Shown here: piece after piece, positions 1 through 64,000 of the stretch | Numbering within the stretch: position 1 is the stretch's first letter | How the letters are laid out: each line of letters starts with the position of its first letter | Assembly: GCA_902786595.1 (NCBI GenBank) | Contig: CADADB010000010.1 | Coordinates: forward strand, 26,406-90,405 | From: an uncultured Bacteroidota bacterium | GTDB taxonomy: Bacteria > Bacteroidota > Bacteroidia > Bacteroidales > WCHB1-69 | DNA length: 64,000 bases | Direction: 5' to 3' | Notes under the pieces: model-generated | The model's database searches: none | Told to the model about the DNA's origin: nothing | Seen by the model: only the letters and a program-made list of their open reading frames with translations | Position numbers and translations under genes: made by a program

Positions 1-227
1 GCTATATGATTGTCGGCACCTCCGCGATGATCCAGACCGAGCTCGACTGCATCGTCAACCAATACACCGACAAGTTCCTCAACCCGATGGTGATGTGGGG
101 CAAATACCGCAAAGAATGGTTCAAGACCAAGCTGCCGGTCTCGTTCCAGTTCCACCACGTGCAGATGGACGGCGGCGACGCGGCCCGGTTTCTCGAGGCA
201 CTGCAGAAAACCATCGAAACGCTATGA
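1..227 (+). CDS. CAT-like acetyltransferase, C-terminal part only
   Basis: The frame is open at the left edge, so only about the last 75 residues are present. They carry HHVQMDG, which fits the HHxxxDG catalytic motif of chloramphenicol-acetyltransferase-type acyltransferases; the first or second His would be the general base. The preceding LPVSFQF strand and following ARFLEALQ helix also match the end of CAT. The family transfers an acetyl group from acetyl-CoA to a hydroxyl; the substrate cannot be told from this end, and many Bacteroidetes members are not resistance enzymes. The stop overlaps the next start (ATGA). Confidence 0.8.
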   Translation, partial: YMIVGTSAMIQTELDCIVNQYTDKFLNPMVMWGKYRKEWFKTKLPVSFQFHHVQMDGGDAARFLEALQKTIETL

Positions 228-682
228 AACCGCTAAAACAATACCGTTTCGGCTTTGACCCGTGGGGCTTGCTCCTTTTCCTGCTGGTAATGCTCCCCAA
301 CTTCATCTGGTTTGCCGTTCCCGCACCGAACGACATCCTGCGCACGGATTCGATCACGCCAGTGGTGGACACCATCGGTTCCGTGTTCCAAGTCCTGACC
401 GTCGCGTGCCTCTGTTTCGTCATCCGTAAGAGCAAAAGCAAACCTCATCTCTCGCCACTTATCATCGCCACAATTGTTTGTATCGCAATCTATTACATCG
501 GATGGGTGTTATATTACACAGCCAATGTAAACCCCGTCGTCATCCTCCTGCTGACTATTCCGCCCTGCTTGGCGTTCATCCTCTTTGCCGCCGACCGCAA
601 GAACCTACCGGCAATCCTCTTCGCCACAGCGTTTGCGGTGTGCCATCTGGTGTTTGCGGTGGTGAACTTTATACTCAAATGA
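224..682 (+). CDS. Small multi-pass membrane protein, unknown function
   Basis: A 152-residue hydrophobic protein with about five predicted membrane segments: near residues 14-32, 50-66, 77-97, 101-118 and 126-150. I chose the ATG at 224 because it overlaps the previous stop as ATGA; an upstream ATG at 95 would run through the acetyltransferase. No known domain is recognised. It is translationally coupled on both sides and ends in another ATGA overlap with the phosphatidyltransferase gene. Three overlapping genes suggest one transcript and a shared membrane or lipid role, but that is inference. Confidence 0.7.
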   Translation: MKPLKQYRFGFDPWGLLLFLLVMLPNFIWFAVPAPNDILRTDSITPVVDTIGSVFQVLTVACLCFVIRKSKSKPHLSPLIIATIVCIAIYYIGWVLYYTANVNPVVILLLTIPPCLAFILFAADRKNLPAILFATAFAVCHLVFAVVNFILK

Positions 683-1176
683 AACACCTCCCAAACTTCA
701 TAACAGTTCTCCGGTTCCTTGGCGCTCTCGGTCTCCTCCTCTTCGATGTGAGAAGTGTCGCCTTTTGGGTAATATATTTCGCCTGCGGACTGAGCGATAT
801 GGTAGATGGTTTCTTGGCAAGGAAACTCCACTGCGAAAGCAAAACAGGAGCACTGTTGGACAGTCTGGCAGATTTGGCGTTTGTGGTCGGCTGTTGCATA
901 AAGCTGATCCCTGTCTTGGCTCTTCCCCATTGGCTCTGGCTCTGGGGCGCGGCAATCGTCGTCATCAAAGTCATCAACCAGATTTCCGCCATAGTGATGT
1001 ACAAGAAATGTGTTTTCCCGCACACCATCGCCAACAAGGCGGCTGGTCTTCTGCTTTTCGTCGGAGTTCCATTGACCGTGTTTCTGGAGTCTGTCGTGCC
1101 AATGGTCATTATAGCCGTTGTCGCGACCTTTGCCGCCGTTCAGGAGGGGCATTTCATAAGGACGAGGTCGGTGTGA
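679..1176 (+). CDS. CDP-alcohol phosphatidyltransferase family protein
   Basis: A 165-residue membrane enzyme. The signature D-x2-D-G-x2-A-R-x8-G-x3-D-x3-D is complete in the segment that begins SDMVDGFLAR and continues to LLDSLAD. Those aspartates bind the metal and the CDP-alcohol. The family moves a phosphatidyl group from CDP-diacylglycerol to an alcohol head group (glycerol phosphate, inositol, serine). It has about five to six hydrophobic helices. The start at 679 overlaps the preceding stop. It is somewhat short for PgsA and the alcohol acceptor cannot be assigned. Confidence 0.85.
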   Translation: MKHLPNFITVLRFLGALGLLLFDVRSVAFWVIYFACGLSDMVDGFLARKLHCESKTGALLDSLADLAFVVGCCIKLIPVLALPHWLWLWGAAIVVIKVINQISAIVMYKKCVFPHTIANKAAGLLLFVGVPLTVFLESVVPMVIIAVVATFAAVQEGHFIRTRSV

Positions 1177-1195
1177 ATTGTAAATAAACTATCTG

Positions 1196-1223
1196 TATGT
1201 TTGCAAAAAAAATGTATTTTTGC
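1196..1223 (+). promoter_or_regulatory. Tandem Bacteroidetes promoter elements
   Basis: Two -7-type elements, TATGTTTGC (1196-1204) and TATTTTTGC (1215-1223), lie 23 nt or more before the ATG of the DUF1016 gene at 1246. Both fit the TAnnTTTG consensus of the Bacteroidetes primary sigma factor. Confidence 0.7.
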
Positions 1224-1245
1224 AGCTCACTAAACCTTTAACAAA

Positions 1246-2442
1246 ATGAATAAAAAACCGACATTCGTATCCCGTGACATGATGACTTCCGACGAGGGCT
1301 ATGTGCAATGGATGGCCGACATCAAGCAGCGTTTCCGCCAAAGCCAATTGAAAGCCGCAGTTCGAGTAAACACCGCCATGCTTGAGTTTTACTGGAGCGT
1401 AGGCCGAGATTTGGTGGCACTGCGTGCTGAAGAGCGTTGGGGATCTGGCGTGGTTAAGCAATTTTCCCTCGATATGCGACAAGCATTCCCCGATGAAACA
1501 GGCTTCTCATATTCCAATGTGAAATATATGAAGCAATGGTATTCGTTTTATTATGAAAGAGTTACAAAAGGCCAACGACCCGTTGGCCAAATTAGTCACC
1601 AAGCTGGTGACGAATTTGAAGCCTTTGAAAAAGGCCAGCAAGCCGCTGACCAATTAGAAGGCGATAAAAAAGGCCAACGAGTCGTTGGCCAATTAGAAAT
1701 GCCTGAGTTTTTTGGCCAAGTGCCTTGGGGACAACATATTGATGTTGTTTCCAGATGCGAGACATTAGAAGAAGCATTATTCTATGTTCAGCAGGTTGTG
1801 GATAGAGGTTGGTCTCGTCTGGCACTTAATGCTAATATTGACAAACATCTGTATCAATCCCAAGGTGTGGCGATCACCAACTTTGCAAACACTTTGCCCG
1901 CAACGGAGAGCCAGTTGGCCAAAGAACTGCTGAAAGACCCCTACCATTTCGAATTCCTTTCGATGAACGAGAAATATGATGAGCACGATTTGGAAGATGC
2001 GCTTGTGTCAAAGGTCACGCAGTTCCTATTGGAGTTGGGCAAGGGTTTCTCGTATGTGGGGCGTCAGATGGAGCTGCAAATGCCGGGTGGGCAGACCTTT
2101 TTCCCAGATTTGCTGTTTTATCACATTCCGCAGCACCGCTATGTCGTCGTCGAGTTGAAGGTGGTGAAGTTCATCCCCGAGTTTGCTGGCAAGCTGAACT
2201 TCTACGTCACCGCCGTTGACGAGTTGCTGCGTGCGGAGGGCGACAACCCCACCGTGGGACTGATCATCTGCAAATCGACGGACAAGACCGTGGTGGAATG
2301 GTCGTTGAAGGACATCAACAAACCTCTTGGCATATCCACTTACCAGCTTGAGCAGGTGGTCGAGCGCACGGTGAGGGAGTTGGAGCAGAAGAAGAGAGAA
2401 TCAGGGGGTGCTGAGCGTGCTGGAAGCACGCAATTCCAATAA
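1246..2442 (+). CDS. DUF1016 / YhcG-type PDDEXK nuclease
   Basis: A 398-residue protein. The N-terminal half (about residues 15-110) matches the helical DUF1016 N domain (VNTAMLEFYWSVGRDL, WGSGVVKQFSLDMR). The C-terminal half is a PDDEXK nuclease-like domain: FFPDLLFY near 285 and VVVELK near 303 give the PD...ExK core. A linker between them (about 108-150) is made of repeated KGQRPVGQ-like units, encoded by palindromic DNA. The role of this family is uncertain; its members are often in mobile or variable regions and resemble restriction-type enzymes. It has its own promoter and stands alone. Confidence 0.9.
   Translation: MNKKPTFVSRDMMTSDEGYVQWMADIKQRFRQSQLKAAVRVNTAMLEFYWSVGRDLVALRAEERWGSGVVKQFSLDMRQAFPDETGFSYSNVKYMKQWYSFYYERVTKGQRPVGQISHQAGDEFEAFEKGQQAADQLEGDKKGQRVVGQLEMPEFFGQVPWGQHIDVVSRCETLEEALFYVQQVVDRGWSRLALNANIDKHLYQSQGVAITNFANTLPATESQLAKELLKDPYHFEFLSMNEKYDEHDLEDALVSKVTQFLLELGKGFSYVGRQMELQMPGGQTFFPDLLFYHIPQHRYVVVELKVVKFIPEFAGKLNFYVTAVDELLRAEGDNPTVGLIICKSTDKTVVEWSLKDINKPLGISTYQLEQVVERTVRELEQKKRESGGAERAGSTQFQ
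1570..1690 (+). repeat. In-frame palindromic repeat units inside the DUF1016 gene
   Basis: Four hairpin-forming segments lie within the reading frame: 1570-1588 (arms GGCCAACG/CGTTGGCC), 1595-1611 (GTCACCA/TGGTGAC), 1633-1651 (an imperfect GGCCAGC version) and 1672-1690 (GGCCAACGA/TCGTTGGCC). Three of them share the flanks AAAAGG...CCAATTAG and translate to KGQxxxxQ units. The reading frame stays open through all of them. Confidence 0.85.
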
Positions 2443-2670
2443 CCCCATACTAAGGCCGACAGGCCGCAGTGTGGGGTGGAATGCGCGGCGGAAGTCTGCG
2501 TGCCAGAGGCACGCCACTACTCGACTCTCTGATAGTAGCGTGTTTTCAACACGCCATCGACGTGCTGCCGCCGCCGTCACCCCACATTGCGCTCCACTTC
2601 GTTACGCTGATGTGGGGTTATTCGAATATCGTGCCTCCGGCACGCGAAGTCCGTTTCCCACTTTCTTTAG
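2443..2670. repeat. REP-like hairpin cluster, non-coding
   Basis: Directly after the DUF1016 gene the DNA is a nest of inverted repeats. AATAACCCCATAC near 2440 is mirrored by GTGGGGTTATT near 2612-2622, and small hairpins include GTGCCAGAGGCAC, GTGTTTTCAACAC and CGTGCCTCCGGCACG. Frames running through it give no protein-like sequence. It looks like a compound REP/BIME-type element; no transposase is nearby. Confidence 0.7.
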
Positions 2671-2725
2671 CATAAATAAACGCACCCGTAATATTGCAGC
2701 TGTATTTAAACAGTGATGATAATGA

Positions 2726-3238
2726 GAAAAAAATCCGGAGATAGACTTGAGCGCCGAGTTCGTCACTACAATCTGGCGCGATAATGATGCAACTGAAAGT
2801 TCAAATGTTGCAACTAATATTGGAACTGATGATGCAACCAATATTGGAACTAACCTTGGAACTAATATTGCAACTAATAGTGGCACTAACGATCTGACAA
2901 TCAATGCTGATAGCACCACTAGTATTGGAACTAATATTGGAACTTCCGGAAACAGTGTTGCAACTGACCATTTGACGGAGAACAAGCGAATCGTGGACAG
3001 AATAGTAAAAAAGAAAATCAAGCCAAGAATGACAAAAGAGCAGTTGCGGGAGTGCATCATCGAAGCATGTGTCGTAGATCATTCAATTGATGAATTGGCT
3101 ACGCTTTTGAAAAAGAGTCCAGACTATCTGCAAAATTTCGTGATTCCTGATTTGGTCGCCGACGGAACACTCTTACGCACCAAACCGAGTCATAGTCCAG
3201 GGCAGACATACATGACGAATCCGAAACTTGACAAGTAG
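2726..3238 (+). pseudogene. Remnant: C-terminal part of an AAA_4/AlbA_2 (RecG-like) protein
   Basis: The open frame follows a stop at 2723 and begins with codons for KNPEID then FVTTIWR, which resembles the end of the helicase-like domain of AlbA_2/AAA_4 proteins. It then runs through a low-complexity stretch (about 2795-2955) of degenerate NIGTN/NIATN units and ends in a winged-helix-like tail (SIDELATLLKKSPDYLQNFVIPDLVADG). No ATG precedes the conserved part in frame, so I read it as a 5'-truncated gene. A short product from the TTG at 2747 cannot be excluded. Confidence 0.6.
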
Positions 3239-3386
3239 GATTGAAGGGTTGTTGGTGCGAAAATAGGTTGCGCAGGATAGTTGTATTGCAAGAAAAAAAA
3301 TTTAGCTTTGTCCGCTATTTCAATTTTTTTTCTATCTTGCGGCCCTCATGTAGTAAAGATTTTTAGATATTAAAAATGTAGATAGT

Positions 3387-3581
3387 ATGAAAGCATTTGG
3401 AACTATGATTCCATATTGTGGAAATTGTTCGCGTAAAATAAAGAAAGAAGGACTGTCTAAAGATGAGTATTATTGTGATGTTTTCATTGATACTCCGATG
3501 AAAGGTGTTGTCACTTCTGACACAGATGGAACGCATTGCGTGGAATTGGGTGTTTATGAACCAATTCAACAAAGTAATTGA
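3387..3581 (+). CDS. Small cysteine-containing protein, unknown
   Basis: A 64-residue ORF starting MKAFGTMIPYCGNCSRKIKKE. A CxxC pair (YCGNC) near residues 11-14, a Cys near 30 and one near 51 could bind a metal, but no family is recognised. It opens the AT-rich cassette and is followed 55 nt later by the DUF3825 gene. Codon use and base composition match that cassette and not the GC-richer flanks. Moderate confidence because of its size. Confidence 0.5.
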   Translation: MKAFGTMIPYCGNCSRKIKKEGLSKDEYYCDVFIDTPMKGVVTSDTDGTHCVELGVYEPIQQSN

Positions 3582-3636
3582 TTGAATTTGAAAATGTTGA
3601 GTAATAAAAATGCATACTTATAAATGATAATGGATT

Positions 3637-5106
3637 ATGGAAGAAAAATATGGCTTGTTAAAATTGGGAAGTGTAAAAAATTTGAAAACTAATGAAAAAG
3701 GACAAAATTGCGTGTCAATTTTATCACTTTTACTGGGTCGCAAAATAACTTTAAATGAAATTAATGCATTCATAGAGTCAGATGTTTTTTTTCTTGAATA
3801 TGTTGACAAGTACGGGAATGTTACAGAAAGTGACTCTTGTGTAGGATTTCGATTCAGGTTGCCATGGCGAGATGCAAATGGAAATGATATCTATGGCCAT
3901 TTCCAAAAAAACGGTTCCATGTTCATAGGTGTTACATGGGGAGGAAAAAGAAATTTGAAACTAAGAAAGTACGGATACATTGATCAAATTTGCTGGGAAA
4001 AACTAAAAACCATAAGTGGTCATGATATAACAGAGAGTAATATTGGAGACTATATTACTTCCGATATTGAACATTACAATGGCGCCGGTTATACTAAATT
4101 TCCAGATGGTACCGTAGTAACTTCGGAGACAGGAAAATTTGTTAAATTTAACACAAGTATCTCTGTAAATGGCGAAGTTTTAGTCGGTTGGTTCACAAAA
4201 AACAAACTAGGACGTTTTGAGGGAATTACTTGGGGTACGGAAGCGGATTTTAAGTCAGCACAAGATTTAAGAGAACAGTTTTATGTAGGACGTATGGTTT
4301 TCGATTCAATAGAAGAATGCAATCTGTTTTTGGAAGAGCTAAAGAAGAAAACCATTCTTGAGCCATGGGAATATAAACGCAAAAAAGACCATACTTTTAA
4401 AAATCCAATATTGAAATCCTATTTGCAGTTTGAATTGGATAGGCTTTTCTATGAACAAGATTCGTTAAACTATCCTGATAGGATAATTATCAACAAAGAC
4501 CACAGCAAAGCGTTGTTTAATACGAATCTCATTAACAAATTTGGAGATGATTTGATAATAGTTGGTTCTCTTCTTGAAATATCCAATAAATGTTATTTGA
4601 GCGAGCTTGAGATATCTCCCTCCATGATGAGTTTGAAAAAGATGGGCTTTGACACATCAAAAAATCCTATTCCACCAATGTTTTTTAAGGACATAAACGA
4701 AATCATATTCCACTGTGATTGGGATATTGATAAAGATTTAGAGAAGTATGAACATATTATTGAAGAACGCAAAGAAAGATTCCCTGAAAAATACCAAGTA
4801 CTAACAACAGATGATTTAGGACGAAGACTTAACAATGCAATACAACTTGCAAAAAAGATAGCACAACGAAACTACAAGTTTATTGTACCTATGTACTACC
4901 CTACAGCAAGAAGAATTCAGTTATTAATGCCGATTTATTTAGAAACATCTTATTCGTCACATCCGGATTTTGCATTAGTATTAACTCCTCATTCGGAAGA
5001 AAGGTTATATACTCTCGAAACAATACTTGGATTGGATGAAGTGTACCAGGATGCACGATTAATAGCAAAGCCTGAAGAATCTTGGCTTAACCCTGAGATG
5101 TTATAA
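3637..5106 (+). CDS. DUF3825 domain protein
   Basis: A 489-residue protein. The last 230 residues match DUF3825 as I know it: a helical LKSYLQFELDRLFYEQ start near 256, ALFNTNL near 295, YEHIIEERKERFPEKY in the middle, NYKFIVPMYYP and IQLLMPIYL near 415-435, and the closing DARLIAKPEESWL. The N-terminal half contains two related segments with F-x-G-x-T-W-G (near 92 and 190), suggesting an internal duplication. DUF3825 has no assigned biochemical role; it often sits beside RNA-binding domains. No signal or membrane segment is seen. It is the first large gene of the cassette; 167 nt separate it from the next gene. Confidence 0.75.
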   Translation: MEEKYGLLKLGSVKNLKTNEKGQNCVSILSLLLGRKITLNEINAFIESDVFFLEYVDKYGNVTESDSCVGFRFRLPWRDANGNDIYGHFQKNGSMFIGVTWGGKRNLKLRKYGYIDQICWEKLKTISGHDITESNIGDYITSDIEHYNGAGYTKFPDGTVVTSETGKFVKFNTSISVNGEVLVGWFTKNKLGRFEGITWGTEADFKSAQDLREQFYVGRMVFDSIEECNLFLEELKKKTILEPWEYKRKKDHTFKNPILKSYLQFELDRLFYEQDSLNYPDRIIINKDHSKALFNTNLINKFGDDLIIVGSLLEISNKCYLSELEISPSMMSLKKMGFDTSKNPIPPMFFKDINEIIFHCDWDIDKDLEKYEHIIEERKERFPEKYQVLTTDDLGRRLNNAIQLAKKIAQRNYKFIVPMYYPTARRIQLLMPIYLETSYSSHPDFALVLTPHSEERLYTLETILGLDEVYQDARLIAKPEESWLNPEML

Positions 5107-5273
5107 TATAATACTGCAAGAAAGTCTCGGATAAGTAAAAGGACAAAATATGTTAAAAAAATAATAGTGTAAACATTCCCTTTTTGAATGTACCTTGTGT
5201 TCTTTAAGAAGTTTTGACGCAGGAATTGTAAACTAAATAAATCTACAAATAAAAAACAACAAAATTATCATGT

Positions 5274-8270
5274 ATGAAATACCCTACAGTTTCAGAATAT
5301 ATAGAATCTCTTCGTGTTGCAAATGATAATCTTGCAACTTTGACATCTTTGGAGCTTGTTCTTGGTACAGATGGAAATCCAACTTATTCAAAAGAAAACC
5401 ATGGTGTTGTCTTTCGGATGAAAGATAGGGATACCGATTTAGAGTATAATGTAAAATGTTTTACTGATGAACAAGAAGGCAGAGAAACATTGTATGAGCA
5501 AATTAATAATAGTCAAGGTGTATGGATCCCTGATGGAGTTAAATATTATGCTAACGAGCTATTTGTAGATACTGCGATTTCGGATGCTAATGAATTTCCA
5601 GTTGTTGTTATTCCTTGTTGCAAAACGACAAACCTTATTTCTTTTATCAACACAAACATTGCAAATTGCTCGCTTATCTCAAAACTTGCAGATAGTTTTA
5701 GTTGTGTTGTAGAATGGGTTAAAGAAAAGGGTTGCTTTTGGCATGAACTAAATGTCGATTCACTTTATGTGAACGATACTGGTCATATTGTTGTTTCGGA
5801 TATTGACGGACACATTGAAACAACTAATTCTACCAAGAAAAACGATGATTTGAGCGCATACCTAATTCTTCTATCGCTAAAAGCACTGTATAGGGATTCA
5901 AGTTTGTTCAATGCAAAAGACGTCAAGCCGTATATTCTCTTCGATGGGGATAATTTCACCGAGCTTCCTGCAAATGAGATTATTACAAGATTGTCGATAT
6001 TAAATGATTCGGAGATTTCATCCATAATTAGTGATGTTTTCGTAAAAATTGGACATGGCAATTCTAATGAAACGCGAAACGACTTGCAGCAATCCGAGAT
6101 TTATGAAGACGGCCTAAAAATGATGGCGGAAAAGGGAAATGTTACAATGCAATTGCAGCTGGCGCGGAAATGTTGGGATAATGAAATGTATGAAGAATCA
6201 TTTAAATGGTATAAACAAGCAGCATCTCAAGAGGATGCAGATGGTTTATATGGCTTAGGATTGTGTTATCGTAATGGTTTTGGAATAGAAAAGGATTTGA
6301 CAAAATCATTTCATTGTTTTCTTAATGCTTCTGAGTTGGGATTGTTGGATGCTCAATATGAACTTGCTGAAGCATATTATTTCGGATGGGGAGTTCGCAA
6401 GGATAAGACAAAGGCAATGGATTTGTATTTCAAAGCTGCTCAAAGGGGGCATGCTATGTCAGAATTTATGATTGGTCATTATCTTATGTCCAATCGTGGA
6501 GAGATTGACAGCTCTTTTGCCATTACAAGTAAACGTGATACAGTGAAGGCATTTGAATGGTTTTTGAAATCCGCTAAACAAGGTTATCATCCTGCACAAC
6601 GAAGGATAGGTGCATTCTATGAAACCGGCACAGACCCTTGTGTAAGAAATATTAGCAAAGCTATGGAGTGGTATCAAAAGGCAGCTGCCCAAGGTAATGA
6701 TAAAGCCTTGTTTGCAATAGGAAGATTGTATGCCAATGGTCTTGATGAAAGAAATCCTGATAACAAGAAAGCTTATGAGTATTATTTGCAAGCGGCAAAT
6801 AAAGGTCTTCGTGATGCTCAGTTTAGGGTAGGTGTTGCATTGTTATTTGGCAAGGGGATAGACAAGGATAAAGATGCAGCTGTTGAGTGGATTCGAAAAT
6901 CTGCTGACAAAGGTTATGCGGCGGCAAAAAAGCTTATCATTGAAATTGAATATAGTGAAGAAGTCTCTGAAGAAACGGGAACCACAGGATTAGAAATTGT
7001 ATCTGCTACTATTGACGATTATGGTGTTCTTTATAGTCAAGACGGGAAAAAACTTTTGAAATATAGTATAGAAGAAGGATTCGATAGTGCTGGAATATAC
7101 GGTGGTTCAATAAGCATGTTTGATGAAGAAAGCGAATTTGGAAGCATAAAACAACAAAGTTTAAATCAATATAAAGTAAAAGAAGGGACAGAGATAATCT
7201 GCGAGAATGCTTTTTACGAATGCGAGTCTTTACAATCAATTACATTTCCTCAATCATTGAAGCGAATAGGAGATGATGCATTTTACCAATGCGAGAATTT
7301 GGAATATGTTGGAATTAATGAAGGTCTAGAAGAGATAGGGAACAATGCGTTCAATGGTTGCGTGAATCTATCATCAATAGTATTACCTCGATCACTTAAG
7401 CGGAGTGTTGCAGGAAGTACTTTTACGGGGGTTCAGGATATAGTATCTAATTCTGAAAAATACATTTGTGAAGATAATTGTCTGTATACATCAGACTTTC
7501 ACACTCTTATTTATTTCTTTCAAAATGGGGAGGACTACCTTGAAATACCGTATGGGGTTAAAACAATTGGAGCTTATGCATTTTCGGAATCTGATATTAG
7601 ACATGTTGATATTCCCGAATCTGTAACTGAGATAGGGTACTGTGCTTTTTCTCATTGTATGAATTTAAGACATATATATTTACCACGATCCATAATAGAG
7701 ATTGGCACTTCTGCATTTTATTGGTGCAAGAAATTAATTGAGGTTGATTTTCATGAAGGATTGGAAACAATTGGCCTTGATGCGTTCTTCAGTTGTGAAA
7801 ACTTAGGTGATATAAAAATTCCTGACACAGTAAGAGAGATTCAAGACAGGGCTTTTGCGTTTACCGGTATTGATTCGATAACTTTCCCGAAAAACCTAAA
7901 AATACTTGGTCGAGATCCATTTATTTCTTGCCCTCTGAGTGAAATCGTGTCTTTTTCTGAAAGATTTGTTGTTAAAGACATGGCAATATATTATGATGAA
8001 GGAAAGACTTTCATTAATTATTATGGTAAAGATACGAGGTTTGAAATTCCAGTCGGAGTAGAAAAAATCGCAGATTGGGCACTCTCAAATGCGTATTCTC
8101 TTCAAGAGATTGTGATTCCACAAACAATAAAGCAAATCGGGTGCGGATTTCTGCTTGAAGCATCGCCAAAAAAAATATTTGTCCCATCCAAGATTAGAGA
8201 TATTCTTATTGATAAGATACCATCCTATTTAGCCGACCGTGTATTTATGATTGAAGATGATAGTAATTGA
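5274..8270 (+). CDS. Pseudokinase - Sel1 repeats - BspA-type LRR protein
   Basis: A 998-residue cytosolic protein with three modules. Residues about 30-270 resemble a Ser/Thr-kinase-like fold: VVFRMKD...YNVKCFTDEQEG gives a beta3 Lys. The HGDLKPDN catalytic loop is replaced by WHELNVDS and the metal-binding DYDG by DIDG, so phosphotransfer is doubtful. Residues 275-560 are about seven Sel1/TPR-like repeats (for example AMEWYQKAAAQGNDKALFAI). Residues 635-960 are LRR_5 repeats of the BspA type (SITFPQSLKRIGDDAFYQC). Inference: a scaffold or sensor that reads partners through the repeats. Its stop overlaps the next gene by 14 nt, so the two are co-translated. Confidence 0.8.
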   Translation: MKYPTVSEYIESLRVANDNLATLTSLELVLGTDGNPTYSKENHGVVFRMKDRDTDLEYNVKCFTDEQEGRETLYEQINNSQGVWIPDGVKYYANELFVDTAISDANEFPVVVIPCCKTTNLISFINTNIANCSLISKLADSFSCVVEWVKEKGCFWHELNVDSLYVNDTGHIVVSDIDGHIETTNSTKKNDDLSAYLILLSLKALYRDSSLFNAKDVKPYILFDGDNFTELPANEIITRLSILNDSEISSIISDVFVKIGHGNSNETRNDLQQSEIYEDGLKMMAEKGNVTMQLQLARKCWDNEMYEESFKWYKQAASQEDADGLYGLGLCYRNGFGIEKDLTKSFHCFLNASELGLLDAQYELAEAYYFGWGVRKDKTKAMDLYFKAAQRGHAMSEFMIGHYLMSNRGEIDSSFAITSKRDTVKAFEWFLKSAKQGYHPAQRRIGAFYETGTDPCVRNISKAMEWYQKAAAQGNDKALFAIGRLYANGLDERNPDNKKAYEYYLQAANKGLRDAQFRVGVALLFGKGIDKDKDAAVEWIRKSADKGYAAAKKLIIEIEYSEEVSEETGTTGLEIVSATIDDYGVLYSQDGKKLLKYSIEEGFDSAGIYGGSISMFDEESEFGSIKQQSLNQYKVKEGTEIICENAFYECESLQSITFPQSLKRIGDDAFYQCENLEYVGINEGLEEIGNNAFNGCVNLSSIVLPRSLKRSVAGSTFTGVQDIVSNSEKYICEDNCLYTSDFHTLIYFFQNGEDYLEIPYGVKTIGAYAFSESDIRHVDIPESVTEIGYCAFSHCMNLRHIYLPRSIIEIGTSAFYWCKKLIEVDFHEGLETIGLDAFFSCENLGDIKIPDTVREIQDRAFAFTGIDSITFPKNLKILGRDPFISCPLSEIVSFSERFVVKDMAIYYDEGKTFINYYGKDTRFEIPVGVEKIADWALSNAYSLQEIVIPQTIKQIGCGFLLEASPKKIFVPSKIRDILIDKIPSYLADRVFMIEDDSN

Positions 8271-8958
8271 GTCAAAAAGAAAGAAACAAGAAACATTGCA
8301 GAAGGAATATCCTAATGCGGTGTTTTGTGATGTGACGAGCAAATCACCATATCTTGGATTAAGGCAATTAAGTCCGTTTTATCCATGGGGAGGTATACCT
8401 GTTAGTTTTTCACCAGGAGTTGAAGCCTCTTGTGTAGAAGCAGTATGGCAAGGATTGAAAGTGTTTGAAAACGCTGATGTTGATACGGAATTGTTTTTAA
8501 ACAACACTATGAAAGGTCTAAAACGCTCGTCACGAGTTTATGGTAAAGTCTTGGGGCACAGGAAAGGTGTTGATGGTGAAATATTACTTAATTATCATGA
8601 TGCTCGTAGAAAAATATACATTCCCACATATAAGTGGATGTTGGAACATAAAGCTTTTTATACCATTGAATATTTAAGGGCTTTTTGCCAAGAAAACCCC
8701 AACGTCACTCTCGTATTATTAGATTATCAGACAAATAGCAATATTGAGGATCTAACCAAGCCTTTGTCTCACGCATTTTTGGTTAAATCATACGTAGAGG
8801 GATTGCCTCCGTATGATGATGTAGTGATAGAGAAAACGGTTCACCATGTGGTCGTTGGGCGACGTGTTCATGAATGGCAAACAAAAGAGTATTCATTTAA
8901 GAAGCTCCCAGTGGTTGACGACAATAACAAACAATTAGCAATTGATTTCGATGAATAG
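8257..8958 (+). CDS. NADAR-like / DUF6939-type protein, candidate ADP-ribose hydrolase
   Basis: A 233-residue protein; I use the ATG at 8257 (MIVIESKRKK) in place of a TTG six bases earlier. It resembles a Bacteroidetes family I remember as DUF6939 (name from memory). The pattern LSPFYPWGG...CVEAVWQGLKVF (38-70), then KVLGHRKG (97-104) and DARRKIYIPTYKWMLEH (115-131), follows the layout of NADAR domains: a FYP entry loop, a conserved E..QGLK helix, a K-LG segment and an R...M helix. Some NADAR proteins remove ADP-ribose from guanosine and neutralise DarT1 toxins. The neighbour overlapping by 8 nt is a DarT-like gene, which supports an antitoxin role. The fold match is inference. Confidence 0.6.
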   Translation: MIVIESKRKKQETLQKEYPNAVFCDVTSKSPYLGLRQLSPFYPWGGIPVSFSPGVEASCVEAVWQGLKVFENADVDTELFLNNTMKGLKRSSRVYGKVLGHRKGVDGEILLNYHDARRKIYIPTYKWMLEHKAFYTIEYLRAFCQENPNVTLVLLDYQTNSNIEDLTKPLSHAFLVKSYVEGLPPYDDVVIEKTVHHVVVGRRVHEWQTKEYSFKKLPVVDDNNKQLAIDFDE

Positions 8959-10360
8959 AAGGAAGGATTACAAAGAGTTTAAGCAACTTCTTGAGAAGTA
9001 TAATATTACAAAGTTTTATCACTTCACAGACCGTGACAATGTTGATTCTATAATCAAAAATGGTGGACTGTTCTCTTATGGTGATTGTATTAAACGCGGA
9101 ATTAGAATAAACAGGCCAGGTGGGTCGGCGTTGTCGCACGAACTGGATTATAAAGAAAATTTGCAAAATTATGTTAGGGTTAGTTTATGCAAGAAACATC
9201 CAATGATGTTTACAGCAATACAGGATGAACGAATCGTAAACCCTGTGATATTGGAAATTGACACAGATGTTCTTTTTATAAAGGGTAATATTTTTTCAGA
9301 TAAGAATGCGGTTCGGAAAGATTCATGTAAGGGAAAGAGTTTCGCTGATTTTAGCAGAATACATTTCAATACAGTCAAACAAAGGAACCAATTTGAGGTT
9401 GATGATGACGAGCAAGACTATTATCAGGCAGAAATACTGGTACCACATCACATCTCGCTTAACTATATTTTGAATTTGACCGATTTCCAAACATTGGATT
9501 CTGAGAGAAAAGAGAGTTGTCTTAAGATACCTTATTCTTCAGCCATTACTCGGGAAAATCCAGCTGGTATTTTCTTCATACTTAATCAATCGTATCCCAC
9601 AGAAGAAAAGATAGAGTATGGAGGTGAAAAGATGTCCAAGGCAAGAGTTGAAGGAGGCATTGTTGATAAAGTGATAAACGAACTTATTTTGAGTAATACA
9701 AGTAATGGTGTCCTCAATGATAAGTATAATATTTCTGTTATTGGATATGGTGACTATGCGTATAGTTGCTTTGAAAAAGGAAATGTTCATACTTTGAAAG
9801 AGCTCCAAGATAATCCATTGTTTGTTAGAACAATGTCCAAAAAAACTAAGACACGACAAGGAACAAAAACAATCGAGATAAAACAACCAACATGGATAAA
9901 AACTAATAGTGATGGGGATGCAAAACTATATAAAGCCCTAAATAAAGCTCGAGATATAATTGAGAACTGGGCAGAGGAACATGAATCGTCATACCCACCT
10001 ATTGTGATACACATCACAGAATACAGATACCATGGCGCGGATGATAGTGATATGAAGCAAATGGCAAACCAAATAAAGTCCATATTTACAAAAGATGGGA
10101 ATGCCTTGTTTTTCAACATCATTCTCACGGAAAAGGAAGATGCTGTTTCCGTACTATTTCCATATGACAATCAAGCAGTTTCAGACTCATATTATGGGAC
10201 GATGTATTGTTTAATGTCCAGCATTTTGCCAAAATCATTTAATCAAAATGTCGCTTGTTTTAATGAGATTGAAGATGTTTTATGTCAAAGATATGGAATA
10301 GCCTTTAATGTTAAATTCAAGGACTTATTTGATACTATACTCTCTATTATACCAAAATGA
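8951..10360 (+). CDS. DarT-like ADP-ribosyltransferase fused to degenerate vWA domain
   Basis: A 469-residue protein from the ATG at 8951, overlapping the previous stop by 8 nt. Residues 1-180 resemble DarT/DUF4433: KFYHFTDRDNVDSIIKNGGLFS (21-42), VSLCKKHPMMFTAI (77-90) and YYQAEILVP (158-166), where Glu161 is the candidate catalytic residue. DarT enzymes attach ADP-ribose from NAD to DNA bases. Residues about 200-465 resemble a vWA domain of the type with MSKARVEGGIVDKVINEL, VIGYGDYAY, and PPIVIHITEYRYHG. The metal-binding MIDAS looks lost: the expected DxSGSM is LNQSYP (211-216) and ITDG is ITEY. Inference: the toxin is tethered to a partner through a metal-free vWA. Confidence 0.75.
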   Translation: MNRRKDYKEFKQLLEKYNITKFYHFTDRDNVDSIIKNGGLFSYGDCIKRGIRINRPGGSALSHELDYKENLQNYVRVSLCKKHPMMFTAIQDERIVNPVILEIDTDVLFIKGNIFSDKNAVRKDSCKGKSFADFSRIHFNTVKQRNQFEVDDDEQDYYQAEILVPHHISLNYILNLTDFQTLDSERKESCLKIPYSSAITRENPAGIFFILNQSYPTEEKIEYGGEKMSKARVEGGIVDKVINELILSNTSNGVLNDKYNISVIGYGDYAYSCFEKGNVHTLKELQDNPLFVRTMSKKTKTRQGTKTIEIKQPTWIKTNSDGDAKLYKALNKARDIIENWAEEHESSYPPIVIHITEYRYHGADDSDMKQMANQIKSIFTKDGNALFFNIILTEKEDAVSVLFPYDNQAVSDSYYGTMYCLMSSILPKSFNQNVACFNEIEDVLCQRYGIAFNVKFKDLFDTILSIIPK

Positions 10361-10698
10361 ACTGGTCTTGTAAGTATAAATATTCTCTTTTGATATTTAC
10401 AGAACGACACCTGAAATCACCATTTCAGACAATTCGCGACAGGTGAACTTTTTATGACAAGAATATTTTGCAACCAGCTGTCATTTAGTGAATTATATGA
10501 TTGTTTGTGGTAATTTTAGTGAACCAATCAGTCCAAACAAACATACAATCAGCAAGGCATCGCTAGGTTTTTCAACGGCGACGAGACGCTGGAGAGACAA
10601 ACACCCCCCTCTTTGCAAGCCTTGCAAACCCCGCCCTCATCACCCGAAATATCGTATTTTTGCGCCGGTTAATAATTGTAAGAAAGAGTGCTCATATT
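10361..10698 (+). promoter_or_regulatory. Gene-free stretch with promoter at 10655
   Basis: The end of the AT-rich cassette. It holds a weak inverted pair (AACGACACCTG near 10402 and CGCGACAGGTGA near 10435). Near 10610 the base composition changes to GC-rich backbone. The element TATTTTTGC at 10655-10663 is a good -7 promoter for the gene starting at 10699. The short ORF from 10488 has no protein-like features and I leave it out. Confidence 0.6.
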
Positions 10699-11817
10699 AT
10701 GAATGATACACTGCCAAAAGAAGTCCATCGTCAGAAGGCTTTGTTCAGTCGGGACCTGCCTTTTGAGCCTCAATATGGCATGATGCTGTATATCGAGGCG
10801 GGCGCGAATGAAGAGGTCAACGAGTACTTTCACAAAAATATGGAGAAGGCTTGCCGTATTTTGGGCAAATCGTTTACTTATTTGCCGGAAATGTTGGACA
10901 AGCTGGTGCAAATTGTGGAGTACAACTGGCCGGAGACCGATTCCGCTTGGATAGAGAAGGCGAAGTCCGATCCGTCGTGGATACAAGACACTTATCGGGA
11001 AATCCTCTCCTACAGGATAGACAAAGAAGACGAAATGCCCGAATTGCCTCTGCAAATCGTGGAATTACCCATGCTAATGCGCCATGAAGAGACCTCTTTA
11101 GACGGCCATGTTTTCACTCTGTTTCCACTTCTGTACAGTAACGACACCCAATTCGAGCAATTGTTGACGGCCATCGCGCAGGCGCCTCGTCCTGATTCGA
11201 ATACATTTCATAGTACGCTTATTGAACAGCCCCTGCGTTATAGCCGCTTGCGGGAGCGCGTGGATGTTGACCCCAAAGACAACGCGGACTGGGGGAGAAT
11301 CGATGTGCTGGCGGACGAAATCCGGCAGCGAATCGAGGAAATGCGCTCGATTGGGGTGTCCGACTTTGTCATAAAGAAACTGATTGCATTGCCTGACCCA
11401 AAACTGAGCACGCTTCGCATCACCAAGGATTACGGCATTTTCCTGCCCGACTACAACGATATGGAAATCTCCCTGCCGACACTCTCCAAGGTGGTCTATT
11501 TCTTCTACCTGCGCCATTCCAAAGGATTGCGGTTCAAGGAGTTGATCGACTACCGCGAGGAGTTGCTGCAGATTTACCGTCTTATATCTAACCGTTATGA
11601 CGCGGCTAAAATGGAGCAAAGCATCGACGATTTGGTTGACTCCACCGGCAATTCCATCAATGAAAAGTGCAGCCGCATCCGCGCCGCCTTTGTAAGCCGG
11701 TTCAGCGATGATCTGGCCAAGAACTACTACATCACGGGATCTTCCGGTCAGGCGAAATACATCCCCCTCGACCGCAGTTTGGTGATAGATGAGGCGGGGA
11801 TAACAAACAAGCTATAA
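10699..11817 (+). CDS. Uncharacterised conserved-looking protein
   Basis: A 372-residue soluble protein; the ATG at 10699 follows the promoter at 10655 by 35 nt. I do not assign a function. It begins MNDTLPKEVHRQKALFSRDLPFEPQYG and has helical segments, then a C-terminal part (LSKVVYFFYLRHSKGLRFKELIDYREELLQIY ... NSINEKCSRIRAAFVSRF ... KNYYITG) that I remember from other unannotated Bacteroidetes proteins. No signal peptide, membrane segment or catalytic motif is evident. GC-richer than the cassette upstream, so it is probably a separate unit. Confidence 0.65.
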   Translation: MNDTLPKEVHRQKALFSRDLPFEPQYGMMLYIEAGANEEVNEYFHKNMEKACRILGKSFTYLPEMLDKLVQIVEYNWPETDSAWIEKAKSDPSWIQDTYREILSYRIDKEDEMPELPLQIVELPMLMRHEETSLDGHVFTLFPLLYSNDTQFEQLLTAIAQAPRPDSNTFHSTLIEQPLRYSRLRERVDVDPKDNADWGRIDVLADEIRQRIEEMRSIGVSDFVIKKLIALPDPKLSTLRITKDYGIFLPDYNDMEISLPTLSKVVYFFYLRHSKGLRFKELIDYREELLQIYRLISNRYDAAKMEQSIDDLVDSTGNSINEKCSRIRAAFVSRFSDDLAKNYYITGSSGQAKYIPLDRSLVIDEAGITNKL

Positions 11818-11890
11818 CACAGTGGTGCCGAAAATTGTACAATTTACCATAAAACTGAAGAGCCAACAGGATAAAATAGGCATAACGTAT

Positions 11891-12571
11891 ATGAACGATC
11901 TACTAACTTTTAATGCTGTTTCTGCATGGACAGCTTTTGGAGCTCAAGATTACTCTGGTTTAGAACGACATGGAAACCAAATATACAACTATTTCGTTCA
12001 CAATCCAGGTGAACTCCTTAAGTTAGATAAACCTCTTTTAATCGGAAAGGTTTTCCAAGTATGTCTCGGTTTTCAAGAGCCAGACGAGGATATACAAGAG
12101 GTTCGGGCAGAAAATGCATTTCTGTGCTTTTCCCAAGCTTTAGAATCCAACAAGACAAATGTTCATGACGAAGCTTCTGCAAGACTAATGATGCTTTTAA
12201 TTCGAGACCAGAAGCATTTGATTAGTAAGGTGGGGCAGGCGTGTCGAAACGAGCATGCAAATCCGTATGGTTTTTTGGATATGTTTGATGATGGTCTACC
12301 GATGGATATGCCTATGGCAACAAACACAAAGATGCTTTTTACCGCATACTATATTTATGATGGTATTCTTGACAAAACAAATGTCAGTGGCGAATTTGTA
12401 AATGTAGGAGAAAGGAGTGCGTATGAGAATGTCAAAAGACATATTATTGACAACTGTGATCAGTTAAGCAGCACAGCGTCAGAAAGAAAGATAGAACTTG
12501 GCGGTATCGTTTTTAATAAGATATGTGACAGACTTCGTAAAGATATCTCGCTGTATTCAGACAGTATGTAA
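11891..12571 (+). CDS. Uncharacterised protein, AT-rich
   Basis: A 226-residue protein from the ATG at 11891 (MNDLLTFNAVSAWTAFGAQDYSGLERHGNQ). An upstream GTG at 11822 is possible but adds an unlikely leader. It is mostly helical by composition, with no signal peptide and no motif I recognise. It follows the preceding unknown gene by 73 nt. Its AT-rich codon use differs from that neighbour, so it may have been acquired separately. It could be a partner of the gene at 10699, but nothing in the sequence shows that. Confidence 0.6.
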   Translation: MNDLLTFNAVSAWTAFGAQDYSGLERHGNQIYNYFVHNPGELLKLDKPLLIGKVFQVCLGFQEPDEDIQEVRAENAFLCFSQALESNKTNVHDEASARLMMLLIRDQKHLISKVGQACRNEHANPYGFLDMFDDGLPMDMPMATNTKMLFTAYYIYDGILDKTNVSGEFVNVGERSAYENVKRHIIDNCDQLSSTASERKIELGGIVFNKICDRLRKDISLYSDSM

Positions 12572-12750
12572 CAATCCGCAATAAGTAAACTTCTTTGTGC
12601 TGACGTTCCTTTGGACCGGCTTCGTGGCAGCAGCATTATATTTAGTCATCGATTGATTGGACTGGAGTATCGTTTCTTCGCAAAACAGGAGGAAAAGACG
12701 GGCGGTTGTTGTGCTTTTCCCGGCCACAGCAGGCCGCTGCGGCCGAAGCC

Positions 12751-13114
12751 AATTCCCCTTCTATTTTAGAAGGGGTGCCCGTAGGGCGGGGTAGTAATAC
12801 TGAATATCAATATTCCTTGTGAAACAATGACCATCATCAACGACATCAGAATCAAAGACCGATACGTCCACTGTCTCTCTGAAAACAGAGAACTGTTGGG
12901 CTACGCACGCAACAACCGAAAAGCCGGCAATATGGCTGAAATCGCATTCTGGAAACAACCGCACAGGAAAATGTTAGCATGAGGATTGAAATAGGAATAT
13001 TAGATGCTGTTATCTTGCCTTACGTGCGTATCCTTTTGAATTTCAATAGGAATTCTGATGTTTTATATTACTACCCCGGCCTCCGGCCACCCCTTCTAAA
13101 ATAGAAGGGGAATT
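12751..13114. repeat. Large inverted repeat flanking a gene remnant
   Basis: The arm 12751-12799 is matched in reverse complement by 13066-13114, 49 nt each. The outer 27 nt (containing CCCCTTCTATTTTAGAAGGGG) and the inner 12 nt (GGGGTAGTAATA) match exactly. The middle is imperfect. Each outer part is itself a palindrome. The remaining sequence 12572-13221 holds only the DUF559 remnant between the arms and GC-rich hairpins near 12720-12745 and 13115-13140. Confidence 0.8.
12827..12982 (+). pseudogene. DUF559 endonuclease remnant, N-terminal 51 codons
   Basis: The ORF encodes 51 residues, including GYARNNRKAGNMAEIAFWKQ, which matches the start of Bacteroidetes DUF559 (Vsr/MTES-like endonuclease) proteins. 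It then stops within ten residues. No continuation of the DUF559 core (the IDFDRQ... and IVDFYV segments) is visible in the next 150 nt in any frame. It lies between the arms of the inverted repeat at 12751-13114. Confidence 0.65.
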
Positions 13115-13221
13115 TCCCCGCTCCGGCAGTGTACTGCCGTGGCCGTAATATTGATCGGACGAGAGTTTTTGCTCCCAGCAACAGGACATTTGTGAGCGAC
13201 ACCCTTTTGCCGGAACTTTAA

Positions 13222-14169
13222 ATGATCAAAAAACAAACGAAACTTCGATACAACAAAAACCACCCCATCATGAAACTCAACCACCTCATGACCCTTCCCC
13301 TCGACACTGAGAGCGAAACCGTTGCCACGGGCTTCCAACATCTTGACCACCTTACCGGCGGACTGCGAACAGGGCAAATATGCACCGTTGCCGCACGACC
13401 GGGGATGGGCAAAACGGCCTTCGCCGTGTCCCTTCTGCGCAATATAGGGGTGGTTCAGAAAGTGCCCACGGCGTATTTTTCCCTCGATCTGACCGAGCTG
13501 GAAATCGTGAGAAGACTTAAGGCCTCCCTAACCGGCAGTTGGGAAACCGTGCCTTGCAATGAGATAACGCCACCCGTGGATGTTATCGATGCAATGGAAA
13601 AGATAGGGTTTCACATAGGAAAAGGCCGGGATGTGGAACAGGAAGCCGTGCAAATGATGAAAGAAGCCCCTGTCTGGTTAGAACACAACTTGGAAGTAGG
13701 TGTGGATGAGATTGTCAGTCGTATGGAGCGGCTACATCAGGAGAACCAGGTGCGGGTCGTGATTATCGACAGTATGCATGGAATCAGGTGTGCCAACAAT
13801 CACACAGAACAATCGCAGGCACTCAGGAAACTATATCAGGCCGCAGATAGTCTAAAACTGGCGGTGATACTGACCTCTTGGCTAAACCGTTCGGTGGAAA
13901 CTCGGGATGGCTCTAAACGTCCATGGTTAAGCGATTTAAGGGATTGGTATCAGCTTGAGTGTTTTTCTTCGATGGTAATGTTCGTTTATCGCCCGGAGTA
14001 TTATTATCTTGATACATTTGAAGACAATTCCCCCTCGGAAGACATGGCCGACATCATGGTGGGAAAGAACAGCTTTGGCGACACCGGTGATGTGCGCATG
14101 CACTTTGACAACCATGCCAGTTTCAGGGAAATTTCATACGATGACAATGATAAATCCACACATCTGTGA
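13222..14169 (+). CDS. Stand-alone DnaB-like helicase ATPase domain
   Basis: Up to 315 residues; the start may be the ATG at 13222 or at 13270 (MKLNHLMTLP). It corresponds to only the C-terminal RecA-like domain of replicative DnaB. It has TGFQHLDHLTGGLRTGQI, Walker A ARPGMGKT (58-65), Walker B VRVVIIDS, and the late LSDLRDWYQLE...MVMFVYRPEYY and GDTGDVRMHFD motifs. The N-terminal DnaB domain and linker helix needed for hexamer and primase contacts are absent, and Walker B is IDSMHG where DnaB has IDYLQL. A replicative role is unlikely; a KaiC-like or accessory ATPase is possible. Confidence 0.8.
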   Translation: MIKKQTKLRYNKNHPIMKLNHLMTLPLDTESETVATGFQHLDHLTGGLRTGQICTVAARPGMGKTAFAVSLLRNIGVVQKVPTAYFSLDLTELEIVRRLKASLTGSWETVPCNEITPPVDVIDAMEKIGFHIGKGRDVEQEAVQMMKEAPVWLEHNLEVGVDEIVSRMERLHQENQVRVVIIDSMHGIRCANNHTEQSQALRKLYQAADSLKLAVILTSWLNRSVETRDGSKRPWLSDLRDWYQLECFSSMVMFVYRPEYYYLDTFEDNSPSEDMADIMVGKNSFGDTGDVRMHFDNHASFREISYDDNDKSTHL

Positions 14170-14229
14170 ACTTGTTTTGAAAAATTCCGGGAAGTTACTG
14201 ATATATGTAAATAAAAACCCCAAAGAACA

Positions 14230-15093
14230 ATGAATCAAAGAAACTTTACCAAATTCGCAATTATTCTCCTTTGCATCGCCGCATTCTCCGCTTGCACCAC
14301 ATCCCAAAAGACCGATGAAGAAAACCAGCAAGTCCGCTGGCCGGATTTCCTGCGGGATTGGGCGGCGGATTATGAAATCAACGACAGCCAACGGCTTTCG
14401 CTTATCAATTTGATAGATTCCGTCTATTATTTCCTGGAGGATAGCACCCAATCTGTCGAAGCCCATTCGGATCAGGTGTGCCGGATGCTGGATCGAATGG
14501 CTGATGTCATAGCCAATGACTCTGCGTTTGAGTTTACCCTGATGATGCGGGCTACGGCAGACAACTTTTGGGCACAAGCGCCAAGGGATGAACGGATTCT
14601 ACAATGCGATTGTTCAAGCGAGTCGATCAGTCGCCTCATGGATTGGCAAACCGTGTATTCGACAGATGTGGAACTTATGTGCTACACGATTACCCCTGAC
14701 CCCTGGCAAACCCCTTGGCACTTTGCCAATATGATTCTTACCATAGATAAGGATGGTGAAGATCCTCTTGCCAGTTTCGTGATCACCAACTTCCAAGATT
14801 ACAAAATGGACAGTGTTCAAATCGCTTTCCATGATAGCACCTCCACACTGGTGGATGTTTTATATGAAGATGAGGTGTTTGTCGATTCTTCAAGTGCGGC
14901 AGGGGGCGTTAAGACTTTGCTCATGCCTTACAAGTATCTGATTCGAATGTTGTCGCATTCAGCAAGTGTGAGTGTCGCATATAAAACAACTGAAGGATGG
15001 TATTCTATGCGAGGTTTTCCGCAAAGGAACTTCAAAAAGAATTTGAATGATTGTCCCCGGTTGAAGAAGGCGTCAGATCAAATTACGCGGTAG
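14230..15093 (+). CDS. Lipoprotein, unknown function
   Basis: A 287-residue protein with a lipoprotein signal: charged start, hydrophobic ILLCIAAF and lipobox FSAC with Cys22. The mature part is acidic, begins with many Asp/Glu and Trp residues (VRWPDFLRDWAADYEIND) and has no domain I recognise. A later segment (FVITNFQDYKMDSVQIAFHDS) looks like beta structure. Expected at the outer membrane or periplasmic face. It stands 60 nt after the DnaB-like gene and converges with the XRE gene. Confidence 0.7.
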   Translation: MNQRNFTKFAIILLCIAAFSACTTSQKTDEENQQVRWPDFLRDWAADYEINDSQRLSLINLIDSVYYFLEDSTQSVEAHSDQVCRMLDRMADVIANDSAFEFTLMMRATADNFWAQAPRDERILQCDCSSESISRLMDWQTVYSTDVELMCYTITPDPWQTPWHFANMILTIDKDGEDPLASFVITNFQDYKMDSVQIAFHDSTSTLVDVLYEDEVFVDSSSAAGGVKTLLMPYKYLIRMLSHSASVSVAYKTTEGWYSMRGFPQRNFKKNLNDCPRLKKASDQITR

Positions 15094-15102
15094 TTAACTT
15101 CA

Positions 15103-15750
15103 TCAAATGAACAGGGTTTCAAGCGTACATCCGAGCACGCGGGCCAAGGCAAAAACCGTCTGCACCTCGGCTTTCCGGATGTCCTGGTCCCCTTGTTCGT
15201 AGGCTTGGATCATGCGCAACGAAACACCGGAAATTTCCGACAGCTGCTTTTGCGTGATTCGTTGCTGCTTTCTTATGGTTTTCAGCATATTATGGCGCTC
15301 TTTCAAATGCCGTTTCATAATGGCGGCAGCTGTGGCCACGAATTTCGTGAGATCCGCTTCGTGCAAGGTGGGATAAAGCGAAAGTACTGTATTGATATCC
15401 AATCCGTTACGCTGAATGAATGAGAACGAGTAGGTTGATTGCCATTGGTAATAGGCCAACGCCCATCCTACCCAGTATTCGGGCGTGCGTTCAAATAGGC
15501 TGAATTCAGTTTCGGGGATCCGAATGTCGGATGACCGCGTCAGTACTTTTCTCATCAGCTCCATCCCTGACAACCCGGAGACATAGCGAGGATTGCCGGT
15601 CTCCATTTGTGCGGCGATTCCGCTGGAGAGGAACATCTCGTAATAGGCGTTCAGATCGCAATGCGCGACACGGACAGCACAATCGAGCATCGTGCCCAAG
15701 TTGTGCATGGCATCCTCAAGGTAGAGTTGATTATAGGCGGGGGTCATCAT
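15103..15750 (-). CDS. XRE-type HTH regulator, candidate antitoxin of the DUF3990 pair
   Basis: A 215-residue protein. The last 65 residues are an XRE HTH (RKQQRITQKQLSEISGVSLRMIQAYEQGDQDIRKAE). The first 140 are a helical domain (LEDAMHNLGTMLDCAV, FLSSGIAAQMETGNPRYVSGLSGMEL, EYWVGWALAYYQW) that I know from HTH proteins next to DUF3990/DUF3791 genes. Its start overlaps the end of the DUF3990 gene by 20 nt, so the two are co-translated. A palindrome before the pair suggests autorepression. Start may be the ATG at 15750 or the next codon. Confidence 0.8.
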   Translation of the reverse strand: MMTPAYNQLYLEDAMHNLGTMLDCAVRVAHCDLNAYYEMFLSSGIAAQMETGNPRYVSGLSGMELMRKVLTRSSDIRIPETEFSLFERTPEYWVGWALAYYQWQSTYSFSFIQRNGLDINTVLSLYPTLHEADLTKFVATAAAIMKRHLKERHNMLKTIRKQQRITQKQLSEISGVSLRMIQAYEQGDQDIRKAEVQTVFALARVLGCTLETLFI

Positions 15751-16408
15751 TGTTCCAGTTTTGTCTCAGAATATCAATCATGTAAATGGCATCAGAGGCG
15801 GTGGCCATTGTTTTTTGGTTTTGGAAGTCCTCGCGTGCTTGCCGGTCACGCGCCATCCGTTTGGGATAATATTGGCTGCTATCCACCGGAATGCTTTCAA
15901 TAAAATGCAATTGCGCGAAGGCCCTTTCGGATTTCAACACCACTTGCTCACCCAAATTCCCTAACATCATTGCCTTGCGCAACTGCTCCAGCGAAATGGT
16001 GTTGTTCAGGAAAGCGTTCGCAAATGCAAAATAGGAGTCGTCGGCCCGGTAGCCGACAATCAAGTCGTATGGCTCATAATCAGGCAGAAAATGATTTAAT
16101 AGGTATTCTTTTGCATCCGATGGCAATCCTTGCGACAGCACAAAAGTCCTGTTTTTCAGCAAAATCGAAAGCCAATTCAGAATATGATAGGGCTTTGTGT
16201 TCAATCGAAGAATCTGCAACCCATCAAGGATAAGTTCATAATGGTTGGCAAAACCATCGCTCTTTTCGGTGCTGGCCCATTCTTTCGCAAGTTCCGGGTT
16301 TTCAGTACAATAAAATCCCAACCCATAATCATTCTTCGGGTTTCCAATGCCGAGTTCAGGTCGCTCAACCACCTTCGTCGAGCCGTGATATAATGTCAGA
16401 TTATCCAT
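15731..16408 (-). CDS. DUF3990 ART-like protein, candidate toxin
   Basis: A 225-residue protein. The start MDNLTLYHGSTKVVERPELG followed by DYGLGFYCTENPELAKEWA matches DUF3990, a family with an ADP-ribosyltransferase-like fold (YHGS entry and the GFY-T strand). A later YDLIVGYRADDSYFAFANAF is also typical. The start at 16408 lies just after a promoter and a palindrome; a longer frame reaching 16843 would run through that promoter and the antisense gene. A toxin role is inferred from fold and from the overlapping HTH gene. Confidence 0.8.
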   Translation of the reverse strand: MDNLTLYHGSTKVVERPELGIGNPKNDYGLGFYCTENPELAKEWASTEKSDGFANHYELILDGLQILRLNTKPYHILNWLSILLKNRTFVLSQGLPSDAKEYLLNHFLPDYEPYDLIVGYRADDSYFAFANAFLNNTISLEQLRKAMMLGNLGEQVVLKSERAFAQLHFIESIPVDSSQYYPKRMARDRQAREDFQNQKTMATASDAIYMIDILRQNWNNDDPRL

Positions 16409-16411
16409 AAA

Positions 16412-16431
16412 ACTATCGTTATAACGAGAGT
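16412..16431 (-). promoter_or_regulatory. Palindromic operator in the DUF3990/XRE leader
   Basis: The 20-nt sequence ACTATCGTTATAACGAGAGT is an inverted repeat with one mismatched pair. It sits between the -7 element and the DUF3990 start codon, where a bound XRE protein would block transcription. Confidence 0.65.
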
Positions 16432-16433
16432 TT

Positions 16434-16442
16434 GCAAAAGTA
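16434..16442 (-). promoter_or_regulatory. Promoter of the DUF3990/XRE operon
   Basis: TACTTTTGC on the minus strand, 25 nt before the start codon at 16408, fits the TAnnTTTG -7 element. Confidence 0.65.
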
Positions 16443-16477
16443 CATTTTTTTTGATATGGAAGTCCAATAAAAAAGAA

Positions 16478-16486
16478 TATTTTTGC
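16478..16486 (+). promoter_or_regulatory. Promoter of the thioesterase gene
   Basis: TATTTTTGC, 18 nt before the ATG at 16505; divergent from the DUF3990 promoter. Confidence 0.65.
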
Positions 16487-16504
16487 ACCCCAAAACATCC
16501 TACT

Positions 16505-16888
16505 ATGACCGAATTTAACACCCTGATCGGTCTCCGCCACAGCGAGCAGCTGGTGGTGGAGCACAAAGACACCGCCGCGGTCTATGGCTCCGGCGCGTTG
16601 GAGGTGTTCGCCACCCCCGCGATGATCGCCCTGATGGAGAAAACCTGCCTGATGGCCGTGTGCGACAAAATCGGCGAAGGCAACACCACCGTCGGTATTG
16701 CCGTCAATATCAAGCACCTGAAAGCCAGTCCCGTGGGCGCGACCATCCGCTGCGAGGCCGAACTCATCGAAGTCGATCGTCGCCGCCTGGTTTTTTCCGT
16801 GAAGTGCTTCGAGGGCGAAATGCTCGTTGGCGAAGGTGTCCACGAACGGTTCGTGGTGGAGAGCGCGAAGTTCATGGCGAAATTCTGA
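16505..16888 (+). CDS. FlK-like hotdog thioesterase
   Basis: A 127-residue protein of the usual single-hotdog length. The order VFATPAMIALMEKTC, TVGIAVNIKHLKASPVG and HERFVV follows the fluoroacetyl-CoA thioesterase-like family, in which a Thr, Glu/Asp and His support hydrolysis of short acyl-CoA thioesters. Here the candidate residues are in ATPAM and NIKHL. True fluoroacetyl-CoA activity is not implied; most Bacteroidetes members have unknown acyl substrates. The ATG at 16505 lies just behind a promoter. The next gene begins 5 nt after the stop. Confidence 0.8.
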   Translation: MTEFNTLIGLRHSEQLVVEHKDTAAVYGSGALEVFATPAMIALMEKTCLMAVCDKIGEGNTTVGIAVNIKHLKASPVGATIRCEAELIEVDRRRLVFSVKCFEGEMLVGEGVHERFVVESAKFMAKF

Positions 16889-16893
16889 AAAGT

Positions 16894-17427
16894 ATGAACC
16901 AGCTAAAACGTTTGTTTACAGCGATTTTTGCGGTTGCGGTGTTCCTGGTTGTCGCGGCCTCCTGCTGTATGGCGCAGAACACCTCTTCCGCCCATGTTCT
17001 CGGCCACTACACCTACCAGCACGCCTTTGACTATGACCTCGATGGAGCCCACCTTGATGTACACGAGACCGGCACGATGGACTTCCACCCCGATGGCACC
17101 GCCCTCGACTCTGCCCGGCAAGTCTATACCGCCACCCTTCAGGACAGTAGTATTGTGACGTGGGTGTTCAACTATGTCAGTCCCAGCAAGTGGCGTTTGG
17201 AGGGTGAGGATTTCTACTTCGCCGGCATTAAAGAAACCTTCCGAATGGAGGTGGTTGAAGGCGACAAAGAGAACGAACTGGCTCAGGAAATCATCAAGGT
17301 CGTCAGCGGCAGCATTGACTACGAGTACAAGTTCCATTTAGACACGCTGACGGACCAGAAACTGCAGTGGAGCTTCACCTACCGCGACGGCCACAGCGAC
17401 ACGTGGGAGTTCTATCGAGTCAAGTAG
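16894..17427 (+). CDS. Exported protein, unknown function
   Basis: A 177-residue protein with a signal peptide (KRLFTAIFAVAVFLVVAASCCMAQ; cleavage after MAQ or lipidation at a Cys are both possible). The mature domain is beta-rich, with VLGHYTYQHAFDYDLDGAHLDVHETGTMDFHPDGTALDSARQVY resembling small lipocalin-like or DUF-type exported domains in Bacteroidetes. It follows the thioesterase by 5 nt, so they probably share a transcript, although no functional link is obvious. Confidence 0.7.
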   Translation: MNQLKRLFTAIFAVAVFLVVAASCCMAQNTSSAHVLGHYTYQHAFDYDLDGAHLDVHETGTMDFHPDGTALDSARQVYTATLQDSSIVTWVFNYVSPSKWRLEGEDFYFAGIKETFRMEVVEGDKENELAQEIIKVVSGSIDYEYKFHLDTLTDQKLQWSFTYRDGHSDTWEFYRVK

Positions 17428-17460
17428 TGACTTTTTCCGCTAAATGAAAATCTTTCCCTG

Positions 17461-17478
17461 TATTTTTGCTACTTTTGC
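17461..17478 (+). promoter_or_regulatory. Adjacent promoter elements before the GIN lipoprotein gene
   Basis: TATTTTTGC (17461-17469) and TACTTTTGC (17470-17478) lie back to back, 29 to 38 nt before the ATG at 17507. Either fits the TAnnTTTG consensus. Confidence 0.65.
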
Positions 17479-17506
17479 CGCCGGAAAATTCTAAACTAAA
17501 ACAAAT

Positions 17507-18211
17507 ATGAAAAACATTGTCATTCTGCTGTCGTTGAGCATCTTTTTTTTCGGATGCACAAAAGATTGGGGTACTCCTGCCACCAAAAACTATCCTATCA
17601 ACGGGGCATACACGAAACTTGATGTGAGCAATGCTTTCGAGGTGACGGTCAGCGACCAAGTGACAGAGGTGGTCGTCACGGTGGGCGAGCTGGCGCACGA
17701 CAGGGTGGTGGTAAAAGCGGTTAATGGTGAATTGCAAATCGGATTCAAACCGAACACAATGTATAACGGAAAAGCCACTGCCGTCATCCCTGCCACTGCC
17801 AACCTGTACGGCCTTGATCTCAGCGGGGCCTCCTCATTCACAGGAGATCTTAGAGGGAACAATGTGAACATAGAACTTTCCGGTGCGTCAACCTATCGGG
17901 GCTCTATCGAAGCCGCTGAACTGGACATTGACTTGTCAGGGGCTTCGGATGCCATTATAAACGGTGTTTGCCAGACCAAGATGGAGATAGACCTGAGCGG
18001 GGCCAGCACTTTGAAAGCAGCTGACCTTTCGGCCATGTCGGTGTATGGGGTGATGAGTGGCGCCAGCGATGCCGATGTCACGGTCTGCTCTGCTCTGAAT
18101 GTGGAACTCAGCGGTGCCAGTACGCTCACGTACGGGACCTCCTCTGAAGAGTGTCATCCTAATATCAACTGCCCTGCATCTGGCAGCTCGGATGTCAAGC
18201 CGCGTCATTAG
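17507..18211 (+). CDS. DUF2807 (GIN) adhesin-head lipoprotein
   Basis: A 234-residue lipoprotein: signal with lipobox FFGC, Cys17. The mature part is a DUF2807 / putative auto-transporter adhesin head GIN domain, recognisable from YTKLDVSNAFEVTVSDQ and from five or more repeats of xLSGAS (DLSGASSFTG, ELSGASTYRG, DLSGASDAII) that form rungs of a right-handed beta structure. Surface or periplasmic location is expected. The exact role is unknown; the family is common in Bacteroidetes envelopes. Confidence 0.85.
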   Translation: MKNIVILLSLSIFFFGCTKDWGTPATKNYPINGAYTKLDVSNAFEVTVSDQVTEVVVTVGELAHDRVVVKAVNGELQIGFKPNTMYNGKATAVIPATANLYGLDLSGASSFTGDLRGNNVNIELSGASTYRGSIEAAELDIDLSGASDAIINGVCQTKMEIDLSGASTLKAADLSAMSVYGVMSGASDADVTVCSALNVELSGASTLTYGTSSEECHPNINCPASGSSDVKPRH

Positions 18212-18239
18212 CAACGTTGCTATTTTAACCCGTTGTTCT

Positions 18240-18989
18240 ATGGACTTCCACATTTACGGCGTTCCCGAAAAACCGACCCTCTTGCTGCTTCCCGGCTTGG
18301 GTGTGTCGCATGAGATTTTCCTTCCGTTGATAGAATTGCTGAAGGGGGACTTCCGCATCATCACGGTGGATGTTGACGGATTCCTGCTCGGCAAGCCCTC
18401 GCGTTTCACCTCCGTCGATGATCAGGCGGCGCAGGCCATCCGCTATGTGCAGGAGAACCTCGGCGGACGGTTGGATGTCGCCTACGGGCTCTCGTTGGGC
18501 GGCAAAATCCTCTCGCGAATGCTGGAACGCAACGAAATCACCATCGACCACGCCATTATGGATGCCGCGCCGCTGCTGCCGCTGCCCAAATGGACCGTGG
18601 GACCGCTTCGCTACTACCAAGCTCTCAATGTCTGGACCTGCTACCACTGGACCGGATTCTGGCGGTGGCTTTTCCACTCGCACTACTTCGATGTGCTGCT
18701 GGATGAAGTGAGGAAAGTTTTCCCATCGGACAAAACACGCGCTGTGTTAGAAGGCTACAAATCGGTATATACCAACAAATTGGAATCTATTCACGGAGCT
18801 GACATCCACTACTGGCACGGCACCAAGGAGGCCTTTGTGGCGAAGCCGCAGGCCAAACACCTGCTCTTGCTTTGTCCGGATGCGCACGTGGAGGTCTTCC
18901 CGAAGATGAACCACGGACAACTATTGGTGGACCACCCGGAGGAGGTGGCGCGGAGAATCTCTGAAATCTCTGAAAACAAGTTATCGTAA
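18240..18989 (+). CDS. Alpha/beta hydrolase
   Basis: A 249-residue cytosolic protein from the ATG at 18240. It shows LLLLPGLGVSHEIF (oxyanion loop), the nucleophile elbow YGLSLGGK (Ser in G-x-S-x-G) and a late HYWHGTKEAFV and MNHGQLLVDHPEEV, which supplies the catalytic His. The substrate is unknown; it may be an esterase, lipase or thioesterase. The stop is followed after 2 nt by the EamA transporter start, so the two genes are coupled. Confidence 0.85.
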   Translation: MDFHIYGVPEKPTLLLLPGLGVSHEIFLPLIELLKGDFRIITVDVDGFLLGKPSRFTSVDDQAAQAIRYVQENLGGRLDVAYGLSLGGKILSRMLERNEITIDHAIMDAAPLLPLPKWTVGPLRYYQALNVWTCYHWTGFWRWLFHSHYFDVLLDEVRKVFPSDKTRAVLEGYKSVYTNKLESIHGADIHYWHGTKEAFVAKPQAKHLLLLCPDAHVEVFPKMNHGQLLVDHPEEVARRISEISENKLS

Positions 18990-18991
18990 TA

Positions 18992-19972
18992 ATGTTCGTA
19001 GGTGAGCTGATATCCCTATTCGTTGCCCTTTCGTGGACCGCCACGGCACTCTTTGCCGAGGTGGGCTCGAAACGCATGGGCTCGTTGCCGTTCAACACGA
19101 TCCGGATGACGATGTCGCTGTGCTTCCTTGTCCTCACCCTATGGTTGGTGATGGGCGTCCCCTACCCGCGCTATGCCGATGGTGGCACCTGGGGCTGGCT
19201 ACTGCTCTCGGGCGTGGTCGGCTACGTCATCGGTGACTACTGCCTGATGCAGGGCTACATCCACATCGGGTCTCGTTTCGGACAGCTCTTCATGACCCTT
19301 TCGGCCCCCACGGCAGCCCTCACGGGACGAATCCTTCTTGGCGAACAGATGCGCCCGATTGCCATCCTCGGGATGGTGGTCACCCTGAGCGGCATCGCCC
19401 TGTCGATTCTCTCGAAAAACGATGATTCGGAACATCACGGATTGCGTTTCAAGTTGCCCGCCAAGGGCATCTTCTACGCGGCGATGGCCGGCATCTGCCA
19501 AGGTTTCGGACTGGTACTCAGCAAGATGGGACTCCAACACTACGATGCGGCGCTTACAGCACTCAACATTTCCCAGGATGCGGTTTTTGAGGGCGCATTG
19601 CTGCCGTTGCCGGTTAGTATCTGCGTGCCCTTCGCCGCCACCACCATCCGCGCCTACATCGGGTTGGCGGGCTTCTTCCTGTCGTTGATGCTGTTCAGCA
19701 AGGACGGATTGGCGAAACTGCGCAGCGCCTTCCACGACCGCAAGGCGATGTGGTGCGTGTTCGCCTCCACCATCTTCGGCCCGTTCATCGGGGTCAGCGC
19801 GTCGCTCTTGGCCACGATGTACACCTCTGCGGGCATCGCGCAGACCATCTTCGCCCTCACGCCCATCCTAATCATCGCCCCGGCGGCCATCCTGTTCCAC
19901 CAAAAGGTGACCGTTCGCGAAGTCATCGGTGCCGTCATCAGCGTGGCGGGGGTATGTTTGTTCTTCGTATAG
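18992..19972 (+). CDS. EamA/DMT-family transporter
   Basis: A 326-residue inner-membrane protein with about ten hydrophobic helices arranged as two related halves, typical of the drug/metabolite transporter superfamily. The segment LLLSGVVGYVIGDYCLMQGYIHIGSRFGQLFMTLSAPTAAL and the second-half GVSASLLATMYTSAGIAQTIFALTPILIIAPAAILF are the EamA repeats. Substrate cannot be assigned. It follows the hydrolase by 2 nt. A dispersed hairpin repeat begins one base after its stop. Confidence 0.85.
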   Translation: MFVGELISLFVALSWTATALFAEVGSKRMGSLPFNTIRMTMSLCFLVLTLWLVMGVPYPRYADGGTWGWLLLSGVVGYVIGDYCLMQGYIHIGSRFGQLFMTLSAPTAALTGRILLGEQMRPIAILGMVVTLSGIALSILSKNDDSEHHGLRFKLPAKGIFYAAMAGICQGFGLVLSKMGLQHYDAALTALNISQDAVFEGALLPLPVSICVPFAATTIRAYIGLAGFFLSLMLFSKDGLAKLRSAFHDRKAMWCVFASTIFGPFIGVSASLLATMYTSAGIAQTIFALTPILIIAPAAILFHQKVTVREVIGAVISVAGVCLFFV

Positions 19973-20041
19973 TCTCCCGCGGACAACACTAATTTGCGAA
20001 GAAAAAAAAGTCTGCGATATTCTGCGAGTTCTGCGGGAGAA
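19973..20041. repeat. Dispersed hairpin repeat, copy A
   Basis: It begins TCTCCCGC, ends CTGCGGGAGA, and contains the internal pair TTTGCGAAG and TCTGCGA. It starts one base after the EamA stop codon. Slightly diverged from copies B to F. Confidence 0.75.
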
Positions 20042-20056
20042 TTATCGGAAAAATAG

Positions 20057-20065
20057 TACTTTTGC
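20057..20065 (+). promoter_or_regulatory. Promoter of the flavodoxin-lipoprotein gene
   Basis: TACTTTTGC, 25 nt before the ATG at 20091. Confidence 0.6.
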
Positions 20066-20090
20066 ATCTCAAATTTCAAAGTACAATCGT

Positions 20091-20933
20091 ATGAAAAGTC
20101 CCAAACTGATACTGCTCCTCGCAGTCGTGACGCTGACCGCCGTTTCCTGCGGTTCCAAGAAAGAAACCCCGAAAGAGGAAGCCCCCAAGATGCTGGTTCT
20201 CTACTACTCCCAGACCGGCAACACCAAGGCCGTGGCGGAGGAAATCGCCAACAAACTCGGTGCCGACATCGAGGAAATCACGATGGTAGAACCCTACGAC
20301 CCTGATTTCCAGGCGACCATCGATCGTTGCAAGAAAGATCAAGAGCAGGGCATCCTCCCTGAGATTCAACCCGTCAAAGCGGACATCGCCAACTATGACG
20401 TCGTCTTCCTCGGCTTCCCCGTGTGGTTCGGGACGTATGCGCCGCCTGTGACCACCTTCCTCAACAGTGCTGACTTCAGCGGCAAGAAGATTGTGCCGTT
20501 CTGCACCTTCGGCAGCGGCGGACTGGAGTCCAGCGTGAAGGACTTGGCGGCGGCTGAGCCTGGTGCGGAGATCTTGCCCGGCTACGGAGTCCGCGCCGCC
20601 CGTCTGGAGGCGATGCCCAAGGAGGTGGACAATTTCTTGATAGTCAACGGATTCCTTGAAGGCAAATATGTCCAGTTAGCGGACTTTCCCGTGCAGCACG
20701 AGGCAAGCGCTGACGAGGCCGCCATCTTCGACGCGGCTGTCGATGGTTACCCGATGATCCACGCCAAGGCCAAGACGGTGGCCTCCCGCGACATCCCCGA
20801 CGGCACGGAATACCTCTTCACCGCCGTCAACCTTCCTCGCGAGGACAAGCCGGACATGCCCACCGACGAAATCCAAGTTTTTGTGACGGTGGAGAAAGAC
20901 AAAGCGCCGGTGTTCACGAAGGTGATACGGTAG
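20091..20933 (+). CDS. Flavodoxin-domain lipoprotein
   Basis: A 280-residue lipoprotein (lipobox AVSC, Cys20). The mature protein has a flavodoxin fold: MLVLYYSQTGNTKAVAEEIANKL is the FMN phosphate loop, and VVFLGFPVWFGTYAPPV and IVPFCTFGSGGLESSVKDL are the later FMN loops. About 100 extra C-terminal residues (from DFPVQHEASADEAAIFD) add a small beta domain found in similar Bacteroidetes proteins. A lipid anchor puts this flavoprotein in the envelope, which is unusual for flavodoxins. Redox partner unknown. Confidence 0.85.
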   Translation: MKSPKLILLLAVVTLTAVSCGSKKETPKEEAPKMLVLYYSQTGNTKAVAEEIANKLGADIEEITMVEPYDPDFQATIDRCKKDQEQGILPEIQPVKADIANYDVVFLGFPVWFGTYAPPVTTFLNSADFSGKKIVPFCTFGSGGLESSVKDLAAAEPGAEILPGYGVRAARLEAMPKEVDNFLIVNGFLEGKYVQLADFPVQHEASADEAAIFDAAVDGYPMIHAKAKTVASRDIPDGTEYLFTAVNLPREDKPDMPTDEIQVFVTVEKDKAPVFTKVIR

Positions 20934-20940
20934 TTTGTTT

Positions 20941-21003
20941 TCCCGCATATTACGCTGATTTTCGCAGAAAAAAGATCTGCGTCAGTCTGCGAAGTTTGCG
21001 GGA
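20941..21003. repeat. Dispersed hairpin repeat, copy B
   Basis: Runs from TCCCGC to TTTGCGGGA with the internal pair TTCGCAGAAA and GATCTGCGTCAG. It begins 8 nt after the flavodoxin-lipoprotein stop codon. Confidence 0.8.
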
Positions 21004-21074
21004 AAAAATACGACAAACTGCAACCTTTTGACACTTTTGCGTCATTATTGTAAAGTTGTTTAAATGAACTCAAT

Positions 21075-23096
21075 ATGAAAAACATCCCCCTTGTGCTGGT
21101 CATTCTTTCGTTGCTGTTCTCGGGCATAGCGCAGGAGCACGAAAACCGTGACTATCGTGCTGAACTTGATTTGCTGGGTGGCTTTCCCCTCTTTGCGCTC
21201 GCACCTGACGGAACCTGTTGGCTGACATCGGGGCGGGGCAAAGTCTATTACACCGATGACATCCACTCCGACTGGCATTGTGCCTCACCGCTCTTTCTCG
21301 TTAACGATAACACTTGGATAACCGTAAATCAACTCTCTTTTATAGACACGAACACCGCCGTAGCCGTCACATACGACGAGTGGGGAAAATGGAGTCATTG
21401 CTATCGCACTGAAAACCATGGCAAAAGTTGGTTTCAGCAAGCCGTAAGCGGGGATGTAGTTCTCCGACAAGTTTGCACAGATGGCCAAGGTCATATTTGG
21501 TTGACTGGATCCGGCAAAGAAGCTGTTCTCTATTATTCCGAAGACCATGGCGTAACCTTCACGCCACTGGAACGGCCGGTTATTTCAACAGATTGGGTAA
21601 ATGTCACGGCATTTGACATGCGCGACGGGCTGTATGGCTTAGCTGGAGTCAACATCAAGCACGACACTTTTCCGCTCATGCTGACGGAAGACAATTGGCG
21701 CACTTCAAAACGGATTCCCTCTCCGTTAGGAGAAAGCAAAGAAATCAACAAAGTATTGATATGGAATGATTTATGGGTGATTCGGCAAGGAAGGGAGGTC
21801 TATTACTCCTCTTCTCAAAACCTTCAGTGGCAGCGTTTTCCGGTCAAGGTCACGGATTTTTATCCTGACAGGGAACGCGGACATCTGATTGCCATCACCG
21901 ACAATCTTGACTTGCTTGATTTCAGCTCCCCCACGGATTACCGGCCGTTCACCGGCGAACCACTGCCCGCAAAGCCTGCAGAGGCCGCTGTCTATCACGG
22001 AAAATTGTATGTATGGACGGTCGGTGGCTTCCTCTGCAAGGCAGACGAGGATGGGGTGGTTTTCGCTTTCCGTGGCTATACTTCGGATGAGGGCATCGAA
22101 AAACCCTATATGGTGAGGGACGGCGGCAAGCAGCTTTGGGGCGTTGACTTCCGCAACACGCTCTGCTTCGCCGACAAATTGGATGGCAGATGGTATCGCA
22201 AGCAGTATCTCCCAATGGATGTCGAAACATTCAAACTATTAAGTGACAGTGTGGCGCTGTTTTGGGACGGGCAGCGGCATTACACGTACTCCCTTGCCGA
22301 CGATCAGCTGCGTCCGTACACCCTTTCCGCGCCTTTGGAGGGTTTTCTGAAAGCACCGATAATCGAGGTCGTTCTCTGCGGCGGGCTTACCAAATATCGT
22401 AGAGACACGGTCCGTTATCTTGTCACATCTGACGGCGATCTGCAGGCGAGCCATGCCACGTTGGTCTTGGACCAGTATGACCCCTGTTTTCCGAAAGCCA
22501 ACGCCAAATACAAACGGAAAAGCATAAAGTTCCCGCATACCGCCAGTCGTCACGAATTGGACAGCATCCTTCGCGACATCAACCGCGACTACGCCCGCAT
22601 TCCCAATATCGCCGAATTTCAAATCGCTGAAAAAGACCGCCGGAAATACTACAAACTATTGGACGAATTGGACAAAAAGGACATGATGTATGTGTACCCC
22701 AGAAGAAGAACTAATGCTTTTGATTATGATTATGCGGAGAATTTCTACCAATCAGTGCCAGATCGAATCGACACGCTGAGTGCCAACACAATACGGAAAA
22801 TCCTGTACAAAGATGAAAACTGGAGGACCACAGGCGGAGTCTATTGGTTCGAGGTTCAGATCATCAACAGCCGTCATGACACGCTCTGTTTCATCCATTT
22901 CAATTTGCGTAACGAATATGCCTGGTTCATCCCGTGGTTGACGGAATACAACGGCATCCCGTTCCGATGCTACAGCATTGCGCTTTCACGATGGGTCTCG
23001 GCCTGCCTTCCAGAGAAGTTTTACGTCAAAGGGAGTTTCGACAATGCCCGTTTACTGTTACAGATAGCGGACTATCTCTGGAAGCGGGAGGAATAG
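21075..23096 (+). CDS. Exported beta-propeller-like protein
   Basis: A 673-residue protein with a signal peptide (NIPLVLVILSLLFSGIAQ). The first 340 residues contain repeated blades with BNR/Ycf48-like features: CYRTENHGKSW, LYYSEDHGVTF, LTEDNWRTS, VYYSSSQNLQW. The remaining 330 residues are unlike any family I know. Expected in the periplasm or on the surface. No catalytic residues are evident. It is followed by an SDR gene with a different function, so the neighbourhood gives no clue to its job. Confidence 0.7.
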   Translation: MKNIPLVLVILSLLFSGIAQEHENRDYRAELDLLGGFPLFALAPDGTCWLTSGRGKVYYTDDIHSDWHCASPLFLVNDNTWITVNQLSFIDTNTAVAVTYDEWGKWSHCYRTENHGKSWFQQAVSGDVVLRQVCTDGQGHIWLTGSGKEAVLYYSEDHGVTFTPLERPVISTDWVNVTAFDMRDGLYGLAGVNIKHDTFPLMLTEDNWRTSKRIPSPLGESKEINKVLIWNDLWVIRQGREVYYSSSQNLQWQRFPVKVTDFYPDRERGHLIAITDNLDLLDFSSPTDYRPFTGEPLPAKPAEAAVYHGKLYVWTVGGFLCKADEDGVVFAFRGYTSDEGIEKPYMVRDGGKQLWGVDFRNTLCFADKLDGRWYRKQYLPMDVETFKLLSDSVALFWDGQRHYTYSLADDQLRPYTLSAPLEGFLKAPIIEVVLCGGLTKYRRDTVRYLVTSDGDLQASHATLVLDQYDPCFPKANAKYKRKSIKFPHTASRHELDSILRDINRDYARIPNIAEFQIAEKDRRKYYKLLDELDKKDMMYVYPRRRTNAFDYDYAENFYQSVPDRIDTLSANTIRKILYKDENWRTTGGVYWFEVQIINSRHDTLCFIHFNLRNEYAWFIPWLTEYNGIPFRCYSIALSRWVSACLPEKFYVKGSFDNARLLLQIADYLWKREE

Positions 23097-23185
23097 GGTT
23101 TACGGTAGTTTCCAAAATCTTCGGGAAAACCAATAAAAGTGTATTTTCGCGGCCTCTTATCAAACAAATTTCTAAACGTTAAACA

Positions 23186-23896
23186 ATGAAAGAAAAGACT
23201 GCATTCATCACTGGGGCCAACAAAGGAATCGGATTTGGCATTGCAAAACATCTCGGCTTGAGCGGCTGGAGAATCATCATCGGGGCGCGAAATCAGGAAC
23301 GTGCGGAGAAGGCCATCCGCGAGCTCACCGCCTTGGGCATCGATGTGCCCGGATGGGTATGCGTGGAACTGGCCGACCTTGCGAGCGTGGAAAACGCCGC
23401 CCGCGAGCTCAACGACAAACACCCTGAACTTGCGCTGTTGGTGAACAACGCCGGCATCCCGGGCGACATGGGCGTGGACAGCCTCCATACGGAACTCAGC
23501 GACATCCGGGCAACCCTTGACGTGAACTTTATCGGCACTTTCGCCCTCACCAAGCTGCTGATGCCTCTGCTTGCGAAGAACCACGGCCGGATTGTCAATG
23601 TCACCGTGCCGTCGGAAATCAGTCCCTACTGGCATCCGTTAGCCTACGTGACGAGCAAGGCCGCCCAAAACGCCATGATGGGCGTGATGGCCATCGAGTT
23701 CCAGCAGCACAACACCCCGTTGGAGATTTTCTCGGTGCACCCGGGTCCCACCACCACCGACCTCAACGGTAACATGAGTCTCCCCGGCTTCCACGACATT
23801 GACACGGTAGGAGAGAAGATGGCCGAGCTCATCAACGACGGTCAAAGCCACCAGGGCGAATTCGTGGAGCTTTACCCGATTGTGAAAGAAGATTAG
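23186..23896 (+). CDS. Short-chain dehydrogenase/reductase (SDR)
   Basis: A 236-residue cytosolic oxidoreductase. The NAD(P) motif TGANKGIG is at residues 9-16, NNAG follows LALLV, and the catalytic Y-x3-K is YVTSKAAQN, with the preceding Ser in TVPSEIS. A classical SDR of slightly short length; similar plant-like and bacterial proteins act on carbonyl compounds. The substrate cannot be told. Start ATG at 23186 lies downstream of a weak promoter-like TATTTTCGC near 23139. Confidence 0.85.
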   Translation: MKEKTAFITGANKGIGFGIAKHLGLSGWRIIIGARNQERAEKAIRELTALGIDVPGWVCVELADLASVENAARELNDKHPELALLVNNAGIPGDMGVDSLHTELSDIRATLDVNFIGTFALTKLLMPLLAKNHGRIVNVTVPSEISPYWHPLAYVTSKAAQNAMMGVMAIEFQQHNTPLEIFSVHPGPTTTDLNGNMSLPGFHDIDTVGEKMAELINDGQSHQGEFVELYPIVKED

Positions 23897-23907
23897 CCGA
23901 ATAGTTT

Positions 23908-23972
23908 TCCCGCAGAACTCGCTGATTTTGCGCGGAAAATGATCTGCGTTAATCTGCGAGATCTGCTGGAGA
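23908..23972. repeat. Dispersed hairpin repeat, copy C
   Basis: Begins TCCCGCAGAACTCGCTGATT and ends ATCTGCTGGAGA. It starts 12 nt after the SDR stop codon. The closing arm has one change (GCTGG for GCGGG). Confidence 0.75.
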
Positions 23973-23989
23973 AAGGAATATCGCTTGTC

Positions 23990-24072
23990 GGAAAAAAGTT
24001 GCATTACACATTCCAATAAATTGGAAAAAAGTTGTATTTTTGCAGTCTGAATCCTGGAAAAAAGTTGCATTA
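23990..24072 (+). promoter_or_regulatory. Three phased operator-like repeats over a promoter
   Basis: GGAAAAAAGTTGCATTA at 23990 and 24056 and the variant GGAAAAAAGTTGTATTT at 24023 recur with an exact 33-nt step. The middle copy overlaps the -7 element TATTTTTGC (24035-24043). The last copy touches the ATG at 24072. Confidence 0.75.
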
Positions 24073-24170
24073 TGCTGCGTAGAAAAATTGATAAAGTATT
24101 TTGCGACAAAAAAGCAAACACGAACTTGATTTTGTTTTGCCCGCTGAGGTATATGGCTATGTTTTTATGA
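24072..24170 (+). pseudogene. Remnant: first codons of a DUF4143/AAA_14 ATPase
   Basis: A 32-codon ORF whose first residues, MLRRKIDKVF, match the usual N-terminus of Bacteroidetes DUF4143 ATPases (MLxRKIDKxL). The sequence departs after about 18 codons and ends before the expected GARQVGKT P-loop, so the ATPase itself is gone. Its promoter and repeated operator at 23990-24072 are still intact. Confidence 0.6.
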
Positions 24171-24217
24171 ATATTACTTCTATTTGAAATCTTTCTAACC
24201 AAAGTTCTGAATTGACA

Positions 24218-25576
24218 ATGATTGATTTGAAAAAACGTCTGTCGCTCTTAGTCGGTTTGTTCTTGGCGGCCTTGTTCGGATCGGCGCAGGTGCTCTTGAA
24301 CGGCGGTTATGGTATAGACATTGCAGATTCATCCCTTCTCCAATTCCAAACTATTATCGATGGGAAAACTGTAGAGGTGCCACTGAAATATTATGTAAAT
24401 CGCGACGAATGGAGTACAGTTGTTTATGAATGGAGTGATCCTTTTACGGAACACGACACCGATTACCTCTGCCGGCAATTCTTCATCTTCCGAAATCTTG
24501 GAGAAGCCGATACGTGCGTGAGAAATTATTTTATCCGTTCCAGAACACGTAACGACCATACCGAATACGCCTTGAAGATGACCCCTAAACAATCTGTTTT
24601 GGAGTCTGAAGACCCTCCCGGTGAGGAATTTTGCAGTCGGAAGTATCGCGAACTTCTTCACCAGCCGCTCGATAGCACTCTGTTTCGGAATGTGCCGAGG
24701 CTATGGTTTCCCATTATGAGATACCGAGGACGGTACTTTTTTTCGGAGGATAACCCATACGTGACCGAGTTGACGGATAGTGCAGTGATTTTTTATGGGA
24801 TGGAACCTGTCTTGCTCCCATATCTGGATGTTCACTTCACAAATGACTTGTATTATTATGAAATACCAGCCTACCACGACGGATTGTTCAAGACCTGGAT
24901 AACTCCGTCCAACAAAGTGCCCGGTCTTTTTGTGATGACTACCAAATCCTCAGAAGGCCACATCCAACACCAATTGGTGACTCCTTCCGAAAATTTGCAC
25001 CTGTTCGACCTGATTAATATCAGAAATTGGTGTGAGATAACAGATGGTTTGCCGTATGACACAGTCGATTATTCTGAATATGTGGATGAATTGATGCCTG
25101 ACGTGATCGTTTCAGAGCAGATGCGGCGAAATCGAATAGTTGAAATTGAGGACAATCATCTCCCAGAAGAATCGGGGCATTTGTTCTATTCAGACACGAT
25201 AATCTGTGAAACGATTATAGATGTTGATTTTTCGGATACAGAAGAGGATGATTCGTGGCGGGAGAATGTGTTCCGTTTTGCGGAAGAGATGCCAGAATTT
25301 CCAGGTGGTCCGGATGCAATGGATGCCTATGTTAAGAGGAGTGTGCAGTATCCAGAAGTAGCAAGAAGCAACGGGATACACGGTACCGTTTTGGTGGAGT
25401 TTGTGGTGGAAACGGACGGGAGTTTGAGTCACCCTGTGATCAAGGTGCCGCTTTTTCCCGAATGCGACCAAGAAGCCGTGCGGGTGGTTATGTCTATGCC
25501 GAAGTGGTCGCCCGCCCGTATGCAAGGCAAACCTATCCGTTGTTATTATGTTGTGCCGGTGAAGTTTGTCTTGTAA
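24218..25576 (+). CDS. TonB-C-terminal-domain exported protein
   Basis: A 452-residue protein from the ATG at 24218. A signal-like hydrophobic start (RLSLLVGLFLAALFGSAQ) is followed by about 330 residues without a known domain. The last 90 residues are a TonB_C-type domain: EMPEFPGGPDAMDAYVKRSVQYPEVAR, GTVLVEFVVETDG, and WSPARMQGKPIRCYYVVPVKF. TonB domains contact TonB-dependent receptors. This protein has a cleavable signal and no long proline-rich spacer, so energy transduction is doubtful and a periplasmic adaptor is more likely. Confidence 0.8.
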   Translation: MIDLKKRLSLLVGLFLAALFGSAQVLLNGGYGIDIADSSLLQFQTIIDGKTVEVPLKYYVNRDEWSTVVYEWSDPFTEHDTDYLCRQFFIFRNLGEADTCVRNYFIRSRTRNDHTEYALKMTPKQSVLESEDPPGEEFCSRKYRELLHQPLDSTLFRNVPRLWFPIMRYRGRYFFSEDNPYVTELTDSAVIFYGMEPVLLPYLDVHFTNDLYYYEIPAYHDGLFKTWITPSNKVPGLFVMTTKSSEGHIQHQLVTPSENLHLFDLINIRNWCEITDGLPYDTVDYSEYVDELMPDVIVSEQMRRNRIVEIEDNHLPEESGHLFYSDTIICETIIDVDFSDTEEDDSWRENVFRFAEEMPEFPGGPDAMDAYVKRSVQYPEVARSNGIHGTVLVEFVVETDGSLSHPVIKVPLFPECDQEAVRVVMSMPKWSPARMQGKPIRCYYVVPVKFVL

Positions 25577-25693
25577 GGATCCGATAGCGGGTGTTTGGGG
25601 ACAAAACACGCTGATGGATTCAGATGGGAACCCGAAGGATGCATTTTCAAAATAGCATGGTATATTTGAATGATAATCCCACAAAAACCAAAG

Positions 25694-25730
25694 AAAGCTT
25701 TGCGTCAGTCTGCGCAGTCTGCGGGAGAAA
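25694..25730. repeat. Dispersed hairpin repeat, half copy D
   Basis: Only the right half is present, TTTGCGTCAGTCTGCG through GTCTGCGGGAGA. It ends about 15 nt before the methyltransferase start. Confidence 0.65.
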
Positions 25731-25745
25731 CAAAACATAAAGGAT

Positions 25746-26417
25746 ATGACTTCAAAACTCTTTTTCCAAGCCCTGACAAAGTTCCTCGCCGGATTAGTGC
25801 TGGTGGGTGTGCTGCTTTTTTTGCCGGCGGGCACTTTCGCCTACTGGCAGGGATGGCTTTTCATCGCCCTGCTGTTCGGGCCAATGTTCATTGCGGGTGT
25901 GGTGCTGATGCTCCGCCAGCCCGAACTGTTGCGCAAGCGGTTGGATGCCAAAGAGAAACAAGGGGAACAGAAGCGGGTGGTCGCGTTAAGCGGCTTGATG
26001 TTCCTCGCGATGTTCGTGGTGGCCGGCCTCAACTACCGTTTCCAATGGTGCCTGTTGCCGGATTGGGCGGTATATGTGGCCTCTGCGGTGTTCCTGATCG
26101 GCTATGCACTCTACGCCGAGGTGCTCCGCGAGAACGTCTGGCTGTCGCGCACCATCGAAGTGCAGGAGCATCAGAAGGTGGTGGACACGGGGCTGTACGG
26201 CATTGTGCGGCATCCGATGTACGCCGCCACGCTGGTCCTCTTCCTCGCTATGCCTTTGGTACTGGCTTCCCCGTGGTCGTTTTTGATTATGCTGCTCTAC
26301 ATCCCCATCATCGTCAAGCGCATCCGCAACGAGGAGGCCGTCTTGGAGCAGGGACTTGAGGGATACACGGAGTACAAACAGAAAGTTCGCTACAAGGTGA
26401 TTCCGTTTGTGTGGTAG
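25746..26417 (+). CDS. Isoprenylcysteine carboxyl methyltransferase-like membrane protein
   Basis: A 223-residue membrane protein with about five helices. The C-terminal half has the ICMT/PEMT-like signature: VVDTGLYGIVRHPMYAATL, then RIRNEEAVLEQGLEGYTEYKQKVRYKVIPFVW, in which RHPMY and the E..L/Y...K pattern bind S-adenosylmethionine. In bacteria these proteins methylate unknown small or lipid substrates, since prenylated proteins are absent. It stands alone and converges with the Fe-S gene. Confidence 0.85.
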   Translation: MTSKLFFQALTKFLAGLVLVGVLLFLPAGTFAYWQGWLFIALLFGPMFIAGVVLMLRQPELLRKRLDAKEKQGEQKRVVALSGLMFLAMFVVAGLNYRFQWCLLPDWAVYVASAVFLIGYALYAEVLRENVWLSRTIEVQEHQKVVDTGLYGIVRHPMYAATLVLFLAMPLVLASPWSFLIMLLYIPIIVKRIRNEEAVLEQGLEGYTEYKQKVRYKVIPFVW

Positions 26418-26422
26418 TGGGA

Positions 26423-26487
26423 TGCCCGCAGAACTCGCTGATTTTCGCAGAAAAAAGGTCTGCGTCAGTCTGCGAAGTCTGCGGGAG
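26423..26487. repeat. Dispersed hairpin repeat, copy E
   Basis: Begins TGCCCGCAGAACTCGCTGAT and ends TCTGCGGGAGA. It starts 6 nt after the methyltransferase stop and ends 4 nt before the stop of the convergent Fe-S gene, so it fills the whole intergenic gap. Confidence 0.8.
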
Positions 26488-26490
26488 AAA

Positions 26491-27309
26491 CTATTTCAGC
26501 GCCCCGACCGGACACGCCTTCTTGCACTGCTGACAAAGAATGCACTCGGTGGCGTTCTTCCGCTTGCGCGAGTTGTTGTTGACCTCCACTTCCATCGGAC
26601 AGACTTTCAGGCACTTGTCGCAATGGATGCACTTGGCCTCGTCGCACTTGATGCGTAGTAACGAGAAGTAGCTCATCGGTTTGAGGAACACCGTGATGGG
26701 GCAGATGTACTTGCAGAAAGCGCGGTTGTCCTTCAACACGACAGCCAGGACGATTCCGACGGCGTAGTAGAGCACATTCCCGGCCACGAAAAGGTAGAAC
26801 ATCGTCGTTTTGTCGGCTTTGCCGAGGCACATCAGCAGGATAACGATGGCGAGTGACAGCGCGAACATCACATAGCGCACCCATCCGAAGGATTTCCGTG
26901 GTTTCGCGGGCTGCTTGTAGGGCAACAGGTCGAGGATCATGGCAGTCCAACAGGCGAACCCGCACCAACCGCGCCCGAACAGCAATGGTCCGAAGATCTT
27001 GGCAATGAGGTAATGCAGCACCCCCGCCCCGACAACCCCGGAGAGCAGATAGTACCAGAATCCCTCTATCTGCATGTTCTCGCGACAGACAAGGCCGAGG
27101 AACACCAAAATGTAGCTGCCCACGGTGAACTGCACGAACTCGCGGGCGTGTTTCCACCCTGCTGCCATCAATATTCCCCCGACGCCGAGGCAGATGCCGA
27201 TGTAGGAAAAGTTCAGCAGAAAGAAGAGGTTACCTGTTGAGAGCCAAAGCGATACGGCAATGATCTCAAAAATGGCGAACAGGAGGATGGGGGTTCTGTA
27301 TTTCTTCAT
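26491..27309 (-). CDS. NapH/CcoG-like 4Fe-4S membrane protein
   Basis: A 272-residue protein with about five hydrophobic segments. It has the membrane motifs GRGWCGFACW and AFCKYICPITVF (paired Cys of the NapH/CcoG type). At the C-terminus two classical 4Fe-4S clusters follow: CIHCDKCLKVCP and CILCQQCKKACP. It would carry electrons at the inner membrane. No nitrate reductase or cytochrome oxidase genes are nearby, so the partner is unknown. It begins 16 nt after the peptidase end, both on the minus strand. Confidence 0.85.
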   Translation of the reverse strand: MKKYRTPILLFAIFEIIAVSLWLSTGNLFFLLNFSYIGICLGVGGILMAAGWKHAREFVQFTVGSYILVFLGLVCRENMQIEGFWYYLLSGVVGAGVLHYLIAKIFGPLLFGRGWCGFACWTAMILDLLPYKQPAKPRKSFGWVRYVMFALSLAIVILLMCLGKADKTTMFYLFVAGNVLYYAVGIVLAVVLKDNRAFCKYICPITVFLKPMSYFSLLRIKCDEAKCIHCDKCLKVCPMEVEVNNNSRKRKNATECILCQQCKKACPVGALK

Positions 27310-27324
27310 AACGGGATGTTTACA

Positions 27325-28599
27325 TCAATACCTTTCGATAAAATCCCGCACCAACCGGAACAGCGGCTCGTACGTGTCGAACACCGCGTGCTCCCAGTTG
27401 TCGTTGACGGTGTGGTAGTACTGGAACGCGTCGCCGCTCTCGTTCTCGAAGAGGATGCACGGCACGTGGCGCAGGGCGAACGGATAGTGGTCGCTGTTTC
27501 CCTCCAGCTCGGCACGGTTCAGTCCCTTGAAATGGTGTTTCTCATCGTTGATTCGCTCCATCAAAGCGTAACCGCGCAATCCCTCGTCGCTGACCTCGCA
27601 GTACTGCACCGGGTTGTTGTCGCCAATCATATCGATGTTGAACAGGTACCTGATCTGGGAGAGCGGCACGACGGGGTTGTGATCCACGTAATACTCCGAG
27701 CCGCGAAGGTTGGCGTCCTCGCCGGAGAAGGCGATGAAGTACATATCGTACTCGGGACGGTTCTTGGCGTAATAGGCCGCGAGCGTCACGATGGCGGCGG
27801 TTCCGGAGGCGTTGTCGTTGGCCCCCGCATAGAACACCTTCTTGCCAAGGTTGCCGAGGTGGTCGTAGTGCGCCGTGAAGACGTAGCAGCTGTCGTGCCG
27901 CCTGCCCTCCACCTTGGCGATGACATTGAAGAGCTCGTAGTCCTTCAGAAACTCGTTCTCGATGTTGACGGTGATGGTCTTGGCATCCTTCGGGAAGTCG
28001 GAGGTGGCCCAGATGACGGGCTTGCCCATCACCTTCTCGCCGTATGCCTTGTAGAATTTCAGCAAGGGAGGCCAAGTTTGAATCATCCCCGCATTGGCAC
28101 ATTCAGTGCCGCCCCAGATCTTCTGGAAGTCGCCGTAGTGACGGTAGGAGAACCAGAAGTCGCAGACCACGAAGCAGTCCTTGTACTCGGGTTTCGCCAG
28201 GTCGGCAAACATCTTCTCAGCATCGTAGTTGTTCGTATCAACATAGTAGAGTTTGTAGGTGCCGCGCACGCCTGGAGAGTACTCGCGCATGGAGAAATCG
28301 ACACCCGGGGTCAATTTCTTGCCATCCACAGACATTTCCATCTTGCCGGGAAATGTGTTGATGTCGATAGTGAACGGCTGGCACCTCACTTCGTCCACGC
28401 ATGCTTTCTTGTATTCTTTCAACAGGTATTTCCCAGCCTTGTTGGCGCCGCCGTAGGCATAGCCGCGCCCCTGGTACTTCGCGGAACTCAATTCTTTGAC
28501 AATCCGTTTGTAGTGCGCCAGATCCTGCGCCTGTAGAGACGCAATGCATTGCGTCTCTACAATCACAAACGCCATCAATATGACAATCAGTTTTTTCAT
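27325..28599 (-). CDS. Exported M28 zinc aminopeptidase
   Basis: A 424-residue protein from the ATG complementary to 28599. A signal peptide (KKLIVILMAFVIVE) precedes a mature M28 peptidase. Zinc ligands and catalytic residues visible are His244 and Asp246 (TAHYDHLG), Asp262 (AGANDNASG), Glu294-Asp295 (FSGEDANLRGS), Asp323 (NIDMIGD) and a late SDHYPF. It would release N-terminal residues from peptides in the periplasm. The region between signal and enzyme core (70-200) is long. Codons 14-22 of the signal region are supplied by a perfect 28-nt palindrome. Confidence 0.9.
   Translation of the reverse strand: MKKLIVILMAFVIVETQCIASLQAQDLAHYKRIVKELSSAKYQGRGYAYGGANKAGKYLLKEYKKACVDEVRCQPFTIDINTFPGKMEMSVDGKKLTPGVDFSMREYSPGVRGTYKLYYVDTNNYDAEKMFADLAKPEYKDCFVVCDFWFSYRHYGDFQKIWGGTECANAGMIQTWPPLLKFYKAYGEKVMGKPVIWATSDFPKDAKTITVNIENEFLKDYELFNVIAKVEGRRHDSCYVFTAHYDHLGNLGKKVFYAGANDNASGTAAIVTLAAYYAKNRPEYDMYFIAFSGEDANLRGSEYYVDHNPVVPLSQIRYLFNIDMIGDNNPVQYCEVSDEGLRGYALMERINDEKHHFKGLNRAELEGNSDHYPFALRHVPCILFENESGDAFQYYHTVNDNWEHAVFDTYEPLFRLVRDFIERY
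28533..28560. repeat. Perfect 28-nt palindrome inside the M28 peptidase signal region
   Basis: The left arm GTAGAGACGCAATG is followed directly by its exact reverse complement. In the minus-strand gene it encodes the residues VETQCIASLQ at the end of the signal peptide. Confidence 0.95.
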
Positions 28600-28621
28600 T
28601 TTTCGAGTATTAAATACGGGT

Positions 28622-28674
28622 GCAAAAATACAAATAATGATGTAAACGTGTCCCCGCATTTTGCGTATTTTTGC
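28622..28674. promoter_or_regulatory. Divergent promoter pair
   Basis: GCAAAAATA at 28622-28630 is the minus-strand TATTTTTGC for the M28 peptidase. TATTTTTGC at 28666-28674 faces the erythromycin-esterase-like gene, 19 nt before its ATG. The two transcripts start from a 94-nt spacer. Confidence 0.7.
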
Positions 28675-28693
28675 CGCCGGAAAAAATCAGATT

Positions 28694-29986
28694 ATGACAA
28701 GCAAAGGTTCAAACAAACACACTCTTCGCTGGATTCTGCTGATGTTGATCTTCGGCGGCATTGTTGTTCTGTATTTCTACGGATACTTCGGCGGCTTCAC
28801 GAAAGTAAAACCAATTGATAACGAGGAATTTGCGAAATATACAGGCAATATTTCCGACATCACCATCCCCGATTCCGTCCGCATCATCGGATTAGGCGAG
28901 GCGACGCATGGCAACGCCGAGTTCCAGCAACTCAAGCTGGATGTTTTCAAACTGATGGTTGAGAAATACAGCGTGCGGGCATTCGCGCTGGAGGGCGACT
29001 ATGGCGGCTGCGAGGCGGTCAACCGCTACATCCACGGCGGTCCAGGCACGGCACAGAAGGCGGCCGCGGCCATCGGCTTCCCCATCTATCGAACTAAGGA
29101 GATGGCGCAGCTTATTGACTGGATGCGCAAATACAACGCGACGGCAAAAGAAGGCGAAGACCTGCGCTTCTATGGGTTCGACATGCAACTTTACGAGTGT
29201 AGCTACCAGTATTTGCTGGAGGCTGCCAAGACTTTTGCAATTCCGACGGTGGAACTGGAGAAGCTTTGGGACAAGTCGGAGGGCAAATACTCAGCCTCCT
29301 TCACCGCCGACCAAAAAGCGAAAGTGATAGAAGAGGTAAGGCAGGAATTGTTGCAATTAAACGACTCAACAACCGCGCAGGCAGTGCATTTTGCGGATAT
29401 GCTGCTCCAAAACATCGCAGTAGGGAAGGTGATGGACAACATGTCGAAAGGGATTGCGCTGCGCGACTCGCTGATGTTCGTGAACACGCACTGGATTATG
29501 GAACAGGAGGCGTTCCGTGGCAACGAATGCATTTTCATCTCGGGGCACAACGGGCACATCCAGCGTGTCCATGACTACGGAACGGAGGGGAAGGCCATGG
29601 GAGCCCGGCTGGCAAACGAACTCGGCAAGGCCTATTTCGTCATCGGCACCGATTTCTACAAAGCGCGAGTCAGTCTGCCGAAAGGCAAGAGCGGCAAACG
29701 AAGCAACCACACTTTCTTCTCAAAAGACCCGTTGGCCGAAGCCGCCAAACAATGCGGATACGAGATTTGTTGGCTCGATTTTTCGAGAATCCCGGACGGC
29801 ACCACACTCAAACATCAGATTACGGATTACACGTGGATGGGTGACGTGGGCGAAGGTTACTCCCCACTTATGGCCTTTTTACCCATGTCGTACCGCGATT
29901 GGGTCTCCCCAAAGTCACTCTACGACGGGGTGATTTTCGTGTCGAACGCGCACCCGATAGTGGTGCTCCAGACAACAGAACCGTGA
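28694..29986 (+). CDS. Erythromycin-esterase-like protein, membrane-anchored
   Basis: A 430-residue protein with one N-terminal membrane helix (about 12-30) and an erythromycin esterase-type domain outside it. Recognisable motifs are IIGLGEATHGNAEF (64-77; Glu69 and His72 correspond to the catalytic loop of EreA/EreB), ALEGDYGGCEAVNRY, MRKYNA, and FISGHNGHIQR. Real Ere enzymes open the macrolide lactone; many Bacteroidetes homologues are of unknown substrate and a resistance role should not be assumed. The tail ends in NAHPIVVLQ. Downstream is a short tandem repeat. Confidence 0.8.
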   Translation: MTSKGSNKHTLRWILLMLIFGGIVVLYFYGYFGGFTKVKPIDNEEFAKYTGNISDITIPDSVRIIGLGEATHGNAEFQQLKLDVFKLMVEKYSVRAFALEGDYGGCEAVNRYIHGGPGTAQKAAAAIGFPIYRTKEMAQLIDWMRKYNATAKEGEDLRFYGFDMQLYECSYQYLLEAAKTFAIPTVELEKLWDKSEGKYSASFTADQKAKVIEEVRQELLQLNDSTTAQAVHFADMLLQNIAVGKVMDNMSKGIALRDSLMFVNTHWIMEQEAFRGNECIFISGHNGHIQRVHDYGTEGKAMGARLANELGKAYFVIGTDFYKARVSLPKGKSGKRSNHTFFSKDPLAEAAKQCGYEICWLDFSRIPDGTTLKHQITDYTWMGDVGEGYSPLMAFLPMSYRDWVSPKSLYDGVIFVSNAHPIVVLQTTEP

Positions 29987-29995
29987 TCGTTTACT

Positions 29996-30030
29996 AATCA
30001 CCAATCACTAATCACTGATCACTAATCACA
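29996..30030. repeat. Short tandem repeat after the Ere-like gene
   Basis: Four to five degenerate copies of an AATCACT-type unit (AATCACCAATCACTAATCAC...) fill the space between two plus-strand genes. Confidence 0.8.
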
Positions 30031-30036
30031 ATAAAT

Positions 30037-30534
30037 ATGAACTGGACCGTCATCATCATCGAAACCCTCGTCATGACCGCTGCGTTCACGGCCATGATTC
30101 TGATTCCGCTCGTGAAGAATCCCGTGTGGTGGATCCACGACTACCCGGAGGACATCCAGGAGGAGTACTTCAAGACACACGAGCGCGTGCCGTCGAAGTT
30201 CTTCACCAAGACTGTACTGCTCAAGAAAGGCCTTGCACTGCTCATCACCCTGGCTGTAATGCTCGGGCTGATGAAGTTGGCCGGTGCCTACAACTTCTGG
30301 TCGGCGTTCGCGCTGAGCTACGGCATTTGGCTCGTCATCGACTGGTACGACTGCTTTTTCCTCGACTGGGTGCTCTTCGCCAATATGAAGTCCGTGCGTC
30401 TGCCCGGCACCGAACACATGGACGCGGCCTACCATCAGAAAAAGTACCACTTCGTGCAGTCGCTGTGGGGAATGCTCATCGGACTGATTCCGTGTTTGAT
30501 CGGGGCGGGGGTGTATGCGTGGTTGTTTTGTTAA
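30037..30534 (+). CDS. Four-helix membrane protein, unknown
   Basis: A 165-residue inner-membrane protein with helices near 5-25, 65-85, 88-105 and 140-163. A conserved-looking soluble loop lies between the first two (NPVWWIHDYPEDIQEEYFKTHERVPSKFF). WLVIDWYDCFFLDWVLF, in helix three, is rich in Trp and Asp. I recognise no family. It stands between the Ere-like gene and the DUF4143 gene, and no operon partner is clear. Confidence 0.65.
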   Translation: MNWTVIIIETLVMTAAFTAMILIPLVKNPVWWIHDYPEDIQEEYFKTHERVPSKFFTKTVLLKKGLALLITLAVMLGLMKLAGAYNFWSAFALSYGIWLVIDWYDCFFLDWVLFANMKSVRLPGTEHMDAAYHQKKYHFVQSLWGMLIGLIPCLIGAGVYAWLFC

Positions 30535-30543
30535 TGGATTATT

Positions 30544-30606
30544 CTCCCGCAGAACCCGCTGATTTGCGCAGAAAAAGGTCTGCGTTATTCTGCGCAGTCT
30601 GCGGGA
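30544..30606. repeat. Dispersed hairpin repeat, copy F
   Basis: Begins CTCCCGCAGAACCCGCTGAT and ends CAGTCTGCGGGA. It starts 10 nt after a stop codon, like most other copies. Confidence 0.8.
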
Positions 30607-30640
30607 AAATTTTTATTCTTGCACGACGATTTTTATCTTC

Positions 30641-30694
30641 TGTAAAAGATAAAATGTTATTTTTGCAGCGAATTTCTTTTATAAAAGATAAAAC
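30641..30694 (+). promoter_or_regulatory. Promoter with two operator-like repeats before the DUF4143 gene
   Basis: AAAAGATAAAA occurs at 30644-30654 and again at 30683-30693. Between them is TATTTTTGC (30658-30666). An inverted copy, TTTTATCTT, lies just upstream. The second repeat is 6 nt before the ATG, a position suited to autorepression. Confidence 0.7.
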
Positions 30695-30699
30695 ACAAA

Positions 30700-31905
30700 A
30701 TGAGTGCGATATTAAGACAGAGCTATTTAGAAAAGATCGAGCATTATCTCGGCAAAGATACCATCATCATTCTGACGGGACAGCGAAGAATTGGCAAAAG
30801 CTACATCCTTCGTCTGTTCAGAGACAAGATGAAAAAGGACAGACAGGCCAATGTTATCTTCATTGACAAGGAGAAACACGAGTTTGACGACATCAGGACC
30901 TACCAGGACTTGAACACCTATATTGATGCAAGGCGTAACAAAGCCAAAACGAATTTCATCCTTGTTGACGAGATTCAGGACATTGAAGGATTCGAGAAGA
31001 GCGTGCGCAGCTACTATGAGGAGGCAGATATAGAGATTGTCGTTACCGGCTCTAATTCGAAGATGCTCAGTAGTGACTTGAGCACCCTTATCGGCGGCCG
31101 TTACAAGGAAATTTACATCCAAGCATTGAGTTATGAGGAGTTCATGTTGTTTCATCAGCTACCTGACTCCGACGACACGCTCATAAAATATATCCAGTTT
31201 GGCGGTCTGCCGGGCTTGCTGAAGATGGGTCTTGACGAACAGGATGCGCGTGAGTACCAGATGGATGTGTATCACACTGTTTTGCTGAAAGATGTGATAA
31301 TGAGATATCAAATCCGTAACGTTCCTTTCCTCGAAAATCTTGTTCGGTTTCTGGCTGACAATACGGGGAAGATTATCTCGGCCAACAGCATCGCCAAGTA
31401 TATGAAGACTCAGGGCGACAACATCACTTCAACTGCCATCATTAACTACACCAAATATCTGTGCGATGCTTATATGATACATCGTGTGCATCGTTACGAC
31501 ATACACGGGAAGAAGCTGTTCGAGAGCAACGACAAGTTCTACTTTGAGGACAACGGAATCCGTAATGCCCTTGCAGGCGGCACACGCGAGGGTGACATAG
31601 AGAAGGTAGTAGAGAATATCGTATATAGCCATCTGAAACGTCTCGGTTATGAAGTGACAGTGGGTCAGCTGCAAGCTGGAGAAATTGACTTTGTCTGCAC
31701 CAAGTCTGAAGGTCAGCGCGTATATGTGCAGGCATCGTATATTATTGCCGATGAGGTCACTCGTGAACGTGAGTTTGGCAATCTGCGGGTTATCAAGGAC
31801 AACTACCCGAAATATGTCATCTCAATGACTCCGTTAGTCAGCCGTCAGGACTCGGACGGCATCACGCACCTCAGCTTGAGGCATTTCCTGACGGAAGGAC
31901 TGTAG
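30700..31905 (+). CDS. AAA_14 / DUF4143 ATPase
   Basis: A 401-residue protein. The AAA_14 domain has Walker A LTGQRRIGKSYILR (near 26-39) and Walker B NFILVDEIQDI (near 86). The sensor is VVTGSNSKML and GRYKEIYIQALSYEEF. The C-terminal DUF4143 domain follows, with VYHTVLLKDVIMRYQI, FYFEDNGIRNAL and the PDDEXK-like GYEVTVGQLQAGEIDFVCTK...YVQASY (Asp and Gln at the nuclease-like site). These proteins are common, often solitary, and of unknown function. The operator-like repeats before the gene suggest self-control. Confidence 0.9.
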   Translation: MSAILRQSYLEKIEHYLGKDTIIILTGQRRIGKSYILRLFRDKMKKDRQANVIFIDKEKHEFDDIRTYQDLNTYIDARRNKAKTNFILVDEIQDIEGFEKSVRSYYEEADIEIVVTGSNSKMLSSDLSTLIGGRYKEIYIQALSYEEFMLFHQLPDSDDTLIKYIQFGGLPGLLKMGLDEQDAREYQMDVYHTVLLKDVIMRYQIRNVPFLENLVRFLADNTGKIISANSIAKYMKTQGDNITSTAIINYTKYLCDAYMIHRVHRYDIHGKKLFESNDKFYFEDNGIRNALAGGTREGDIEKVVENIVYSHLKRLGYEVTVGQLQAGEIDFVCTKSEGQRVYVQASYIIADEVTREREFGNLRVIKDNYPKYVISMTPLVSRQDSDGITHLSLRHFLTEGL

Positions 31906-32005
31906 ATGCAAGAAAATCTCAGGTGCACTGGATCATCGTGGTATTTGAAACCGAACGCTTGCTGATCACGGACTTCACGTTGAACATAACAGAGCGAGTC
32001 CATTA

Positions 32006-32329
32006 TTATAGATAAAATGTGGAAAAGCATGCGAAAGGATGCGTTCCTGGAATATATTGAGCCTTAGATGTGTTGACAGGGCAAGTCTGCAGGGATTCCC
32101 ATTCGATGTCAAATGCAGCACAAACTAATTCCTTGAGAAATGTTTCGTCCTGACAGACAACTTTGATTTTACGAACCCCAAATGGAGAAGTTGTTTCTTT
32201 AAAATGCTGAAAATGCCGGGCGTTTTTGCGTTTCTCATGGGCGCGCCTCCGATTTTTGATGATGACACGCAATTCCAGGCCTCCGACTATCAGAGGAAAA
32301 ACCAGCAGGATAAGCAAGTAATACTTCAT
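32006..32329 (-). CDS. Small membrane-anchored protein, unknown
   Basis: A 107-residue ORF: MKYYLLILLVFPLIVGGLEL gives one hydrophobic helix, then a basic stretch (IKNRRRAHEKRKNARH), then a soluble segment with FGVRKIKVVCQDETFLKELVCAAFDIEW. A minus-strand TATTTTTGC promoter at 32396-32404 supports expression. No family is recognised. The soluble part may be a small ferredoxin-like fold, but this is a guess. Confidence 0.5.
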   Translation of the reverse strand: MKYYLLILLVFPLIVGGLELRVIIKNRRRAHEKRKNARHFQHFKETTSPFGVRKIKVVCQDETFLKELVCAAFDIEWESLQTCPVNTSKAQYIPGTHPFACFSTFYL

Positions 32330-32395
32330 AATTGCAATAACATTATAATATGTACCCGTTCACATCATAGCATCTTCCGTTTTGGCAACAACACG

Positions 32396-32404
32396 GCAAA
32401 AATA
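32396..32404 (-). promoter_or_regulatory. Promoter of the small minus-strand gene
   Basis: GCAAAAATA on the plus strand is TATTTTTGC on the minus strand, 66 nt upstream of the start at 32329. Confidence 0.55.
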
Positions 32405-32507
32405 CAATATTTTCGGATGATGTCGGAAAACAAACGAGAACATGGATACGTACGATATGCGGAGATAATTTTTTCAACCAAACGAAAACGCATCCAGACA
32501 TTTTGCG

Positions 32508-32516
32508 TATTTTTGC
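32508..32516 (+). promoter_or_regulatory. Promoter of the DUF1295 gene
   Basis: TATTTTTGC, 20 nt before the ATG at 32537. Confidence 0.65.
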
Positions 32517-32536
32517 CGCCTCAAAATAATGTTCTT

Positions 32537-33490
32537 ATGAAGAAAATGAATATCCCTTTGATGGGCACCCTGTTGATACTGTCCATCGTGGTTTGCCCGA
32601 TCCTCTATTTCACTGTTGGCCCGACATTGGATGAGGCGCAGTTGGAAGTGCTCAAGATTCTGGGCATCATCGTGTCTTGCAGCGCTGCGTTCTGCTTTAT
32701 CGTGGGCGAGCTTACCGGAAACAACAGCCAAATGGACAAACTCTGGAGTCTGCTCCCCATCGTTTACACGTGGGTGATTGCCGTCAAGGGCGGTATGAGC
32801 GCCCGCTTGGTGGTGATGGCTGTCCTGGCCACCCTTTGGGGCCTCCGTCTCACGATGAATTTCGCCCGCAAAGGGGCATACAAACTCAAGTTCTGGGAAG
32901 GGGAAGAGGACTATCGCTGGGCCATTCTCCGTTCCGGCCCGCCTTTCCAAAAACGATGGGTTTGGGCATTGTTCGACCTCTTCTTCATCTCCATATACCA
33001 AAACGTGCTGGTGTTGATGACCACTTTCCCGGCATTGGTGGCTATGAATTCCGACAAACCTTTCGGTTGGTTGGATGCCGTTGCGGCCGTGCTGATGTTA
33101 GGATTCATCATCTGGGAGACTGTCGCTGACGAACAGCAATGGAAATTCCAGACCCGCAAGTGGGCGATGATCAAAGAGGGGAAAAAGTTGGAGGAATTAC
33201 CCGCTCCATACAACAAAGGATTCAACACCACGGGCCTCTGGGGACGGAGCCGCCATCCCAACTATTTCGCCGAACAGTCCGTCTGGGTGTGCTTCTACCT
33301 CTTTTCCATCGCTGCCGGAATCGGCATTCTCAACTGGAGCGTGATCGGTGCGCTGCTGCTGGTGGTCCTGTTCCAGGGAAGTTCGTCGCTGGCAGAAGAG
33401 ATCAGCGGCGGAAAGTATCCGGAATACGAGAAGTACTGTCAGAGCGTTCCGCGTTTCTTCCCCGGCAAGAAATATGAAAATGTGAAATAG
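32537..33490 (+). CDS. DUF1295 (steroid-5-alpha-reductase-like) membrane protein
   Basis: A 317-residue membrane protein with about eight helices. The C-terminal part FNTTGLWGRSRHPNYFAEQSVWVCFYLF and GKYPEYEKYCQSVPRFFPGKK are hallmark motifs of DUF1295, related to steroid 5-alpha reductases and ICMT-like enzymes. A reductase acting on a lipid is possible, but no substrate is known for bacterial members. The ATG at 32537 directly follows a promoter; an in-frame upstream start at 32204 would cross that promoter and the antisense small gene. Confidence 0.85.
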   Translation: MKKMNIPLMGTLLILSIVVCPILYFTVGPTLDEAQLEVLKILGIIVSCSAAFCFIVGELTGNNSQMDKLWSLLPIVYTWVIAVKGGMSARLVVMAVLATLWGLRLTMNFARKGAYKLKFWEGEEDYRWAILRSGPPFQKRWVWALFDLFFISIYQNVLVLMTTFPALVAMNSDKPFGWLDAVAAVLMLGFIIWETVADEQQWKFQTRKWAMIKEGKKLEELPAPYNKGFNTTGLWGRSRHPNYFAEQSVWVCFYLFSIAAGIGILNWSVIGALLLVVLFQGSSSLAEEISGGKYPEYEKYCQSVPRFFPGKKYENVK

Positions 33491-33976
33491 TTATAGGGTT
33501 AAGTCTCCCATTTTTTCTAACGGACACACTATCTGCGCCTGCAGGTAATAGGGTTCCCGTTGCGATAATGTATTGTGAACATACGCCCGTAATTCCTCCT
33601 CATTGAGGTGGCTTGTCAGCGGGCGTTTTTTCTTTGAATGTAAAAGATGTTCAACTATTTCGTTCTCATTAAGTTGTAGGTATATACTTTTGGCATTTGC
33701 GTTGATCAGCGTCATGGCGTCCCCATGACATGGAGTACCGCCGCCTACTGCGATCACGGCGTTTTCTATTGATAGCGCCTCCTGCAATGCCACATACTCC
33801 AATGTCCGAAAAGCCGATTCCCCATACCGTTGAAACAGTAGGGGAATCGCCGTATGATATTTTTCTTCGATGTATAAGTCAAGGTCAACGAAGGTCATGT
33901 TCAGCTTGTTGGCGAGTTTTTTGCCAACGGTGCTCTTTCCCGCACCCGAAAAACCGACAATGACAATGTTGTTCAT
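33491..33976 (-). CDS. aroK: Shikimate kinase
   Basis: A 161-residue enzyme, close to the usual length. It phosphorylates shikimate at O3 in chorismate synthesis. Seen: Walker A GFSGAGKST (8-16), the shikimate-binding DLDLYIEE (near 32), FR in ESAFRTLE, AVGGGTPC (near 76), the lid KKKRPLTSH and NTLSQREPYY with the adenine-side Arg. The plus-strand DUF1295 gene ends immediately at its stop, with no spacer, so the two genes converge tightly. Confidence 0.93.
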   Translation of the reverse strand: MNNIVIVGFSGAGKSTVGKKLANKLNMTFVDLDLYIEEKYHTAIPLLFQRYGESAFRTLEYVALQEALSIENAVIAVGGGTPCHGDAMTLINANAKSIYLQLNENEIVEHLLHSKKKRPLTSHLNEEELRAYVHNTLSQREPYYLQAQIVCPLEKMGDLTL

Positions 33977-34071
33977 TTGAGACGTGAGATGTACGACGTG
34001 AGACGTATGACGTGAGAGACCTCATAAGGTCGGATGAGCTGAAACATCCAAACGTCTTACGTCTAAAAGGG

Positions 34072-34719
34072 TTACATCACTTTAAGCATTTCTTTGATGA
34101 GGTTGTCGGCGCAGTCGGCGATGTCACCGATACGGGCGGGCAACATGTAGCAAGGCGTGGTGAAGACTTTATTGGCTTTGTCAACACAAACCTCTTTTTG
34201 GACAGTGATTTCGTGCTTCGTGCCGAAAGTTTCCACATTGCGGATAGTGCCAGAATCGCTGCCGACGGTGATGGTAACATCCCCCAGCACTTTGGCGATC
34301 ATCACAGGAGCGATGCAAAGAGCACCCACGGGTTTGCCGGCGTTGTGGAAGGCGCGGATCACCTTCGCCACATCCTCGCGCACGGTGCAGGCCGCACCCT
34401 CAATGGCGTAGGTGAAGAGGTTCTTGGCAGAACCGTTGCCTCCCGGGAAGACTACCGCATCGAAATCCTCCACGCGGCATTGTTCAATGGGTTTTACATT
34501 GCCGCGGGCGATGCGTGCCGCCTCCAATAACATGTTGCGCTTCTCATCCATCGGTTGCCCCGTGACGTGATTTACCACATGATACTGCCAATCATCTGGT
34601 GCAAAGATTTGATACTCACCATCATTGCGGTCAATGGCTAATAAGGTCATCACCGATTCGTGGATTTCGCTGCCGTCCAAGGTGCCGCAGCCGCACAATA
34701 TTACTGCAAATTTCTTCAT
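34072..34719 (-). CDS. elbB: ElbB-like DJ-1/PfpI glyoxalase
   Basis: A 215-residue protein of the DJ-1/PfpI superfamily. CGCGTLDGSEIHESVMTLLAID at the start, DAVVFPGGNGSAKNL and the nucleophile elbow VGALCIAP (Cys) match ElbB (isoprenoid biosynthesis glyoxalase-like). TTPCYML near the end is also typical. ElbB shows glyoxalase III activity in vitro; its physiological role is unsettled. About 95 nt of short direct repeats separate it from aroK. Confidence 0.88.
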   Translation of the reverse strand: MKKFAVILCGCGTLDGSEIHESVMTLLAIDRNDGEYQIFAPDDWQYHVVNHVTGQPMDEKRNMLLEAARIARGNVKPIEQCRVEDFDAVVFPGGNGSAKNLFTYAIEGAACTVREDVAKVIRAFHNAGKPVGALCIAPVMIAKVLGDVTITVGSDSGTIRNVETFGTKHEITVQKEVCVDKANKVFTTPCYMLPARIGDIADCADNLIKEMLKVM

Positions 34720-34776
34720 AATGAAAATGTTTTTCGTTTGTAGATATCAATCTGCAAAGGTAATAATTTTTAAAAC

Positions 34777-34808
34777 ATGAAGAGACGTTTCAGGAAACGT
34801 CTCTTCAT
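34777..34808. terminator. Hairpin between elbB and the DUF2723 gene
   Basis: Arms ATGAAGAGACGTTTC and GAAACGTCTCTTCAT are exact complements around a 2-nt loop. It lies just downstream of the DUF2723 gene end (34833) and before the elbB promoter. It may end transcription but has no long T tract. It shares AGAGACG/CGTCTCT with the palindrome at 28533. Confidence 0.7.
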
Positions 34809-34832
34809 AAGGGGATATAATAAAGTATATTG

Positions 34833-37800
34833 TTAGTCCTCAGTAACTTCTTCGTCAGCCACTTCTTCTGTGAGCTGCTCAGGGACATCCATTCTGTTGT
34901 AGAATTGACGGAAGGCAGCGCCTAATTCACGTGAAAGACTGTTAATCATGTCTAATTGTGAGGCGGCAATATCCTTGATTTTTTGAGTAGTTTGTTTGTC
35001 GCCAATAATGGTGGCGATTTCCTGCAGCTGGTGCATTTCTTGGAACGCACCGGCAATGGCCTGCTGATCCATGTCGGCCTTGCGAAGCTGTGCGGAAATG
35101 TCTCCTTGCAGCGATTTGACGTAATTCATGGCCACCTTGTCGATCTTCATCTCCTTGTAACGTTGAGCCAGACTGTTGTCTGGATATTTGATGTTATTCA
35201 ACATGTAATACAAGAACAGGAAATCGTAGTGAATGTCGCTGCTGCGGTAGTTCAGTGTCCGGTCATCGCAGCCGTTATACCAGTTGAATAACTCCACCTG
35301 ATCATCCCAAATCTTGTTGGCCATTTCCATGCCTTTCGCGTTGGCGGTCGGCGTGCCGATTTTGAAGAAATCCTCCATATAGGTCATGCAACCATGCGTT
35401 TGACCATAAATGTAGGACATAACGGAAACGTATGGGAAATTGCAGTCTGGCAGCACTTCGTTGCCATGCACCAGCACTTCAAGCGCTTTGTCCTTTTCCC
35501 CTTCGGCAATCAGTTGCTCTGCAAGACGGGCATAAAGTCTGCGCATCAGCGGCACCAAACGGGTGTTGTCTTCGCTGTGATACAGTTTCGGATCGTTGAA
35601 ACCACCCCATGCAAAAGGATATGGCTCTTGCTTGGGAGCGTTCGGATACTTGACGGCATCCACGCGGCTATGGTCGTCAAACACTTCCATCAGGTTGTGG
35701 TATAACCGTTCTGAGTTGATGCGGCCTGTCTCGCCATAAGAGCGTGAGGTGTTCTGGATGGGCACCAGACGATAGGCAAAACCTTCAAGCTGGAAATAAT
35801 CTTCCAAGCCAAGATAAGCTTCTGAACCAGCAGTGGAAGCATAATAAATCGGGCGCTCCCAGTTGTTGTTGGCCAGGATGTCCATCATCACAATATAAGC
35901 TTTCGTGAGCGGATTCACTCCGGTGGTCTTCATGTTCCATCTCATGCGATCGACAATGAGAGCAGAGTCTTTTTCAGAAACGGTTCCTGTCGCCAGCACT
36001 TTCTCTTTATCCACAGGGAGAGAGAAACTGGCCGGGATAGGACGTCCGTTGCTGCGGTATCCGCTCTTTTGGTTCAACAGGAAAAGAGCCCTCTGGTTGT
36101 CAAATTCCGGGGACTTCACATAATCCATGACTGCTTTCAAGTCAACAAATTGATTGTTAGCCGCTTCAAGGTATAAAACGTCTCTGGTGCCATCCTTATA
36201 TTGATTCCAGTTCATAGAAATGGGGAGTGGATCCGATTCGTAGGCCTTACGTTTCATTTGATCCACATACCAACTGGTACTCAACAACATAAGGTTACAA
36301 ACACGCACATCGGTGCGGTATCCTTCCACCTCCTGAGCATACCAAAGCGGGAAGGTGTCGTTGTCGCCGAGAGTGAACAAGATGGCATTGGGTTCGCACG
36401 AGTCAAGATAGTTCTTGGCTACCGCCAATGCAGTGTAGCGGTCGGAACGGTCATGGTCGTGCCAGTTTTCCTTGGCCATCACACACGGTACCGCGCCAAC
36501 GCACACCAATGTGGTGAGTACAGCACCGATGGCTTGGACACTCTTGCTCTGTAATTTCTCGAAAAGACGGTAGATCCCTAACACGCCGAATCCAACCCAC
36601 ATCGCAAAAGCGTAGAACGACGCGGCGAATGCATAGTCTCGCTCACGCGGCTGGAAGGCGTACATGTTCAGATAAATGGCAATGGCAATGCCCGTCATTA
36701 CGAAGAGCATGAAGACTACGAAGGAGTGCTTTTCATCGTTCTTCGTTTGGAAAATAAGCCCTATGAGCCCTAATAAAAGTGGGAGTAAGTAGTATTTGTT
36801 ATGTCCAGGGCGTTCTATGGCGGCAGGCAGATCTTTCAGATTGCCGACCATCGGATTGTCAATGGTTCCGAAACCGGAAATCCAATTACCGTTTTGATAG
36901 TCTCCATGTCCTTGAAGGTCATTCTGGCGGCCGGAGAAATTCCACATGAAATAACGCCAATACATGTAACCGAGCTGATATGTGTGGAAGAACTTGATGT
37001 TCTGTTGCCAGGTGGGCAGGTTGCCACGTGCCAGCTGACGACGGTTGTCTCTGTCTGAAGGGCTGTCGGAATTGTAGCGGTTGTTCAGCCAGTCGATGTA
37101 TTGCGCCTGTTTCTCGGACGACCACATACGAGGGAAGAACATACATCCTTTGGGATCGTATTGGTATTCAGTGCCCTTGCGGGAATCAGAGATTTCGTAA
37201 CGCTTGGTCTCTTCATTACGATAATAGATGGGGCTTCCGTCCTTTTGACCAATGATGCGAGTGTTGTAACTTTGTCCATACACTAACGGGTTTGAGCCGT
37301 ATTGCTCACGGTTGAGGTATGAAAGGAGAGACACGGCATCTTCCGGACTGTTCTCGTCGATGGTAGGGTTGGCATTGGAGCGGATGACCAGCGTCATGAA
37401 GGTGGAGTAGCCGATAATAAGCATCATCAAGGAGAATGCACTGATGGTAAACACCGGTTTGCTCCGTTTGTGACCGTACCAAATACCCCATCCGATGATG
37501 GCGGCAATGATCAGGAAGAAGAAAATCACGCCGGAATTGAACGGCAGATGGAGTGTGTTGACAAAGAAGAGGTCAAACTTGCCCGAAAGGTTCACCACCT
37601 GCGGTACGATGCCCCAAAGAATGAATCCGAGCAATGCCACGGAAACGATGAGGGAAAGCAAAACGCCCCATTCCGCCTTGGAAGTGAGCGCACCACGTTT
37701 GCCGCAGAGGATGAGTAGCGGGGTCGTAACGAAAAGCCAAATCAGAATCATCCACAGAGGTGAGCAGAAAATACCAAATGCAAACGACATGATGGCGAAA

Positions 37801-38477
37801 GCAAGAACGGCTCCCATACCAGTGGCTTTCGGAGAGATGCGGTAATAGATAATCAGTCCGATAGCAGGCAATGTCAGCAAGTTCAGCAAGTGCACACCGA
37901 TGGAAAGTCCCACCAGATAAGCAATAAGCACAATCCAACGATTCGGGTTGACGTTGACTTTCGGATTCTCATATTCTTCGTCCCATTTCAGGATGCACCA
38001 GAACACCAATGCAGTGAAGAAAGAAGACATGGCATAAACCTCACCTTCTACTGCAGAGAACCAGAAAGTATCTGAAAATGTGTATGTTAATGCACCAACC
38101 AATGCGGTGCCGAGGATGGCGATAAAGCGCGGCGTGTTCAGTTCACCCCACTTTGCCACGAGCTTTCTTGCAAGACGTACGATGCTGAAATAGAGCAACA
38201 TGATGGTCATGCCGCTGCAAACGGCCGACATACAGTTGATGCAGTATGCCATCTTGGTGACATCGCCGCCGGCAAAGAGCGTGGCGATACGACCGAGAAT
38301 CTGGAACGTGGGTGCTCCAGGTGGGTGACCGATAAGCATTTTGGAGGTGGTGGCGATATATTCACCGCAGTCCCACCACGACACGGTTGGCTCGGCAGTC
38401 ATGATATAGACGGCGGATGCCACTATACCGATGATCAGACCGATCAGGTTGTTGATTCTTTTTTGGGTTTTGGTCAT
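34833..38477 (-). CDS. DUF2723 protein O-mannosyltransferase-like membrane protein
   Basis: A 1214-residue protein. The first 650 residues contain about a dozen membrane helices. The early luminal-type loop TAEPTVSWWDCGEYIATTSKMLIGHPPGAPTF is the hallmark of DUF2723, a GT-C fold family of Bacteroidetes. The WDCGE acid pair would be the catalytic site. The C-terminal 550 residues are soluble, with ILFTLGDNDTFPLWYAQEVEGYRTDV and tetratricopeptide-like helices near 960-1060. The family is thought to O-glycosylate exported proteins at Ser/Thr, a general pathway in this phylum. It ends in an acidic tail. Confidence 0.9.
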   Translation of the reverse strand: MTKTQKRINNLIGLIIGIVASAVYIMTAEPTVSWWDCGEYIATTSKMLIGHPPGAPTFQILGRIATLFAGGDVTKMAYCINCMSAVCSGMTIMLLYFSIVRLARKLVAKWGELNTPRFIAILGTALVGALTYTFSDTFWFSAVEGEVYAMSSFFTALVFWCILKWDEEYENPKVNVNPNRWIVLIAYLVGLSIGVHLLNLLTLPAIGLIIYYRISPKATGMGAVLAFAIMSFAFGIFCSPLWMILIWLFVTTPLLILCGKRGALTSKAEWGVLLSLIVSVALLGFILWGIVPQVVNLSGKFDLFFVNTLHLPFNSGVIFFFLIIAAIIGWGIWYGHKRSKPVFTISAFSLMMLIIGYSTFMTLVIRSNANPTIDENSPEDAVSLLSYLNREQYGSNPLVYGQSYNTRIIGQKDGSPIYYRNEETKRYEISDSRKGTEYQYDPKGCMFFPRMWSSEKQAQYIDWLNNRYNSDSPSDRDNRRQLARGNLPTWQQNIKFFHTYQLGYMYWRYFMWNFSGRQNDLQGHGDYQNGNWISGFGTIDNPMVGNLKDLPAAIERPGHNKYYLLPLLLGLIGLIFQTKNDEKHSFVVFMLFVMTGIAIAIYLNMYAFQPRERDYAFAASFYAFAMWVGFGVLGIYRLFEKLQSKSVQAIGAVLTTLVCVGAVPCVMAKENWHDHDRSDRYTALAVAKNYLDSCEPNAILFTLGDNDTFPLWYAQEVEGYRTDVRVCNLMLLSTSWYVDQMKRKAYESDPLPISMNWNQYKDGTRDVLYLEAANNQFVDLKAVMDYVKSPEFDNQRALFLLNQKSGYRSNGRPIPASFSLPVDKEKVLATGTVSEKDSALIVDRMRWNMKTTGVNPLTKAYIVMMDILANNNWERPIYYASTAGSEAYLGLEDYFQLEGFAYRLVPIQNTSRSYGETGRINSERLYHNLMEVFDDHSRVDAVKYPNAPKQEPYPFAWGGFNDPKLYHSEDNTRLVPLMRRLYARLAEQLIAEGEKDKALEVLVHGNEVLPDCNFPYVSVMSYIYGQTHGCMTYMEDFFKIGTPTANAKGMEMANKIWDDQVELFNWYNGCDDRTLNYRSSDIHYDFLFLYYMLNNIKYPDNSLAQRYKEMKIDKVAMNYVKSLQGDISAQLRKADMDQQAIAGAFQEMHQLQEIATIIGDKQTTQKIKDIAASQLDMINSLSRELGAAFRQFYNRMDVPEQLTEEVADEEVTED

Positions 38478-38499
38478 ATTTTTTGGTGTTTGTATCTTT

Positions 38500-38545
38500 A
38501 TAGTTTAAGGTTTATGGTTTAAGGTTTAAGGATCAAGGTTTATGA
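38500..38545. repeat. Short tandem repeat, GGTTTAA type
   Basis: Degenerate GGTTTAA/GGTTTAT units between pheS and the DUF2723 gene. The same unit recurs at 55382-55419. Confidence 0.8.
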
Positions 38546-38623
38546 AATAATAACAGTCAATGCTAACTGCAACATATTACGAACCAATCATTTCGAGCGA
38601 CCCCAACAATTATGCATTATGCA

Positions 38624-39649
38624 TTATTTAGTCGCAGCTTTGAACTGTTGCAGGAAGCGGACGTCGTTCTCGAAATAGAGGCGGATGTCGTTGGTGCGGT
38701 ATTTGAGCATGGTCATGCGCTCAATGCCGAGTCCGAAAGCGAACCCGCTGTATTTGGTGCTGTCGATGCCGCAGTTTTCGAGGACGTTGGGATCCACCAT
38801 GCCGCAGCCGAGAATTTCCACCCACCCGGTGTGCTTGCAAAGGTTGCAGCCGGCTCCGCCGCAGATATTGCAGGAGACATCCATTTCGGCGGACGGCTCC
38901 GTGAACGGGAAGTAAGAGGGGCGCAAACGGATGCGGACTTCATCGCCGAACATACGTTGCGCGAAATAGAGCAGGGTCTGCTTCATATCGGCAAATGACA
39001 CGTTTTCAGCCACATACAGACCTTCCACCTGATGGAAGATGCAGTGGGCGCGGGAGGTGATGGCTTCATTGCGGAATACGCGACCCGGACAAATCACGCG
39101 GATGGGAGGTTGCTGTTTCTCCATCGTGCGCACCTGCAACGACGAGGTGTGCGTACGCAAAAGCACGTCAGGGTGCAGCTCGATAAAGAAAGTGTCTTGC
39201 ATGTCGCGGGCGGGATGTTCTTCCGCGAAGTTGAGGGCGGTGAACACGTGCCAGTCATCCTCAATATCGGGACCTTCCACGGCGGAGAAGCCGATGTCTT
39301 CGAAAATCCGGCGTACCTCGCCCATCATGATGGAAATCGGATGCATCGAGCCAACCTGCTGTCTTGAGGCCGGACGGGTGATGTCCGGGATGAGGTTGCT
39401 CTTGCGGTCGGTGGCGGCTTCAATGGCAGTTTTGAACTCGTTATAATGGCTCTGAGCAAGGTCGCGCAAATCGTTCACCAACTGGCCGAACTCCTTGCGG
39501 TTCTCCTGAGCCATGTTCTTGAGCTCTCCAAACAATGCTTGAATTTCGCTCTTCTTGCTTAAAAACTGAATCCGGAACTGCTCCAGATTTTCGGCGTTAT
39601 CAATTTTGAAACTCTCAATTTCCGCTCTTATTTCGTCTATGCTTTTCAT
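38624..39649 (-). CDS. pheS: Phenylalanyl-tRNA synthetase alpha subunit
   Basis: A 341-residue protein from the ATG complementary to 39649. It forms the catalytic alpha chain of PheRS. The N-terminal coiled coil binds tRNA. Motif 2 is PGRVFRNEAITSRAHCIFHQVEGLYV, and the Phe-binding region is LRPSYFPFTEPSAEMDVSC. An insert CNICGGAGCNLCKHTGW has four Cys, a zinc-knuckle-like feature usual in Bacteroidetes PheS. Motif 3 is FAFGLGIERMTMLKY. No pheT is in the window. The leader carries AATTCTC tandem repeats. Confidence 0.95.
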   Translation of the reverse strand: MKSIDEIRAEIESFKIDNAENLEQFRIQFLSKKSEIQALFGELKNMAQENRKEFGQLVNDLRDLAQSHYNEFKTAIEAATDRKSNLIPDITRPASRQQVGSMHPISIMMGEVRRIFEDIGFSAVEGPDIEDDWHVFTALNFAEEHPARDMQDTFFIELHPDVLLRTHTSSLQVRTMEKQQPPIRVICPGRVFRNEAITSRAHCIFHQVEGLYVAENVSFADMKQTLLYFAQRMFGDEVRIRLRPSYFPFTEPSAEMDVSCNICGGAGCNLCKHTGWVEILGCGMVDPNVLENCGIDSTKYSGFAFGLGIERMTMLKYRTNDIRLYFENDVRFLQQFKAATK

Positions 39650-39676
39650 TCTCAATTCTCAATTTTCAATTCTCAA
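39650..39676. repeat. Short tandem repeat, CTCAATT type
   Basis: Three to four CTCAATT/TTCAATT units between the cyclophilin stop and the pheS start. Confidence 0.8.
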
Positions 39677-40411
39677 TTAACGGATGACCGTTGCGCTAAT
39701 AATCTTAATGTCTTCTAACGGTCTGTCGGCACCGTCCTTTGGCTGGGATGCGATTTTATCGACTACCTCCATGCCGCTGATGACTTCGCCGAAGACGGTG
39801 TAGTCGCCGTCAAGGAACGGGGCGCCTCCGATGGTGGTATAGGCCTGGATCTGTTCAGGGGTGAAGGTCTTGCCGGTGCGTTGGGCGATCATGTTAAGCT
39901 TGTCATTGTCATACACTGTGCCATCCACGATGTAGAACTGGCAGCCGGAAGAGGCCTTCTGAGGATTCACGTTGTCGCCCATGCGGGCAGCGCAAACAGC
40001 ACCGCGCTTATGGAAATGTTCCGGCACAAACTCGGCGGGGATGGTGTAGCCAACATCGCCAGAGCCAAGTCGTTGACCCGATTTTGCGGTTTTGGAGTCA
40101 GGATCGCCACCCTGGATCATAAACCCTTTGATGATGCGGTGGAAAAGTACACCGTCATAGAACTTGTCATTCACTAACTTGTGGAAGTTGTCTCTGTGCG
40201 CCGGCGTGTCGTTGTACAACGCAATGGTGATGTCACCGAATGTGGTTTTCAATAAAACTTTCGTCATCGCTTGTGTATTGTTGGTTTTGGTTTTCTTTTC
40301 CGTGGCTCCAGTGGTGGCAGACGGTTCCTCCGTCTTCACTTTTTTGGGAGATGAGCATGATGCCAAGATAATGACACTCAATGCGATACAATAAACTAAT
40401 GCCTTTTTCAT
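39677..40411 (-). CDS. Cyclophilin-type peptidyl-prolyl isomerase lipoprotein
   Basis: A 244-residue lipoprotein (lipobox LASC, Cys19) followed by a 30-residue linker and a cyclophilin domain. FHRIIKGFMIQGGDP contains the catalytic Arg and Met/Gln of the active site, and GSGDVGYTIPAEF, SGCQFYIVDG and PFLDGDYTVFGEVISGMEVVDKI are the other core motifs. A 40-residue insert (KLNMIAQRTGKTFTPEQIQAYTTIGG) is present before the last strand, as in other Bacteroidetes cyclophilins. It folds prolyl bonds in envelope proteins. A minus-strand TATCTTTGC promoter is at 40442-40450. Confidence 0.92.
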   Translation of the reverse strand: MKKALVYCIALSVIILASCSSPKKVKTEEPSATTGATEKKTKTNNTQAMTKVLLKTTFGDITIALYNDTPAHRDNFHKLVNDKFYDGVLFHRIIKGFMIQGGDPDSKTAKSGQRLGSGDVGYTIPAEFVPEHFHKRGAVCAARMGDNVNPQKASSGCQFYIVDGTVYDNDKLNMIAQRTGKTFTPEQIQAYTTIGGAPFLDGDYTVFGEVISGMEVVDKIASQPKDGADRPLEDIKIISATVIR

Positions 40412-40483
40412 AAACTGCTGTCTTGATTTTTCAAACAAACCGCAAAGATACATTTTTTTCGTTAACTGTGTGTTTGCTATTGC

Positions 40484-41461
40484 CTATTGCCCGTTGCCTA
40501 AATTCAAATACGGATTCTCGCAATCCTTGTAGAGGTCCTTGTAGTCTGATTTCGGGTGTTTGGGAATCTCAATGTCGTAGGATTTCCCTCCGGCGACGGT
40601 CAGTTTGTTGTTGCGGATCCACGGGTTTAGGTTGCGCAGCTCGCGGTAGGTGACATGGTGTTGTTCGGCGAAGCGCGGCAGACTGGGAATCGAGGAGGTC
40701 ACCTTAACGGTCTTGGTCTCAACGGGATGATACATCTGTGCAGGACACAGTTTGACCCCATATTCTTGCGGGTTTTCGAAGATGAGCTTAAAGGAGAGTA
40801 TGCGGTAAAGATAGCGGGACGTCTCGTTGTTGAGCCACATATCCCAGTATTCGTGTACCTGCTGGTCATCGACCGCCGCTTGCAGACCGCCGTCGCCACG
40901 GTTATAGCCGGCCGCCGCCATGGTCCAACTGCCGAACTGGTTCTTCATCTTCTTGAGGTAACGGCACGCGGCGCGGGTGGATTTCTCCAGATGGCAACGC
41001 TCATCTACATCGTTGGAAACTTCCAGACCATACACTTTGGCGGTGGAAGGAATGAACTGCCAGTATCCGCCGGCACTCGCGGGTGAAGTGACGTTCTCCA
41101 ACCCGCTCTCTGCCACGCAAAGGTACTTGAAGTCGTCCGGCACGCCTTCCTCTTTCAGAATCTTCTCAATGACAGGGAAAATGCGGGTCGAGAGCTTGAG
41201 GATACGCAACGTCTTCGAATGTTGGTAGCAGTTGACGATGAGTTCTCGGTCGAGGGCCTCGTGCACCCAATAGACATCCAACGGCACCTCTTCTCCTGCA
41301 AAGGTCATGGCCTGCGGCACGGGCGGCGCGGTGATAGTGTTCGCATACTGGTTCGGGGTGGGGTCGCTGTCGGTGTTGCTTTTCGTGACGGCCCAGCAGC
41401 CCGTCACCGCCAAAACTGCGGTCAACAGGCACGTAGTAATGATAGTCACGTTCTTTTTCAT
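40484..41461 (-). CDS. MltD-like lytic transglycosylase lipoprotein
   Basis: A 325-residue protein with lipobox VTGC (Cys22). The SLT domain has EEGVPDDFKYLCVAESGLENVTSPASAGGYWQFIPSTAKVYGLEV: the Glu in AESGLE is the catalytic acid, and SPASAGGYWQF and AAAGYNRG complete the fold. It cuts the glycan strand of peptidoglycan, giving anhydro-muropeptides. The C-terminal YRELRNLNPWIRNN...YDIEIPK resembles half of a LysM-like module. The start uses the ATG complementary to 41461; promoter TACCTTTGC at 41535-41543. Confidence 0.9.
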   Translation of the reverse strand: MKKNVTIITTCLLTAVLAVTGCWAVTKSNTDSDPTPNQYANTITAPPVPQAMTFAGEEVPLDVYWVHEALDRELIVNCYQHSKTLRILKLSTRIFPVIEKILKEEGVPDDFKYLCVAESGLENVTSPASAGGYWQFIPSTAKVYGLEVSNDVDERCHLEKSTRAACRYLKKMKNQFGSWTMAAAGYNRGDGGLQAAVDDQQVHEYWDMWLNNETSRYLYRILSFKLIFENPQEYGVKLCPAQMYHPVETKTVKVTSSIPSLPRFAEQHHVTYRELRNLNPWIRNNKLTVAGGKSYDIEIPKHPKSDYKDLYKDCENPYLNLGNGQ

Positions 41462-41534
41462 TATGGTTAACAGTTTTAATATCAGGTTTTTAATGCGCCA
41501 CGAACAAAGAACGGATCCCTGTCGTTTCGCGGCG

Positions 41535-41543
41535 GCAAAGGTA
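41535..41543 (-). promoter_or_regulatory. Promoter of the lytic transglycosylase gene
   Basis: GCAAAGGTA on the plus strand reads TACCTTTGC on the minus strand and faces the MltD-like gene. Confidence 0.55.
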
Positions 41544-41652
41544 CGCAATTATTCTTTATTGTGGGGTGGCTTTTATGGTGGTCGCGCCGAAAGTTGACTT
41601 TAGCTATCTGCTTTGAATATAGTTTTTTCGTTATCAATGCTAAAAAAAATGT

Positions 41653-41661
41653 TACTTTTGC
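41653..41661 (+). promoter_or_regulatory. Promoter of the RyR/TIR operon
   Basis: TACTTTTGC, 45 nt before the ATG at 41707. No other promoter-like element is visible within the four genes that follow. Confidence 0.65.
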
Positions 41662-41706
41662 GGCTGGCAAGCGTATAATGGTATAATCTTAAATAAAATA
41701 TAGGTT

Positions 41707-43848
41707 ATGTCCAAAAAGAGAAATAATGTCAAACTATTCCTCGACAGGGCGATGTCGCGCAGCTTCAGTCGGCAGATTCTCATCCTGCTGGTCTTGTTTG
41801 TCGTCCTGTTGCTGATATCCTACTTGCTGCTCTCCTTCTCCGGTTCTGACTGGAGAGCCTATTGTGCATACAAAGGCATCCCGGTGTGGTCGTTGCCGTT
41901 GTTTCTGTTGATAGATACCAGCGCGTATAGCTATGTCTATTTTGGCGAGGGGACCCATGGATGGCTGTTGGTGGCCAGCGGGATCTCCTACCTCTTCGGT
42001 CTTATCATCTTCAACGGCATCATGATCGGTCTTATCACCAACGCCATCGACAACCGCGTGGATGCGCACCGCGACGGCCTGCTGCACTATGTCAAGAGCG
42101 GCCACTACATCATCATGGGCTATGATGACATGGTTCCGTCTATCATCACCGAGATATTTGCCAAGACGCCTAAAGCAGATGTGGTGCTGCTGTCGGCTCT
42201 GGATGCCAAACAGCTGCATGAGATACTCCTCCGCTCCGTGGCCCGCGACAAGATGGATCAGATATTCATCGCCTACGGTCACCGGATGGTGAAAGATGCC
42301 TACCAGGATATCCATCTGGAATCATCAGAGGCTATCTATATCGTCGGCAACCGAACCAGACCGGAACATGACGCCATCAACGTGGAGTGCGTGGATAACA
42401 TCTACATGTATCTGACAGAAAACCACTTCAACCAAATTCCGAAACGGGTTGTCTGCGTCTTCGAAGACTTTGACACCTACTCGGCTTTCAAGACTACCGA
42501 AATATTCTCGCAGATCGGCGACTTGGGGATTGAATTTGTGCCGTATAACTTTTATGATGACTGGGCCACCCAAGTCTTTGTGCGCCGTTCCTATAAGGAG
42601 AAGAACAATGTGGCTGTGGAGATCCCGTATCCCTCTGTCTATGGCAAGGGCATATGCTATGAGGACACGAAACGGGTGCATTTGGTCTTTGTGGGAATCA
42701 CGAACTTCTCCATCTCTTTGGCTATGGAAGCGGCCCATCTGCTCCATTTTCCTAATGTCAACCGCGATAAAGCCCTGCGGACACGCATCACATTCATCGA
42801 GAAGAATGCCGACGAGGAGATGCGCTTGTTCGTCACCCGCAACCGGCATTATTTTGAAGTCCAGCCCTTCTTCTATTGCGATATGTCGAAGGATGATGCG
42901 GCGTATCTTCCTGTGAAAATCGATCAGCGTGTCTCCCGGGAGCTGCCGGACACGGACTTCCTGGACACCGAGTTTGAATTTGTCAAAGGGGATGTCTATG
43001 CTGATGGAATCCAGCATCTGATCAAGAGTTGGGCGCAGGATAAGGATCACGAATACCTCTCCATCTTCGTCACAAGATCCGACCAGCGCCATAATTTCAT
43101 GACGGGGATGAACCTTCCCGACGAGGTGTACGACAATGCGGTGCCGGTCTTCATCCGTCAGGATCGTGCCGACGACTTCGTCACCAACCTGCGGGCGGCT
43201 GACGAAAAGGTGTATACTTATGGCAAGGTGGAGGACGGAACGCTGGTGCAGGAGAGACGCCGACATCGCTATGCCAACATCTATCCTTTCGGCATGAACG
43301 ACATGGCCTATTGGTCTGATGAGACCCCGCTGAAGCAAGCCAAACTGTTGAACTATCTCTATGAGACCGCCGACTACAGCACCTTCCATTTTACCAGTCT
43401 TGCAGATCTGGACGCCATGCCCGCCACCGCACTGTGGGCCGAGGCCGACCGCTATTGGCGCGCTCTGACCATGGCCAAGAAATGGTCGAATCTCTATTGC
43501 GCATACAGCATCTCCTGCAAATTGGCTACGCTGAGGACCATGCGGGGACTGGAGCCCGATGACCGGTCTCAAGACCTTCAAGACCTCAGCGCCGAGGAGG
43601 TCGAGATGCTTGCCCGTGTGGAGCACAACCGTTGGAATACCGAGAAGCTGTTGATGGGGTTTCGCAAGCCCAAGAAGGCGGAAGACAAGTACGAGAACCC
43701 ATCTTACGACCGAGAACTGCAAAACAACAAGGAGTTGTATGTCCATTATGATATTCGTCCGTTTGAACAACTGCCTCCAGACGTGCAACAGCTGGACTAT
43801 GAGATTTCGCAATATATCCCGTGGCTGTTACGCATGACGACACTCTAA
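41707..43848 (+). CDS. Ion-channel-like membrane protein with RCK-like domains and C-terminal RyR domain
   Basis: A 713-residue protein. Two membrane helices (about 24-46 and 82-112) flank a pore-like segment (WSLPLFLLIDTSAYSYVYFGEGTHG), the layout of CASTOR/POLLUX-type channels. Then follow two Rossmann-like regions: HYIIMGYDDMVPSIITEI...VVLLSA (near 135-165; the usual GxGxxG is altered) and VHLVFVGITNFSISLAMEAA near 325. The C-terminal 80 residues form a RyR domain (LARVEHNRWNTEKLLMGFR...PFEQLPPDVQQLDYEIS). Inference: a ligand-gated inner-membrane channel. First gene of a four-gene operon, 13 nt before the next. Confidence 0.8.
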   Translation: MSKKRNNVKLFLDRAMSRSFSRQILILLVLFVVLLLISYLLLSFSGSDWRAYCAYKGIPVWSLPLFLLIDTSAYSYVYFGEGTHGWLLVASGISYLFGLIIFNGIMIGLITNAIDNRVDAHRDGLLHYVKSGHYIIMGYDDMVPSIITEIFAKTPKADVVLLSALDAKQLHEILLRSVARDKMDQIFIAYGHRMVKDAYQDIHLESSEAIYIVGNRTRPEHDAINVECVDNIYMYLTENHFNQIPKRVVCVFEDFDTYSAFKTTEIFSQIGDLGIEFVPYNFYDDWATQVFVRRSYKEKNNVAVEIPYPSVYGKGICYEDTKRVHLVFVGITNFSISLAMEAAHLLHFPNVNRDKALRTRITFIEKNADEEMRLFVTRNRHYFEVQPFFYCDMSKDDAAYLPVKIDQRVSRELPDTDFLDTEFEFVKGDVYADGIQHLIKSWAQDKDHEYLSIFVTRSDQRHNFMTGMNLPDEVYDNAVPVFIRQDRADDFVTNLRAADEKVYTYGKVEDGTLVQERRRHRYANIYPFGMNDMAYWSDETPLKQAKLLNYLYETADYSTFHFTSLADLDAMPATALWAEADRYWRALTMAKKWSNLYCAYSISCKLATLRTMRGLEPDDRSQDLQDLSAEEVEMLARVEHNRWNTEKLLMGFRKPKKAEDKYENPSYDRELQNNKELYVHYDIRPFEQLPPDVQQLDYEISQYIPWLLRMTTL

Positions 43849-43861
43849 AACCCTAACCACG

Positions 43862-44161
43862 ATGAATCATACCCCAGATATTCCGATTACTGTTGACACC
43901 TCCCATGTGGAGCTTCCCGAAGAGTTGCAGGCTGTCGCCGAGCGAATGGCCGAGCATGTCCACGAGGTGTGGGCGGCCGCACGTGTTGCCCAAGGCTGGA
44001 CCTATGGTCCGGAGCGCAATGATGCCGACAAAAAGCATCCTTGTCTGATTCCCTATGCTCAGTTGCCTGAAGAGGAGAAGGCCTATGACCGGGAGACCAG
44101 CACCGAGACGTTGAAGTTCTTGATGGTCAGTGGCTTTGAGATAGTCCCTAAACATCAATAA
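43862..44161 (+). CDS. Small RyR-domain protein
   Basis: A 99-residue protein that is almost entirely a RyR domain: VAERMAEHVHEVWAAARVAQGWTYGPERNDADKKHPCLIPYAQLPEEEKAYDRETSTETL. The H-VW...GWxYGP...KxHPCLxPYxxLxxEEKxYDR pattern is the one found in the repeats of ryanodine receptors. Prokaryotic RyR domains are proposed to bind nucleotide-like ligands. It is better conserved than the RyR tail of the channel protein before it. Spacers are 13 nt upstream and 20 nt downstream. Confidence 0.9.
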   Translation: MNHTPDIPITVDTSHVELPEELQAVAERMAEHVHEVWAAARVAQGWTYGPERNDADKKHPCLIPYAQLPEEEKAYDRETSTETLKFLMVSGFEIVPKHQ

Positions 44162-44181
44162 CCCTTTTGTGCCTATCGTTT

Positions 44182-45312
44182 ATGGAGCAGCAGTATAAAT
44201 ATTTTGCCTTTATCAGCTACAACTCCCATGACTTGAAGTGGGGGAAGCGCCTGCAGAAGAAGCTGGAGCACTATCGTATGCCGGCCACCTTGTGCAGCGA
44301 GCGCGGCTGGAAGCGGACGCCCATCCAGCCGGTCTTCTTCGCGCCTACCGACATCCAGCCGGGAGGCCTCTCGCAGGAGCTGCAGGAACGGCTGAAGGCT
44401 TCTCGCCATCTGGTGGTGATCTGCTCGCCCCATTCGGCCAAGTCGGAGTGGGTGGGCCGCGAGATGGCCTTCTTCCACCAACTGGGCAGGACCCAGGATA
44501 TACACTTTTTCATCGTGGAGGGCGAACCTCACAGCGGCGACCCCGACACAGAATGTTTCAATCCCATGGTGGAGACGCTGGGACTGCACGAGATCCTCGC
44601 CGCCAACATCCATGAGGATGTTCACCGGATCTCCTACCTGAACCGTGAGCGGGCCTACGTGCAGCTTGTCTCCAAACTGCTGGATGTGGAGTTCGACGCG
44701 ATATGGAAACGCCACCGCCGACAGCTCATCCGTAAGGCCCTCGCCTGGGTGCTCGGCATACTCGTTGTGTTCGCGGCGCTGGTCGGCGTATGGCGCCATG
44801 GCCTGCCTATGGATGTGACCCTGCGGGTGAACGAGGTCTCGGAATACAATGCCAACCTGCCGGAGATGCAGGATGCTGTGGTGACCTTGGTCCTCCCCAA
44901 CAAGACCGAGACGGACACTCTCCGGACGATGGATGGGAAGGTGGTCTTCCGCAACATCCCCCACAAGTATCTCAACAAGCCGGTCCATGTGACCGTCTCC
45001 TGCCGCGACTTCCTGACCACCGACACGACGGTGGTGCTGACCGAGACGGTGACGGTGAATATGGCCCGCGACCCGGCAGTCTATGGCGACATCCGTTTCC
45101 GCCTTTACGACCCGCAGACGGAACAATATCTGTCTGGCGTGGAGATCGTGATAGAGGGCCAGACTGTAAGGTCCGACGAGACGGGGCTTGTCACGCTGAC
45201 CATCCCGCTGGCGGCACAAAAGAAGACCTATCCCATCATGGCATCTATCCCGCTGCATGAGGACAGTCTCTATATGCCCTGCGGCGATACCTATTGTATT
45301 TTCAGACAATAA
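44182..45312 (+). CDS. TIR-domain protein with membrane helix and extracytoplasmic Ig-like tail
   Basis: A 376-residue protein from the ATG at 44182. Residues 6-160 are a TIR domain: YFAFISYNSHD (7-17), FFAPTDIQPGGLS, LKASRHLVVICSPHSAKSEWVGREMAFF, with Glu94 in the SxWVxxE motif as candidate NADase residue. An HRRQLIRKA stop-transfer and a helix (about 188-207, ALAWVLGILVVFAALVGVW) follow. The last 165 residues hold two beta-sandwich carboxypeptidase-regulatory-like domains (AVVTLVLPNKTETDTLRTMDGKVVFRNIP and GVEIVIEGQTVRSDETGLVTLTI). By positive-inside reasoning the TIR is cytosolic and the tail periplasmic. Confidence 0.85.
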   Translation: MEQQYKYFAFISYNSHDLKWGKRLQKKLEHYRMPATLCSERGWKRTPIQPVFFAPTDIQPGGLSQELQERLKASRHLVVICSPHSAKSEWVGREMAFFHQLGRTQDIHFFIVEGEPHSGDPDTECFNPMVETLGLHEILAANIHEDVHRISYLNRERAYVQLVSKLLDVEFDAIWKRHRRQLIRKALAWVLGILVVFAALVGVWRHGLPMDVTLRVNEVSEYNANLPEMQDAVVTLVLPNKTETDTLRTMDGKVVFRNIPHKYLNKPVHVTVSCRDFLTTDTTVVLTETVTVNMARDPAVYGDIRFRLYDPQTEQYLSGVEIVIEGQTVRSDETGLVTLTIPLAAQKKTYPIMASIPLHEDSLYMPCGDTYCIFRQ

Positions 45313-45342
45313 TTCATCGTCATATCCTTGTTTACGATTATT

Positions 45343-47265
45343 ATGAAACGATTTATATTCTCCGTCATATTAGCCATGGCCGCCATCTCGATGGTCTCAG
45401 CACAGACCACCCAGAAGGGGTATGTGAAGACCAAAGGGCGGCTGGACAGCAAAGGTCAGCTGATTCCGGGCCAGCGTATCGCCAGTGCGGCTATCCAGCT
45501 GACGGGTGGCCATTCCACTGTGAGTGATGCTAACGGCAACTTCACCCTGACAGCGCCCGACAAAAAATTCTTCCTGAGCGATGTGCGGAAGCAGGGCTAT
45601 GTGCTCTCCGACCCCGACGTGCTGAAGAAACAGTATGCCTGCTCCTCCAACCCGCTGGTAATCACGATGGAGACACCCGACAAGCAGGCCGACGACCAGC
45701 TGGCTGCCGAGCGGAAACTCCGTCGCCAACTGCAGCAGCAACTGCAGCAGCGCGAAGAGGAGATAGACTCCCTCAAGGAACATAACAAACTGACGGAGGA
45801 GGAGTACCGCCAAGCTCTACAGAACCTTTATGCAGAGCAGGAGAATAAAGAACGACTCATCGCCGACATGTCCAGGCGCTATGCCGAACTAGACTATGAC
45901 CTGCTGGACGAGTTCTACCGCCAAGTGTCATTCTGTATTGAGCAGGGCGACTTTGTGAAGGCTGACTCGCTCCTGGCATCCCGTGGCGATGTGCGTCAGG
46001 AGGTGCTGGAGCAGCAGAAGAAGGGCCAGGCCCTCCAGGAACGTAAAAAACAACTGCGTCGCGCCGAGGCAGTGTTCGCCGCCGACAACGAGGAGGTTGC
46101 CCGCCGCTGCTATGGCTATTTCGAGAGGTTCTCCGCCCAGTTCCAGAACGACTCCGCCGCCTTTTATCTGGAACTGAGAGCAGAGCTCGATACTACCAAG
46201 GTGGACTGGCAGCTGGATGCTGGCACTTTCGTGGAAGACTACCTCGCCGACTACCCCAGGGCTATCGCCTATTACCAGCGTGCCCTCCGCCAGGCGGTCT
46301 CTCAAAATGGGAATGACAATCCGGCCGTGGCAGCATGCTATAACGATATCGGATATGTCTGCAAAACACAAGGAGACTATGAGCAAGCCATGCAGTGCTA
46401 CCAGAAATCTTTGGAGATATGGGATAAGGTTTACGAAGGACCACATCCCGATATGGCCATCAGTTATAACAATATAGGCGGGGCGCTCTATAGCAAAGGG
46501 GAGTATGCCCCAGCTATGGATTATTTCCAGAAAGCGTTGACCATCAACAGGTCTTTTTATGGGGAAAACCATCCCGATGTGGCGATGAGCTACAACAATA
46601 TCGGTCTTACCTGCTATGCGCAAGGTGATTATGTGAAGGCAATGGAATATTATCAGAGGTCATTGGATGTCAGAAAGATGGTCTATGGTGAAAATCATCC
46701 TGATGTGGCGGGCAGCTACAATAACATGGGTGCTGTTCGCTATGCCCAACGTGAATATGACCAGGCAAAGGAATATTATTTGAAATCTCTCACGATCTGC
46801 AAATCGGTATATGGCGAGAAACATCCCGATGTGGCAGTAGGTTACAACAATATCGGGTTGGTGTACTTTCTCCAGAATGATTATGCCCCAGCTCAGGAGT
46901 CTTTCCATAAAGCATTGTCTATCATCCGGTCGGTCTATGGCGACAATCACCCGCAGGTGGCGACCAACTACAATAACGTGGGAGCATTGTACAAGGCGCA
47001 AGGGGATTATGCCCAAGCTTTGGAATACTATCGGAAGGCACTGGCGATCTACCAGTCCGTCTATGGCGAGAATCATCATGATGTGGCTGTCAGCTATAAC
47101 AATATCGGGAATGTTTGCTATCATCAAGGCCAGTATGCCCAGGCTCTGGAGTGTTTCCAGAAAGCGTTCGCTATTTTGAAAGCGGCCTTAGGAGAAGATC
47201 ATCCCGACACACAATTCTTGAAAGAGTGTGTGGAAATCACCCAAGGCAAAATGCAGGATAATTAG
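45343..47265 (+). CDS. Exported protein with CarboxypepD_reg-like, coiled-coil and kinesin-light-chain-type TPRs
   Basis: A 640-residue protein from the ATG at 45343. A signal peptide (KRFIFSVILAMAAISMVSAQ) is followed by a beta-sandwich carboxypeptidase-regulatory-like domain (30-110, IASAAIQLTGGHSTVSDANGNFTL), a Gln/Glu-rich coiled coil (115-250) and seven TPRs of 42 residues (about 325-620; YNNIGxxxYxxGxYxxAxxYxxKALxI). The DNA of the TPRs is a 126-nt tandem repeat. Exported TPRs could touch the periplasmic tail of the TIR protein, whose domains resemble its N-terminus. Last gene of the operon. Confidence 0.85.
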   Translation: MKRFIFSVILAMAAISMVSAQTTQKGYVKTKGRLDSKGQLIPGQRIASAAIQLTGGHSTVSDANGNFTLTAPDKKFFLSDVRKQGYVLSDPDVLKKQYACSSNPLVITMETPDKQADDQLAAERKLRRQLQQQLQQREEEIDSLKEHNKLTEEEYRQALQNLYAEQENKERLIADMSRRYAELDYDLLDEFYRQVSFCIEQGDFVKADSLLASRGDVRQEVLEQQKKGQALQERKKQLRRAEAVFAADNEEVARRCYGYFERFSAQFQNDSAAFYLELRAELDTTKVDWQLDAGTFVEDYLADYPRAIAYYQRALRQAVSQNGNDNPAVAACYNDIGYVCKTQGDYEQAMQCYQKSLEIWDKVYEGPHPDMAISYNNIGGALYSKGEYAPAMDYFQKALTINRSFYGENHPDVAMSYNNIGLTCYAQGDYVKAMEYYQRSLDVRKMVYGENHPDVAGSYNNMGAVRYAQREYDQAKEYYLKSLTICKSVYGEKHPDVAVGYNNIGLVYFLQNDYAPAQESFHKALSIIRSVYGDNHPQVATNYNNVGALYKAQGDYAQALEYYRKALAIYQSVYGENHHDVAVSYNNIGNVCYHQGQYAQALECFQKAFAILKAALGEDHPDTQFLKECVEITQGKMQDN

Positions 47266-47271
47266 ATGGAA

Positions 47272-47400
47272 TCAGACGGTTTTGCGCTTCCCGTTTCGAA
47301 GGAGTGAGACCCCTTGCTCCAGCGCCTGGATCCCTTGGAGTGCCAGGAGAATGTATAACCGGCAGATGTTGCCGTGGCACACAAAAAGGATTTTGGTCAT
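47272..47400 (-). pseudogene. Truncated LMW protein tyrosine phosphatase
   Basis: An ORF of 42 codons. The first 14 residues, MTKILFVCHGNICR, are the intact N-terminus and C-x5-R active-site loop of low-molecular-weight tyrosine phosphatases. The next residues (LYILLALQGIQALEQG) do not continue the family (SPxAExxF is expected) and a stop follows. The break is at or just after the catalytic Arg. A minus-strand TAATTTCGC element near 47420-47430 may be its old promoter. Confidence 0.65.
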
Positions 47401-47439
47401 GGCCGTGATTTTTAGGGGTGCGAAATTACATTTTTTTTG

Positions 47440-47448
47440 TATTTTTGC
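47440..47448 (+). promoter_or_regulatory. Promoter of the tRNA-Ala-like gene
   Basis: TATTTTTGC on the plus strand, ending 14 nt before the tRNA-like 5' end. Confidence 0.65.
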
Positions 47449-47462
47449 CGCCCGAAAAACAA

Positions 47463-47535
47463 GGGGTCGTAGCTCAGTTGGTAGAGCGCATGCTCCGCAA
47501 GCATGAGGTCGCGGGTCCGACTCCCGTCGGCTCCA
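47463..47535 (+). tRNA. tRNA-Ala-like gene, anticodon CGC, with unusual C33 and C55
   Basis: 73 nt fold as a full cloverleaf. The acceptor is GGGGTCG/CGGCTCC, the D arm GCTC/GAGC, the anticodon stem CATGC/GCATG and the T stem GCGGG/CCCGT, with discriminator A. By alignment to tRNA-Ala the loop TCCGCAA gives anticodon CGC. Two nearly universal bases differ: position 33 is C (not T) and the T loop is TCCGACT (C at 55). CCA is not encoded. It could be a functional minor tRNA or a decaying copy. Confidence 0.65.
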
Positions 47536-47565
47536 CAAAAAGCCCGAAAGAACGGGCATAAAAAA

Positions 47566-47597
47566 AGCACTTAACCATTTGGCTAAGTGCTTTTTTC
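47566..47597. terminator. Bidirectional terminator between convergent tRNA genes
   Basis: AGCACTTA and TAAGTGCT form a stem, with TTTTTT on one side and AAAAAA on the other. A smaller hairpin GCCCG/CGGGC (47542-47557) is followed by a T run on the minus strand. It serves both converging tRNA transcripts. Confidence 0.8.
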
Positions 47598-47603
47598 TTG
47601 GAG

Positions 47604-47687
47604 TACCGAAGGCCGGGATCGAACCGGCACGAGTGTTACCTCATTGGTTTTTGAGACCAACGCGTCTACCTATTCCGCCACTTCGGC
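47604..47687 (-). tRNA. tRNA-Leu, anticodon CAA
   Basis: 84 nt on the minus strand. The acceptor GCCGAAG/CTTCGGT, long variable arm and T loop TTCGATC are canonical for class II tRNA-Leu. The anticodon loop CTCAAAA gives CAA, with T at 33. CCA is not encoded directly after the discriminator A. A minus-strand TATTTTTGC promoter lies at 47699-47707. Confidence 0.93.
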
Positions 47688-47698
47688 TCAAATCGGCG

Positions 47699-47707
47699 GC
47701 AAAAATA
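47699..47707 (-). promoter_or_regulatory. Promoter of tRNA-Leu
   Basis: GCAAAAATA on the plus strand, 11 nt before the tRNA 5' end on the minus strand. Confidence 0.65.
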
Positions 47708-47839
47708 CACTTTTTTCCGATATGGCAACCTGTCAGGGAAATATTTTTTTTCACCCTGCGGATAACTGCCCTGATTCAGCGTCTGTTTGAATATCTTGGA
47801 TTCGTTAGAGTGCTCTGATCGAGAATCACACAATGTACA

Positions 47840-48604
<765 letters not shown>

Positions 48605-48635
48605 AATAGAACTTCGTTTAATCGAAATAACCGCC

Positions 48636-48678
48636 AACAGCTAATAGCCAATAGCTAATAGCCAATAGCCAACCGCCA
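48636..48678. repeat. Short tandem repeat, CAATAGC type
   Basis: Degenerate units AGCCAATAGCTAATAGCC before the FGE-like gene start, just downstream of lysS. The related CTATTAGCTGTTGG pattern lies on the other side of lysS (50445-50483). Confidence 0.75.
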
Positions 48679-48679
48679 A

Positions 48680-50404
48680 TCACCCGATTTTCTCGATCCA
48701 GCCCTTGATGGCCTCCAACGTGGCAGCGGGAACCTCTAATTTCAGCTTCTTACGCAATCCGCCGAGGTCGTTCAGCAGCTTGTTCGGGTTGGCGTTTTTC
48801 AGATGCTCCAACGTCAGGATGTTCAGCTTTTTCAACGCCGGGATCCACGCGGCATCCATGCCCAACGCGGTGAATTCCTCGTCCTTGGCGACTTCCTGTT
48901 TCTTCTCGGGACGCATCTGCGGGAAGAAGAGCACATCCTGGATGGAGGGAGAGTTGGTCATGATCATCGCCAGACGGTCGATGCCGATGCCCAGGCCGGC
49001 GGTCGGGGGCATGCCGATTTCCAAGGAGCGGAGGAAGTCCTCGTCCAAAACCATGGATTCGGTGTCGCCGCGCTTGCCGAGTTCCAGCTGGTCCTCGAAA
49101 CGTTTGCGCTGGTCGAGCGGGTCGTTGAGCTCGGAGTATGCGTTGCAAATCTCCTTGCCGTTGCACATTCCTTCGAAACGCTCGGTGAGACCGGGTTTGC
49201 TGCGGTGCTTCTTGGTCAGCGGGGACATCTCGATGGGATAGTCGTAAATGAAGGTCGGCTGGATGAGCTTCGACTCGCAGGTTTCGCCGAAAATCTCGTC
49301 GATGAGTTTGCCCTTGCCCATAGAACTATCGACCTCCACTCCTTGCGTCTTGGCGAAGGCGGCGAGCTGCTCTTCGTTCATCTCGGAGATGTCGGTGCCG
49401 GTGAAGTGCTCGATGGCCTCGAACATGGTGTAGCGTTTCCACGGGCGCTTGAAGTCGATGATGTTGTCGCCGACCTGCACCTTGGTGTCGCCGTGCAGCG
49501 CAAGGGCGATGCGCTCGACCATCTCCTCCACGGTGTCCATCATCCAGTTGTAATCCTTGTAGGGGACGTAAAGCTCCATTTGGGTGAACTCGGGGTTGTG
49601 GAAACGGTCCATGCCCTCGTTGCGGAAGTCCTTGGAGAACTCATAGACGCCGTTGAAGCCGCCCACGATCAGTTTCTTCAGATACAGCTCGTCAGCGATG
49701 CGCAGGTAGAGCGTCATGTCCAACGTGTTGTGGTGGGTCTTGAAGGGACGGGCCGACGCGCCACCGTACAACGGTTGCAGAATCGGGGTTTCCACTTCGA
49801 GGTATCCCTTTTCGTTCAGGTAGTTACGCATCGTGTTGACCAACAGCGTGCGTTTGATGAACGTGTCTTTGATCTGCGGGTTGACGATGAGGTCGATGTA
49901 ACGCTGGCGGTAGCGCTGCTCCGGGTTCTGGAAGGCGTCATACACCACGCCGTCCTTCTCCTTGACGATGGGCAGCGGGCACACCGACTTGCAAAGGATG
50001 GTGAATTCCTTGACGTGGATGCTGATTTCGCCGGTTTGCGTGGTGAACACGAAACCCTTCACGCCGATGATGTCGCCGATGTCCAATTTCTTGAACACGC
50101 TGTTGTACATCGTCTTGTCCTCGCCGGGACAGATCTCGTCGCGTTTGGCATAGACCTGGATTTTGCCGACGGCATCTTGCAGCACGTAGAAGGAGACAGC
50201 GCCCATAATGCGCTGGCTCATAATACGTCCCGCGATGCTCACCTCTTGGAAAAGGCTGTTGTCTTTCGGGTATTTCTCTAAAATCTCGGCCGTGGTGGCG
50301 TTCACCTCGTAGGTGGCGGCGGGGTAGGGGTCAATGCCCAAATCGAGCAGATCCTGTAATTTCTTTCTGCGGATGATTTCCTGTTCTGATAATTCAACGC
50401 TCAT
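48680..50404 (-). CDS. lysS: Lysyl-tRNA synthetase, class II
   Basis: A 574-residue enzyme that charges tRNA-Lys. The N-terminal OB domain ([30 protein letters not shown]) binds the anticodon. Motif 2 is [22 protein letters not shown] and motif 3 is [29 protein letters not shown]. About 75 residues follow motif 3: a helical extension ([42 protein letters not shown]) resembling a helix-hairpin-helix, which is common in this phylum but absent from E. coli LysS. The start is the ATG complementary to 50404. A minus-strand TATCTTTGC promoter is at 50429-50437. Confidence 0.95.
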
Positions 50405-50444
50405 CGTAAATGCTTTTTCAAATGAGCGGCAAAGATACAATTTT

Positions 50445-50483
50445 TTTGGCTATTAGCTGTTGGCTTTTAGCTATTAGCTGTTG
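50445..50483. repeat. Short tandem repeat, GCTATTAGCTGTTG type
   Basis: Two near-copies of GGCTATTAGCTGTTG upstream of lysS. Confidence 0.75.
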
Positions 50484-50506
50484 ATCGGTCGCGGCAGTCA
50501 TTAGAC

Positions 50507-50536
50507 TCCCCCCTTTAGGGGGGCCGGGGGGGTTAG
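50507..50536. repeat. C/G-run palindrome at a gene end
   Basis: CCCCCCTTTAGGGGGG followed by CCGGGGGGG. It overlaps the stop codon of the beta-helix lipoprotein (50533-50535). Hairpin-forming; resembles C/G-run intergenic repeats I know from other Bacteroidetes. Confidence 0.7.
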
Positions 50537-52005
50537 AACCTCCGCGTTTTTTCTTCCGGAATCGGATAATATTCGTACGCGCCGATGTCCGGCACGCCGT
50601 TGCGCAACCTGCCGAGAATGTCGGTGGTGATGCATAAGCCCTCCATGCCCGCATCTACTGCAGGAGAGGTCTCCTCAATATTGTAGTTCTGCCCGTAAGT
50701 GGCTATGAATTTGGGATTTGCGTTGAAGCAATTGACGAAATGATGGTTCTGTATGGAGTCTTTTTTGACGATGCAGTTGTGGAACGTGTAGTTCAGTTCC
50801 GCACCGCTCTTGGTGCCCGTTCCGAACTCATTGTCCAAAGCTCCGTAAATAATGCAGTTGTTGAAGGTGGCGTTTGCATCGCCGAGATAAACGACGTTAA
50901 CCGCTTCGCCACCAATGACTTCTGTCTTTTCGAAATTGTTGGTTAAGACCACTGCGGGTGATTTGCGGGAAGATTGTGAGAAGTAGTTGGCCACCGTCAC
51001 ATGATTGAGTGTGAAGTCGCCCACCATCAGGGCAAGACTGTACTGTCCATTGTTGCTTACTTGGCAGTTGTTCATCTCCAAAACGGCACCTTCTGCTCGG
51101 ATTCCCATCACTTGGTTGTTATGGATCACAGAATTGTTGATGATAGTCTTGTTGCCAGTGAATTCCTCAAGTGACTCTAAATGAATACCATACGAGGCGT
51201 TAGAGATGATGGCGTTTTCGATGAGGTTGTCCTCGCTGCCTTCGTTGATCCATAGCGCATTCCACTGAGCGTAGTCGTTGGCGAAGAAGGATTCTAACCG
51301 GTCGCCGGTAATGGTCACGGGCTCGTCTAACGTGCCGTTGACGTGGATGTTGCCGTAGCGATAGACCCAGATGCCGCCGCCATGGTGCACATACACTTTC
51401 GTGCCAGGGTCGATGGTGAGCTTGCCTAAGGAATCCACCACCGCCCAACCATAGATCACCCACGGTTTGTCGTTGGTCCAGTGCACGTGCTCGTTTGCGT
51501 GCGCGATAATCCGATAGGGCATGGTTGAACTACCGGCATTGGGGACAATGAAGTGCGCGTCCTGCCCGAAAGCCACCAACTGCACCGACTGTACGCTGTT
51601 TTTCTGGTAGAACATCACTGAATCGGTTACCAAATAGGGCAGATTTTGGTCGGTGGGGTTGATGTTGACCTTCACGAAGACGAATATGCTGTCGTGTGCA
51701 GGTATTTCCACACCGTGGAACTCCGTGCCCGCCACGCCATCCACGTTGATGCTGTAGTAGGACTGTTTGCCGCCCGCAAGCGCAATGTCAACCTCCACGG
51801 GAGCAGCCGTTGTGTTGCGCACGGTGAACGAGCGTGTGCTCGACGTGATGGTGGTGAACACCGTGTCGAACATCACCGTGTCTGCCGAGAACTCGAGATT
51901 CGCCTCCACGTTGTTGTTGCGGTGACAGGAGGGGAGGGTGAATGCCAGCGTTAACGCTAATATCAAATAAATCGTGCTTATCAGTATGTTTTTATAATGA
52001 CCCAT
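50533..52005 (-). CDS. Right-handed beta-helix lipoprotein
   Basis: A 490-residue lipoprotein (lipobox LPSC, Cys27). After a beta-sandwich region with SFTVRNTTAAPVEVDIALAGG and FVFVKVNINPTDQN (about 35-170), the segment from LTIDPGTKVYVHHGGGIWVYRYGNIHVNGTLDEPVTITGDR onwards is a right-handed parallel beta-helix of pectate-lyase-like rungs (NCQVSNNGQYSLALMVGDFTLNHVTV, NATFNNCIIYG). It ends DIGAYEYYPIPEE. Such proteins are usually surface-exposed polysaccharide-binding or structural factors. No catalytic residues are seen. It is 27 nt downstream of truA. Confidence 0.82.
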   Translation of the reverse strand: MGHYKNILISTIYLILALTLAFTLPSCHRNNNVEANLEFSADTVMFDTVFTTITSSTRSFTVRNTTAAPVEVDIALAGGKQSYYSINVDGVAGTEFHGVEIPAHDSIFVFVKVNINPTDQNLPYLVTDSVMFYQKNSVQSVQLVAFGQDAHFIVPNAGSSTMPYRIIAHANEHVHWTNDKPWVIYGWAVVDSLGKLTIDPGTKVYVHHGGGIWVYRYGNIHVNGTLDEPVTITGDRLESFFANDYAQWNALWINEGSEDNLIENAIISNASYGIHLESLEEFTGNKTIINNSVIHNNQVMGIRAEGAVLEMNNCQVSNNGQYSLALMVGDFTLNHVTVANYFSQSSRKSPAVVLTNNFEKTEVIGGEAVNVVYLGDANATFNNCIIYGALDNEFGTGTKSGAELNYTFHNCIVKKDSIQNHHFVNCFNANPKFIATYGQNYNIEETSPAVDAGMEGLCITTDILGRLRNGVPDIGAYEYYPIPEEKTRRF

Positions 52006-52010
52006 TTTAA

Positions 52011-52050
52011 TTCATAATTCATAATTCATAATTCATAATTCAGCATTCAG
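52011..52050. repeat. Short tandem repeat, AATTCAT type
   Basis: Four copies of TTCATAA followed by two of TTCAGCA, between truA and the beta-helix gene. Confidence 0.85.
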
Positions 52051-52794
52051 CATTCGAGGATAACGCACTTCCGTCAGAAATAGTGCATTCGCGGGTACGG
52101 AAGTTTTCGCGGCGCATCTATCTTTTTGATTGATAATGTTTTGGAAGTCTTGGATGGTGAGTTTGCCAAAGCCGACCTCTAACAACGTGCCTACGAGTGC
52201 GCGCACCATGTTGCGCAGAAAACGGTTTGCCGTGACGGTGAAGATAAGTTCGTCATCCACACGGTCCCAGTGCGCCTCGGTGACGTGGCAGATGAAGTTG
52301 TTGACCTGCGTATGCACTTTCGAGAAACTGGTAAAGTCTTCATTCTGAAGGAGTAATGCCGCCGCCTCGTTCATTTTCTCTACGTTGATGGCTCTATGGC
52401 AGTGGTAGGCGAACTGGAGCTTGAAGGGATCCTTGCGAGTGCAGACATGGTACTGGTAAGTGCGGCTCTCGGCATCGAAGCGGGCGTGCAGGTCCGGAGC
52501 TACCTCGAACAGGTCGAAGATGACAATCTCCTTCGGCAAGAAGTTGTTGAGTTTGTGGACCAACTGCCGGCATTCGTCTCGGGAGAAAACCTTCTCCGTG
52601 TCGAAATGTGCGTAGAAAGAGCTGGCGTGCACGCCAGTGTCAGTGCGCCCGCAGCCGGTGACCGCCACGCGCTCCTCGTGCAGCAGCAGCGACAGGCAGG
52701 TTTCCAGCGTCTCCTGCACGGACGGGTGGTTCGGTTGGATCTGCCAGCCGAAGAACGTGGAACCATTATATGCCAGATGGATAAAGTAGCGCAT
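52033..52794 (-). CDS. truA: tRNA pseudouridine(38-40) synthase
   Basis: A 253-residue enzyme from the ATG complementary to 52794. The catalytic Asp is in GCGRTDTGVHASSFYAHFD. RTYQYHVCTRKDPFKLQFAYH and NRFLRNMVRALVGTLLEVG are the other TruA motifs. It makes pseudouridine at positions 38 to 40 of the anticodon arm. The promoter TACTTTTGC on the minus strand (52812-52820) is directly before it and back to back with the murF-alr promoter. Its C-terminal end overlaps the AATTCAG repeat block. Confidence 0.93.
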   Translation of the reverse strand: MRYFIHLAYNGSTFFGWQIQPNHPSVQETLETCLSLLLHEERVAVTGCGRTDTGVHASSFYAHFDTEKVFSRDECRQLVHKLNNFLPKEIVIFDLFEVAPDLHARFDAESRTYQYHVCTRKDPFKLQFAYHCHRAINVEKMNEAAALLLQNEDFTSFSKVHTQVNNFICHVTEAHWDRVDDELIFTVTANRFLRNMVRALVGTLLEVGFGKLTIQDFQNIINQKDRCAAKTSVPANALFLTEVRYPRMLNAEL

Positions 52795-52811
52795 AAGCCG
52801 TTTTTCAGGCC

Positions 52812-52898
52812 GCAAAAGTACGATTTTTCATGGATTTCAGATTTTCACTTTTTTATTATAAATAAGATACCCATAAAAAGATTATTTTGTACCTTTGC
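52812..52898. promoter_or_regulatory. Divergent promoters of truA and murF-alr
   Basis: The minus-strand element TACTTTTGC (52812-52820) serves truA. TACCTTTGC (52890-52898) serves the murF-alr gene, whose ATG is at 52925. Confidence 0.65.
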
Positions 52899-52924
52899 AG
52901 CTTGGAATTAATCGAAAATAGGGC

Positions 52925-55381
52925 ATGCAACTGGCTGATATTATCACTTTTATAGAGCCGAAAGAGACTGTCCTCGGATCTCCCGAGTGCCAAATCACCG
53001 AGTTGGCCATTGACAGCCGCAAGGTGCTCGAACCGGAACACACCCTCTTCTTCGCCATTGAGACGGAGAAAAACGACGGCCACTTGTATATCCCTTCCCT
53101 ATACGAGATGGGAGTTCGTAACTTTGTGATAACCAAAGTTATGGAAACTTATACGGTGTGCGAATGTGCCAATTTCCTCTTTGTGGACGATTCCGTAACG
53201 GCATTGCAACGGCTGGCGCAGAAACATCGCCAGCGCTTCCATTATCCCGTCATCGGCATTACCGGTAGCAACGGCAAAACCATTGTCAAAGAGTGGCTTA
53301 CATCTATTTTGGACGACAAGTTCAAGGTGGTAAAAAGCCCTGACAGTTATAACTCACGTCTCGGGGTGCCGCTCTCTGTCTGGCAAATGTCTGACCAGCA
53401 TGACATTGCCGTTTTTGAAGCGGGAATTTCCAAACCTAACGAGATGCGTGCGTTGGCCGAAATCATTGACCCGACCATCGGCATCCTGACCAATATAGGG
53501 GCGGCGCACGCTCAGTTCTTTCCGAGCAACAACCGCAAAATCATTGAAAAGCTGAAACTTTTCCAGAATGTGGAAATGTTGATTTATCACAATGATAATG
53601 AAGAACTTAATATGGTTTTGCAGTTGCCTGAATACGCCCATTTGAAGAAGATTTCCTGGGGTGACGCCCGCAGTACCTATCCTGTGAAGATGCACGGTGC
53701 AGAATCCGGAGGAACCGTCATATCGCTCGGTGGATTCGACTACACGGTCCCGTTCATTGACAGCGCATCACTGGAGAATGTCACGCATGTGATTGTGACA
53801 TTGTTGGTCGTCGGATTCCAACCCGAGGAAATCAACAGCCGGCTGGGACGGCTCACCCATATCAGCATGCGGTTGGAGATTATGGAGGGACGCAACCATT
53901 CGGTGATAGTGAATGACACTTATAGCTTGGATATCAACTCTTTATCCGCCGCTCTCAATTTCTTGGACACGCAGACGCAGATGACGAAAAAGACACTCGT
54001 CATCTCCGATTTCGAGCAAGTCGGGAAGTTGACGGAAGACGACTTTCGCCGTCTTAATGCACAGCTGAAGCGGCACCATATTTCACGTCTGGTGGCAGTC
54101 GGTAGCAGCTTTGAGGGCTACCGGGGTGTTTTCGATTTGGAAGAACAGCAGTTTTTCCATGACACTTCCGAGTTGTTGGCACATTTGCCCGACCTGCCTA
54201 TCTCCTACGAGATTATCCTCGTGAAGGGTGCCCGGAATTTCCATTTCGAGCAGGTCGTCAACGCACTTCAGCACAAGACCCATTTGACCATCATGCAGGT
54301 GAACCTGCCTGCGTTGGCTTATAACCTCAACTTCCACCGAAACAGATTGCGTCCTGATACGAAGATAGTGGCGATGGTGAAGGCATCTTCGTATGGTCTG
54401 GGTGATGTGGAATTGGTTAACACGCTTTTGGATCAGGGAGTTGATTATTTGGCAGTGGCCTACACTGATGAGGGTGTGCGTCTGCGCAAACGCCGCATCG
54501 ACACGCCGATCATCGTGCTTGGGGCGGAGGCGCACAGTTTCGAGGTGATGGTCAACCATCGGTTGGAACCGGAAATCTTCAATTTTTATTACCTTCAACA
54601 GCTGGAGCAAGTGCTGGCTCGACATCCGGAAATCCCGCAATTCAATATCCACATCAAAGTGGATACCGGTATGCACCGCTTGGGTTTTGATTTACAGGAC
54701 CTTCCACGCCTCATTGACATTGTGAAGCACAACCCGAAGCTGCACATTGCCTCGGTGTTTTCGCATCTTGCCGCCGCCGAGGATCCCGCCGAAGACGCCT
54801 TCACTCGCCGCCAGATCGCTCTTTTCGGGCGCATGACTGATGTCCTTTGCGCCGCTTTCGACTACAAGATTCTGCGCCACATACTCAATAGTGCGGGCAT
54901 CGTCCGTTTCCCTGAAGCACAATTCGATATGGTTCGCCTCGGCATCCAGCTCTATGGCTGCACGGAAGTTCCCGAAATGGCGACAAAATTGCACAATGTG
55001 GTGACCCTTAAGACAGTCATCACTCAAATCAAACAGGTTCCTGCTGGCGAAACCATCGGCTACAATCGCACGTGGCGGTTAAAACGCGACACGCAGGTGG
55101 CTATTATCCCTATTGGTTACGCTGACGGTTACCCGCGTGAATTGTGCAATGGGCATGGAACAGTACTGGTCCAAGGGCAGAAAGTGCCTGTCATAGGCAA
55201 AATCTGCATGGATATGTGCATGCTTGACATCACGGGCTTGCGTGTGCACGAAGGTGATGAGGTGATTGTTTATGGCGAGGGCAACACTGTGTCGGAGATG
55301 GCCGAAGCCGCCGGACTGATCAGCTACGAGCTGATGACACGCATCTCGCAGCGCGTGCCCCGCGTGTATGTGCAGGAGTAG
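52925..55381 (+). CDS. MurF-Alr fusion: UDP-MurNAc-tripeptide D-Ala-D-Ala ligase and alanine racemase
   Basis: An 818-residue bifunctional enzyme. Residues 1-450 are MurF (adds D-Ala-D-Ala to the UDP-MurNAc peptide): the ATP loop GITGSNGKTIVKEW near 113, VFEAGISKPNEM and LTNIGAAHAQFF. Residues 457-818 are alanine racemase: MQVNLPALAYNLNFHRN, the PLP Lys in AMVKASSYG (near 486), HIKVDTGMHRLGF, VRLGIQLYG and the second base Tyr in GYNRTWR. The fusion links D-Ala supply to its use in peptidoglycan and is typical of Bacteroidetes. The MurF half has somewhat weaker similarity than usual. Start follows the promoter at 52890. Confidence 0.93.
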   Translation: MQLADIITFIEPKETVLGSPECQITELAIDSRKVLEPEHTLFFAIETEKNDGHLYIPSLYEMGVRNFVITKVMETYTVCECANFLFVDDSVTALQRLAQKHRQRFHYPVIGITGSNGKTIVKEWLTSILDDKFKVVKSPDSYNSRLGVPLSVWQMSDQHDIAVFEAGISKPNEMRALAEIIDPTIGILTNIGAAHAQFFPSNNRKIIEKLKLFQNVEMLIYHNDNEELNMVLQLPEYAHLKKISWGDARSTYPVKMHGAESGGTVISLGGFDYTVPFIDSASLENVTHVIVTLLVVGFQPEEINSRLGRLTHISMRLEIMEGRNHSVIVNDTYSLDINSLSAALNFLDTQTQMTKKTLVISDFEQVGKLTEDDFRRLNAQLKRHHISRLVAVGSSFEGYRGVFDLEEQQFFHDTSELLAHLPDLPISYEIILVKGARNFHFEQVVNALQHKTHLTIMQVNLPALAYNLNFHRNRLRPDTKIVAMVKASSYGLGDVELVNTLLDQGVDYLAVAYTDEGVRLRKRRIDTPIIVLGAEAHSFEVMVNHRLEPEIFNFYYLQQLEQVLARHPEIPQFNIHIKVDTGMHRLGFDLQDLPRLIDIVKHNPKLHIASVFSHLAAAEDPAEDAFTRRQIALFGRMTDVLCAAFDYKILRHILNSAGIVRFPEAQFDMVRLGIQLYGCTEVPEMATKLHNVVTLKTVITQIKQVPAGETIGYNRTWRLKRDTQVAIIPIGYADGYPRELCNGHGTVLVQGQKVPVIGKICMDMCMLDITGLRVHEGDEVIVYGEGNTVSEMAEAAGLISYELMTRISQRVPRVYVQE

Positions 55382-55419
55382 GGTTCAAAGTTTAAGGTTT
55401 AAGGTTTAAGGTTTAAGGG
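55382..55419. repeat. Short tandem repeat, GGTTTAA type
   Basis: Four copies of AAGGTTTA-like units right after the murF-alr stop. The unit is the same as at 38500-38545. The minus-strand LRR gene ends inside this block (55399). Confidence 0.85.
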
Positions 55420-55866
55420 GCAGGAGTGGAACACGTTTTTTCCCATTTTTATGATTTTATCGGGCATGGTGACGTTTTTCAGTTTTCTGCAAAAGGCAAA
55501 TGCTTCGTCTCCAATGATTTGTATATCGGAAGAAAATTCCACCGACTCTAAGTTGTCGCACCCCATAAAAGCGCGGGCGCCAATGACTTTGAGCCCGGAA
55601 GGCAAATAAACCTTTTTGAGGTTTAGGCAAGCAGAAAAAGCATCGTCCGCAATTTCAGTCAAACTGTCCGGCAATACGATGTTTTTGATGCGAGATCCCA
55701 TAAAAGCCCCTCTGCCTATAGCGGTGATGTCTTCGGGAAGGATGAAAGTTTCAACATCGATGCCAAGGAATTCGCATTCCTCAATAGTGGTGATCTCTCT
55801 TGGGATTATAATGCGGTGCCCCTCTCCAGTGGAGGTAATGTAAGGCGATTTGCTGTTTGAGTCCAT
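55399..55866 (-). CDS. BspA-type LRR_5 protein, short
   Basis: A 155-residue protein from the ATG complementary to 55866; the ATG at 55890 is also possible. Four to five leucine-rich repeats of the BspA/LRR_5 type are present: FILPEDITAIGRGAFMG, NIVLPDSLTEIADDAFSACLNLKKVYLP, GLKVIGARAFMGCDNLESVEF, IGDEAFAFCRKLKNV. No signal peptide is obvious. It resembles the LRR module of the large accessory protein at 5274-8270. The last codons (NLKP) run into the tandem repeat. Function unknown. Confidence 0.7.
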   Translation of the reverse strand: MDSNSKSPYITSTGEGHRIIIPREITTIEECEFLGIDVETFILPEDITAIGRGAFMGSRIKNIVLPDSLTEIADDAFSACLNLKKVYLPSGLKVIGARAFMGCDNLESVEFSSDIQIIGDEAFAFCRKLKNVTMPDKIIKMGKNVFHSCPLNLKP

Positions 55867-56208
55867 GTTGCTTGTTGTTAAGTAAAACATAAAGAAAGTG
55901 GAGCTTCTTATTCCTCGAATCTCCAGTGTAGGGCTTGGACTCCCTGTATGCAAGATACCGAAGAATGAGCCCCACCTATTGGCAATTATATACTGAATAG
56001 GCAAGCTCAATTCTCGTTATCCGTGCATACATTGCGAATGGTCCAAGTTCACACTGACGGAAAAGCGAAAACGCGCTTTCTTATAAAAGTTGTCTGTCCA
56101 TTGGACGAAACAACGTGGCAAAAATAGAAAAAAAATTGAAATAAAAAAGCCCCGAATCAATATGTTCGATTCGGGGCCGTGTTGGAACGCCGTTGAAGGC
56201 GCAATAGA
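55867..56208. other. Gene-poor stretch with a minus-strand promoter and terminator
   Basis: Besides the LRR leader, it contains GCAAAAATA (56118-56126), a minus-strand TATTTTTGC whose transcript would run 250 nt to the LRR gene. No convincing small gene is seen in it. Confidence 0.5.
56141..56178 (-). terminator. Terminator of the C69 dipeptidase gene
   Basis: GCCCCGAATC (56149-56158) pairs with GATTCGGGGC (56168-56177). On the minus strand it is followed by TTTTTTATTTC, a strong Rho-independent signal 30 nt after the C69 stop. Confidence 0.88.
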
Positions 56209-57960
56209 TTACTTCGCTTCGATGTTTTTACCGCAGTCTTTGACAATCATCCGGTACCATTCGTCAGGCCATTTCGGCTGGTCGGGGAACACCACTTGCG
56301 GCTTCACATTGCCGTTTGTCGTGAACTTGCCGTTCTCTTCTTTCTTGACGTTGCCGTCGTGATATTTCACCAGCAGGTATTCGAACAGCCGGTTCCAATC
56401 TTGGCAGACATCGTGAGCCGCGCGAGCGGAATAAGCGTTGAGTTGTTTGCGGGCGGCGTCAGGATTCTGCGTGCAAAGGTCTTTCATCTTTTCGGACATC
56501 TGCTCAATGTCTTTCACGAATTTACCCTCCCATTTGGATTGTTTCTCGTTGACGTGCTTGATCATGTCGTTGTAACGGGTATAAACGTAGTTGCTGACTT
56601 TCGTGAAGGTCCAGAACGCGGAAGTGGGGGAGTACTCCACCATGGAACCGTTACCTTCCTTGTATTCTTCCGGAATCTCGGTGATACCGCAGAACATCGG
56701 TACAAAACAGTTGGAACCGGCATCGTCAACGCCGAACCAATAAATACCGCCGAACATGTCGGGAAGCCAACTGCGGCATTGGGCCACAAACACGAAACCA
56801 GTCTGTTGCGTTGCCGTGGCACGCTCGTGGATGTAGTTCTTGCCATCTACAGACCATGTCATCGGGCGCCAACGGTAAGGACAAGCATACGGACCTGCGC
56901 CGAGATCCTTGCTCATATCCATCGTGGTGCCTTCGTAGTGGTCGCGCATCATGTGCATCATGAACTGAGCGTCAATCTGGGCCTTGTTGGCAGGTTTGAT
57001 CCACAGCGGCATACGGTGCTTGAGATTGTCGCCGCGGGCATAGTCCTCGTATTTGGCGGCCTCGGCGTGGTTCACATGGTTGAAGAAAGCCCACACACGC
57101 GCATCGCAGAAACGGGCGCCGTCAAAAGTGATGGGATTGTAAGTGTCGCAGAAACTGAACTGTGCATCGGGGGCCTGCTTCGGATCTTTAGGATAAAGAC
57201 CCTTCATACGAGCGAAAGAGATGACGTCGGCAGAATAGACCGTCTCCACAGTCGGAAGGAAAATCTTGTCTAACTCTTTGTTGGTAATGGAAGTCTTGCC
57301 GTCACGCAGCGGGAAGGTGGTGATGCGTGACTGGTTGGCGTGTCCGGAGACATAACCGTCGGGAATGCGGCGGGCCACCCACACGGCACCGTTGCTCCAA
57401 CCCTTCATCACTTTCCCTTTCGCGTCAACCATTTTCTCGCCTTTGCCGATGAGATCCATAATCCAGGCCTCGTTGGGATCCACGATGGAGAAAGACTCGC
57501 CTTCACTGGCATAACCGTAAGCGTCCAGCAACTCTGAAATAACCTTGATGGCCTCGCGGGCGTTCTTGGCCCGTTGCAGTGTGATGTAGATCAGGGATCC
57601 ATAGTCAATCAGTCCCTGGCCTTGCTCCAACTCTTCGATGCCACCGTATGTGGTCTCGCCGATAGCCAACTGGAACTCGTTCATGTTGCCGACCACGGAA
57701 TAGGTGTGCGCCACCTGGGGAATCTGACCGAGCAGTTTGCCCGTGTCCCACTCAATGACATCCATCATCGTCCCGGCAGGATAGTTCGCCGCCGGGCGAT
57801 AATACAGCTCTCCATATAACTGATGGGAGTCTGCCGCATATGTCAGGAAACAGGAACCGTCTCTGCTGGCTCCTTTCGTGACAATGAAATTCGTGCAGGC
57901 CATGGTTCCGCTAAAAACCATCAGACTGCATAACAATGTGATTACGAGATTTTTCTTCAT
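56209..57960 (-). CDS. C69-family dipeptidase
   Basis: A 583-residue protein. A signal peptide (KNLVITLLCSLMVFSGTMA) precedes the nucleophile Cys22 (ACTNFIV), which becomes N-terminal after cleavage, as in Ntn-type C69 peptidases. Typical segments are GELYYRPAANYPAGTM, VGNMNEFQLAIGETTYGG, YGYASEGESFSIVDPNEAWIMD and the late HDVCQDWNRLFEYL. It would cut dipeptides in the periplasm. Full length for the family. Its promoter TACTTTTGC is at 58003-58011 on the minus strand, divergent from the lipoprotein gene. Confidence 0.9.
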   Translation of the reverse strand: MKKNLVITLLCSLMVFSGTMACTNFIVTKGASRDGSCFLTYAADSHQLYGELYYRPAANYPAGTMMDVIEWDTGKLLGQIPQVAHTYSVVGNMNEFQLAIGETTYGGIEELEQGQGLIDYGSLIYITLQRAKNAREAIKVISELLDAYGYASEGESFSIVDPNEAWIMDLIGKGEKMVDAKGKVMKGWSNGAVWVARRIPDGYVSGHANQSRITTFPLRDGKTSITNKELDKIFLPTVETVYSADVISFARMKGLYPKDPKQAPDAQFSFCDTYNPITFDGARFCDARVWAFFNHVNHAEAAKYEDYARGDNLKHRMPLWIKPANKAQIDAQFMMHMMRDHYEGTTMDMSKDLGAGPYACPYRWRPMTWSVDGKNYIHERATATQQTGFVFVAQCRSWLPDMFGGIYWFGVDDAGSNCFVPMFCGITEIPEEYKEGNGSMVEYSPTSAFWTFTKVSNYVYTRYNDMIKHVNEKQSKWEGKFVKDIEQMSEKMKDLCTQNPDAARKQLNAYSARAAHDVCQDWNRLFEYLLVKYHDGNVKKEENGKFTTNGNVKPQVVFPDQPKWPDEWYRMIVKDCGKNIEAK

Positions 57961-58002
57961 AAGATTTTATTTACGTTAATAGATACTTCTCTTAAAGGAG
58001 TT

Positions 58003-58052
58003 GCAAAAGTACATTTTTTGGCAATACGGAAGGATATTTAGTGTATTTTTGC
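58003..58052. promoter_or_regulatory. Divergent promoters
   Basis: The minus-strand TACTTTTGC (58003-58011) serves the C69 gene. The plus-strand TATTTTTGC (58044-58052) serves the lipoprotein at 58112. Confidence 0.6.
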
Positions 58053-58111
58053 ACACTGAAAAGAAACCTTACAATGGCGTGATAAGACTTTTATTATAAA
58101 ACATCTTAATA

Positions 58112-58996
58112 ATGAAGAAATTAGTACTTTCCATAATGACCATGGCGATGATTGTCGCCTTTGTCTCTTGTGAAAAAGAAAATCTGGGCGTGTTCAACCC
58201 CAAAATGAAGATTTACAAAGTCTATAACGAAACCAACGGGCATTATCTGCAAGAAAAGTGGTTGTGGAATGACAAACAGCTCCATAAGGTGGAGTATTAT
58301 AAGAAAAACGGGGATCTGGACCAGACTTATCTCTACCAATACGAAAACGGTCTCCTCTCAAGTATCAAAACAGATAACCAACACACTGATTTCGAATATG
58401 ATGGGAAAACGCTTACGACTATAAAGACCTATTATGGCGACCAACTTGTCGAAACTTATTCGCTTTCTTTTGAGAAACAGAAACTGTCCCACATTTCCAT
58501 TCAGAAATCCGCCAAGTCCGCGGCTGGGACAATTCCTGACATTCTGCACCTCTTCGCCCCTGAATTAGTCACATATCTTTCCAAATCAGATGCAAAAAGC
58601 GAACGTTATGATTACAGTTCAGCAGAAATTGATTTTACATGGGAGAAAAATAATGTCAAATATATGAAAATGAAGATTGACCGCCCTGACAGTGTTCAAA
58701 ATCTGACTTTTACGTATGTTTATGACGAAAATATCAATCCTAAGAAGAATTACTTCTCACTTTTACTCGATCATGTATTGCTGAACGACGAACCGCAAAC
58801 CTTTTTCTGTAGCGCCAACAATGCCATTGGGGTATATGTGACGGATTCCTACGATATCTTCTCGGAATCCGATTCCTTTACGTATGCCTACGATTATTAC
58901 AAGAAATACCCCACAAAAGTTTACAGCACTTGGTTTGACGACGAAACCCTAACGGAGAAAAAAGACCTCCTATATTCATATGAGTATCTGAACTAG
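58112..58996 (+). CDS. Lipoprotein, unknown function
   Basis: A 294-residue lipoprotein (lipobox FVSC, Cys20). The mature part has YD-like short beta repeats (LWNDKQLHKVEYYKKNGDLDQTYLYQYENGLLSSIKTDNQHTDFEYDGKTLTTIKTYYGDQLVETYSLSFEKQKLSHI), seen in many Bacteroidetes lipoproteins of the DUF4595/RHS-like kind. The second half is less regular. No catalytic residues. It stands alone; a block of CAGTCCT repeats follows the stop. Confidence 0.75.
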   Translation: MKKLVLSIMTMAMIVAFVSCEKENLGVFNPKMKIYKVYNETNGHYLQEKWLWNDKQLHKVEYYKKNGDLDQTYLYQYENGLLSSIKTDNQHTDFEYDGKTLTTIKTYYGDQLVETYSLSFEKQKLSHISIQKSAKSAAGTIPDILHLFAPELVTYLSKSDAKSERYDYSSAEIDFTWEKNNVKYMKMKIDRPDSVQNLTFTYVYDENINPKKNYFSLLLDHVLLNDEPQTFFCSANNAIGVYVTDSYDIFSESDSFTYAYDYYKKYPTKVYSTWFDDETLTEKKDLLYSYEYLN

Positions 58997-59054
58997 TAAT
59001 CCCCAGTCCTCAGTCCCCAGTCCTCAGTCTTCAGTCCTCAGTCCTCAGTCCTGA
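58997..59054. repeat. Short tandem repeat, CAGTCCT type
   Basis: Seven degenerate CAGTCCT/CAGTCCC units directly after the lipoprotein stop; it runs into the end of the histidine kinase gene (59045). Confidence 0.88.
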
Positions 59055-60544
59055 GACCCGCCATTCAACTGTATCCTCATCGTGGTTCCTTGGTCAATGA
59101 CAGAGGATTTCACGAACAGTTTTCCGCGATGATAGTTCTGGATGATACGCTTGGCAAGTGTCAGTCCCAGTCCCCAACCGCGGCTTTTGGATGTGTAACC
59201 CGGTGAGAATATGCGCTTTTGCATCTTCGGAGGGATGCCTTTTCCGGTGTCGGTGATGTCAATAAACACTTTGTTTTTCTCTTCAAGAATGGAAATTGTG
59301 ATGTCCCCTTTCCCGTTCATCGCGTCTGCGGAGTTTTTGCACAGGTTTTCTATCACCCATTCAAATAGTTGCTTGTTCAATGGCAGCACGATGGGATGGT
59401 CGGGTTTCTCGAAATGGATGTTCACCATGGAAGAGATACGGGTTTGCAGATAATTGGTGAAATTGTCGATGACAGGTACAATATCGGTCTTTTCCAACAC
59501 GGGCACGGAGCCGATTTTCGAGAAACGCTGTGCGATGGTCTCTAACCGGTGCACGTCCTTGCCGATTTCCTGCGGTATGGAAGGATCCACGGGCATCTCT
59601 TTCAACAACTCCGTCCAAGCCATCAACGATGAGATGGGAGTCCCCAATTGGTGCGCCGTCTCCTTCGACATGCCCACCCAGACACGGTTCTCCTCCGACC
59701 GTTTGGTCACGCTGAACAGCAAGTAGGCGATAAGAAGAAACACGAAAATGATACCGTATTGGATGTATGGGAATAGTCTCAATTGTGTCAGGACAGACGA
59801 CTCTTCGTAGAACACATAGCATTTCCCGTGATCGAGCCACTCTAATACAATTGGGTCGTTCTCCTCCCGCATCTTCTCCAACCGGGCGTTCACTTTGAAC
59901 GGCGACCGGAGGGCGGAAGAGTCTATGTTGCCTGCGGCGATGACGTTGATTTGGGTGCTGTCGGTGATAATGACCGGCACGGAAGCCGAATTGATGACGG
60001 TTTCCTGGAAGAAGGATTCCAAAAGATTGTCGATCATATCGCGGAAATCACCATAGATGTGGGAGTTCTTGTAATACACCATCACATATTCACGGTGATA
60101 GTAGGGCAGTTTCAAGCTGTCGAATTGTTGTATTCCATCTCCTAATTCACGAATGTTCCGCATCGCGAGGATACTGTCGGGCAGGTTGATGGCGGCATCG
60201 ATGCTCCCGTTTGGACTGGCGATGATGGTGGGCACCGTCTTGTTGGCGGAAATAATGTCTTGATAAAAGGTGATGTCTTCGTATAGAGATGCTTCCGCCA
60301 CTTTTTTCACCGCTTTGGCGAAAATAGACGCCTGGTTCCCCTCCTCAATGCGTATGGAGTCGAAGAACTTTTCCGTCTCGTTAATGATTTGTGTCTTGTA
60401 GGTGATGGCTCCTGCCCAGATTTCAATACGTTGACGCTCTTCTTGGGCGATTTTCTTGATTAATCGGTTGGAGTAGATGATAATAACCGTGAAAATCGCC
60501 GCCGCCGAGACAAACAGGATCCATTTCCAGGAAGATTTCCGCAT
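59045..60544 (-). CDS. Sensor histidine kinase
   Basis: A 499-residue inner-membrane protein. Helix one (about 8-26) and helix two (about 255-280, FPYIQYGIIFVFLLIAYLLF) frame a periplasmic sensor domain of 230 residues. The cytosolic part has the phospho-acceptor His in ETAHQLGTPISSLMAW and an ATPase with ENLCKNSADAM (N box), DITDTGKGIPP (G1) and SRGWGLGLTLAKRII (G2). No response regulator gene is beside it. It follows the MoxR gene by 15 nt, so they probably form one transcript with the SurA-like gene. Confidence 0.9.
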   Translation of the reverse strand: MRKSSWKWILFVSAAAIFTVIIIYSNRLIKKIAQEERQRIEIWAGAITYKTQIINETEKFFDSIRIEEGNQASIFAKAVKKVAEASLYEDITFYQDIISANKTVPTIIASPNGSIDAAINLPDSILAMRNIRELGDGIQQFDSLKLPYYHREYVMVYYKNSHIYGDFRDMIDNLLESFFQETVINSASVPVIITDSTQINVIAAGNIDSSALRSPFKVNARLEKMREENDPIVLEWLDHGKCYVFYEESSVLTQLRLFPYIQYGIIFVFLLIAYLLFSVTKRSEENRVWVGMSKETAHQLGTPISSLMAWTELLKEMPVDPSIPQEIGKDVHRLETIAQRFSKIGSVPVLEKTDIVPVIDNFTNYLQTRISSMVNIHFEKPDHPIVLPLNKQLFEWVIENLCKNSADAMNGKGDITISILEEKNKVFIDITDTGKGIPPKMQKRIFSPGYTSKSRGWGLGLTLAKRIIQNYHRGKLFVKSSVIDQGTTMRIQLNGGSQD

Positions 60545-60559
60545 ATAGTAAATCGTTCG

Positions 60560-61546
60560 TTACCGGGCATCGGCAGCTTGCAGCAGCTTGTCGATGATCT
60601 GCTCGATGGTGATGCCCTCCGCTTCTGCTTTGTAGTTCTTGATGATTCTGTGACGCAAGATGTTGTAGGCGACAGCACGCACATCCTCGATGTCCGGCGA
60701 GTATTTGCCGCTCAACACGGCGTGTGTGCGCGCACCGATGATCAGGAACTGGGAAGCACGGGGACCCGCACCCCACGACAGGTAGTCGTTCGCCCATGCG
60801 TGCGCCTTTTCAGTGCCCGGACGGGTAAGCGTAGAAAGATTCACGGCGTAACGATAGACATTCTCAGGGATCGGCACTTTCTGCAGCAACTTCTGGTAGA
60901 AGATGATCTCTTCCACCGTAAGTACACGCTGAGGTTCCGCCATGTCGCCGTGGATGGTGCGCTTCACTATCTCCTCTTCTTCACTCGTGCTCGGATAGTC
61001 CAGCATGATGTTGAACATGAAACGGTCCTGCTGCGCCTCCGGCAACGGATAGGTTCCCTCTTGCTCGATAGGGTTCTGCGTGGCTAACACAAAGAACGGG
61101 TTCGGCAGGTCGTAGGTCGTTCCGTTCATACTCACAGAACGCTCCTGCATGGCCTCCAACAACGCTGACTGCGTTTTCGGAGGAGTACGGTTGATCTCGT
61201 CGGCCAACACGATGTTGGCGAAAATGGGACCTTTCACGAATTTGAAATTACGGCTGTCGTCCAGAATTTCCGCACCCATGATGTCCGACGGCATAAGGTC
61301 GGGAGTGAACTGGATACGGTTGTATGTCATATCTACCGCTTTCGCGATAGTCGTGATCATCAACGTTTTAGCCAAACCAGGCACACCAATCAGCAACGCA
61401 TGGCTCCGGCTGAACATCGCCATCAACACATTCTTCACCACATCGTCCTGCCCCACAATCACTTTCGCAATCTCTTCCCGCAGAACCTTGTATTTTTCCA
61501 CAAACGACTCTATCGCTTCAATGTCTGTCTTCTTCTCTAAATCCAT
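60560..61546 (-). CDS. MoxR-family AAA+ ATPase
   Basis: A 328-residue protein: VIVGQDDVVKNVLMAM, Walker A GVPGLAKT, Walker B IVLADEINRTPPKTQSALLEAMQE, sensor 1 ATQNPIEQEGTYPLPEAQQDRF and the C-terminal lid WGAGPRASQFLIIGARTHAVLSG are the MoxR hallmarks. The P-loop ends AKT, not GKT; this substitution is normal in MoxR. MoxR proteins act as chaperones in assembly or regulation of partner proteins, often with vWA proteins; no vWA gene is next to it here. It lies between the SurA-like gene (45 nt) and the histidine kinase gene (15 nt). Confidence 0.92.
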   Translation of the reverse strand: MDLEKKTDIEAIESFVEKYKVLREEIAKVIVGQDDVVKNVLMAMFSRSHALLIGVPGLAKTLMITTIAKAVDMTYNRIQFTPDLMPSDIMGAEILDDSRNFKFVKGPIFANIVLADEINRTPPKTQSALLEAMQERSVSMNGTTYDLPNPFFVLATQNPIEQEGTYPLPEAQQDRFMFNIMLDYPSTSEEEEIVKRTIHGDMAEPQRVLTVEEIIFYQKLLQKVPIPENVYRYAVNLSTLTRPGTEKAHAWANDYLSWGAGPRASQFLIIGARTHAVLSGKYSPDIEDVRAVAYNILRHRIIKNYKAEAEGITIEQIIDKLLQAADAR

Positions 61547-61591
61547 ATATATTTAATCTTAATAATCGTAAACCGTAAATCGTAAATCGCA

Positions 61592-62941
61592 TCACGGAAT
61601 CTGCCACTTACTAACGAACGGACAGTACCGATATTGTTCCGAAATCTTCATGTTGGTCACTTTTACCTTGTCAACCACCCATTTTTCCATCGCATCGTAT
61701 TTTTTCTGCTCCAGGGCGGCATTCTTGATCATGTCGTAGTCTTCCACGAGGTTTGCCTTATGCTGCAACACCTTTTCTTTGAGATATATAAGGCGGTAAG
61801 CCATCACGCCGTCGTCATTGACAAAGGGGACACATTCGGAGTATTCCCCGGGAATCAGCTTGTTGATGGTGGTGAAAGTGGCATCGTCCAACGTCTGTCG
61901 GTCGAAGGTTAGGGAGCTGTTATAAGGATTGACCACCATGCCTCCGTTCATTTTTGTGCTTCCTTCGGAGAAACGCTTGGCCGCCTCCTCGAGCGTAAGC
62001 TTCTCGTCGAGGATGATTTGGCGTACACTGTCAAGATAGGTGATGGCCCTGACTTGTTCGTCTGTTGACGGTTTCGGTTGTATCAGAATGTGCGCCACAC
62101 GGATGGATTCCCCGCGGCGTTCGATCATCTGGATGATGTGGTAGCCGGCCTGCGTTTTCACGACTTGAGACACCTCTCCGGATTTCAAGTTGAAAGCAGC
62201 CGCCTCGAATTCGGGGTACAGCGTGCCACGCTCCACAAACCCCAAGTCACCGCCTTTGGAGGCGCTGCCAGGGTCATCAGAATAGAGACGCGCCAAAGCA
62301 CCGATTTTCTCGCCCCGAAGGATTCGCTCGCGGTAACCGTTCAGTCGCTCCTTCACTTCGGCAACCTCTTCTTCGCTCACCGGCGGAATCTTGACGATTT
62401 CCCCAAACTGGTACGACGTTTCCACCATCGGCATGCTGTCGGGACCGATCTTGGCGGCAAACTGGTTGACCTCCGACGGCGTCACGGTGATGTTGCTCGT
62501 GATGCTCGACTGCACCTGCTCGATGAGTGCCTGCTCGTACATCATCTCCCGCATGTCCTTCTTGATCTCTGCCATCGACTTGTTGAAATAGTTCTCGATG
62601 TATTTGACATCGCCGCCGGTCTGTTGCAGAAAGTATTGGATACGGGTGTTAAGTCGGTAATCCACTTCTTCATCGGTGACCTCTATGCTGTCCAACTCTG
62701 CTTGGTTAACCATCAACTTGTTGAATATCAAGTTTTCCAGAATACTGCAATACACCTCGTCGGGATCCTCGATAGTTTTGAACTGTGCTTTGTAGTCCAT
62801 GAAATGCTTCTCAAGGTCCGATCGCATGATGATGGATTTGCCAATCACTGCCACAATCCCGTCAATCGATGTGCCTCCATTTTGACCCCATCCGGTGAGG
62901 AAGGTCAGCATAACCAATGCACTGATGATTATTTTTCTCAT
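61592..62941 (-). CDS. SurA-like periplasmic peptidyl-prolyl isomerase
   Basis: A 449-residue protein with signal peptide (KIIISALVMLTFLTGWGQ), a SurA-type N-terminal chaperone domain (IDGIVAVIGKSIIMRSDLEKHF...ILENLIFNKLMVNQAELD), and two parvulin (PpiC) domains. The first runs from MVETSYQFGEIVKIPP through GGDLGFVERGTLYPEFEAAAFNLKSGEVSQVVKTQAGYHIIQMIE and is well conserved; the second begins RVAHILIQPKPS. It would assist outer-membrane protein folding. The start is the ATG complementary to 62941. First gene of a likely surA-moxR-kinase transcript. Confidence 0.92.
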   Translation of the reverse strand: MRKIIISALVMLTFLTGWGQNGGTSIDGIVAVIGKSIIMRSDLEKHFMDYKAQFKTIEDPDEVYCSILENLIFNKLMVNQAELDSIEVTDEEVDYRLNTRIQYFLQQTGGDVKYIENYFNKSMAEIKKDMREMMYEQALIEQVQSSITSNITVTPSEVNQFAAKIGPDSMPMVETSYQFGEIVKIPPVSEEEVAEVKERLNGYRERILRGEKIGALARLYSDDPGSASKGGDLGFVERGTLYPEFEAAAFNLKSGEVSQVVKTQAGYHIIQMIERRGESIRVAHILIQPKPSTDEQVRAITYLDSVRQIILDEKLTLEEAAKRFSEGSTKMNGGMVVNPYNSSLTFDRQTLDDATFTTINKLIPGEYSECVPFVNDDGVMAYRLIYLKEKVLQHKANLVEDYDMIKNAALEQKKYDAMEKWVVDKVKVTNMKISEQYRYCPFVSKWQIP

Positions 62942-63038
62942 TCTACCGTTGTTAAATCGCTCATTAAAAAGTTGGCGAAAATACAAAAAAAAAGAAGACC
63001 GATGCCTTCTTTTTACAATTTAATCCAGATTTTTTGGA

Positions 63039-63197
63039 TTATTTTCTGCCCAGACTTTCATCAGACACGGTGAGTTTTTTTCTGCCTTTCGCTCTGCGAG
63101 CAGCCAACACTCTACGGCCGTTTGCTGTGGCCATTCTCTCTCTGAAACCGTGCTTATGTCTGCGTCTCGTGTTAGAGGGTTGATAGGTTCTTTTCAT
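63039..63197 (-). CDS. rpmH: Ribosomal protein bL34
   Basis: A 52-residue basic protein: it begins [18 protein letters not shown], continues [24 protein letters not shown] and ends SLGRK, the complete bL34 signature. It was too short for automatic ORF lists but is unmistakable. A minus-strand TATTTTTGC promoter (63236-63244) lies 38 nt upstream. A small hairpin (AATCCA/TGGATT, 63021-63040) overlaps the stop codon. No dnaA or rnpA is beside it. Confidence 0.96.
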
Positions 63198-63235
63198 ATT
63201 ATTTCAGTTTTTTTATATGTACCTTTTTTGGGGCT

Positions 63236-63244
63236 GCAAAAATA
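63236..63244 (-). promoter_or_regulatory. Promoter of rpmH
   Basis: GCAAAAATA on the plus strand, 38 nt upstream of the rpmH start, is TATTTTTGC on the minus strand. Confidence 0.65.
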
Positions 63245-64000
63245 CACTTTTTTTCTTTTCAACAACCCCCTTTTGAAAAAATATTTTCCAACAACAAAAA
63301 TTAGTGTTCTATATTCGTTTTCTCTTTTATTTCAGGGCGTTCCGGCGCGGCGTCACCACCATTTCTCACTATCGTTCCGAACAACCCCATTCTATAACCC
63401 ATAACCCATAACCTATAACCTTTCAAAACGCCGCGCCGTCGGGCTATCCGCTGCAATGATTTTTGCCTTTCTCCACCCTGGGGATGAATAGTCGTCCATT
63501 TCCACGACCTATTGTGTGTCAATGTTTTACAAAAAGATCCACGGCAAAAATCATTTCCGCTTCTATCCCTAACGCAAGCACGCAACGAAGTGAGTCCCTC
63601 AAAGAAACTATTAGCCCCGCGTAAATAATTATATTGTATATATAATATTAATGTTATATTTTATTACTATTTAATTTACTATTTATCAATATGTTATCAT
63701 TTCCGATATTTTATAAGTGACTGTATTATAGCGCTATATGCTGTTTTCGGGTCTTTTGATGGGCTTCCTGGACCAACCGAAATTTCGATTTTTACGCCAA
63801 AACGCCAAAAATCTGCGAAATTTTTCCTGACCCTTCCCCTAAAAAATGCAAAAAGCACCCTAAAAATGACCCGAAAACGGGCTTTTTATCCGGAAAAATG
63901 TATTTTTATTTCACTGATACACAATATGTTACAAAGAAAATGCAAGAAAAATAAAAAAAAGTGCGCAGGGGTGGATGTATGTAATGGAAAAATTCTATTT
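63245..64000. other. Non-coding end of window, AT-rich with inverted repeats
   Basis: No convincing gene. 63395-63420 carries AACCCATAACCCATAACC repeats. 63600-63710 is very AT-rich. GTTTTCGGGTC near 63743 is mirrored by GACCCGAAAAC near 63869, enclosing about 115 nt, and a self-complementary CGAAATTTCG lies near 63779. It may be a leader, an untranslated RNA or the edge of another element. Confidence 0.5.

Follow-up and report, generated by a model that had tools for sequence, protein, structure and literature searches.

A Bacteroidales operon of four genes, mobile in appearance, suggests an NAD-derived signal that opens an RyR-type channel

Introduction

In animals, it is an old controversy whether molecules of the cyclic ADP-ribose (cADPR) type act directly on RyR domains. 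A Bacteroidales operon, found within a window of 64,000 nucleotides (the whole stretch of DNA that was analysed), raises the question of whether bacteria have their own version of a pathway in which NAD-derived signals open an RyR-type channel, as its gene content suggests. A single 6-kb cassette holds the presumptive synthase together with a pair of presumptive receptors, of which one is wired to a channel, and the cADPR-RyR question would thus become testable in a simple system.

Results

Operon structure and promoter

The operon consists of four co-directional genes separated by spacers of 13, 20 and 30 nt. The identities of these genes as channel, RyR, TIR and TPR proteins, proposed with the same spacers in an earlier note on this DNA, were confirmed by the open reading frames and domain searches.

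41653..41660, + strand, TANNTTTG-like promoter box, which reads TACTTTTG (read from the sequence)
41707..43848, + strand, gene 1 (P0001), two-TM RCK channel with a C-terminal divergent RyR domain, 713 aa
43862..44161, + strand, gene 2 (P0002), stand-alone RyR domain, 99 aa
44182..45312, + strand, gene 3 (P0003), membrane TIR protein with a predicted periplasmic tail, 376 aa, ATG start
45343..47265, + strand, gene 4 (P0004), TPR protein with predicted export, 640 aa, ATG start

The promoter box is located 46 nt upstream of gene 1, and we take it to match the Bacteroidetes -7 consensus. No well-spaced -33 TTTG was evident; the sigma-70 promoter scan was built for another promoter type.

Gene 1 encodes an RCK channel with a divergent RyR domain

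41764..41835, + strand, TM1 of P0001, aa 20-43 (helix 20-43 in the model; hydropathy)
41878..41952, + strand, pore loop of P0001, with D70 at the filter position and no TVGYG (pore alignment)
41962..42072, + strand, TM2 of P0001, aa 86-122 (helix 86-122 in the model)
42082..43506, + strand, RCK gating-ring region of P0001, aa 126-600 (profile matches and Foldseek)
43567..43821, + strand, divergent RyR domain of P0001, aa 621-705, with H640, W643, H680 and D697 (profile comparison)

The AF2 model of P0001 (pLDDT 87.5, pTM 0.81), profile searches and Foldseek together identified two TM helices and a pore loop followed by RCK, the architecture of an RCK-gated two-TM channel. The TM and RCK parts matched Slo1, GsuK and MthK in the profile search, and the model matched the GsuK, Slo1, MthK and CASTOR/DMI1 rings in Foldseek. 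Pfam reported for P0001 Slo-like_RCK only, below the cut-off (E 0.065), and detected Slo-like_RCK in 15 and TrkA_N in 4 of 30 channel family sequences (E up to 0.1). In the alignment of these 30 sequences, which comprises P0001 and 29 of the 36 channel ORFs, the position of D70 is occupied by D in 22, and a G[YFL]G filter is absent from the pore segment of every one (0/30). A plain K+ channel was rejected for lack of this TVGYG-type K+ signature. The pore motifs [DN]xG and DxGN occur in 16/30 and 8/30 sequences, respectively; P0001 itself reads IDTSAY at the filter.

The RyR part of gene 1, which the earlier note had described as RCK plus RyR, was recovered by profile methods, Pfam alone being silent. 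A profile of the C-terminal segments of the channels (27 of the 30 alignment rows) matched the RyR alignment in a single hhalign comparison at 96% (E 2.8e-9), and 8 of the 27 segments, the P0001 copy not among them, matched Pfam RyR (PF02026). These results overturn the conclusion, drawn from Pfam alone, that gene 1 is without RyR. The residues are well kept among the channels: H640 in 28/30, W643 in 30/30, H680 in 29/29 (one gap) and D697 in 29/30.

The stand-alone RyR protein and its putative ligand residues

P0002 is a clear member of PF02026 (E 4e-35, 120 bits vs a cut-off of 27.4). Among the stand-alone RyR genes (74 short RyR ORFs, after removal of a 75th that matched the TIR profile as well), H34, W37 and D76 in P0002 numbering are present in 74/74 and H59 in 68/74. 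The conservation of H34, W37 and D76 arises partly from selection, because the scan patterns for RyR genes contained these residues; H59 was in none of the patterns. According to a 2026 preprint (PMC13232231), the ligand in the RyDEP-3'cADPR structure is contacted by H75, W78, H100 and D117, and 2'/3'cADPR is bound by 6/8 tested phage RyR homologs. The spacing of H34, W37, H59 and D76 in P0002 is identical to that of the RyDEP residues. Both RyR domains of the operon keep the four residues that contact a cADPR-type ligand in RyDEP and are predicted receptors. Nothing on prokaryotic RyR domains was found in the passages seen of PMC7016017, PMC8195603 and PMC3482391.

The TIR and TPR proteins

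44182..44571, + strand, cytoplasmic TIR domain of P0003, with E94 as the putative catalytic glutamate (Pfam, Foldseek)
44737..44799, + strand, single TM helix of P0003 (charge count; model helix 171-207)
44806..45309, + strand, beta-rich tail of P0003, locally like pilin-type beta-sandwich domains (model, Foldseek)
45343..45402, + strand, signal-peptide-like N-terminus of P0004 (read by eye)
46228..47205, + strand, tandem TPR array of P0004 with 126-nt (42-aa) units (Pfam, repeat analysis)

P0003 matched both TIR_2 (5e-10) and ThsB_TIR (1e-5) above the Pfam cut-offs, and its TIR domain resembles those of RPS4, SARM1 and RUN1 in Foldseek. E94, which we take to be the catalytic position of the TIR domain, is kept in 16/16 orthologs of P0003 and in 53/53 TIR domains from the surroundings of RyR genes (61 ORFs matched TIR, and the 8 whose match spanned only about 80 aa or less were omitted), a conservation that is partly due to selection, since relatives of P0003 had served to build the TIR profile. 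Six K/R residues in the 21 positions preceding the TM helix and one in the 21 following it accompany a predicted topology with the TIR domain inside and the tail outside. The tail matched pilin-type domains in Foldseek with E 5e-7, at whole-chain TM-scores of merely about 0.2.

In P0004, Pfam detected TPRs, and most of the relatives listed have an N-terminus similar to its signal-peptide-like one. The earlier note had also proposed that the TPR protein has an N-terminal domain like the TIR tail. BLASTP found no similarity between the two and a common domain was not retained; a profile-profile match at 91%, over 39 columns only, lends weak support to a likeness.

The four genes are kept together in relatives

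Full-length copies of the P0003-type TIR numbered 18, in 17/104 genomes of the GTDB family, window included (26 matches less 8 weak, partial or tail-less ones, L231 among them). The complete four-gene set, in the gene order found here, is present at 12/18 copies; 17/18 are linked to an RyR gene and 14/18 to a channel, with one copy (L226) lacking RyR within its 19-kb stretch. This TIR-centred search refutes a chance gene order, and the possibility raised in the earlier note that the genes are not conserved together is contradicted by their retention as neighbours in relatives. In 3/18 copies the TIR-TPR pair has other neighbours, a larger RyR protein and a sigma-like gene, which would be expected of RyR as a receptor with an exchangeable output.

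TIR_2 lies within 5 kb of RyR in 12/25 RyR-bearing genomes, own included, compared to an expected 0.14; this count uses 28 of 31 RyR places, the other three falling below the cut-off or within ORFs or genomes that had been counted before, and it takes distances from start to start and genome sizes as rounded values. A TIR gene is present in the operon of the RyR gene at 27/78 loci, so that most are without one. In a 79-locus set (78 used; L135 had no RyR ORF called), TIR genes show a modest excess near RyR, with 33 of 374 genes within 3 kb vs 11 of 260 beyond 6 kb (p 0.026), and the TPR excess (12/374 vs 3/260 at the same distances) is not significant (p 0.11). A stand-alone RyR occurs beside the channel in 7/14 order genomes with a P0001 match of E < 1e-20 (own included), one of which (G142) has it one gene away. 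The four genes co-diverge across 11 of the 12 canonical loci (Mantel r 0.85-0.97; L218, whose TPR gene is cut by the contig end, was omitted), a result that physical linkage alone also gives. Mis-binning of MAG contigs is possible.

The cassette adjoins a tRNA gene

47463..47536, + strand, tRNA-Ala (cgc), with the cassette insertion beside it

Next to this tRNA the cassette forms a clean insertion of 6 kb (about 41463-47427), and Rfam at gathering scores reported two tRNAs and nothing else. The site is empty in one relative (L232), and alternative cargo occupies the same tRNA site among relatives. The four-gene operon is mobile-looking.

Discussion

Proposed mechanism

The analysis shows which domains the proteins contain, which residues are conserved, what topology is predicted, how the genes are linked and co-diverge, and how the insertion site behaves. 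We consider it fairly probable that the operon is a Thoeris-like module, mobile and immune or abortive, in which a cADPR-type signal made by the TIR protein opens an RyR-gated cation channel. The TPR protein and the beta-rich TIR tail would sense a trigger, probably in the periplasm, and thereby activate the cytoplasmic TIR domain. The TIR domain may then convert NAD+ to a signal derived from ADP-ribose; the intact glutamate and TIR biochemistry make an isomer of cyclic ADP-ribose the likeliest product. The signal would be bound by the stand-alone RyR and by the RyR fused to the RCK gating ring, which perhaps pair like the two repeats of the animal R12 domain, and binding would open the two-TM channel, let cations flow and arrest or kill the cell. 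Cell depolarisation by channel opening is plausible. The interpretation of the earlier note, an NAD-derived signal acting on the channel, is partly supported: linkage, the TIR glutamate, the RyR ligand residues and the phage RyR preprint agree with it. A more specific version, to which we give only limited credence, is a Toll-like cADPR-RyR-calcium pathway in which an outside trigger acts via the TPR sensor and TIR tail, and a CASTOR-like RCK channel passes Ca2+ or other cations.

The role of the stand-alone RyR could differ from that of a receptor, because phage RyR proteins counter such signals. It may be an off-switch (a glycosidase or sponge, RyDEP-like) that sets a threshold, leaving the channel RyR as sole receptor. 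H34 and D76 of P0002, both present in all 74 stand-alone copies, match the RyDEP catalytic dyad H75/D117 in the passages of PMC13232231, and channels with an RyR-like C-terminus have no adjoining stand-alone RyR in 7/14 genomes. However, in the same preprint the signals are cleaved by RyDEP and by none of eight tested homologs, and a stand-alone RyR is the immediate neighbour of 23/36 channel ORFs (at loci selected by RyR), which fits a subunit too; we regard an off-switch as rather unlikely.

The TIR protein could also be a scaffold or plain NADase, with TPR/TIR depleting NAD+ alone and the channel a separate ionic or osmotic passenger module. Loci L226, L081 and L086 have TIR-TPR, and their fetched stretches contain neither a channel nor RyR; direct NAD+ depletion by TIR-STING is described in the literature. 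The RyR linkage of 17/18 full-length family TIR copies and the proximity of TIR to RyR in 12/25 genomes nevertheless make this improbable. Alternatively, the operon may serve a housekeeping or host-sensing pathway, such as cell-envelope stress, leading to adaptation rather than suicide or phage defence. The predicted exported TPR protein, the outward TIR tail and the sigma-like partners in 3/18 loci point to envelope signalling, whereas conflict is the better fit for the patchy presence (17/104 genomes), for an insertion site at a tRNA that also takes alternative cargo, and for phage RyR proteins directed against such signals (PMC13232231), and we hold this reading to be a minority possibility.

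If the preferred reading of a TIR-made signal and an RyR-gated channel is true, TIR immunity would gain a receptor class and an output through a channel, and the presence of RyR proteins in phages would be easier to explain. In the more specific calcium version, RyR would be a swappable receptor, with outputs that include the channel, C39-like or sigma-linked proteins and others, and bacterial immunity would already contain the logic that appears later in the RyR signalling of animals and the Ca2+ signalling of plants.

Comparison with known systems

The P0001 family shares two pore TMs and an RCK gating ring with the GsuK, MthK and Slo channels, and differs from them in lacking the G[YFL]G filter and in having a C-terminal RyR domain. 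With the plant Ca2+ channels CASTOR, POLLUX and DMI1 it shares the RCK gating ring, the absence of TVGYG and the filter Asp. The ring match of P0001 to CASTOR/DMI1 reached E about 1e-6 in Foldseek, whereas the sequence match to DMI1 was merely E 0.15. The CASTOR-type Ca2+ channel filter given in the literature passages, AD(S/A)GNHA, is resembled by the DxGN of eight family members, P0001 having IDTSAY; these passages do not mention an RyR domain, which is present in P0001. In animal ryanodine receptors, for which cADPR is implicated as a modulator in the passages of PMC13232231, an RyR (R12) domain likewise serves an ion channel. Only this module is common, and the P0001 pore part had no match to RyR channels in the profile search or Foldseek.

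Phage RyDEP belongs to the same Pfam family as P0002 and has the same four ligand residues at identical spacing. RyDEP is a phage evasion protein, whereas P0002 is cell-encoded and lies beside a TIR gene, with a second RyR copy fused to a channel. A classical ThsA effector (SIR2-SLOG or Macro-TM) was found in none of the four proteins by Pfam and PADLOC, nor were SIR2-SLOG, Macro or caspase domains by Pfam; in PADLOC, gene 3 drew no more than weak TIR matches, and genes 1 and 2 drew none. In common with Thoeris, the operon has a TIR gene, with the putative catalytic glutamate and a ThsB_TIR match, beside a putative receptor of an ADPR-type signal, and it differs from Thoeris in that its TIR protein is predicted to be membrane-bound with an outward tail.

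Operon layout and gene linkage

The earlier note had claimed a four-gene operon, and reading of the sequence agrees: the genes lie on one strand, with spacers of 13, 20 and 30 nt.

41707-47265, + strand, gene calls:
P0001, 713 aa, two-TM RCK channel with a RyR C-terminus
P0002, 99 aa, stand-alone RyR protein
P0003, 376 aa, membrane TIR protein
P0004, 640 aa, exported TPR protein

We assessed linkage in both directions, from the TIR and from the RyR genes. P0003 matches of any kind occur in 24 of the 104 family genomes, and full-length matches comprise 18 copies in 17 genomes. The channel-RyR-TIR-TPR order is found at 12 of these 18 copies (the window, genome G120 and ten further loci), and locus L225 and genome G325 (L224 and L143 joined, same TPR genes) carry TIR-TPR followed by channel-RyR. 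In L228-L230, a sigma-like gene and a RyR protein of 310-314 aa replace the channel and the small RyR gene; that the TIR-TPR pair stays unchanged beside this exchange supports a receptor role for RyR. No RyR gene was found within the 19-kb stretch of L226. The genes are thus conserved together in the neighbourhood search that the earlier note had proposed, with 17/18 full-length TIR copies RyR-linked and 14/18 channel-linked. Against this reading, L081 and L086 hold TIR-TPR pairs without RyR in the fetched stretch.

A Sigma70-ECF-like gene followed by a RyR-domain protein was observed at L228:688-2164, L229:7413-8901 and the similar L122:8460-9936, all with TIR genes in the loci. The sigma70-ECF matches (1e-8 to 4e-10) lie under the curated cut-off. 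The RyR protein has a weak anti-sigma-like N-terminus and, where scanned, a marginal C39-peptidase-like part (23.5 bits in L229, 25.3 bits in L122; cut-off 24). We regard this pair as a second output type for RyR. A SIR2-like/TIR fusion followed by a large protein also recurs in RyR loci (L125:3614-9362, L142:2206-6171, L165:3418-9417), with Pfam run on L125 only and the P-loop-like N-terminus of the large partner seen by eye.

Seen from the RyR side, PF02026 is present in 25/247 genomes of the order, with a single match in the window's own genome (2.84-Mb draft). These 25 genomes contain 34 TIR_2 matches, spread over 20 of them, and TIR_2 lies within 5 kb of RyR in 12/25 (11/24 without the own genome), where random placement expects 0.14 genomes. 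The best 80 matches listed in a RyR-alignment search gave 79 genome loci, 78 of them scorable, the closest named records among those listed being 'Bacteroidales bacterium' MAGs, several from ruminant gut samples. Among these best matches listed, the same predicted operon includes a TIR gene in 27 of the 78 loci, an RCK channel in 25 and both in 14. In the same set, genes within 3 kb of RyR, compared with those beyond 6 kb, were enriched for TIR (33/374 vs 11/260, p 0.026) and for channels (26/374 vs 3/260, p 0.0004); the TPR counts were 12/374 vs 3/260 (p 0.11). These loci, which were selected by RyR, contain 36 channel ORFs, and 23 of them directly adjoin a stand-alone RyR gene. Against the reading, P0001 matches at E < 1e-20 occur in 14 genomes of the order (the window's own among them), and the channel has a stand-alone RyR gene as its neighbour in 7 of these, counting G142 at one-gene distance.

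Channel fold and pore

The product of gene 1 is a channel. The profile of 30 channel sequences (P0001 and 29 of the 36 ORFs) matches Slo1/BK (1e-5), GsuK (2.5e-5) and MthK (1e-4) over the TM and RCK regions. In structure comparison, the P0001 AF2 model (pLDDT 87.5, pTM 0.81) was closest to GsuK, followed by Slo1, MthK and the gating rings of CASTOR and DMI1. The K+ signature G[YFL]G is found in 0/30 pore segments, which read [DN]xG in 16/30 and DxGN in 8/30; the position of P0001 D70 is D in 22/30. CASTOR is a Ca2+-selective RCK channel with the filter AD265(S/A)GNHA, and D265N abolished its activity (PMC6697748). The DxGN of the eight relatives resembles this filter, but the resemblance is a lead rather than proof, since the window copy instead reads IDTSAY and the channel profile matches DMI1 only at E 0.15.

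RyR domains and putative ligand residues

A RyR domain at the P0001 C-terminus, as the earlier note had proposed, was recovered by profile methods. PF02026 directly matches 8/27 channel C-terminal segments and gave no match on the window's own. With hhalign, the 27 segments aligned to 13 stand-alone RyR proteins (96%, E 2.8e-9, single comparison), and the H-x-x-W, H and D positions line up. The whole channel profile matched a two-RyR-copy chain (E 1.4e-7; 0.02 per copy) and the Bacteroides-type RyR chain 3nrt (E 0.005). Across the alignment, H640 (28/30), W643 (30/30), H680 (29/29, one gap) and D697 (29/30) are kept.

In a preprint, the phage PF02026 protein RyDEP, which cleaves both 2'cADPR and 3'cADPR, contacts its ligand through H75, W78, H100 and D117; of eight phage homologs, six bind these signals and none cleaved them (PMC13232231). 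The four kept residues matter because their RyDEP equivalents contact ligand. P0002 H34, W37, H59 and D76 have the spacing of RyDEP (+3, +25, +42, by published RyDEP residue numbers), and the H-to-D spacing of 17 recurs in the channel copy (H680, D697). Among 74 stand-alone RyR genes from the best 80 matches listed, H34, W37 and D76 are kept in all 74 and H59 in 68; the scan patterns held the first three, whose conservation is thus partly by selection, and H59 was in no pattern.

RyR domains also occur in 259/50,697 phage records (E up to 0.01) and on 13 viral contigs (L193-L205), among which L205 alone adjoins a TIR gene. These are candidate counter-defence proteins.

TIR and TPR proteins

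P0003 is a predicted membrane TIR protein, with an N-terminal TIR domain and one TM helix (6 K/R before, 1 after). Its beta-rich tail locally resembles pilin domains, with low whole-chain TM-scores (model pLDDT 82, pTM 0.47). E94, four residues past W90, is the putative TIR catalytic glutamate. It is present in 16/16 orthologs and in 53/53 TIR domains of the 79 RyR loci (best 80 matches listed; 8 shorter TIR matches left out); the TIR profile derives from P0003 relatives, so selection accounts for part of this conservation. P0004 is likewise as described earlier, a predicted exported protein whose N-terminus is signal-peptide-like and whose TPR units are each encoded by 126 nt. Ortholog lengths of 645/687 and 638/680 aa differ by 42 aa in each pair, which is one TPR unit.

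Insertion site and mobility

The cassette shows the behaviour of a mobile unit. In G275 (same genus, no P0003 match), what we take to be lysS is followed by tRNA-Leu, tRNA-Ala and a presumed lytic-transglycosylase-like gene, and the gap between the last two homologous stretches is 56 bp vs 5.97 kb, containing the operon, in the window. Other cargo occupies this site in G268 (no P0003 match) and G281 (its P0003 copy elsewhere), and other orthologs have several different flanking gene sets. Across 11 canonical loci, divergence is correlated among the four genes (Mantel r 0.85-0.97), as linkage alone would produce. The patchy distribution fits defence systems and is no proof of one.

At window 47840-48637, an FGE-sulfatase-like gene lies between tRNA-Leu and the lysS-like gene, with no homologous stretch there in three relatives (L232-L234); we regard it as another, small insertion next to these two tRNA genes. 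Elsewhere in the window, a low-GC block (3637-10360; 34-37% over 4-10 kb) encodes DUF3825, Sel1/LRR_5, DUF6939 (NADAR-like under cut-off) and DarT ADP-ribosyltransferase proteins, judged from sequence a probable second NAD-linked toxin-antitoxin-like set. A YhcG-type PDDEXK nuclease protein with a DUF1016 N-terminal domain is encoded at 1246-2442.

Proposed mechanism and comparison with known systems

We propose that a trigger would act on the TPR protein and the TIR tail, that the TIR domain would then make an ADPR-type signal, and that binding of this signal by the RyR domains would open the channel and arrest the cell. P0002 and the RyR domain of the channel may form a pair, by analogy with the two RyR repeats of animal R12 domains and the RyDEP homodimer (PMC13232231). 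Alternatively, P0002 may serve as an off-switch. No TIR-RyR-RCK operon was described in the literature searched, a coverage outside which most subscription papers fall, and genes 1 and 2 were without match in PADLOC 2023. Because the classical ThsA that belongs to Thoeris is absent from the window operon, we file the operon not under Thoeris but under the TIR-signal/receptor-effector kind.
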